IMG/VR virus record: IMGVR_UViG_3300020334_000009
Location: 1 to 26,956 of that record
Origin: a virus
Strand: one strand, 5' to 3'
DNA length: 26,956 bases
The notes beneath the pieces were generated by a model, which was not told the origin of the DNA, made no database searches, and was given only the letters and a program-made list of their open reading frames with translations. Shown piece after piece: positions 1 to 26,956 of this stretch (the first letter of the stretch is position 1; the number at the start of each line of letters is the position of its first letter). The translations under genes and the position numbers were made by a program.

Positions 1-1187
1 ACTAGTTTAACTGCTTTTCCAGATTTGTCAATCGCAACATATCCTTCTGGATTAACAACCTTATAACCTTTTGCAGTTTTAATAAATGTATCTGTGAGTT
101 GTCGTACTGAATTTAATTTGTTTACTATCATCATCTTTGCAGCTACGATACCATTTTGAAATAGTAAAATGTTTTCTAAGTTTCTAATATGTTTTGAGAA
201 CTCTCTTACATATTCTTTTTTGTTTCTATCAAACTTATCTTTTGCACCTTGTGTTTTTACTTTTTGTTTTAGTTTTTCAAAGTGCATTTCAATATGTTGT
301 AAATATCCTTGTGCGTGTTGTTTAACATTTTTAATCTCTTCACCTTGTCTTACTTTTGTATTATTATATGTTTTAAGACTTGCACCAGATAGATTACCAG
401 TCATACTATTTTGTAATTTAAGAAACTTTCCTAACAAACTAGAATTTATTCTTCTAAATATACTTCCAGTTGTTGATAATACTTTTGTGATTTCATCTGT
501 TTCTGATTGTGTAAATGTTGCTTTACCAGATACATCTTTATATGATGCATCGTCCATCCATATTGTACTTACTTTGTTTAGTGATTTTACATTAACACCA
601 AAACTTGCACTCATAGAAGGTAATGAATCCCCCTCATAGGTTGTGTGCCATACAACTCCAATTTTTGCCTTAGTGAATTGTCTACCCAAATCGCTAGTAG
701 TAGGTGCAGAATACACGATAGTATTAGGCTGAAAAGAAACGACTTCTTGTCCATCTATTTTTCCTTTATTTAAATCGCCACTAGTAAACATCAAGTCTCC
801 TTGTATTACATTCTTAATACCAAGTTTAGGAAACTCTTTTAGTGCTACTTTGAATTTTTTGTTTAGATCACCAGATAAATCTGAATCAATATCTGCGTTT
901 GTCTTATATAACTTTGGATTTACATTAAATACTGATTTCTTTGCAACGAAGAACTTACCATCAGATGGGTCAATACCAGCGAATATAGCAGGAGCACCAT
1001 CCCATTTAACAGTCATATTTACACTTCCAGACGATTGTCCAGATAACATATTTCTTAACTCTTGTAAGAAGTTAATCGCACCTCTAGCACCACCAATACC
1101 GAAGTTCAGTATTTCGTCCTCTAGGTGTTCTAAATGTAAATTTTTTCCGTTCTTATCTTCTAAAAGAAACTCTTTAAATGTTAACAT
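1..1187 (-). CDS. Large conserved-type protein with nucleotidyltransferase (ligase-like) motifs, C-terminus cut off
   Basis: The frame is open from ATG at 1187 to the window edge, giving 395 visible residues; the C-terminus is missing. I do not recognise a named function. Motifs typical of covalent nucleotidyltransferases (DNA/RNA ligases, capping enzymes) appear in order: KWDGAPA at residues 61-67 (motif I KxDG, K61 the candidate nucleotidyl lysine), GDLMF at 130-134 (motif III-like, with Asp for the usual Glu), EGYVA at 381-385 (motif IV-like) and KAVKL at 391-395 (motif V-like). The long, probably helical stretch between the III-like and IV-like motifs is unusual for small ligases and weakens the assignment. 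The gene stands alone behind overlapping early and late promoters at 1216-1244. The ribosome binding site is weak (GGA about 12 nt upstream). The gene itself is certain; the enzymatic role is inference. Confidence 0.85.
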   Translation of the reverse strand, partial: MLTFKEFLLEDKNGKNLHLEHLEDEILNFGIGGARGAINFLQELRNMLSGQSSGSVNMTVKWDGAPAIFAGIDPSDGKFFVAKKSVFNVNPKLYKTNADIDSDLSGDLNKKFKVALKEFPKLGIKNVIQGDLMFTSGDLNKGKIDGQEVVSFQPNTIVYSAPTTSDLGRQFTKAKIGVVWHTTYEGDSLPSMSASFGVNVKSLNKVSTIWMDDASYKDVSGKATFTQSETDEITKVLSTTGSIFRRINSSLLGKFLKLQNSMTGNLSGASLKTYNNTKVRQGEEIKNVKQHAQGYLQHIEMHFEKLKQKVKTQGAKDKFDRNKKEYVREFSKHIRNLENILLFQNGIVAAKMMIVNKLNSVRQLTDTFIKTAKGYKVVNPEGYVAIDKSGKAVKL

Positions 1188-1215
1188 TGTTCAATTTTTC
1201 CATAGTTGTATTCTT

Positions 1216-1244
1216 ACTATATTTATAAATTGAACGATTGTCAA
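1216..1244 (-). promoter_or_regulatory. Overlapping sigma70-like and T4 late promoters
   Basis: On the minus strand, TTGACA (1244-1239) is followed after 17 nt by TATAGT (1221-1216), a good sigma70 pattern. A canonical T4-type late box TATAAATA (1227-1220) lies between them and overlaps the -10. Both point at the gene starting at 1187. This is consistent with expression both early and late, the latter through the gp55 sigma encoded at 24193-24738. Called from sequence only. Confidence 0.7.
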
Positions 1245-1246
1245 GT

Positions 1247-1864
1247 CTAAAACATACCACCTCTTGCATTTAAATTACCAGCAACCATAACCCTCTCGTG
1301 GTCACACTCTTGTGGTGGTACTTTATGTTTAACCCAGCCTGGAAACAAAACCAATAATCCGTTAGATGGTTGCACTTTATAATCTGAATTTGTAAAAACC
1401 AAGGGTGAACATTGACTAGTTACATTAACATAATATGTCCAAGACCATATTGCAGGCCAATGGTCGTGTGATTGAGTATATTCACCTTTTCTGTATACTG
1501 CACCCCAACAATCGTAACAATCTGGTATAAACTGTACTGGAGATGAATCTATTGATACTTCTCTAACCCAATCAACTAACTTTTGAAAATGTTCACCACC
1601 AGCTTCAAGTTGCATATTCCACTCTGTCATTTGTGCTTTTATATTTGACCTATGTTTTATTCTATCACCTTGTTGACGAATATATTTTTCTAACAACGGA
1701 TTCAAATCTTTCCAATCATTATATGTTTTGAGAACAACTGGATATTTCTCTTTAAATAATACTTGACTACCATCTTTACCCCATATTGGTGGGCGGTCTT
1801 CCTCAGCTAAAGCACTAGAATATGGCCATATTGGTGGGTGGTCTTTTATTGGGTCATCTTTCAT
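1247..1864 (-). CDS. 2OG-Fe(II) oxygenase-like protein
   Basis: A 205-residue protein resembling the small phage 2-oxoglutarate/iron oxygenases (the family often written 2OG-FeII_Oxy_5). Visible landmarks are SHDHWPAIWSWTYYVN (residues 132-147, with H133/D134/H135 as candidate iron ligands), a hydrophobic strand followed by FPGWVKHKV (174-182, distal ligand H180), and ERVMVAGNL (190-198, with R191 as the likely 2-oxoglutarate-binding Arg). The expected reaction is oxidative hydroxylation of a protein, nucleic acid or small molecule; the substrate cannot be read from sequence. It overlaps the preceding small gene by 4 nt (ATGA), so translation is probably coupled. Such oxygenases are common in marine T4-like phages, where their roles are mostly unproven. 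The N-terminal half (1-110) has no motif that I recognise. Confidence 0.85.
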   Translation of the reverse strand: MKDDPIKDHPPIWPYSSALAEEDRPPIWGKDGSQVLFKEKYPVVLKTYNDWKDLNPLLEKYIRQQGDRIKHRSNIKAQMTEWNMQLEAGGEHFQKLVDWVREVSIDSSPVQFIPDCYDCWGAVYRKGEYTQSHDHWPAIWSWTYYVNVTSQCSPLVFTNSDYKVQPSNGLLVLFPGWVKHKVPPQECDHERVMVAGNLNARGGMF

Positions 1865-2091
1865 ATACTATCCTTCAAAAATTTAGGTAAAGGTTCTCTA
1901 CCAAATGGTCTTACTTTACTCAAACCTTCAGCCATTTCTTCAGCATCTTCCTTGAATGTGAATACTTTGACAACATCGTTCGTTGGTATTTCAATAACTG
2001 CATATTCAACTTTTCTATTTCTATATATTGTATCAACATAGTAATTAATTTTATACTTTGACCTTTTACTTGAGGTCGGAAAACTTTTCAT
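1861..2091 (-). CDS. Small hypothetical protein downstream of gp41
   Basis: A 76-residue protein of unknown function. I chose ATG at 2091 over the upstream ATG at 2133 because GGGAG sits 8 nt before it and the longer form would overlap the helicase by 68 nt rather than 26. The N-terminus is basic (K2, K9, R10, K12, K14). A beta-rich core (residues 15-46) is followed by a short acidic helix (KEDAEEMAEGL, 48-57). No signal peptide or membrane segment is visible. It is sandwiched between the replicative helicase and the 2OG oxygenase, overlapping both, so it is co-translated with them. No domain recognised. Confidence 0.75.
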   Translation of the reverse strand: MKSFPTSSKRSKYKINYYVDTIYRNRKVEYAVIEIPTNDVVKVFTFKEDAEEMAEGLSKVRPFGREPLPKFLKDSI

Positions 2092-3466
2092 AAGTTTTAT
2101 CTCCCAGTTTTTTTCCAACAGTAGTAGAATCAAAAACTGGGTCTAATCCAGAATCAACAATATCATTCTGTGCAACTTGTTCAACATCATAAAGTTTCAT
2201 CTTTGCTCTATCTATACCTATAATAAATCTTTTATTCATTGTAGGGTCATTATATCTATTCTTTAATTGTTTAATCATAATCTGATTTAAGTCTTCTAGT
2301 TCTTCAGTAGATATGATTGCAAACATTAAATCGGCAGTTGCAGGCAAACCAAAACTTTCAGATGTATCTTCTAGTCCAACATCTGATGATGCAAATGCAC
2401 CTCTAGTAGTTTGAGTTGCAGATACAATAGGTAGATTACATTCAACTGCAAGTCCTCTTAATTCTTCTGCGATAGATTTAATATAGAAATAAGAACCTAC
2501 ACTTGCATTACCTTTAAACCTAGATGATGAACATATGTTCAAGTAATCTATAAAGATTATATCTGGTTTAAATGATTTTTTAATTGCAAGTTCTTTTAGT
2601 AAACTTTTAAAATGTCCACAATGTGCAGACGCTGTTGGGTATTCTTTAATTACTACTTTACCAACTGTTTTATTTTTTATCTTTTTTATTTTATCATCAA
2701 ACATTTTTTTAGGTAAATCGTGTAGTTCATCTATAGTGATATTCATAAGATTCGCATCTATTCTTTCTGCAATTCTTTCTTCAGCCATCTCTAATGTAAT
2801 ATACAAAACATTTTTACCTTGCATAAGTGTTGATGATGCGAGGTGACACATAAACAATGATTTACCAACACCAGTACCAGCAAGTGCAATGTTCAATGTT
2901 TTTTGTGGTAATCCACCTTTTGTTATCTTATTAAAATAATCTAAATCAAATGGAATCCTATCTTCTACTTTATGATAGTATTCATATCTTCTATCTGATT
3001 CCTCTATGTAATCATGACCAATATAATTATCAAATGATACTGCGAGTGCATCAGATAATAATTCTGGAATTGATTCAGATGTTTTATCTTTTACTTTATT
3101 GTCAATAATTTTAATACTATCAACAACTGCATTATATACAGCTTTATCTTTACAAAACTTTTCAACTGTATCTAATAACCAATCATAATCTACTTCGTTA
3201 TATTCAAGAGATTGTAACAGAGATAAAACAGATTTATGGTCATCATCTGATAAGTCTTTTCTTTTTTCTATCTCTATTTCTAAAGTAGTTTTAGTTGGTG
3301 GATTAGAATACTTATCTACGAAATCATGTATTTCCTCAAAAAGAATCTGTTCACTTCTCTGTTGAAAGTATTCTTTTTTTAAAAATGGTATAACTTTACG
3401 ATTAAAGTTTTCGTTATGTATTAGTTGACTTAGTGTTGTCTTTTCTATCGTCTGATTGTTTTCCAC
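2066..3466 (-). CDS. 41: Replicative DNA helicase, gp41 (DnaB-type)
   Basis: A 466-residue homologue of T4 gp41 (475 aa), the hexameric 5'-3' helicase that unwinds the fork and partners the primase. Numbered from the chosen start, visible RecA-core motifs are Walker A AGTGVGKS (196-203, K202), TLEMAEERIAERID (with the catalytic-type E226), Walker B IIFIDYLN (303-310, D307) and SATQTTRG (349-356) with the sensor-type Gln. The N-terminal ~150 residues are helical, as in DnaB-family N-domains. I chose GTG at 3466 because GGGAAGAGG lies just upstream with a 6-nt gap from GAGG; a TTG at 3499 would add 11 residues without a better ribosome binding site. It overlaps the preceding small gene by 53 nt. 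Function is confident; the exact start less so. Confidence 0.95.
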   Translation of the reverse strand: MENNQTIEKTTLSQLIHNENFNRKVIPFLKKEYFQQRSEQILFEEIHDFVDKYSNPPTKTTLEIEIEKRKDLSDDDHKSVLSLLQSLEYNEVDYDWLLDTVEKFCKDKAVYNAVVDSIKIIDNKVKDKTSESIPELLSDALAVSFDNYIGHDYIEESDRRYEYYHKVEDRIPFDLDYFNKITKGGLPQKTLNIALAGTGVGKSLFMCHLASSTLMQGKNVLYITLEMAEERIAERIDANLMNITIDELHDLPKKMFDDKIKKIKNKTVGKVVIKEYPTASAHCGHFKSLLKELAIKKSFKPDIIFIDYLNICSSSRFKGNASVGSYFYIKSIAEELRGLAVECNLPIVSATQTTRGAFASSDVGLEDTSESFGLPATADLMFAIISTEELEDLNQIMIKQLKNRYNDPTMNKRFIIGIDRAKMKLYDVEQVAQNDIVDSGLDPVFDSTTVGKKLGDKTYEKFSDLK

Positions 3467-3836
3467 TAAAAACCTCTTCCCTTGAATAATGTCGGTCAAC
3501 TATGTCACATAGTATATCACCAAGTAAATTTTTAAAATCTTTGTTAAAATAATTTGGATCATCTTCTGGTAACCCATTTCTGTCAATTATATTATAGTTA
3601 AATTTAAGTGTTGCTGGTAGTGTATTGTTATTTGCATCTTCTACTGATGCAACTTTACCATACTTATATATCACACCATCATATTTACCACCTTTTATTC
3701 CAATACAATCTTTGTGTTCTTTTTTATTTGTTACCATAACATAATCGTCTGCAATATTACCAAGATATCTTTTTGAGTAGTCGTATGCACCTCTACTCGC
3801 TGATATCTGACTCAGCGACTCTTTCTTGTCCACCAT
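3414..3836 (-). CDS. Hypothetical protein between UvsX and gp41
   Basis: A 140-residue protein with no recognised domain. ATG at 3836 is preferred over GTG at 3857 because AAGGA lies 8 nt before it. It overlaps the end of uvsX by 44 nt and the helicase start by 53 nt, so it is embedded in the recombination/replication operon. The N-terminus contains a Tyr-rich segment ([10 protein letters not shown], 17-26) followed by beta-strand-like sequence with glycine turns ([15 protein letters not shown], about 46-60). The C-terminal ~25 residues are hydrophilic and charged, probably disordered; their coding is constrained by the overlap. Position next to UvsX and gp41 suggests an accessory replication or recombination role, as inference only. 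Confidence 0.8.
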
Positions 3837-4842
3837 ATCTAAATTCCTTTTTTGCACATTCTTCTAAAATATCCATTACATCTTGTGTAAAGTATTTTTT
3901 AGGGTCATTTAAAATTGTTTTACCATACTGTTTAGAACCATCTGGTAATTCATATCTAGTAGATATTTTTTTAAATACATTGTATTTTTCTGCAAGTTCA
4001 AGTAATCCATAATATCTATCAAGACCTTTATTGTAAGTTAACCTAACATCAACCATTTTATTTTCTACTGTAAGTCTTGATTTAAAGTTTTTACAATGTA
4101 TAATATTTCCTACAACTTCAGTTCCGTCCTTTTCTTTTTTCTTTGAAAGATAAATGATAGATGAAGCTGCATATTTTAATCCAGAACCACCACCCATTTC
4201 TTTTGTAGGAAACATAGAACCTACTACATCATATGTGTGATTTGTTACAACCATAGGTACTTTTGCTTTACCAAGTTTTAAAGTCAACACTCTAAATGCA
4301 GCTTTGAGAACTTGAGCACGAGTCATATCTCTTGTTTCTTTTCCTTCAGCAGTATCTTCAACTTCTTTTGTTGTTGATAACATACCAAGTGAATCTAATG
4401 CAAGAAATAATGGTCTTCTCATAGATGTATCTTGATTGATATAACTATCTAAAACTTTTAATGATTGTGTTCTAAATTCTTGTACTGTAGTCACTGGTAG
4501 TATCACCATTCTTTCTGGGTCAATACCTCTATCGATTACCATTTGTTTAGTAATTGCACTTTCACTTTCAAAGTATATTACTCCACCATCTGGATTTTTA
4601 TCCAGAAAGTTTTTACACATACCCATAAGAAAAAATGTTTTACCAGTTGCACTTTCACCAGCGATTGCAGTAATCTTGTTTGCTGGTAGTCCACCATTTA
4701 TTGAACCAGATAGTAATGCGTTGAAAGCATATGAACCAGTATCAATAAATGTATCAACATCACCAGCCTCAACTCCGTCCGAAACTAATGATGCATATTC
4801 GTTACCAGTTGTTTTGATAACTTCTTTTAAAAAATCAGGCAT
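3793..4842 (-). CDS. uvsX: UvsX, RecA-like strand-exchange recombinase
   Basis: A 349-residue RecA-fold recombinase, somewhat shorter than T4 UvsX (about 390). It would coat single-stranded DNA, pair it with homologous duplex and drive recombination-dependent replication. Visible motifs: Walker A GESATGKT (62-69), VIYFESESA (88-96) carrying the catalytic-type glutamate, Walker [10 protein letters not shown] (145-153, D150), VVTNHTYD (198-205, the L2-side nucleotide sensor) and the glycine-rich [10 protein letters not shown] (215-224), typical of UvsX/RecA loop 2. ATG at 4842 has AAGGAG 6 nt upstream. A sigma70-like promoter with consensus -35 and extended -10 (4861-4888) lies immediately before it, so uvsX and gp41 can be expressed apart from the genes upstream. 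Confidence 0.96.
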
Positions 4843-4855
4843 TCAAATCTCCTTT

Positions 4856-5317
4856 TCAACATTGTAACATATTTTTTATATTTGTCAAGTTATGTATTTT
4901 TAAATACACATATCCTTTTAATTTACCTTTACTCCAACTTATTTCTGAGACTTTTTTCATACCAATCTTCTCATAAAATTTACAGGCTCTAATGTTATCA
5001 CTTCTTACTGTACACCAAACATTTGTATTTACATAATCAAAAAATTTGTTCATTATTTTGACAGAGTTAACTTTATCATTTTCTTTTACCATATCTTTAA
5101 TAATTACATCACCTTTGTTTACTTTATAATTACCAAATTTTTTGGATACTAAATATTTGTGGTAAATTATAACTAATCCATTTTCATATATTACTTTTTG
5201 TTTTTCCAAACATTCTTCAAGATAATCCTTTCTCATATAAGGAAATATATCAGCATACTTGTAAAAAATATGAAAAATTTTGTAATATGTTTCATAATTG
5301 TTTTCAGCGTGTATCAT
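4856..5317 (-). CDS. GNAT-fold acetyltransferase-like protein
   Basis: A 153-residue protein whose C-terminal half carries a GNAT signature: VRSDNIRACKFYEKIGMKKV (104-123) matches the N-x-x-A-x-x-(F)YEKxG(F/M) element that closes the acyl-CoA site, followed by a final beta hairpin (GYVYLKI, 135-141). The N-terminal half is aromatic and helical (residues 8-40) and unlike common GNATs. Expected chemistry is acyl transfer from acyl-CoA to an amine. Its ATG overlaps the stop of the PLP enzyme (ATGA), so it is translationally coupled to it and, through it, to the SPPY-type methyltransferase. GNAT-fold enzymes are known in phage DNA hypermodification, including the Mu Mom family; that this one acts on DNA is inference from context. 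A small-molecule or protein acetyltransferase is the alternative. Confidence 0.8.
   Translation of the reverse strand: MIHAENNYETYYKIFHIFYKYADIFPYMRKDYLEECLEKQKVIYENGLVIIYHKYLVSKKFGNYKVNKGDVIIKDMVKENDKVNSVKIMNKFFDYVNTNVWCTVRSDNIRACKFYEKIGMKKVSEISWSKGKLKGYVYLKIHNLTNIKNMLQC
4861..4888 (-). promoter_or_regulatory. Sigma70-like promoter for uvsX
   Basis: Minus strand: TTGACA (4888-4883), 16-nt spacer, TACAAT (4866-4861) preceded by TG one base before the hexamer (extended -10). The predicted start near 4854 leaves a leader of about a dozen bases carrying the AAGGAG site of uvsX. The -35 lies inside the 3' end of the GNAT gene. Confidence 0.65.
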
Positions 5318-6132
5318 CTTATCAAATTAGTATTACCTATTACCCAAAAACAATTCTTAACTTTTGTATCTATCATATTTTCCATCATCTCATAAGCTTT
5401 AGATTCATAAATCATATCTAATTCAAACCCTACATTTTTTTTAAGTAATTTATGATAAGGGTATTTACCTTTAACAAATTCAAAATCATATTCCCAATTC
5501 ATACCATCTAAATTTTTATATACAGATTCTGTTCTATCATAACCAAAAGGTTGTAATGCAACAATTTTGAATTGTTTATTATATTGTTTTTTTCCTTCTA
5601 GTATTCCAGTTAAAGTGACACCACTTCCAACTGGAACATATAATACATCACAATCAACATTTTCTACTTGTTCTGATATTTTACCTATGATAGATTCTCT
5701 ATGAGTTTTGGCTGCATAACCAAATAATATTTTAAACATAGGTTTATCTTCAGATAACTTATTTAAGTTGTGATATAATACATTATTAAATCCTTGACTT
5801 TCACTTAATATAACTAATTCTGAATCTAATTCTTTACACATTCTCATCGCTTTGTGTTTAAGTGCCTTTTCTATTGTTGTGTTTCCAAACCCTATGATTG
5901 ATTTTAATTTAAATTCTTTTGCAACTCTTGATACTATCGGTGATTGTGGTGAAATAATTGAGGCTGCAGTTGATATTGTAGAATTACATTCTTCTTTAAT
6001 ATAGTCTAAATTCTTTTCTACTAAATCTCTACACTGTCTTATCTTACCACCACTTATAAAATTATCGTATGGTTTGTATAAGTCTTCCCTCTTAAATAAA
6101 ATATTACTATATTCTTCAACTGGAGTTAACAC
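5314..6132 (-). CDS. PLP-dependent enzyme, ACC deaminase / D-cysteine desulfhydrase-like
   Basis: A 272-residue fold-type-II pyridoxal-phosphate enzyme. The N-terminus reads LFKREDLYKPYDNFISGGKIRQ (12-33): GGK-x-R resembles the GG(N)K-x-R lysine motif of 1-aminocyclopropane-1-carboxylate deaminases and D-cysteine desulfhydrases, making K30 the candidate Schiff-base lysine. VPVGSGVTLTG (166-176) is the glycine-rich phosphate-binding loop, and FWVIGNTN (262-269) sits where that family has its pyridine-ring TGG element. At 272 residues it is shorter than typical members (about 330). The start is GTG at 6132, overlapping the methyltransferase end by 7 nt; it overlaps the GNAT gene by 4 nt. It could be a metabolic amino-acid lyase, but coupling to a methyltransferase and a GNAT suggests a nucleobase-modification route. 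The substrate is unknown. Confidence 0.88.
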   Translation of the reverse strand: MLTPVEEYSNILFKREDLYKPYDNFISGGKIRQCRDLVEKNLDYIKEECNSTISTAASIISPQSPIVSRVAKEFKLKSIIGFGNTTIEKALKHKAMRMCKELDSELVILSESQGFNNVLYHNLNKLSEDKPMFKILFGYAAKTHRESIIGKISEQVENVDCDVLYVPVGSGVTLTGILEGKKQYNKQFKIVALQPFGYDRTESVYKNLDGMNWEYDFEFVKGKYPYHKLLKKNVGFELDMIYESKAYEMMENMIDTKVKNCFWVIGNTNLIR

Positions 6133-7391
6133 AAAAAATTTTCCAATGTACTAACTCTACAATGTTTAAATATATCTTTATTTTTATCTTTACTAAAATA
6201 CCATATATTCTCAATATATATTTTATTCATAAACTCATCCATTTTTTTCTTATCAAAGTTTCCATCTTCGTCTTTAAATACAGATGCACCTTGTGGTCTT
6301 TGCATAATTCTCATACCAACTTGACCCATAAAATGTGGTAATAACATATCAACGAGTTCATCACCAGAACGATATCTTTTGTTTTTTACTTTAGGGTCTA
6401 ATATGTTTACCATCATTACACCATCGTCACTTAATGATTCAAATGTTTTTTGTGATACTGGTAGATAAAAGTTATCTCTCCAAGATTCATATTCATTAAA
6501 TTTAAACCACGATTGTAATTCTTCTTTTTCACCACCCTCATTATATCTCTCTGTGGAAAAATATGGTGGACTTGTAAATGCACAATCAACATTTTTTATC
6601 TCGTCCCAAGGCAAGTCTTCTGCACCACAATTATATATTTGTGTAGTTTTTTTATTTCCAGTTAGACTATTCCAGAACTCAATCATATCTTTATATCTTT
6701 TAAAAGTATTTGGGTTGGGGTCACAACCAATATAGTGTGTTGCATTTGAGGCGAAGAAACCAGTAAGTCTATCACCCCAACCCATAGATGTATCTAATAC
6801 AGTCTTTGCATCTGTCATATCATATATTGTTTTTGCAACTATTGGTTTAAATTGTGTTGCAATATAAGTACCTAATCTAAATGACATAATATAAATTCTA
6901 CCATTCAGTTCTTGAGTATCATTAACACCACGAAAGATAGGCCCAAATGCACCCCACAGATTATCACCATCATTCCACCTTTTTACTGGTGATTTGTAAC
7001 CATAAGAACCACACTCTAATCTTAAATCATTCATAAAAGAATCAGAACAATAATTAAATTTAGGTGGAGCACTAATTACACCTAATCCATATTTACTATA
7101 TGGATATTTGTAATCATCATATTTTTCTAAGACTCTATCTTTTTGGTCTAGTGTTATATAATCGGTAAAGTCTGCACTTTGTAATTTACGGAAATTATCA
7201 ACAACCTTTTCCTTTTCAAATTCTGCAAGTGGAAATGGTGGTTTTTCGTTTGTAATATATTCTGCAAGAGCCTTACGAAAATCTTCTTTACCATAATCAT
7301 CTATAGTTTTAAGAAACAATTCTTTTTTCATAACTGGTAAACCAGTTTCATCAGAACATTTTTTTAATAAATCATATAAGTCTTTATTCAC
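6126..7391 (-). CDS. DNA methyltransferase-like protein, SPPY type, with a large N-terminal domain
   Basis: A 421-residue Rossmann-fold methyltransferase. The SAM-binding motif I is VLDTSMGWGDRLTGFFA (198-214), followed by the acidic motif II IGCDPN (221-226, D224) and catalytic motif IV FTSPPYFS (272-279), the (T)SPPY form common among N4-cytosine and some N6-adenine enzymes. Strand/helix repeats follow (SDDGVMMVNILD, 321-332). The ~190 residues before motif I are not a usual methyltransferase element and may recognise DNA. The start is GTG at 7391, sharing one base with the gp43 stop (TAGTG) with GAGG upstream; an intragenic sigma70-like promoter (7444-7471) lies about 50 nt before. It heads a three-gene overlapped set with the PLP and GNAT genes. 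It may methylate phage DNA or prepare a base for further modification. Confidence 0.88.
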   Translation of the reverse strand: MNKDLYDLLKKCSDETGLPVMKKELFLKTIDDYGKEDFRKALAEYITNEKPPFPLAEFEKEKVVDNFRKLQSADFTDYITLDQKDRVLEKYDDYKYPYSKYGLGVISAPPKFNYCSDSFMNDLRLECGSYGYKSPVKRWNDGDNLWGAFGPIFRGVNDTQELNGRIYIMSFRLGTYIATQFKPIVAKTIYDMTDAKTVLDTSMGWGDRLTGFFASNATHYIGCDPNPNTFKRYKDMIEFWNSLTGNKKTTQIYNCGAEDLPWDEIKNVDCAFTSPPYFSTERYNEGGEKEELQSWFKFNEYESWRDNFYLPVSQKTFESLSDDGVMMVNILDPKVKNKRYRSGDELVDMLLPHFMGQVGMRIMQRPQGASVFKDEDGNFDKKKMDEFMNKIYIENIWYFSKDKNKDIFKHCRVSTLENFLC

Positions 7392-9877
7392 TAAAAGAAA
7401 TCCTCAAGTGTACCTTGTGTACCATAAGTTCTATCGATATCCCATTTTATCACATTTAATATTAATGTCAAGGGGTCAATAAAAACTTTTTCAAACTGTG
7501 TTTCATAATCAACAAAATCATGTATCTTAAATTCTTTAGGTATCTTAGTAATGTATGTGATTACATTTGAAGTAAAAGGATTAGGTTGTTTTAGATAAAC
7601 AAACTTAATCTTATCACCCTCTTGTATCAATGGGTATTTGTATATTAGTTTGTTTTGTTTTAACTTGTTGTTGTAAATCAACGCACCTTTAACATGAATC
7701 GGTGTTGATTTTTTAAATGTAGTACCACTATCAAAAAACTTTGATAATCCTTTTACAGAACGAGGGAAAGAAATAAGTTCTGGATTTACTTTAAAAAACT
7801 CTTCACGAAAATTAATAACAAATTTATTTAATTCAGTTGCATCACTTGTCATTATAAGTTCAAGTGCATCTTTAATCTTTTGTCTACACATTGCAGGCGT
7901 TGATGACTTAACGGCCTCAATACCCATCATTTTTAACTTTGGTTCTTTGTATGAAACACCTTCACTATCCCACACATTAAGAATATATCTTTTCTTTGCA
8001 ACCCAGATACCTTTATCTGCAATCACTTCTCTTTTCATAATCATCTTGTTTGCATATGCATTTGTATATTGTTTAAGTTGTTCGTATGATTTTGTAATGT
8101 ATGGTTCAATAGATTCCGATGCAACTTTATCTAAGAAGTTTATTGTTTTAGATAGTGCGTTATCACTTTTAATTGTTTGAGTAACAAGTTTATCCATAGT
8201 CAAATAAACAGAATCGGTATCAGATGCAATTACATAATCATCTTTTGTTTTTAAAACATTATTGAGATATTGATTAAGTTTGTTTTCAATCCAACGAATA
8301 GATAACTGACCACTTTTTGTAATACCTTCTGCAATCGCTTTATCGTAATAACGAAAGTATTGATTACCTATTGCACCATAAGCAGAGTTCAAAGAAATCT
8401 TACGAGCCATCTGAATATTGTTATAACGACTAATCAATTTTAGATACTTTTTATCTTTAGTATTTTCATATTCTTGTTGTGCAGATAACATTTTCTTTTT
8501 GTAAACAACTCGTTCATCGTAAAGTTCTTGCATCATCTTTGGTAAAAAACCTTGTTTGTCTGTTCTGAATAATGCACCATTTGGTGTCATAGTAGTTTTA
8601 TCTGGTATGTTTAGTTTTATACCTTTTAACATATCGTCAACAGAAATATCTTGATGACAACTCTTCAATAATGTTTCTGGTGATAGATTGTATTGCATAA
8701 TTAAATGTGGATATAGTGAATTTAAATCAAAAGACATAACCCACTTATGTAAACCAGTAATTGGTTCTTTTACATATGCACCCTCGTATTGTTCGTTTTT
8801 ACTGTGTGATGATTTTTGTGGTATAACAATCTTTCTTTTTCTTAAAAAATTATATATTAGTATATCCCAATATTTTACTTGTCCAAATACATCATTATAA
8901 TTTACTTTTGCCTCATAGGCCATAGTCAGTAATAAACTAATCAAACCCATTTTATCTTCTAACTTATCAACGATTTCCACATCTTGTATATTATAATCAA
9001 TAAAGGATTGAAAATCTTTTTCATACCATTCTTTAAAAGTTTCAAAAGGGTTGTCATCTTTTTTCTCACCGAGTTCAACAGATGCAATATTATCGAGTCT
9101 ATATGATTCTTGTCTGGTGTAAGTAAATTTTTGATAGAGTTGTAAGTAGTCTAGTTGTGAAATACCCATAATATCATAAACTAAATGATTTCTACCCATA
9201 GAGTAAACTTTTCTTGAGCTCACATTACCCCAAGGTGATAGTTCTTTCATTTTAGATTCACCACAAACTTTAAAAATGCGATTACACAAATATGGTATAT
9301 CAAAGAAATCTGTATTCCAACCAGTTACAACATCTGGATAATTCTTTGTCCAAAAAGACATAAACTCCATAATTAAATCGTGTTCGTTAGGACAACGAAT
9401 ATAAGTTACATCTTCTCTTGTATTTTTATAAGGTTGAATACCCCACACTATAATCTTTTTAGATTGTTGATTTTTTACTGTAATTGATAATAAAGGTTCT
9501 ATTGCAGACTCTGGATTAGGAAATCCATTTTCACATTGTACTTCTATATCAATAGTAAATGTAGATATCTTATCTTGATTCCAATTTACTTTTTGTGGGA
9601 ATGTGTCTGAAATATATGTGTATGCGAATCTATCTAATCCATAGATAAGGTGAGGCTGACTTTCATATCTTAATATAAAGTCTTTTGCATCTTTGATAGT
9701 TTCGCATTTATAGGGAGTAACACTTTTACCTTCGAGTGTTTTCCATTCAGTTTCTTTTAAAACTGGAACGAATAGTGTTGGTGAATATTTAACTTTAAAA
9801 TTAAGTCTTTGATTACCACTCACACCACGAACTAAAAGAAAATTACCCCACTGAATAACATTAGTATAAAAATCCAT
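7391..9877 (-). CDS. 43: Family B DNA polymerase, gp43
   Basis: An 828-residue replicative polymerase, shorter than T4 gp43 (about 900). The 3'-5' exonuclease motifs are intact: Exo I TIDIEVQ (108-114, D110/E112), Exo II TGWNTDFFD (185-193, D190) and Exo III YNIQDVEIVD (295-304, D299). Polymerase motif A is FDLNSLYP (383-390, D384), motif B RKISLNSAYGAIGN (492-505) and motif C ASDTDSVYL (551-559, D553/D555). The C-terminus ends in TLEDFF, a hydrophobic tail like the sliding-clamp-binding tails of T4-family polymerases. ATG at 9877 lacks a Shine-Dalgarno sequence and lies exactly 6 nt after a TATAAT box, so a leaderless mRNA is possible. No intein or split is seen. It follows RegA, which in T4 represses translation of replication genes. 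Confidence 0.97.
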   Translation of the reverse strand: MDFYTNVIQWGNFLLVRGVSGNQRLNFKVKYSPTLFVPVLKETEWKTLEGKSVTPYKCETIKDAKDFILRYESQPHLIYGLDRFAYTYISDTFPQKVNWNQDKISTFTIDIEVQCENGFPNPESAIEPLLSITVKNQQSKKIIVWGIQPYKNTREDVTYIRCPNEHDLIMEFMSFWTKNYPDVVTGWNTDFFDIPYLCNRIFKVCGESKMKELSPWGNVSSRKVYSMGRNHLVYDIMGISQLDYLQLYQKFTYTRQESYRLDNIASVELGEKKDDNPFETFKEWYEKDFQSFIDYNIQDVEIVDKLEDKMGLISLLLTMAYEAKVNYNDVFGQVKYWDILIYNFLRKRKIVIPQKSSHSKNEQYEGAYVKEPITGLHKWVMSFDLNSLYPHLIMQYNLSPETLLKSCHQDISVDDMLKGIKLNIPDKTTMTPNGALFRTDKQGFLPKMMQELYDERVVYKKKMLSAQQEYENTKDKKYLKLISRYNNIQMARKISLNSAYGAIGNQYFRYYDKAIAEGITKSGQLSIRWIENKLNQYLNNVLKTKDDYVIASDTDSVYLTMDKLVTQTIKSDNALSKTINFLDKVASESIEPYITKSYEQLKQYTNAYANKMIMKREVIADKGIWVAKKRYILNVWDSEGVSYKEPKLKMMGIEAVKSSTPAMCRQKIKDALELIMTSDATELNKFVINFREEFFKVNPELISFPRSVKGLSKFFDSGTTFKKSTPIHVKGALIYNNKLKQNKLIYKYPLIQEGDKIKFVYLKQPNPFTSNVITYITKIPKEFKIHDFVDYETQFEKVFIDPLTLILNVIKWDIDRTYGTQGTLEDFF
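7444..7471 (-). promoter_or_regulatory. Intragenic sigma70-like promoter before the methyltransferase cassette
   Basis: Minus strand: TTGACA (7471-7466), 16-nt spacer, TAAAAT (7449-7444) with a TG-x extension. It lies inside the last part of gene 43, with the predicted start about 46 nt before the GTG at 7391. It is inside coding sequence, so chance occurrence is possible. Confidence 0.45.
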
Positions 9878-9883
9878 ATTGTA

Positions 9884-9911
9884 ATTATATCACTTTTTTC
9901 TTAATAATCAA
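9884..9911 (-). promoter_or_regulatory. Extended -10 promoter for gene 43
   Basis: Minus strand: TTGATT (9911-9906), 16-nt spacer, then TGATATAAT with TATAAT at 9889-9884. The -10 is perfect and carries the TG extension; the -35 is a partial match. Six bases separate the -10 from the gene 43 ATG, so transcription would start at or beside the initiation codon. Confidence 0.55.
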
Positions 9912-10153
9912 TCCTCAAATAAAGGGTCTACCTCTGGAAAGTATTTTTTCATTGCATCAACTAAATCCTCATAGTGTGCAACTTCTTTCAATTCTTTTTC
10001 TATCTCTCCAACTATATCGCCATGTTCACCAATACCAGCTGGGTTTGATAATAACACCTCAACATTTGCGAGGTGTTTTCTAATATGACCTTCTGCATGA
10101 ACTAGAAATGCAGTTCTTAATTTATTTTTAATCGCCTCTTGTGATTTCATCAT
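9908..10153 (-). CDS. Small hypothetical protein between RegA and gp43
   Basis: An 81-residue, probably all-helical protein (residues 1-38 and 48-70 read as amphipathic helices), with an acidic C-terminus ending PLFED. Its start overlaps the end of regA by 26 nt. Tandem ATGs occur at 10153 and 10150, and no close Shine-Dalgarno sequence is visible, so translation probably depends on the upstream gene. There are no cysteines, no signal peptide and no recognisable domain. It sits in the clamp-loader/RegA/polymerase operon between regA and gene 43, so a replication-accessory role is plausible but unproven. Confidence 0.75.
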   Translation of the reverse strand: MMKSQEAIKNKLRTAFLVHAEGHIRKHLANVEVLLSNPAGIGEHGDIVGEIEKELKEVAHYEDLVDAMKKYFPEVDPLFED

Positions 10154-10553
10154 TTTCTTTTTTCTTTCCTATATTATATTTTGGTTCTAGCACCCATTCG
10201 GATTTTTCTTTAAATGATATTACCTTTATTTGCGAGAGAGGTGCTTTTGGTTCTGGGTTGTTTTCAAAACTAACTAAACCCCAATCTTTTAGAAGGCCTG
10301 CGATAGAGTTCCTTCTACCTATATCGTTCTCTGTGATGTTATGTTCTTTACCATCAAGTGCGAACAACTCTTTAAAGTGAACAATATAGTATTTACCCTG
10401 CTTGTGCAATATATGACAAGACTGATAAAGTTTCTTTTCTTTTCTGGACGATACACCGATTCTGGAAAGAGTTTCTCTTACTTTGAGAAAGTCATCTGGT
10501 TCTTTGAGAGTAACCTCAAGCATTTTATCAGTAGTCCATAATGATTCATTCAT
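10128..10553 (-). CDS. regA: RegA translational repressor
   Basis: A 141-residue homologue of T4 RegA (122 aa), the RNA-binding protein that blocks initiation on early phage mRNAs. The match is direct along the core: LKEPDDFLKVRETLSRIG (16-33), LYQSCHILHKQGKYYIVHFKE (42-62) and the region ending EWVLEPKYNIG correspond almost residue by residue to T4 RegA. It carries about ten extra residues at the N-terminus and a charged C-terminal tail. Context is conserved: gp62 upstream (overlap 4 nt) and gp43 downstream after one small gene. In T4 it autoregulates and represses genes 44, 45 and others; the same loop is likely here, but the operator sites cannot be assigned from sequence alone. Confidence 0.95.
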   Translation of the reverse strand: MNESLWTTDKMLEVTLKEPDDFLKVRETLSRIGVSSRKEKKLYQSCHILHKQGKYYIVHFKELFALDGKEHNITENDIGRRNSIAGLLKDWGLVSFENNPEPKAPLSQIKVISFKEKSEWVLEPKYNIGKKKENDEITRGD

Positions 10554-10939
10554 TTCATTCCACCTTTACTTAACTTATTCTTAATGAACTCAATTTGTTC
10601 ATCAGATAGTATGTCAAGAACTGATTTTGCTTTTGCATTACCATAACCATAATATTCTTTTACATACTCTAAATTTTTTTGTTTACTAGGTTTAATCCAA
10701 GGAGCATATCTTTTCCTTGACCTAATAGTATTTAGTAAAAAATCATATTTCATCTTGTTATCTATGTTGTGAAAACGATTCATTTCATTTACTAATAAGA
10801 TAGTATCATTATGTGGTGCAAGACATTTGTTTACTAGAAAAGATGAATACTTCTTTTCATACATCTCATCACCACTATCCATAAGATTTACTTTAGTGTG
10901 GTTTATAGAGTTTAAATATTCTTTTAATTCATAACTCAT
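10550..10939 (-). CDS. 62: Clamp-loader small subunit, gp62
   Basis: A 129-residue homologue of T4 gp62 (187 aa), the single-copy subunit that joins four gp44 ATPases to load the gp45 clamp. Recognisable stretches include KKYSSFLVNKCLAPHNDTI (about 29-47) and the RSRKRYAPW region (about 73-81), both characteristic of this otherwise divergent family. It is clearly shorter than the T4 protein; truncation at the C-terminal side is usual in marine relatives. Identification is strengthened by position: it overlaps gp44 upstream and RegA downstream by 4 nt each, the T4 order 45-44-62-regA. Confidence 0.9.
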   Translation of the reverse strand: MSYELKEYLNSINHTKVNLMDSGDEMYEKKYSSFLVNKCLAPHNDTILLVNEMNRFHNIDNKMKYDFLLNTIRSRKRYAPWIKPSKQKNLEYVKEYYGYGNAKAKSVLDILSDEQIEFIKNKLSKGGMK

Positions 10940-11874
10940 TTAAGTTTACACTCACTCATTACTTGAGTCAGACAAGCGAGTAAATTTATTTCTTGGTCTG
11001 CAACAAAGGCCGCTTTGTATTGATACTCTGCAAGTAATAAAACTGCTTGTGCAGATGAACCAGTACCATCAAAATATTCATATAGTTTATCATATAACTT
11101 TCTGAATATTCTTGATTGATCGTTATCTAAATTATTAACAACCCACTTTCTAACATTAGTAAAATCTTTGTCTTTCATAAAGACTACTAAGTCTTTCATA
11201 TTCTTTTCTGATACATTTACAAGTATACCACTATCAATAGTTCCAGATGCAGAATATCTTTGCAACTCATTTAAACATCTTCTCCAATCTGGAAAAAACT
11301 TCATAATAAGTTCTGCGATAACTCTTTTATCATACTTCACATTTTCTTTTGCAAGAACACCCTCAACACTTTTCATAAAATCTTTTGCAAGTGTTGGTTT
11401 TTCATCTGATGGAATATTAAATTCAACAACACTACAACGACTATGAAGTGGTTCAATAATTCTATTCTTAAAATTACAAGTAAGAATAAATCCACAGTTT
11501 TTGTGGAACTCTTCTATCATACCACGAAGTGCTGGTTGTGTTGATTGTGGATTTAAATAATCTGCTTCGTCTATGATAATAAACTTTCTACTACCTTCTA
11601 ATGACATAGTAGATGCAAAGTTTTTCATCTTGTTACGAAGTACATCAATACCAGATTCTTCTGAACCATTAATAAGAATATAGTCATAACCTATTTGTTC
11701 TAACATCGCCTTTGCAACAGTTGTCTTACCGACACCAGGCCCACCAGTTAATAATAAATTAGGAATACCATTCTTTACAAACTCAGAAAATGTTTTTTTG
11801 TGTCTTTCGGATAAAACACAATCATGTATAGTTTTAGGTCTATACTTTTCAACCCAAAGAAAAGTTTCTTTCAT
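10936..11874 (-). CDS. 44: Clamp-loader ATPase subunit, gp44
   Basis: A 312-residue AAA+ protein, near the length of T4 gp44 (319). It begins FLWVEKYRPKTI (5-16), the standard clamp-loader opening. Walker A is GGPGVGKT (44-51), Walker B IIIDEADYL (99-107), sensor 1 lies near LTCNFKNRI (131-139), and the SRC arginine-finger motif is HSRCSVVEF (144-152). With gp62 it forms the ATP-driven loader that opens gp45 and places it at primer ends; gp45 on DNA also activates late transcription with gp55. ATG at 11874 has AGGAGAG 5 nt upstream. It lies 9 nt after gp45. Confidence 0.97.
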   Translation of the reverse strand: MKETFLWVEKYRPKTIHDCVLSERHKKTFSEFVKNGIPNLLLTGGPGVGKTTVAKAMLEQIGYDYILINGSEESGIDVLRNKMKNFASTMSLEGSRKFIIIDEADYLNPQSTQPALRGMIEEFHKNCGFILTCNFKNRIIEPLHSRCSVVEFNIPSDEKPTLAKDFMKSVEGVLAKENVKYDKRVIAELIMKFFPDWRRCLNELQRYSASGTIDSGILVNVSEKNMKDLVVFMKDKDFTNVRKWVVNNLDNDQSRIFRKLYDKLYEYFDGTGSSAQAVLLLAEYQYKAAFVADQEINLLACLTQVMSECKLK

Positions 11875-11883
11875 TAAACTCTC

Positions 11884-12558
11884 CTATGAATTATATGTTG
11901 ATTCTGGTTCTAATGCGATGAAATATGATACATCTAAATTCTTATGTTGAAAATAAGAAATACCTTTAGATGAAACTTGTACCTTGTAATCACCAGGCAA
12001 AAGTTTTAGATTTTCTACTTTAAAATAGAATTCAAAAAATGCAGATGCACCACTACCAATAGTAACTGCAAAATCATTTGATGAATTATTCTTTTTATCT
12101 TTTACTTTGAGTTGTATTGTACTGTCTTTTTGACCAGTTAATACTAAATCAGAAACACCTAATGTTGCAGCTGCAGTAGTAACTTTTTTCAGAATATCTT
12201 CTGTAAATTCTACCTCTACATCAACAGACGGCATTTTGATATCTTTTTCAACTGTTACAATAACAGAGGGGTCAGAAAAATGATACTTACAACTTGAACT
12301 ATTATCCTCTTCTGCAATCGTCATATATTTTTCTGTAAATGATAAGACTGGTTCTTTGAACAAACTCATTGCAGATAAAAACTCATTTAAATTGTATATT
12401 GGAATATCTTGAGTAAATGTATCTGGAACAGTTGCAGATGCAACAATGTTTTTCATTGCAGATACTGTTTTTAGTTCTGAACCATTTTTAATCAAAATGT
12501 TTTGATTAATGTTCGCATAAGATTTAAGTATCTCTTTTGTTTGACTTGATAATTTCAT
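11884..12558 (-). CDS. 45: Sliding clamp, gp45
   Basis: A 224-residue homologue of T4 gp45 (228 aa), the trimeric processivity clamp of gp43 and co-activator of late promoters with gp55. The ends match well: MKLSSQTKEILKSYANIN (1-18) at the N-terminus, the IPIYNLNEFLSAMSL strand/helix (52-66), LLPGDYKV (187-194) and the terminal FIALEPESTYNS (213-224). Its ATG shares one base with the stop of the DUF3310 gene (TAATG), so the two are translationally coupled. It heads the conserved 45-44-62-regA-43 block. Confidence 0.95.
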   Translation of the reverse strand: MKLSSQTKEILKSYANINQNILIKNGSELKTVSAMKNIVASATVPDTFTQDIPIYNLNEFLSAMSLFKEPVLSFTEKYMTIAEEDNSSSCKYHFSDPSVIVTVEKDIKMPSVDVEVEFTEDILKKVTTAAATLGVSDLVLTGQKDSTIQLKVKDKKNNSSNDFAVTIGSGASAFFEFYFKVENLKLLPGDYKVQVSSKGISYFQHKNLDVSYFIALEPESTYNS

Positions 12559-12779
12559 TATTTAGTTTCCTTCACTTCAATAAGTTTATTTAAGTACCAT
12601 TGAGCTTTCTTTAAGTCCTCAGTACCATTTTTATAATTATATCTCCAGATATATTTCATAATATTACCTTGAAGATAGTTTTCAAAACCATCACCAGTTG
12701 CACATTGAATTGCATCTATACATTCAATTTTTTGTTGATTGTAATGTGGTGGGTGGTTAACATTATCTATTTTTTTCAT
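12558..12779 (-). CDS. DUF3310-family small protein
   Basis: A 73-residue protein matching the DUF3310 pattern: VNHPPHYNQ near the N-terminus (7-15), IECIDAIQ (18-25), the NYLQGNIMKYIWRYNYKNG core (34-52) and DLKKAQWYLNKLIE (55-68). The family is widespread in phages, sometimes labelled nucleotide-kinase-like, with no settled function. The ATG at 12779 has no Shine-Dalgarno sequence and lies 6 nt downstream of a perfect TATAAT, so the message from that promoter would be leaderless or nearly so. It is the first gene of the clamp/clamp-loader/polymerase operon and is coupled to gp45 by a TAATG overlap. Confidence 0.92.
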   Translation of the reverse strand: MKKIDNVNHPPHYNQQKIECIDAIQCATGDGFENYLQGNIMKYIWRYNYKNGTEDLKKAQWYLNKLIEVKETK

Positions 12780-12785
12780 AAAATC

Positions 12786-12814
12786 ATTATATATTAAAGG
12801 TGGGGTCTTGTCAA
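12786..12814 (-). promoter_or_regulatory. Perfect consensus sigma70 promoter for the DUF3310-gp45-44-62-regA-43 operon
   Basis: Minus strand: TTGACA (12814-12809), exactly 17 nt, TATAAT (12791-12786). All twelve bases match consensus. The -10 ends 6 nt before the ATG at 12779. The -35 lies inside the loop and edge of a strong hairpin (12799-12821). Confidence 0.8.
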
Positions 12815-12821
12815 CCCCACC
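12799..12821 (-). terminator. Hairpin after hsp20, possible terminator with an embedded promoter
   Basis: Arms GGTGGGGT and ACCCCACC (8 bp, 12799-12806 and 12814-12821) enclose a 7-nt loop. On the minus strand the hairpin starts 8 nt after the hsp20 stop and is followed by TTTAATAT, a weak U-tract. It would attenuate hsp20 readthrough while its DNA carries the -35 of the next promoter. Confidence 0.6.
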
Positions 12822-12828
12822 GATAAAT

Positions 12829-13260
12829 TTATTTCACTTCAATCATTTGAGGTTTTTTGTGGTCAGGCACAATTCTTTCTAATGCAATGTATAACATTCC
12901 ATTTTCCATTTTTGCACCTTTTACTTTCATCTCATCTGATAAAGTAAAACTTCTTTTGAAACTTCTATGAGAGATACCCTTATGTACCATAGTTGTATTC
13001 TCATCTATTTCTTCTTCTAATTTTTTAGAAGAAATAGTTAAGTTTCCTTCCTTTAGTTCAATATCAATGTCTTTTTTGGAATAACCAGCCAAGGCCATCT
13101 CAATTTGATAGTTGTAGTCATCATTTTTGACTATGTTATATGGTGGGAATCCACCACTTGTTGTGTGAAAGTCAGTATCAAAAAGTCTATCAAATAGACT
13201 ATCAAAACCAACTGTGTATGGGGTTAGACGATTTCTGTCTAGTGTTGCTAAAGTGTTCAT
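12829..13260 (-). CDS. hsp20: Small heat-shock protein, Hsp20/IbpA type
   Basis: A 143-residue alpha-crystallin-domain chaperone. After a short N-terminal arm (FDSLFDRLFDTDF, 19-31) the crystallin domain runs from about residue 38 (PPYNIVKNDDYNYQIEMALAGY) to about 135, including the A-x-x-x-G-x-L-like final strand region (KMENGMLYIALER, 117-129) and a C-terminal I-x-V motif (MIEV, 139-142). It would form ATP-independent oligomers that hold unfolding proteins. Hsp20 genes are a regular feature of marine T4-like phages and may assist virion assembly. ATG has AAGGAG 7 nt upstream. It stands alone between a promoter-rich leader (13261-13472) and a hairpin, so it is likely transcribed as its own early/late unit. 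Confidence 0.95.
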   Translation of the reverse strand: MNTLATLDRNRLTPYTVGFDSLFDRLFDTDFHTTSGGFPPYNIVKNDDYNYQIEMALAGYSKKDIDIELKEGNLTISSKKLEEEIDENTTMVHKGISHRSFKRSFTLSDEMKVKGAKMENGMLYIALERIVPDHKKPQMIEVK

Positions 13261-13468
13261 ATCTATCTCCTTCTTTAAGCAAGATTAATATTTGAGTCCC
13301 ATAAGGCAACTCATTATTATTTATAAGTGAGGGTTTTTGTAGAGAACCCCCATAACTCTATTTGTTTTTGACACTAGGGTAGGTATATTATATTGTGTCA
13401 AATGGATGTCTTATGAATAGCACCCAATCATATTTATATAATTATAGTACATTACTTTCTAAAAAAAG
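13261..13468. other. Non-coding regulatory region before hsp20
   Basis: About 200 nt without a convincing gene. It contains an early-type promoter at 13444-13472, two TATAAATA late boxes (13431-13438 and 13318-13325), an inverted repeat TTTGACAC / GTGTCAAA with a 20-nt spacer (13367-13374 and 13395-13402), and a small hairpin GGGTT/AACCC (13331-13349) with no U-tract. No tRNA cloverleaf was seen. Confidence 0.6.
13318..13325 (-). promoter_or_regulatory. T4-type late promoter for hsp20
   Basis: TATAAATA on the minus strand, an exact late box, 57 nt before the hsp20 ATG and well placed for a short leader. It fits the presence of gp55 and gp45 in the window. Confidence 0.65.
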
Positions 13469-13472
13469 TCAA
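13431..13472 (-). promoter_or_regulatory. Tandem early and late promoters upstream of hsp20
   Basis: Minus strand: TTGACT (13472-13467), 17-nt spacer, TACTAT (13449-13444), followed at once by TATAAATA (13438-13431). The -35 overlaps the stop codon of the preceding gene. The same TTGACT-17-TACTAT combination drives gp55 (24755-24783). Confidence 0.6.
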
Positions 13473-14431
13473 CCCTTAGATTGAACTTCTTGCATAAATT
13501 TATTCCAATAATCTCTCTTTACTAACTCACCCTCTGCTAAAAACATATCACAAGAACAATATGCACAGTTTTTTCCGTTTAGTAAATAATACATTATTGA
13601 ATGAATATAATTCGCATTATCATTATCGTGTATCGTTAGTAGTTTCGTATCAATACCATTATCATCTAATATCTTGATTGTATTGAAAACAAATGACTTC
13701 TTATCAGAATGTTTCAATCCCATATATTTTAAAAACTCTTCATAAGACTTTTCACAACTTTTATGTAAACTGTAAAAGATTGAGTATACACTTCCAAACT
13801 GATGTTCTAATTCATCAGAAATAAACAAATCTGCAACATCAGATACTAAACCCTCTGGTGTTATATCGTTAATAGAATTTTTATCCCATAAAAAATTCCA
13901 ATCGTTATCTATCATATATTCTATCAATTCACAAAGTTTTTTTGGACTACCATTATCTTTTATATAATTTTTTCTATTACATTTATAATCCATTTTAAAA
14001 TAATATTGTTGATTTTCTTTGTCGTATAATATTACATCTAATATATCAACAGATGATTTTTTAAATGCAGTAGAGTTTGGAGTTATAGCTCTTTCTTTGA
14101 TTCCACAACCACCTATAAAGTCTGGAAAAAATGGTTGATATCTTTCTTGAAATATTCCAAATTTATTTTTCCAACTTTTATTTTCTATACCATATCCTAA
14201 ATAAAAAATATTAGTGTGTCCTAAAAAATTATATTCATTAGAACTTATATTAGATATATCTCTTTTATAATGATGAGAATAAGGCATACCAACACCCTTA
14301 TAGTAATGTTGTTTACCTTTAGAAACTCTACCACTAATATAGTTTACTTTTTCTTTTATTATTAGTTCATTAACAATATCCCCATTTACAGAATAAATGG
14401 GGACTACTGTTTCGTTTATGTTTTTTGACAC
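13469..14431 (-). CDS. Hypothetical 320-residue protein, orphan
   Basis: I do not recognise this protein. It starts at ATG 14431, sharing a base with the stop of the DUF932 gene, so it is coupled to it. It is soluble, rich in Asn, Tyr and Lys, and has mixed alpha/beta character. Features that stand out: a His/Tyr-rich patch (HYYKGVGMPYSHHYKRD, 42-58), an Asp/Lys-rich segment with predicted strands (VDILDVILYDKENQQYYFKMDYKC, around 128-151), and a Cys cluster CAYCSC at 289-294 near the C-terminus that could bind metal, though a second ligand pair is not obvious. There is no signal peptide or membrane segment. Asn and Ile codon use is more AT-rich than in the core replication genes, suggesting an accessory origin. 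Confidence 0.85.
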   Translation of the reverse strand: MSKNINETVVPIYSVNGDIVNELIIKEKVNYISGRVSKGKQHYYKGVGMPYSHHYKRDISNISSNEYNFLGHTNIFYLGYGIENKSWKNKFGIFQERYQPFFPDFIGGCGIKERAITPNSTAFKKSSVDILDVILYDKENQQYYFKMDYKCNRKNYIKDNGSPKKLCELIEYMIDNDWNFLWDKNSINDITPEGLVSDVADLFISDELEHQFGSVYSIFYSLHKSCEKSYEEFLKYMGLKHSDKKSFVFNTIKILDDNGIDTKLLTIHDNDNANYIHSIMYYLLNGKNCAYCSCDMFLAEGELVKRDYWNKFMQEVQSKG

Positions 14432-15402
14432 TATACTGTTTCTGCCATTTTTAATGCAGTATCAAGTGCTTTCAACTTTAATCTTCTATTTCTACCATAC
14501 CAAGCAGAAGTAAGTCTTCCGTCAGTAGATTTACCTTGTAAGTGGTCAGTAGAAAAAGTTACTGCATTAAATGCCTGCCACCAAGTACCTCTTGCGAACT
14601 CGTTACCAGGCTGTTTTTCAATAACTTCAAATGCTTGTTTTGCATTTACTGTTGTTGGAACAGTTGGGTCTTTTACATCTTCATCTTTGATATTAGATGG
14701 ATAAACTGTATTAAGATACTCAACAAGTCTTTCAGTAGTATATCTTTTACTACCAAGGAACTCTGCCATGGTCTTATAGTTTTCCATTTTTTCTCTTGCA
14801 ATACCAAGTTGTTCTTTTACCATTTCTGGATTAAACTCTTTTCTATGATTTACTTTTACCATAGAATCACTATCGGTACTTAAAGATAATGTCAAAGTAT
14901 TATTACAAACAACACGAATAGGTGTCATTCTAATATCGATTGATTTACCAAACTGATGTGGATTTGAAAACAACATATAGTTTTCTACTTCATCACCTTT
15001 AAATAATTCAAACCCTTGTTTTACTTTTGCAAGAGCCCATACCATTTTTCCGTCCATTAAAGAACCAGCAGTATGCATCTCTAAATCACCAGACTCAACA
15101 TACTCTGCAAAAAAATCAAATGCTTCTTTGTTTTGCACTGGATTCCAGTTTTGTCCTACACTTGGTGCAAGAACTTTGTTATCAGAACTTCTAACTAATG
15201 CAAATGAACCAGTAGGTTGATATCCACCAGATTTATCTGGACTAATTGGTAAATTTACCAATGTTGGTACTTTTTCAACTGACCAATCAAGACCAGATTG
15301 TTTTAACATTTCATTTGTAGAAATGTCGTGTGGTACTTTTGTTCCAAGTCCGTGCCAAGGAACTTCACCAGCATAAGCTATAGTTTCAACTAATGCACTC
15401 AT
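14431..15402 (-). CDS. DUF932 family protein (phage/plasmid-like protein)
   Basis: A 323-residue protein of the DUF932 type. The N-terminus has the hallmark PWHGLGTKVP (15-24), followed by NEMLKQSGLDWSVEKVP (30-46) and the YQPTGSFALVRSSDNKVLAPSVGQNWNPVQN stretch (61-91). The DIRMTPIRVVCNNTLTLSL segment (155-173) and the GTWWQAFNAVTFSTDH segment (272-287) near the C-terminus are further family elements. The biochemical role of the family is unsettled; members are found in phages, plasmids and mobile elements. It has its own strong promoter (15453-15480) and a GGAG site 8 nt before the ATG, and is followed by the coupled orphan at 13469-14431. It belongs to the accessory part of the window. Confidence 0.92.
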   Translation of the reverse strand: MSALVETIAYAGEVPWHGLGTKVPHDISTNEMLKQSGLDWSVEKVPTLVNLPISPDKSGGYQPTGSFALVRSSDNKVLAPSVGQNWNPVQNKEAFDFFAEYVESGDLEMHTAGSLMDGKMVWALAKVKQGFELFKGDEVENYMLFSNPHQFGKSIDIRMTPIRVVCNNTLTLSLSTDSDSMVKVNHRKEFNPEMVKEQLGIAREKMENYKTMAEFLGSKRYTTERLVEYLNTVYPSNIKDEDVKDPTVPTTVNAKQAFEVIEKQPGNEFARGTWWQAFNAVTFSTDHLQGKSTDGRLTSAWYGRNRRLKLKALDTALKMAETV

Positions 15403-15452
15403 AATATATCTCCTTTTTTGTTTGTTATTATGTTATTTGTTATCATAACTAT

Positions 15453-15480
15453 AGTATACTTGTTTTTGAAACAATGTCAA
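15453..15480 (-). promoter_or_regulatory. Sigma70-like promoter for the DUF932 gene
   Basis: Minus strand: TTGACA (15480-15475), 16-nt spacer, TATACT (15458-15453). The leader of about 45 nt ends in GGAG before the ATG at 15402. Confidence 0.7.
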
Positions 15481-15546
15481 CCCTTTTTTGTATTTTTTTG
15501 ATATTTTATTTATGAATATACCTTATATTTTATATTCAAAATACTA

Positions 15547-15552
15547 TATAAT
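15547..15552 (+). promoter_or_regulatory. Possible plus-strand -10 box for the 22-residue ORF
   Basis: A perfect TATAAT on the plus strand, 25 nt before the ATG at 15578. No good -35 hexamer is visible at 16-18 nt upstream, and the region is AT-rich, so the call is tentative. Confidence 0.35.
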
Positions 15553-15577
15553 ATAGACCAAGCCATAGGAGATTCAT

Positions 15578-15646
15578 ATGAATTTATTTACAATATCAAT
15601 GTCAATTTTTACTATATTAATGAGTATAGGAATGGGAATCAATTAA
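15578..15646 (+). CDS. Hydrophobic 22-residue micropeptide, only plus-strand gene candidate
   Basis: A tiny ORF encoding MNLFTISMSIFTILMSIGMGIN, essentially one membrane-spanning segment with no charged residues. Evidence that it is real: AGGAG 6 nt before the ATG, a TATAAT 25 nt upstream, and a strong terminator hairpin starting just after the stop, so promoter, ribosome binding site, frame and terminator fit into about 130 nt. It reads opposite to every other gene in the window. Such peptides often act at the inner membrane (toxin-like, lysis-modulating or exclusion peptides), but no function can be assigned. Confidence 0.5.
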   Translation: MNLFTISMSIFTILMSIGMGIN

Positions 15647-15677
15647 AAAAAAAGGGAACACGAAGTTCCCTTTTTTT
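15645..15677. terminator. Bidirectional Rho-independent terminator
   Basis: GGGAAC (15654-15659), loop ACGAA, GTTCCC (15665-15670), with an A-run before and a 7-T run after. Because an A-run precedes the stem, the hairpin works on both strands. It ends the plus-strand micropeptide unit and the minus-strand envelope operon. Confidence 0.85.
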
Positions 15678-15747
15678 AGTCTAGTCCTACGACTCGTAAA
15701 ACTACTGGTAATATTAAATATCCACCTATTCCAATGGCTATCCACAT
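15676..15747 (-). CDS. 23-residue membrane micropeptide at the end of the envelope operon
   Basis: A short frame encoding a single hydrophobic segment (MWIAIGIGGYLILPVV followed by LRVVGLD). The ATG lies one base after the stop of the glycine-zipper gene, with GGAG 7 nt upstream, and the TAA abuts the bidirectional terminator. Position, ribosome binding site and membrane character suggest a real last gene of the envelope operon. It faces the plus-strand micropeptide gene across the terminator. Function unknown. Confidence 0.5.
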   Translation of the reverse strand: MWIAIGIGGYLILPVVLRVVGLD

Positions 15748-15748
15748 A

Positions 15749-16087
15749 TTATTTCTCCAATTTCACAACGACCCATTGTCCATTTTCTCTACACGCTAAT
15801 CCTTTTTTGTTATTTCCAGTAACAAACTTTTTACAACGAGCAGATTCTATTTCATGTAAATCGTCAGTTTTATCCATGTGTTCTCCGACTTCACCACCAA
15901 CTAACATACCTAAAAGTCCACCAGTTGCCAGCATATAAGGATTATCAACTTTCATTAACTGAGTTGACAACACTCCAAGAAAACCACCGACACCTTGACC
16001 AATATTTTTCTTTGACCAATCGTCAGCACTTACTTTGAATGTAAATAAAACATAAATGATAAATGTTACAAATGCAATTTTTATCAT
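15749..16087 (-). CDS. Secreted glycine-zipper protein, 17-kDa-antigen-like
   Basis: A 112-residue exported protein. The ATG at 16087 overlaps the lipoprotein stop as ATGA and gives a clean signal peptide (MIKIAFVTFIIYVLFTFKVSA, residues 1-21, cleavage expected after VSA); a start at 16099 would add four residues, two of them acidic. Residues 30-69 form a glycine-zipper-like pair of small-residue helices (GQGVGGFLGVL and TGGLLGMLVGGEVG). The C-terminus (CKKFVTGNNKKGLACRENGQWVVV) resembles the tail of 17-kDa surface-antigen/glycine-zipper outer-membrane proteins, with two cysteines at 85 and 99. It lacks a lipobox. Likely periplasmic or envelope-inserted during infection; role unknown. Confidence 0.82.
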   Translation of the reverse strand: MIKIAFVTFIIYVLFTFKVSADDWSKKNIGQGVGGFLGVLSTQLMKVDNPYMLATGGLLGMLVGGEVGEHMDKTDDLHEIESARCKKFVTGNNKKGLACRENGQWVVVKLEK

Positions 16088-16809
16088 TCTGTCATCCATT
16101 GGTCAGGCCCGATAGCAGGAACAGTATCAATATATCTTTCTTTGACACCTTGATTAATGTTATCTGCTAAATCGTCTAACTCTTTTTCAATGTTTGACAA
16201 TGATTGTATTTGTTCTTGGTCAAGAGATTTATCAACACTTCTTTCTAATTCTTTAAATGCGTTATTAGAACGAAGTTTTGCATAAACAGCTCTGTCTTTT
16301 CTCATACGATTCATAAGTATTTTTGTCGCTTCTTCATCAGAATATTCTAATAATACAAATGCACGATATTGAGTTCCAGAGGGAAACACATCCATTTCTT
16401 TAACTTTGTAACCAGCAACATCAACTGATGCGATTACATTTTTAGATACTCTCTCTAATTCATTTAGAACTTGAGAATCTAAATCAGTTGTTCCAGTTTT
16501 TGCAATAAATTGTTTGGTCATACTATCAAGTTTACCATTTATTCTATCTGCAAGAACTGTTTTGGCGTTCATAGTTGCAATATCAACAGACAGTTGTAAA
16601 TCTGGTGCGATTGCAGTTCCAGACGAATAAATCATTTTATCATCTTCTGGAAGTTCTTTATACCAACTCGGTATAACACTAGATGTACTTTCAACAGTTT
16701 GCATCTGTTGTTGTATTTCTGCTGTTTCTACCATAGGTTCAACATCAACTTGAGTTGCACAAGAACCTAGTGCGATGAGAGGTAAAATACCAAAGAGTTT
16801 ATTCTTCAT
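16084..16809 (-). CDS. LPP20-like lipoprotein
   Basis: A 241-residue lipoprotein. The N-terminus MKNKLFGILPLIALGSC has a lipobox (LGSC, 14-17) with C17 as the lipidated cysteine. The mature part has the LPP20-type layout: PSWYKELPEDDKMIYSSGTA (48-67), a helix rich in A and N (QLSVDIATMNAKTVLADRI, 72-90), then strands and a YRAFVLLEYS segment (about 147-156). The C-terminal third is charged and coiled-coil-like. LPP20-domain lipoproteins are bacterial envelope components, including flagellar-associated FlgP-like proteins; why a phage encodes one is unclear. Its first bases overlap the entericidin-like gene by 11 nt, so the operon is tightly coupled. Confidence 0.85.
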   Translation of the reverse strand: MKNKLFGILPLIALGSCATQVDVEPMVETAEIQQQMQTVESTSSVIPSWYKELPEDDKMIYSSGTAIAPDLQLSVDIATMNAKTVLADRINGKLDSMTKQFIAKTGTTDLDSQVLNELERVSKNVIASVDVAGYKVKEMDVFPSGTQYRAFVLLEYSDEEATKILMNRMRKDRAVYAKLRSNNAFKELERSVDKSLDQEQIQSLSNIEKELDDLADNINQGVKERYIDTVPAIGPDQWMTE

Positions 16810-16984
16810 AATTAATCACCTCCTCTTCATCTGAACTTTGTAGTTTATCTTTTGACCAATCAGATACATCTTTTATATCTTGACCGAATCCAGAAACAGT
16901 ACCACAAGACTGTGTAAATATAAGTAGAGCAGCAACTCCACATAAAATTAAAACATTAGTTATAATGCCTTTAGTTTTATTCAT
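16799..16984 (-). CDS. Small entericidin-like lipoprotein
   Basis: A 61-residue protein with a hydrophobic leader (residues 7-24) ending in TQSC, C27 being the candidate lipidated cysteine; the lipobox is imperfect (T and Q at -3 and -2). The following CGTVSGFGQDIKDVSDW (27-43) resembles the C-N-T-V-x-G-x-G-x-D-I core of entericidin A/B lipoproteins, small cell-envelope peptides linked to bacteriolysis control. The acidic tail (SSDEEEVINYEE) is not typical of entericidins. AGGTGA lies 6 nt before the ATG. A promoter-like TTGACA-17-TAGAAT occurs at 17058-17086 inside the preceding gene and could drive this gene separately. The similarity is short, so the family call is tentative. Confidence 0.72.
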   Translation of the reverse strand: MNKTKGIITNVLILCGVAALLIFTQSCGTVSGFGQDIKDVSDWSKDKLQSSDEEEVINYEE

Positions 16985-16987
16985 ATA

Positions 16988-17482
16988 TCACCTATTACAT
17001 TGTTTAAGTTTAACTTCTTGTAATCCCAACCCTGGCATTACAACATTAAGTGTTTCTATTCTACACTCAATTCTTTGATTTGTCAAGTCCCTAACTTGAC
17101 AGTTTAAATTCTTGGTTGATTCTAATGTTTCTGGAACAAACTCTTGTAACAATCTTTCTTTTGCACGATTAACTGCATTTTGACAAGCTTGGTTTTCTGA
17201 CATATCTGGTGTGAATATATAATCCTCTGAAGTCATATACCATTTACCTTGTACTTTTGCTTTGATTACCACTTTACATTTTTTTGTTTCTTTAAAATAT
17301 TCTGTTACTGTTTTATCTTTTACCTCTAGTGATTCTATTGTTCCTTGCATTGTAGATGTAGTTTGATTATCATATTCACAAGATTTTGCATCTACATTAT
17401 ATGCAACAAACAAACCAAAAAGAAAAATAAATATTGTTGTTAATACTATAAATCTTATAAACCAATCGTCATTATTATTCAT
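16988..17482 (-). CDS. Exported cysteine-containing protein of unknown function
   Basis: A 164-residue protein with an N-terminal hydrophobic segment (11-28) and a possible cleavage site after VDA (30-32). The mature part has six cysteines (C35, C69, C100, C128, C140, C162), an even number compatible with three periplasmic disulfides. The middle includes a helix (ENQACQNAVNRAKERLLQEF, 96-115) like those of LPP20-associated envelope proteins, flanked by beta strands. No enzyme motif is visible. It overlaps the methyltransferase stop by 8 nt and lies 3 nt before the entericidin-like gene, heading the envelope cassette. Confidence 0.82.
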   Translation of the reverse strand: MNNNDDWFIRFIVLTTIFIFLFGLFVAYNVDAKSCEYDNQTTSTMQGTIESLEVKDKTVTEYFKETKKCKVVIKAKVQGKWYMTSEDYIFTPDMSENQACQNAVNRAKERLLQEFVPETLESTKNLNCQVRDLTNQRIECRIETLNVVMPGLGLQEVKLKQCNR

Positions 17483-18797
17483 AAAACCCCTCTAATGTTG
17501 ATTTAGTATCTACTGATTCTATTCTTGCACTCGCAATGTTAAAATATTGTTCTTCTTTTTCTATACCTACAAATTCAAAATTCTCTTCTTTTGCAGCCAT
17601 ACCAGTTGAACCACTACCCATAAATGGGTCTAATACTGTACCACCTTTTGGTGTTATTAATCTACATAAGTATTTCATTAACTTAATAGGTTTCACTGTT
17701 GGGTGTGTATTTTTACTTGGTGCTTTTTCACTACCAAATTTACCAGATGCAGAATTAACATCATCTTTATAATTACCAATACCACCACCTCCACCTTGTG
17801 TTTGTTTTATTGGAAAATTATCTAATCCTTGATTTCTTTCTGCCTTTGATGTTTTTGCACAATAGAAATATCGTGATGCAGAACCCTCATCTCCATATGC
17901 AGGCATCAAACCACTATCTACATTGTTATGTTTGTTCCAACCAGAACTTTGACCAAATTCAGTTCCTGCTTTTCTTTCTCTTGAAACATTACTACTTTTT
18001 GTATTTGGAAATATATCTTTTACGACATCACTTCCATCGTGCATAACATTTGATGGAAATCTACCTCTAGGGTCTGCATCTGCATATTCACTACCCTCTG
18101 CTTTCATACCAGAGTTATTATTTGTCCATACACCATTTTCATCTCTTGACTTACGAACAACCTTTTTTCTTTCTACATTTTCTGTATTACCCTCAACTCT
18201 ACATTCATCTATATTAATACCACCAGTTCTATGTTTTAATACATTATCTACAACTGATTTTTCTGATAAAGGTTTTCTTGCAAGAACTAAAGGTTCGTGT
18301 GCTGGTTTAAGTGCAGTACCCCAACCCTCCCATTCAGAATTACCTTTTGTGTAAATATGATTTCCAGTTGTATTATTAGAGTTCCAACCATTACCATCAT
18401 CAAATGGTTTTACATTACGAGTTCTTTCCCCTACTGCAACTCTCTCGTTACCTAGTTTTTTATCTAATGTCTTACCAATATTCATACTCTTTGGAAACCC
18501 AGAACCATATAACCACATTACTTGGTCACGAATCTCAAAACCAGCATCTTCTATTGCAACTGCCATTCTATGATATGTCCTACTTCCAGAAAATGCAAGT
18601 AAATGTCCACCAGGCTTTAATACCTTAAAACATAGTTCCCAAGTTTCTTTTTGAAATGCAATACCAGTAGAATCCCAACTTCTTCCCATAAAACCTAATT
18701 CATAGGGTGGGTCTGTAACGATAGAATCAACGAAGACCTCATCTTCTATCATCATTTTTAATACTTCTAAACAATTTCCGTTATGTAATCTCATCAT
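17475..18797 (-). CDS. DNA methyltransferase, N4-cytosine/N6-adenine type (DPPY)
   Basis: A 440-residue beta-class-like DNA methyltransferase. Catalytic motif IV TDPPYELGF lies near the N-terminus (28-36), and the SAM-binding FxGxG motif DPFMGSGSTG near the C-terminus (390-399), i.e. the IV-before-I order of N6-adenine or N4-cytosine enzymes. THPTVKPIKLMKYL (364-377) just before it is the usual motif X. Between them is a long segment (about 115-345) rich in Gly, Asn and Ser that probably carries the target-recognition domain, with conserved-looking RFPSNVMHDGSD and YFYCAKTSKAERNQGL elements. No restriction endonuclease is adjacent, so it is an orphan methyltransferase, probably protecting phage DNA or regulating. 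It overlaps gp46 by 4 nt (ATGA). Confidence 0.94.
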   Translation of the reverse strand: MMRLHNGNCLEVLKMMIEDEVFVDSIVTDPPYELGFMGRSWDSTGIAFQKETWELCFKVLKPGGHLLAFSGSRTYHRMAVAIEDAGFEIRDQVMWLYGSGFPKSMNIGKTLDKKLGNERVAVGERTRNVKPFDDGNGWNSNNTTGNHIYTKGNSEWEGWGTALKPAHEPLVLARKPLSEKSVVDNVLKHRTGGINIDECRVEGNTENVERKKVVRKSRDENGVWTNNNSGMKAEGSEYADADPRGRFPSNVMHDGSDVVKDIFPNTKSSNVSRERKAGTEFGQSSGWNKHNNVDSGLMPAYGDEGSASRYFYCAKTSKAERNQGLDNFPIKQTQGGGGGIGNYKDDVNSASGKFGSEKAPSKNTHPTVKPIKLMKYLCRLITPKGGTVLDPFMGSGSTGMAAKEENFEFVGIEKEEQYFNIASARIESVDTKSTLEGFYE

Positions 18798-20500
18798 AAT
18801 AATTTACTAAAGTTTCTTTGTTTTTCAAACTTTATTACACTTCTAAACTTATCAAACATTGTATCTCCCTTATGACTTATGACAAATACATTTTGGTCAG
18901 CAAAAGTGTTCAATATCTTTAAGAAATCATCAGTACCAGTAGTATCTAAACTACTATCAAAGATTTCATCTAGTATTAGTAAATTAGTGTTGGTTGAGTT
19001 TTTCATCTTTGCAACAGCTCTCCAAGTAAAGAGAAGTGCAAGATCAATCCTCATTTTTTCACCTTCACTAAAAGACGAATAACTAAACTCATCTCTGTGT
19101 CTGGACTTAATAGTTTCATTAAAATTATTGTCCAGTGTAAAGTTAACATAGAAATCCATACTTGTCAAGTATCCGTTTATTAATTTATTCATGATAGGTA
19201 GATACTTGTTGATTATCTTTGTTTTGATACCAGTGTCCATTAATAGATTTCTTGCAACATCTACATAAAATTTATCTTCTCTTAACTTAGTGATTTGTTC
19301 CTCTTGTATTTTACATCTCTCTGATAATCTAGTTAGTTTTGCTTTATCTTCTTCTGACACTTCACCTTTTTTATAATTAGAAATATCTTTTTCAGTTGAC
19401 ATAATTAATTTTTGCATATGTGTAATTGATGCACAAGACTTTGCAATCTCAACTTCTTTTTCTCTTATTTGTTTTAGTAACAACTCTACATCATTTAAAA
19501 TATTTTCTTTTGATTTAAGTTCTACTTTTAATTTTTCTATACCACTATGAAGTTCTTTTATTCTGTTATGTTTTTCCTCTATCTTTTTTTTCTTTAGTTC
19601 TGACTCAATGTCTTGAGTACAAACTGGACAAGTTTCATTTTCTTCAAAAAACTTTTTCTGTCTTTCATTTTCATCTATACGATTAGAAAGTTTAGCTTCC
19701 ATTTTATGATATTCACGAATACTATTTTTTATCTCTTGTTTATTAGAAACTTTAGGTTGAAGTATTTTAACTTCTTCATTAAGTGCATCTACTCTTTTAC
19801 TCTCTTCTAGTTTTACAGATTTAGTTTCATTTACTAAAGATACTTTTTCTTCTATAAGTTTTACTTTATTCTTTTTTATATCCTCAATATATTTTGATTG
19901 TAAATCTATTTTTTCTTTTGTAATTCTAAATTCGTATTCTATAGATTTTAATTCCTCTGAAACTTCTTTTACTTTATGTTTCAATAAAAAGTTCATCAAA
20001 GAAAATATCTTAATATCTAAAATATCCTCTACCACTTCTCTTCTATCTTTACTTCGTAGTTGCATAAAGGGAACAAATGTAGATGAACCCAAGATTACAA
20101 CTTGAGTAAATGAACGATAATTTAATTTAAGGATTTGTTGTTCTAATATCTTTTGTGTATCTAATGCATTTGCATCTTGATTCATCATACGACCATTACA
20201 ATATATTTCAAATATTGTTGGTTTCATTCCACGAATAACTTTGAAATGATTCTTTTGTATTATAAATTCTATTTCAACAACTGTACTACCCATATTGATA
20301 GAGTTAATTAGTTGTCCCTTACTGATTTGTCTGAATGGTTTATTGAACAAAACAAAACATAATGCATCAAGAACAGTTGACTTACCAGAGCCATTCTCAC
20401 CTACTATTAATGTTGTTGGATTTCTATCTAACTCAACCTCTAAAAAGTAATTACCAGTAGATAGAAAGTTTTTCCATCGTACTTTTTTAAAAGTTATCAA
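18794..20500 (-). CDS. 46: Recombination endonuclease ATPase subunit, gp46 (Rad50/SbcC-like)
   Basis: A 568-residue SMC-like ATPase, close to T4 gp46 (560). Walker A is GENGSGKS (34-41), followed by long heptad-rich coiled-coil arms (about 175-285 and 305-400) around a zinc-hook CPVC (291-294). The C-terminal ATPase half has the ABC signature FSEGEK (477-482), Walker B LLILDE (507-512), the D-loop IFDSSLD and the H-loop SH (542-543). With gp47 it resects DNA ends and supports recombination-dependent replication and host DNA breakdown. Its start overlaps the small upstream gene by 14 nt. Unlike in T4, gp47 is separated from it by pstS and two unknown genes. Confidence 0.97.
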   Translation of the reverse strand: MITFKKVRWKNFLSTGNYFLEVELDRNPTTLIVGENGSGKSTVLDALCFVLFNKPFRQISKGQLINSINMGSTVVEIEFIIQKNHFKVIRGMKPTIFEIYCNGRMMNQDANALDTQKILEQQILKLNYRSFTQVVILGSSTFVPFMQLRSKDRREVVEDILDIKIFSLMNFLLKHKVKEVSEELKSIEYEFRITKEKIDLQSKYIEDIKKNKVKLIEEKVSLVNETKSVKLEESKRVDALNEEVKILQPKVSNKQEIKNSIREYHKMEAKLSNRIDENERQKKFFEENETCPVCTQDIESELKKKKIEEKHNRIKELHSGIEKLKVELKSKENILNDVELLLKQIREKEVEIAKSCASITHMQKLIMSTEKDISNYKKGEVSEEDKAKLTRLSERCKIQEEQITKLREDKFYVDVARNLLMDTGIKTKIINKYLPIMNKLINGYLTSMDFYVNFTLDNNFNETIKSRHRDEFSYSSFSEGEKMRIDLALLFTWRAVAKMKNSTNTNLLILDEIFDSSLDTTGTDDFLKILNTFADQNVFVISHKGDTMFDKFRSVIKFEKQRNFSKLL

Positions 20501-20720
20501 TCTTTATGTCACTTTCAGTTTCAATAACAACTCTTGCACCACAAGGTAGAATTGGTTTATCATTACCACCATAATACATTTTAGAAGGCCCTAGTATCTC
20601 CACACTATGACAGTATGTATTTTTCTTACCTTCTTTGATTGTAATAACTGGTTCGTTAGTTCCGTGTTTTTTGTTTGCACGAATCTTATGTTGATTTACA
20701 TGAATATATTTTTTAGTCAT
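20487..20720 (-). CDS. Small hypothetical protein preceding gp46
   Basis: A 77-residue basic protein with beta-rich character: MTKKYIHVNQHKIRANKK (1-18), a short strand run ending in TYCHSVEILGPSKMYYGG (35-52), and PCGARVVIETES (59-70). No domain is recognised and there is no signal peptide. It is the first gene after the consensus promoter at 20729-20756 and overlaps gp46 by 14 nt, so it is co-expressed with the recombination ATPase. AGGA lies 4 nt before the ATG, although the predicted transcript would begin almost at that point. Confidence 0.78.
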   Translation of the reverse strand: MTKKYIHVNQHKIRANKKHGTNEPVITIKEGKKNTYCHSVEILGPSKMYYGGNDKPILPCGARVVIETESDIKIDNF

Positions 20721-20728
20721 AAATTCCT

Positions 20729-20756
20729 ATTATATCATATTTTTTTTATTTGTCAA
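20729..20756 (-). promoter_or_regulatory. Consensus sigma70 promoter for the gp46 operon
   Basis: Minus strand: TTGACA (20756-20751), 16-nt spacer, TATAAT (20734-20729) with TGA extension. Only 8 nt separate the -10 from the ATG at 20720, so the leader would be a base or two. The -35 overlaps the stop of the upstream gene. Confidence 0.72.
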
Positions 20757-21247
20757 TCTTCTTTACAGAGACCCATAATCAAACCTAAAAACATTTTGCC
20801 TGGTGGTGCAATAATTCTGATACCAGCATTTTCAGGCATTACTATAAAACTTCCCTCTTTTAATGGTAGTTTAAATATACCTTTCTCACCAGTTTGTATG
20901 TCTAAGTCAATACAGTCTGGTGTACAACAAGGTACATATAACATTCTATGATGTGATGGAACATCTGTTGCTTTATTGAAATCAGCTTGAACTACATAAT
21001 ATTTACCAAATCCAACATCTTCTAATAACTTCATTAGTTTATCAAATAGTGGTTGCATCCAATCGTGTTCAGTTACATCTGCAAACCTTTTATCTTCTGT
21101 AAAAACATCTTTTGCAACATCAAGAAAATTCTCGTGAAAGGATAACGCTTGACTATGCAAAAGAGTTTTATCATTCTTATTACGATTTTCACCTATCCAA
21201 ATAGAACCTTTTGGATGTACATCTTTTATTTCACTAAATTTAATCAT
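20753..21247 (-). CDS. Hypothetical 164-residue protein after pstS
   Basis: No recognised family. The C-terminal third (KGIFKLPLKEGSFIVMPENAGIRIIAPPGKMFLGLIMGL, 122-160) reads as a run of short beta strands with Gly/Pro turns, reminiscent of a cupin-like barrel, but no metal-binding His pair is placed convincingly. A CC-x-x-x-C cluster lies at YVPCCTPDC (109-117). The N-terminal half is alpha/beta with aromatic residues. It overlaps the end of pstS by 8 nt, suggesting translational coupling and possibly a related role, for instance in nutrient stress, but this is only positional inference. No signal peptide. Confidence 0.8.
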   Translation of the reverse strand: MIKFSEIKDVHPKGSIWIGENRNKNDKTLLHSQALSFHENFLDVAKDVFTEDKRFADVTEHDWMQPLFDKLMKLLEDVGFGKYYVVQADFNKATDVPSHHRMLYVPCCTPDCIDLDIQTGEKGIFKLPLKEGSFIVMPENAGIRIIAPPGKMFLGLIMGLCKED

Positions 21248-22211
21248 TAAGTGGTATGAGTCCTTTATCTATTAAATATCCGTCTTCACCTATCGCTCTA
21301 TCAGATGTAAATTCTTTTGTATATTCTCTAATGCCTGGAATCACAGCTGCGTGTGCATCTTTTACATAAAACCATAATGATCTAGAAATAGGATATGTAC
21401 CATTACTAATTAATTCAAATTCTGGACTAACACCATTAATTGTTGCAGGCTTTACTTTATCTCTATTTTCATCTAAAAAAGAATAACCAAATATACCTAA
21501 TGAATCTGGGTTTGTTGTTAATTTTTCAATTATTAGATTGTCGTTCTCACCAGCTTCTACATATGCTCCATCTGTTCTTATTGCACGACATTCAGATTTA
21601 TATAATTTTTTATTACTTTCTTTAAGTTTTTTTCTCTCTGGATAAGTTTTACAACCTTTTTCAATACCAAGTTCATTAAGTGCATCTCTAGTACCAGATG
21701 TTGGTGGTGGGCCGTAAACGACAATAGGTAAGTCTGGATATGTTGGATTTATCTCATTCCATTTTTTATATGGATTAGGTTTTACAGTTTTACCATCAAT
21801 GTCTGCTGGTACATCTTTTGCAAGTGCAAGATATAAATCTCTTAAAGATAAATGAAAGTTAGCACCTTTTTTTGAGTTTGCAATCGCAATACCATCATAT
21901 CCTATTTTAACTTCTGTAATATCTTTGATACCATTCTTTTTACAATTATCTATTTCGGTTTGTTTTATTCTTCTTGATGCATTTGTTATATCTGGGTGTT
22001 GTGTTCCTAGTCCAGCACAAAATAATTTTAGTCCACCACCAGAACCAGTTGACTCAACTACTGGTGTTTTAAATCCACTAGTCTTACCAAATCGTTCTGC
22101 AACAGTTGTTGCAAATGGATATACAGTTGAACTACCTACTATTTTAATTTGGTCTCTTGCAAATAAATTTGTTGCAAAAAATAATGTTAATACAAAAATT
22201 AAGTTTCTCAT
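21240..22211 (-). CDS. pstS: PstS, periplasmic phosphate-binding protein
   Basis: A 323-residue phosphate ABC-transporter substrate-binding protein. It has a signal peptide (MRNLIFVLTLFFATNLFA, 1-18), then the phosphate-site loops GSSTVYPF (26-33), STGSGGG (54-60), NASRRIK (77-83), GYDGIAIA (104-111) and TSGTRDA (171-177). In the host it captures phosphate for the PstCAB transporter; phage copies are thought to sustain phosphate uptake for genome replication. It is an auxiliary metabolic gene seen in several marine phages. AGGAG overlaps the stop of gp47 and lies 6 nt before the ATG, so it is transcribed with gp47. No Pho box or separate promoter is apparent in the 9-nt gap. Confidence 0.96.
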   Translation of the reverse strand: MRNLIFVLTLFFATNLFARDQIKIVGSSTVYPFATTVAERFGKTSGFKTPVVESTGSGGGLKLFCAGLGTQHPDITNASRRIKQTEIDNCKKNGIKDITEVKIGYDGIAIANSKKGANFHLSLRDLYLALAKDVPADIDGKTVKPNPYKKWNEINPTYPDLPIVVYGPPPTSGTRDALNELGIEKGCKTYPERKKLKESNKKLYKSECRAIRTDGAYVEAGENDNLIIEKLTTNPDSLGIFGYSFLDENRDKVKPATINGVSPEFELISNGTYPISRSLWFYVKDAHAAVIPGIREYTKEFTSDRAIGEDGYLIDKGLIPLND

Positions 22212-22220
22212 TTCTTTCTC

Positions 22221-23288
22221 CTACATTTCCATATTACTTGCTTCGACATATAAACCTTTTAACATAGTTTTCAATCTATTTTTATCAAGATTGTTGACAT
22301 CTAAATCATCAACATAACTATCTAATAAAGTTATAGTATCTTGTGCATTTTCAATTATTTCATTTTTTACATTCTCTGCTTTTAAATCTGAAAAGTCTTC
22401 AATAATTTTTACATCGTGAGCTTGTGACTCAGTTAAAACTTTGTCAACAAATCTATCAAACATATATAAATCTTTTTTGTTTACTACAACAAGTTTTACA
22501 TATTTGTCTTTTAAATCTTTTATTTGATTGTAATTGAAATCTTCACCATTTGAATCATCATAATAAACTTTTTTAAATATAGTATATGGGTTAATAATTC
22601 TTTCTAGTGTTCTTGTTTCTGTGTCAAATATATGAAATCCTTTTGGACATTTGTCATCATTCCAAAATATTTGATAAGGTGTACCAAGATAAAATATATG
22701 TCCGTCATCGGACTTCTTATGAAAGTGTCCAGACATAACCATATCAAATTTATTAAATACAGATTTTTCCATACCAGTTTCACTTGGGAAACCATGATGC
22801 ATTTCAAAACCTTTTATCTCTAAATGACCCATAGCTACTGTTGCGTTAGTTTTACTGATGTGTTCAATAGTTTGTTTTTCATTTGTAGAGTTAATCCAAG
22901 GTATAAAACATATTGGTATATCAAAATCAACAGTTTCTGTTTCTCTGTATATCTTTATGTTATCATAACGACTACCAATCAGTTCATCAAGTGAGTTTAC
23001 ATCATTAGTATTCTTAAAGTATGTATCGTGATTACCCACTATCATATGCACTTTAATATCATTTGTCACAAAAGTTTCACAAAACTTTTCTCTAAAGTCT
23101 TTTGCAATTTTATATGATACAAACTTTCTTCTATCCATTACATCACCTAAATGAATACAAGTGTCTATGTTATGTTCTTTTAAATATGGAAAAAATATAT
23201 TTTCATAGAACTCATAAAAATAATTATTAAAATGGTCGTGGTCATTTCTTGCACCGAAATGAGTGTCAGTAACTAATGCGATTTTCAT
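22221..23288 (-). CDS. 47: Recombination endonuclease nuclease subunit, gp47 (Mre11/SbcD-like)
   Basis: A 355-residue calcineurin-like metallophosphoesterase, near T4 gp47 (339). The metal-binding motifs are clear: DTH (8-10), GDV-x-D (48-52, D49), GNHD (85-88), and further on MGHLEIKG and SGHFHKK with the late histidines. With gp46 it forms the phage Mre11-Rad50 complex that processes DNA ends for UvsX-driven recombination. The C-terminal ~100 residues would be the capping and Rad50-binding part. It lies 2 nt after the nuclease-like gene and 9 nt before pstS. No strong Shine-Dalgarno sequence is visible, so coupling to the upstream gene is likely. Confidence 0.96.
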   Translation of the reverse strand: MKIALVTDTHFGARNDHDHFNNYFYEFYENIFFPYLKEHNIDTCIHLGDVMDRRKFVSYKIAKDFREKFCETFVTNDIKVHMIVGNHDTYFKNTNDVNSLDELIGSRYDNIKIYRETETVDFDIPICFIPWINSTNEKQTIEHISKTNATVAMGHLEIKGFEMHHGFPSETGMEKSVFNKFDMVMSGHFHKKSDDGHIFYLGTPYQIFWNDDKCPKGFHIFDTETRTLERIINPYTIFKKVYYDDSNGEDFNYNQIKDLKDKYVKLVVVNKKDLYMFDRFVDKVLTESQAHDVKIIEDFSDLKAENVKNEIIENAQDTITLLDSYVDDLDVNNLDKNRLKTMLKGLYVEASNMEM

Positions 23289-23290
23289 AT

Positions 23291-23722
23291 TTAATCTATG
23301 ACACCCTCGGCCTTTAGATATGATATATTTTTAAGTTGTTGTTCTTTTATCAAATCTTTTGATTGACCTTCATATGCAACACCAATATAATGTTGTATCA
23401 TATAATCTACTAATCCTCTTTGTCTATCTTCTTGACCATCAAATATAGTAAAGTCACCTAAAGTTCTACCATACTTACCACTTTTATCTTTACTTGTTTT
23501 AAGAACTTGTGTAGAACCAACTGGAAGAAACCCCTCTACAACACTTTTTGCATATAGACCAGCTTTCTTTTCCTCTGGGTCTCTTGTCCTTGATTCTGGA
23601 GTATCAATACCTTTTAGTCTTATTCTTTCTTGCCACAACCAAGTATTGAAACCTAAATCAATATTGACATCAACAGTATCACCATCAACAACTCTTACTA
23701 TTTCACATTTATATTCATACAT
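23291..23722 (-). CDS. Staphylococcal-nuclease-like (TNase) protein
   Basis: A 143-residue OB-fold nuclease of the SNase/thermonuclease type. The start ATG at 23722 shares a base with the preceding TAA; a start at 23749 would extend back into the previous gene. The active-site pattern is complete: VVDGDTVDV (11-19, D15 and its calcium-site neighbours), RIRLKGIDTPE (33-43, with R35, D40, T41 and E43 at the positions of the classical enzyme) and YGRTLGD (84-90, R86). There is no signal peptide, so unlike secreted SNases it should act in the cytoplasm, where host DNA or RNA degradation or nucleotide recycling is plausible. The location next to gp47 supports nucleic-acid metabolism. Confidence 0.93.
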   Translation of the reverse strand: MYEYKCEIVRVVDGDTVDVNIDLGFNTWLWQERIRLKGIDTPESRTRDPEEKKAGLYAKSVVEGFLPVGSTQVLKTSKDKSGKYGRTLGDFTIFDGQEDRQRGLVDYMIQHYIGVAYEGQSKDLIKEQQLKNISYLKAEGVID

Positions 23723-23907
23723 TATTTTTTTCCATTTATATGTGTCCAAAGTTGTTCAACTAAATCGTCTTTCAAATATCTTCTATCTAACTCAATACCA
23801 TGTTTGCGACCTACTTTTTCTAATTCTCTTTTAGTCATAGTCATAAGTCTTGATTTTTTTATTTGTTTTGGTTTTGGTTTAAATAGATTCGTAATGAAAC
23901 TAAACAT
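23722..23907 (-). CDS. Small SAP/Rho-N-like DNA-binding-type peptide
   Basis: A 61-residue basic protein. ATG at 23907 is chosen because AGGAG lies 6 nt before it and it starts one base after the glutaredoxin stop. After an N-terminal FSFITNLFKPKPKQIKKSR stretch, residues 22-57 (MTKRELEKVGRKHGIELDRRYLKDDLVEQLWTHI) form a helix-turn-helix pattern like SAP or Rho-N domains, small nucleic-acid-binding modules. It overlaps the nuclease gene by one base. The function is unknown; a DNA- or RNA-binding accessory is plausible. Confidence 0.78.
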   Translation of the reverse strand: MFSFITNLFKPKPKQIKKSRLMTMTKRELEKVGRKHGIELDRRYLKDDLVEQLWTHINGKK

Positions 23908-23908
23908 A

Positions 23909-24196
23909 CTATTCTCCTTTGTATCCGTCAATATGTTTCCATTGACTATCATATATGTAAGATTTTAAATCATCATATCCACCGATATGTTCGTTCTTCT
24001 CATTCCATATTTGTGGAACAGTTTTGAACCCTTGTTTTTTAAAATCTTCTCGTATATCATTATTTGATACATTGTGTTCTTCATAATCTATATTGAAATT
24101 TTCCATAAGTTTTTTGGCTTTATCACAATAAACACAAGTATCTGCTGTAATGATTCTGTATTTAACTCTTTTTTTTATATAATTATCTAAGTTCAT
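23909..24196 (-). CDS. Glutaredoxin
   Basis: A 95-residue thioredoxin-fold redoxin. The redox motif is CVYC (21-24), the cis-proline segment TVPQIW (59-64, P61), and the glutathione-binding GGYDDL (72-77). It would use glutathione or a reductase to reduce disulfides, classically supporting ribonucleotide reductase (compare T4 NrdC). The CVYC variant differs from the more common CPYC. It overlaps gp55 by 4 nt (ATGA) and is followed one base later by the SAP-like gene. No ribonucleotide reductase gene is in the window. Confidence 0.94.
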   Translation of the reverse strand: MNLDNYIKKRVKYRIITADTCVYCDKAKKLMENFNIDYEEHNVSNNDIREDFKKQGFKTVPQIWNEKNEHIGGYDDLKSYIYDSQWKHIDGYKGE

Positions 24197-24738
24197 TTTT
24201 CCTCTTCATAAAAGTTTTCTAAACTTTTTTTAGTTTCTTTTTTCTTTGTCTTTGATTTATAAACTTCTTGACCATCTGATGGTAACATATTCTTTTGTAA
24301 ATAATCCATATATTGATTACCATAGTTTGTATCATCAAGTGGATTTTGGTCAAAGGTAGGCATCATACTTTTCTCTATTATTTTATGTTTAGTATGTGTT
24401 TGTTTCTTTTCTTTTTGTATTCTACGAATAAATGCATAATATATTATTTGTGTAAAATATGAAAAAGGATTCTTTGATTTTTCTGGATTAAAATTATTTA
24501 CATACTGTAAACAGTTTTCTATACCATCACCTATCATTTCTTCTTTATATGAATAATTAATAAAGTTAGGTCTGTACGATAAATGTTGTGCAATCTTCAT
24601 AAAACATTCACCAATGTAATCTGTTACTGGGGGTATATCCTCACCAGCAGATTCTGCATCTTTAACTTTTTCTTTCCAATCAATTATTGCTTGTAAAAAT
24701 TCTTTATTATTAACATAGTGTTTTGCATTTGCAGCCAT
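24193..24738 (-). CDS. 55: Late-transcription sigma factor, gp55
   Basis: A 181-residue homologue of T4 gp55 (185 aa), the sigma-like factor that directs host RNA polymerase to TATAAATA late promoters, aided by gp45. The sigma-region-2-like core is clear: NFINYSYKEEMIGDGIENCLQYV (58-80) and KNPFSYFTQIIYYAFIRRIQKEKKQ (89-113), matching T4 gp55. The C-terminal lysine-rich tail ends KKSLENFYEEEK, consistent with a clamp-binding tail. AAGGA precedes the ATG, and a sigma70-like promoter lies at 24755-24783, so it is an early gene. Its presence explains the late boxes at 1220, 13318 and 13431. Confidence 0.96.
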   Translation of the reverse strand: MAANAKHYVNNKEFLQAIIDWKEKVKDAESAGEDIPPVTDYIGECFMKIAQHLSYRPNFINYSYKEEMIGDGIENCLQYVNNFNPEKSKNPFSYFTQIIYYAFIRRIQKEKKQTHTKHKIIEKSMMPTFDQNPLDDTNYGNQYMDYLQKNMLPSDGQEVYKSKTKKKETKKSLENFYEEEK

Positions 24739-24754
24739 TAATATTCCTTGAGTG

Positions 24755-24783
24755 ATAGTACCACATAAAATTAATCAAGTCAA
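24755..24783 (-). promoter_or_regulatory. Sigma70-like promoter for gp55
   Basis: Minus strand: TTGACT (24783-24778), 17-nt spacer, TACTAT (24760-24755). The leader of about ten bases carries AAGGA before the gp55 ATG. Confidence 0.7.
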
Positions 24784-24785
24784 CC

Positions 24786-24809
24786 ATACTAAAAAATTTA
24801 TTTTAGTAT
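24786..24809. repeat. Perfect 9-bp inverted repeat between divergent promoters
   Basis: ATACTAAAA (24786-24794) and TTTTAGTAT (24801-24809) separated by 6 nt. It sits between the -35 boxes of the minus-strand gp55 promoter and a plus-strand promoter, a typical operator position. It has no GC-rich stem, so a terminator role is unlikely. Confidence 0.6.
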
Positions 24810-24837
24810 TGACAAGACTCTTTAATTGAGTTATACT
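24809..24837 (+). promoter_or_regulatory. Consensus-like plus-strand promoter with no sense gene downstream
   Basis: TTGACA (24809-24814), 17-nt spacer, TATACT (24832-24837): eleven of twelve consensus bases. Transcription would start near 24844 and run antisense into the gene at 24857-25294. No plus-strand frame with a ribosome binding site follows. Confidence 0.55.
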
Positions 24838-24856
24838 ATTTTTGATTTCAGACAGA

Positions 24857-25294
24857 TTAGTTATTTTTTTTAGATTCATCTTCATCATAATAATAATTAC
24901 AATATTCTTCTACTGCATTTTCAAACTTATCTTCTTCAGATATTTCTTCTTTCATTTTCTTTTCTAACTTTGAGTTAGCTTTATCTAACGCAGAATAATT
25001 ATCAAACTCTTTATACTTTTTAATTATATATTGATAATATTTACTTAATCCAATATTTACTCCATGATGTACAACTATTTGACTTCTTTCTATTGCAAAT
25101 GTTTTCTCATCAGTAAAGGTAGCCCACTTACGAAGTGCAAGGTTTTCTTCGTATTCACCTCGTTTATTCATAGTGGTCATATTAATTAACTTTAATGGTA
25201 AAGAAACTTTAAGATAATCATTTTCTGTATCATGTACCATACAGATGATTTCATCACCATTAGATAGTTTTAATATTCTTGGATTATTACTCAT
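24857..25294 (-). CDS. Hypothetical protein with Sm-like N-terminal half
   Basis: A 145-residue protein. The N-terminal part (MSNNPRILKLSNGDEIICMVHDTENDYLKVSLPLKLI, 1-37) reads as a strongly bent beta sheet like Sm/LSm-type small barrels: strand, G-D-E turn, strand, then a hydrophobic strand. The rest is helical, ending in a highly acidic/lysine-rich tail (SEEDKFENAVEEYCNYYYDEDESKKNN). No catalytic motif is visible. It overlaps the 82-residue gene upstream by 8 nt and lies upstream of gp55 across the divergent promoter region. An RNA-binding role would fit an Sm-like fold but is inference. Confidence 0.8.
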   Translation of the reverse strand: MSNNPRILKLSNGDEIICMVHDTENDYLKVSLPLKLINMTTMNKRGEYEENLALRKWATFTDEKTFAIERSQIVVHHGVNIGLSKYYQYIIKKYKEFDNYSALDKANSKLEKKMKEEISEEDKFENAVEEYCNYYYDEDESKKNN

Positions 25295-25535
25295 TCCATA
25301 ACCTTAACTTTTGATTCATAGGTGTCCAGTCTGTGGGTGGATCATCAAATTCTGTGGTATTGTAATCTACATTAGACCAGAAATGATTAAACACTTCTTC
25401 TTTTGTACCACCCAATATATTAAATTCTTTAAACATTTCGTTTATTCTTTTTTTAGTTTTTTCTTTATTGTATTCTATTTTTCTTTTATAGTCATACATT
25501 TCTTTAAACTTTATATATTCTGGTTTTGATATCAT
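25287..25535 (-). CDS. Small hypothetical protein following UvsW
   Basis: An 82-residue protein of unknown function. The first half is a charged helix (residues 5-38, rich in K, E, R and Y). The second half has an acidic, Trp-containing segment (FWSNVDYNTTEFDDPPTDWTPMNQKLRLWNE, 52-82) that could be a docking tail. Its ATG overlaps the uvsW stop (ATGA), so it is coupled to the helicase, and it overlaps the next gene by 8 nt. No signal peptide, cysteines or recognised motif. Confidence 0.78.
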   Translation of the reverse strand: MISKPEYIKFKEMYDYKRKIEYNKEKTKKRINEMFKEFNILGGTKEEVFNHFWSNVDYNTTEFDDPPTDWTPMNQKLRLWNE

Positions 25536-26956
25536 AATTTTATCCTATGTATTGTATAATCAAATTGTTCTTGGTTGTATATATTTATTCTTTCCATAAA
25601 ATGACGAAGTGTAAAGTTCTGTCTACTTTTATGTGTAAAATCATCTGCAAGGTCAAACAATTTACAGTTATCTTTATTACTACCTAATCTTAAACCTCTA
25701 CCAATAGATTGTAACACTCTTATTTTACTTTTAGATGGTGAAGAAAAAATAATATTGTGTAAGTTTTTAATATTAATACCAGTAGAGAAAGTACCATATG
25801 ATGCAACGATGATTGCATTTTTAGATTTTTCAGTTAAAGCTCTAATGTCTTCTCTCACTAACGCATCAACTTCTCCACTAACGAAAAATACTTTTCTATC
25901 TTTGTATGTGTCTGATATAAGTTTGTGTAAAGGTTTTCCATGTTTTTCTACATATTGATATAATACTAATGTATTACCACTCAATGGACTAATTAATTTA
26001 TTTACAAAGTTTAATCTTTTTTTGTGATTAACTATATAATCTATTTCATCTGCATACTTTAAATCTTTTACTATTTTACATTCATTATCATCATATCCTA
26101 ATATTAAACTATCTATTTTAAGATTAGATAATGTTTTCTTTTCCATAAGTTCTTTGGTGGATATAACTTTATTCACAGTACCAAATACACCTTCTAATAC
26201 TAGTTTATGTGTTTGTAAATCATCAAGTGTGCCTGTTAAACCAAAACGATATTTACATAGATGTAATTTATTCATAATAGATGTTAAAGATTTAGATTTA
26301 AAAGTATGAGCTTCATCACCTATTACACAACCGAATTGTTCAAAATATTTTTTAGGAAATTTATAGAGTGATTGCCAAGTTGATATGACAACATCTTTAA
26401 TAACTTTTTTATCATGACCTTGATAAATTTTTTGCATATAAGATTCTAACCAACCATAATCTAAAAAGTCTGAATACATTTGTTCTACTAAACTTGTTGT
26501 TGGAACTATTATAAGTGTTTTAAGATTTTTTGAATGACACCATCTAGTAAGTCCATAAATGATTAACGATTTACCAGATGCAGTAGGACAAACAAAAAGA
26601 CCACGACATTTTCTGGCACCATAAAGAATACTAGAAATCTGATAATCACGAGCTTTGTATGGAATTTTAAGATGTTTAATAAATGATTTAATAGTTGAGT
26701 CATCTATATTCTCTGGTTTTGCATCAAATTTTAATTCGTATCTTATGTCATTTCGTTTACAAAATTCTCTGATGTATGGTAACAATCCCAAATAGATTTG
26801 TCCAGTAGCAACTGAGAATAGTCGTATTTTTCCATCCCATACTTTGTTTCGATAACTGGGCATAAATCTTGCACCAGGCACTTCAAAGGTAAAATACTCT
26901 GAGAGTTCTCTTGCAATATGTGGTTCTGTTTCAATTCGTATGTATACTTCATTTTT
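25532..26956 (-). CDS. uvsW: UvsW, recombination DNA/RNA helicase (N-terminus beyond the window)
   Basis: The frame stays open past the right edge; 474 residues are visible and the true start is outside. It is an SF2 helicase. Visible motifs, numbered from the edge: NKVWDGKIRLF (37-47, the UvsW N-domain signature), RDYQ Q-motif-like (103-106), Walker A PTASGKS (124-130), DEAH box GDEAHTF (213-219), motif III GLTGT (239-243) and motif VI QSIGRGLRLG near the C-terminus. T4 UvsW unwinds branched DNA and R-loops and switches replication from origin- to recombination-dependent mode. The C-terminal gene end is coupled to the 82-residue gene by ATGA. An internal ATG at 26881 is not the start because homology continues upstream of it. 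Confidence 0.95.
   Translation of the reverse strand, partial: KNEVYIRIETEPHIARELSEYFTFEVPGARFMPSYRNKVWDGKIRLFSVATGQIYLGLLPYIREFCKRNDIRYELKFDAKPENIDDSTIKSFIKHLKIPYKARDYQISSILYGARKCRGLFVCPTASGKSLIIYGLTRWCHSKNLKTLIIVPTTSLVEQMYSDFLDYGWLESYMQKIYQGHDKKVIKDVVISTWQSLYKFPKKYFEQFGCVIGDEAHTFKSKSLTSIMNKLHLCKYRFGLTGTLDDLQTHKLVLEGVFGTVNKVISTKELMEKKTLSNLKIDSLILGYDDNECKIVKDLKYADEIDYIVNHKKRLNFVNKLISPLSGNTLVLYQYVEKHGKPLHKLISDTYKDRKVFFVSGEVDALVREDIRALTEKSKNAIIVASYGTFSTGINIKNLHNIIFSSPSKSKIRVLQSIGRGLRLGSNKDNCKLFDLADDFTHKSRQNFTLRHFMERINIYNQEQFDYTIHRIKL

Follow-up and report, generated by a model that had tools for sequence, protein, structure and literature searches.

A predicted modular DNA-hypermodification cassette centred on an amino-methyltransferase between gp43 and uvsX of marine T4-like phages

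The stretch of DNA analysed here (the window) is a 26,956-base virus record, a metagenomic fragment of a T4-like marine phage whose UvsX recombinase is closest, among cultured phages, to those of Methylophilales phage Melnitz (82%) and Pelagibacter phage HTVC008M (75%). On its minus strand, three genes fill the slot between the gp43 DNA polymerase upstream (7391-9877; PHROG 262, E=0) and uvsX downstream (3793-4842; PHROG 97, 7e-96). These genes encode a 421-aa core methyltransferase of the N6/N4 amino-methyltransferase type (MT; 6126-7391), a 272-aa fold-type-II PLP enzyme (PLP; 5314-6132) and a 153-aa GNAT-fold acyltransferase (GNAT; 4856-5317). The gp43 stop codon sits on the MT start (1-nt overlap, junction TAGTG), MT and PLP overlap by 7 nt, with PLP starting on GTG, and PLP and GNAT overlap by 4 nt (ATGA), confirming the original prediction of an overlapped trio between gp43 and UvsX. 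A 13-nt gap follows GNAT, and uvsX has its own ribosome-binding site, AAGGAG. All three trio genes are under purifying selection (dN/dS about 0.01-0.3).

The MT belongs to Pfam family PF01555 (N6_N4_Mtase), which it matches over residues 268-408 (2e-6; 28.3 bits against a cut-off of 26.7) and whose (D/N/S)PP(Y/F) motif it carries as S274-P-P-Y277. This motif IV is preceded by motif I (D200-TSMGWGD-R208). Over 47 relatives the residues D200, S202, G204, G206 and R208, the whole of S274-P-P-Y277, and E281, Y283, Q293 and S294 are invariant. PF01555 is its only Pfam match, and it is not a member of the C5-cytosine methyltransferase family PF00145. A search of PDB sequences with the MT profile gave no useful match. 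An AlphaFold model (pLDDT 91) shows a Rossmann methyltransferase fold (Z 14.7). Its best fold matches, all near Z 13-15, include O-methyltransferases, Trm11/Trm14/TrmN, METTL5 and the DNA enzyme PacII; since they span DNA and RNA enzymes, the fold does not decide between the two substrates. An extra N-terminal domain of about 190 residues had been proposed for the MT. That estimate is too high. The part that matches Rossmann methyltransferases covers residues ~105-404, with a motif-X-like stretch from near residue 171 on, so the extra part comprises only about residues 1-105.

The PLP enzyme was assigned at the superfamily level. It matches Pfam PALP at 1e-6, under the curated cut-off, and its family profile finds ACC deaminase in the PDB (1j0a, 2e-8). 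The features of the fold-II PLP superfamily, a Schiff-base lysine and a phosphate loop, are both present: K30 is nearly invariant among relatives, GSGVT lies at 169-173, and K30, the S of SIISPQ, GSGVT and the Y of MIYESK align with the K, S, phosphate loop and Y of ACC deaminase. The scores for the curated ACC-deaminase/D-cysteine-desulfhydrase families fall far below their cut-offs (TIGR01275, 18.2 bits against 289; PRK14045, 13.2 against 550). Judged by these comparisons, the enzyme is a distant relative within the ACC-deaminase branch of fold-II PLP enzymes and not a member as defined by TIGR01275 or PRK14045. The original identification thus holds for the fold, for K30 and GSGVT and for ACC deaminase as the nearest enzyme, but the relationship is distant and under the family cut-offs. 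Where 1j0a has its C-terminal Thr (FIHT), the same profile alignment shows Ile in PLP (FWVI), which suggests that the substrate or chemistry of PLP may differ from that of ACC deaminase. A tblastn search of cultured phages with PLP returned one weak match, and a single-protein scan of bacterial genomes found no relatives.

The third protein gave weak single-sequence profile matches, and its identity comes from structure. The AlphaFold model (pLDDT 91) superimposes on the GNAT protein 2pc1 with Z 15.2 over 139 residues (rmsd 2.5), RimI/NAT/PaiA-like proteins being among the other matches, which bears out the predicted GNAT fold. Within the family F25-P26, T103-V104-R105 and N108 are invariant. 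The analogy with Mom that had been drawn for this protein fails at the family level: it has no match to the Mom family PF25680, where Mu Mom itself scores 2e-75, and hhalign gives a probability of about 0.1%. We therefore rejected the window GNAT as a Mom homologue. No match to it was found by tblastn in cultured phages.

We then asked how the three genes are distributed, comparing the window with IMG/VR contig loci (labelled L002, L003 and so on). PLP and GNAT homologues were searched for independently of the MT in 2.9 million viral contigs; these scans, which reach near relatives only, yielded hardly any genes that did not lie next to an MT. Co-occurrence was counted over all loci combined, those found through the MT included, with an MT within six genes. 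By this count 49 of 56 PLP genes have an MT, three lie at contig edges and four lack one; of these four, L099 is at a contig end, and L101, L103 and L106 have a small methyltransferase adjacent or one gene away. For GNAT genes the figure is 77 of 86, the remaining nine all being at contig edges, with none lacking an MT. The original prediction would have been contradicted by relatives with PLP and GNAT genes but no methyltransferase; such cases were not what we saw, since these genes almost always lie near this MT or another DNA methyltransferase.

The partners are also coupled to the MT in their spacing. The next gene begins at exactly -4 nt from the MT in 34/37 cases for GNAT, 31/35 for an Asp/Asn beta-hydroxylase (AspH), 15/17 for a small second methyltransferase and 21/39 for PLP; the spacing from MT to UvsX is +3 to +218 in 30 of 32 cases. 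The cassette pairing is kept elsewhere in the genome in L090, L093, L097, L098, L132, L175 and L239, and pairs of MT with PLP or with GNAT are also found away from the slot, either before gp43 or after gp41, where the MTs are at 33-54% identity. Between the window and L003, dS is 0.11 for MT, 0.11 for PLP and 0.08 for GNAT, as against 0.59 for gp43 and 0.35 for UvsX, indicating that the trio moved as one block. On the strength of co-occurrence, 4-nt coupling, pairs outside the slot and block transfer, we favour a link between MT and its partners that is functional and not only positional.

These observations bear on an explanation in which the gp43-uvsX interval is simply an insertion hotspot that gathers unrelated accessory genes. 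The MT would then methylate DNA in the usual m6A/m4C manner, and PLP and GNAT, chemically unconnected with it, would have free amino acids or other metabolites as substrates. The slot is indeed highly variable, it also receives endonuclease-like and ParB-like genes, T4 has segA there, and the MT can occur alone. We nevertheless regard the hotspot explanation as unlikely, because the 4-nt coupling is to the MT specifically and not to UvsX, the same gene pairs travel outside the slot, the trio was transferred as a block, and hardly any PLP or GNAT homologue occurs where no DNA methyltransferase is near.

The MT family is large, with at least 600 relatives in IMG/VR. In the window's own clade the MT occupies the gp43-uvsX slot, with a variable cassette behind it. 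Its partners, identified by Pfam or profile match, include PLP, GNAT, AspH (alone or fused to GNAT) and a small second N6/N4 methyltransferase. Other combinations are PLP with a 2-hydroxyacid dehydrogenase and an asparagine synthetase (L006, L011), a TS homologue with asparagine synthetase and PLP (L279, L285), and a polyamine aminopropyltransferase with a 350-aa protein (L059, L097, L169-L173) for which searches of Pfam, PHROGs, NCBIfam and the PDB gave no match. Mom and DUF6445 proteins also occur, and a ParB-like protein and MazG are frequent at these loci. The partner in L226 is at most a tentative glycosyltransferase candidate, its one match being a weak one to PseG (3e-4, far under the cut-off), with none in the PDB. 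Relatives of a common small neighbour gene recur as well and do not count as tailoring genes.

The trio itself is not a chance arrangement, as it recurs in other contigs over a wide range of identity: near-identical copies lie in L002, L003, L004/L082 and L108 and a partial one in L083, L043 has a further trio at about 71-76%, and L098 carries the full set at 37/46/46% identity (MT/PLP/GNAT), the GNATs of L098 and the window being closest to each other. An obligate trio pathway is rejected all the same, because partners vary and the MT is sometimes alone. The fixed order of activation, side-chain formation and acylation that had been envisaged does not extend to most relatives, which have MT and PLP without GNAT, MT and GNAT without PLP, other partners, or the MT by itself. 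MTs that are 93-98% identical have different partners (PLP and GNAT in L002, the small methyltransferase in L005, PLP, dehydrogenase and AsnB in L006), and across an MT tree of 145 rows the first partner has switched no fewer than 47 times. This count is approximate, because the tree was built by a quick method, contains some long branches and lumps a number of partners into one 'other' state. Among the non-redundant rows of this tree, 22 of 145 have the MT before UvsX with no cassette partner. From the first 80 loci the MT had appeared never to stand alone; this failed once 139 further loci were added, the lone MTs emerging from added loci drawn from more distant MTs. The MT is therefore a common core, usually followed by swappable genes, and the finding is more interesting as a widespread, modular, methyltransferase-centred cassette than as a trio.

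What does the cassette act on? Established base-modifying enzymes share operons with relatives of the MT. True Mom genes (PF25680, E about 1e-45), looked for among other searches in a scan of 29 records, are found in four such lineages, with the orders MT-Mom-UvsX (L201) and gp43-Mom-MT-GNAT-ParB-UvsX (L073/L136/L142), in both of which Mom is 4-nt coupled to the MT, gp43-Mom-x-MT-PLP (L095), and MT-PLP-x-x-Mom-small MT (L239, where the position of Mom was converted from contig coordinates). The slot itself points the same way in two phages. In T4, the gp43-uvsX interval holds the dCMP hydroxymethylase gp42 and the beta-glucosyltransferase (beta-gt), besides segA, and that of Melnitz-1, the nearest cultured relative, encodes a C5-methyltransferase together with a Tet_JBP oxygenase and a P-loop kinase-like protein. 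In cyanophages S-RIM2 and ACG-2014f the interval contains nothing but small ORFs, and in HTVC008M a DruA-like gene lies there. From the Mom operons and the contents of the slot in T4 and Melnitz-1, DNA is the likeliest target. Hypermodification of DNA, as originally predicted, is accordingly the best reading of the Mom operons, the T4 slot and the methyltransferase co-occurrence, although we infer the DNA substrate from gene context.

Modification of tRNA or rRNA, for instance against tRNA-cleaving defences, would be an alternative. It is common for tRNA to carry amino-acid-bearing modifications, acp3U being an example, which lends this idea some appeal, and among the fold matches of the MT are enzymes that methylate tRNA or rRNA and share its motif order (Trm11, Trm14, TrmN, METTL5). 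SPPY and N6_N4_Mtase, however, mark a DNA family; the slot lies among replication genes, Mom shares the MT operons, and the enzymes that occupy the same slot elsewhere, TET/JBP with C5-methyltransferase and T4 gp42/beta-gt, modify DNA. An RNA target therefore seems to us improbable.

On balance, we think it reasonably probable that phages carry a modular cassette for DNA hypermodification, of which the trio is one version. In the mechanism we propose, the SAM-dependent MT would act first and mark an exocyclic amine of the phage DNA, either N6 of adenine or N4 of cytosine. The translationally coupled, interchangeable enzymes, here PLP and GNAT, would remodel this mark or add to it, and host nucleases would no longer recognise the DNA so modified. 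Partners such as PLP and GNAT sit poorly with the transfer of a plain methyl group, which offers neither of them an obvious substrate. Alternatively, since the MT can stand alone before UvsX, it may be a methyltransferase of the ordinary kind, with a product that requires no further processing.

The partner families suggest a more specific, speculative version of the cassette mechanism. Several of them have ties to amino acids: the PLP enzyme, the N-acyltransferase, the Asp/Asn beta-hydroxylase, the asparagine synthetase and the 2-hydroxyacid dehydrogenase. As these families act on amino acids or their oxo-acid relatives, the MT might transfer to the exocyclic amine of adenine or cytosine not a methyl but a group resembling an amino acid, for which the 3-amino-3-carboxypropyl moiety of SAM is one candidate. 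The rotating enzymes would then edit an amino-acid side chain, by deamination or racemisation (PLP), acetylation (GNAT), beta-hydroxylation, amidation or reduction. We put this forward as a guess that is more likely to be wrong than right by a wide measure; the partners might equally alter SAM itself first. If it were true, marine T4-like phages would possess a combinatorial library of amino-acid-decorated DNA bases, made by a hypermodification route distinct from those built on hydroxymethyl or carboxymethyl handles.

A related thought is that the tailoring enzymes serve cofactor supply or counter-defence, with SAM or host signalling molecules as their substrates, the MT being only a co-regulated anti-restriction methyltransferase. 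ACC is derived from SAM, and PLP is nearest to ACC deaminase. SAM depletion is, moreover, a known phage strategy (discussed in PMC12783734). Such a role would leave unexplained both the constant pairing with the MT and the exchange of PLP, in the same position, with a beta-hydroxylase, Mom or a second DNA methyltransferase, and we consider it very improbable.

The predicted hypermodification cassette resembles several known systems, each in part. The 5hmU-based thymidine hypermodification pathways of phages ViI and M6 use PLP enzymes and acetyltransferases and start from 5hmdUMP with a kinase and an aG/PT-PPlase. The use of PLP enzymes and acetyltransferase-type enzymes is common to both; here, in contrast, the constant partner is an amino-methyltransferase, and no 5hmdUMP kinase or aG/PT-PPlase gene was found among the window proteins scanned. 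Like Mom, whose true family members share operons with MT relatives, the window GNAT is a GNAT-superfamily enzyme in a DNA-modification setting; unlike Mom it lies outside PF25680, and in phage Mu the stretch examined around mom contains neither an MT nor a PLP gene next to it. The T4 gp42/beta-gt locus occupies the same gp43-uvsX slot and there serves DNA hypermodification, but by nucleotide-level hydroxymethylation and glucosylation. Cytosine hypermodification by C5-methyltransferase and TET/JBP likewise shares the slot, in Methylophilales phage Melnitz-1, and differs in its C5 chemistry with an oxygenase and in lacking a PLP enzyme or GNAT.

The CmoA-CmoX-CmoY system for 5-carboxymethylcytosine hypermodification in Synechococcus phage S-B43 offers a phage precedent for the transfer of a group other than methyl: CmoX, a C5-cytosine enzyme with an SPPC motif that uses carboxy-SAM, puts a carboxymethyl group on cytosine C5, and a partner ligase extends it (PMC12783734). 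As we propose for the MT cassette, a methyltransferase homologue sets a handle on phage DNA that its partners elaborate. Asparagine-synthetase-like ligases are predicted in that system and ParB lies nearby, and asparagine synthetase and ParB-like genes also accompany the MT. On the other hand, the MT is of the N6/N4 type (SPPY), its partners are PLP, GNAT and beta-hydroxylase, and the authors of that study found no N6 or N4 carboxymethyltransferase candidates linked to CmoA (PMC12783734). Carboxy-SAM chemistry for the MT is not supported either, as CmoA (TIGR00740) was not found in 24 related records, most of them fragments. In the literature searched we found no description of a cassette that joins such an MT to PLP, GNAT, beta-hydroxylase, asparagine synthetase or aminopropyltransferase, though it may have been mentioned before.

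The hypermodification routes known to us begin with a handle on C5, either hydroxymethyl or carboxymethyl. Phage DNA hypermodifications are a means of escape from restriction and CRISPR nucleases and a source of new DNA-labelling enzymes. The paired genes described here are short enough for a test in E. coli, which makes the group transferred by the MT directly answerable. In a very common marine T4-like lineage, an N-type methyltransferase core has its partners exchanged like cartridges, and the predicted cassette probably gives these viruses an interchangeable set of tools with which to disguise their DNA chemically.

Several related loci carry other genes behind the core N6/N4-type methyltransferase (MT). 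In two of them, L279 (782-5344) and L285, MT is followed by a distant thymidylate-synthase homologue, whose best match is the methanogen type (3e-26), and then by genes for asparagine synthetase and a PLP enzyme; the genes of this run all overlap. A polyamine aminopropyltransferase homologue (match in L097, 1e-38) and an uncharacterised 350-aa protein stand as a pair behind MT in L097 (4219-5937), L059 (2445-4116) and L169-L173. An unassigned partner protein of 250-261 aa overlaps MT by 4 nt in L229 (2703-3488) and L212 (3979-4731), the L229 copy belonging to the function-unknown group PHROG 7084.

On the 109-kb contig L107, a single cluster (6827-11911) behind a peptide-deformylase-like gene combines a GNAT-beta-hydroxylase fusion, whose GNAT portion was assigned by eye, with PLP, a possible 2OG oxygenase, a small second N6/N4 methyltransferase and MT. 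ParB-like proteins of at least five distinct families, with GxxR/DGQxR-type motifs assessed by eye, recur behind GNAT or small-methyltransferase partners (L073:7723-8748, L074:4354-5901, L030:8391-9863, L068:4997-6283, L076:4393-5526); some of them contain HNH or GIY-YIG nuclease domains.

Among cultured relatives, the gp43-uvsX slot of Melnitz-1 (L145, 2154-6234) holds a C5-methyltransferase, a Tet_JBP oxygenase, a ParB-like protein and a P-loop kinase-like protein, mostly annotated as 'hypothetical', and the main gene in that of pelagiphage HTVC008M (L151) encodes a DruA (Druantia) domain protein (4653-5777).

The window itself encodes, all on the minus strand, a PstS-type phosphate-binding-protein-like auxiliary gene (21240-22211, PBP_like_2), a second, beta-class N6/N4 DNA methyltransferase with no kinship to the cassette MT (17475-18797; PF01555, 1e-34; PHROG 67), and a 2OG-Fe(II) oxygenase (1247-1864; PF13759, 8e-14), possibly a further enzyme modifying DNA or protein.
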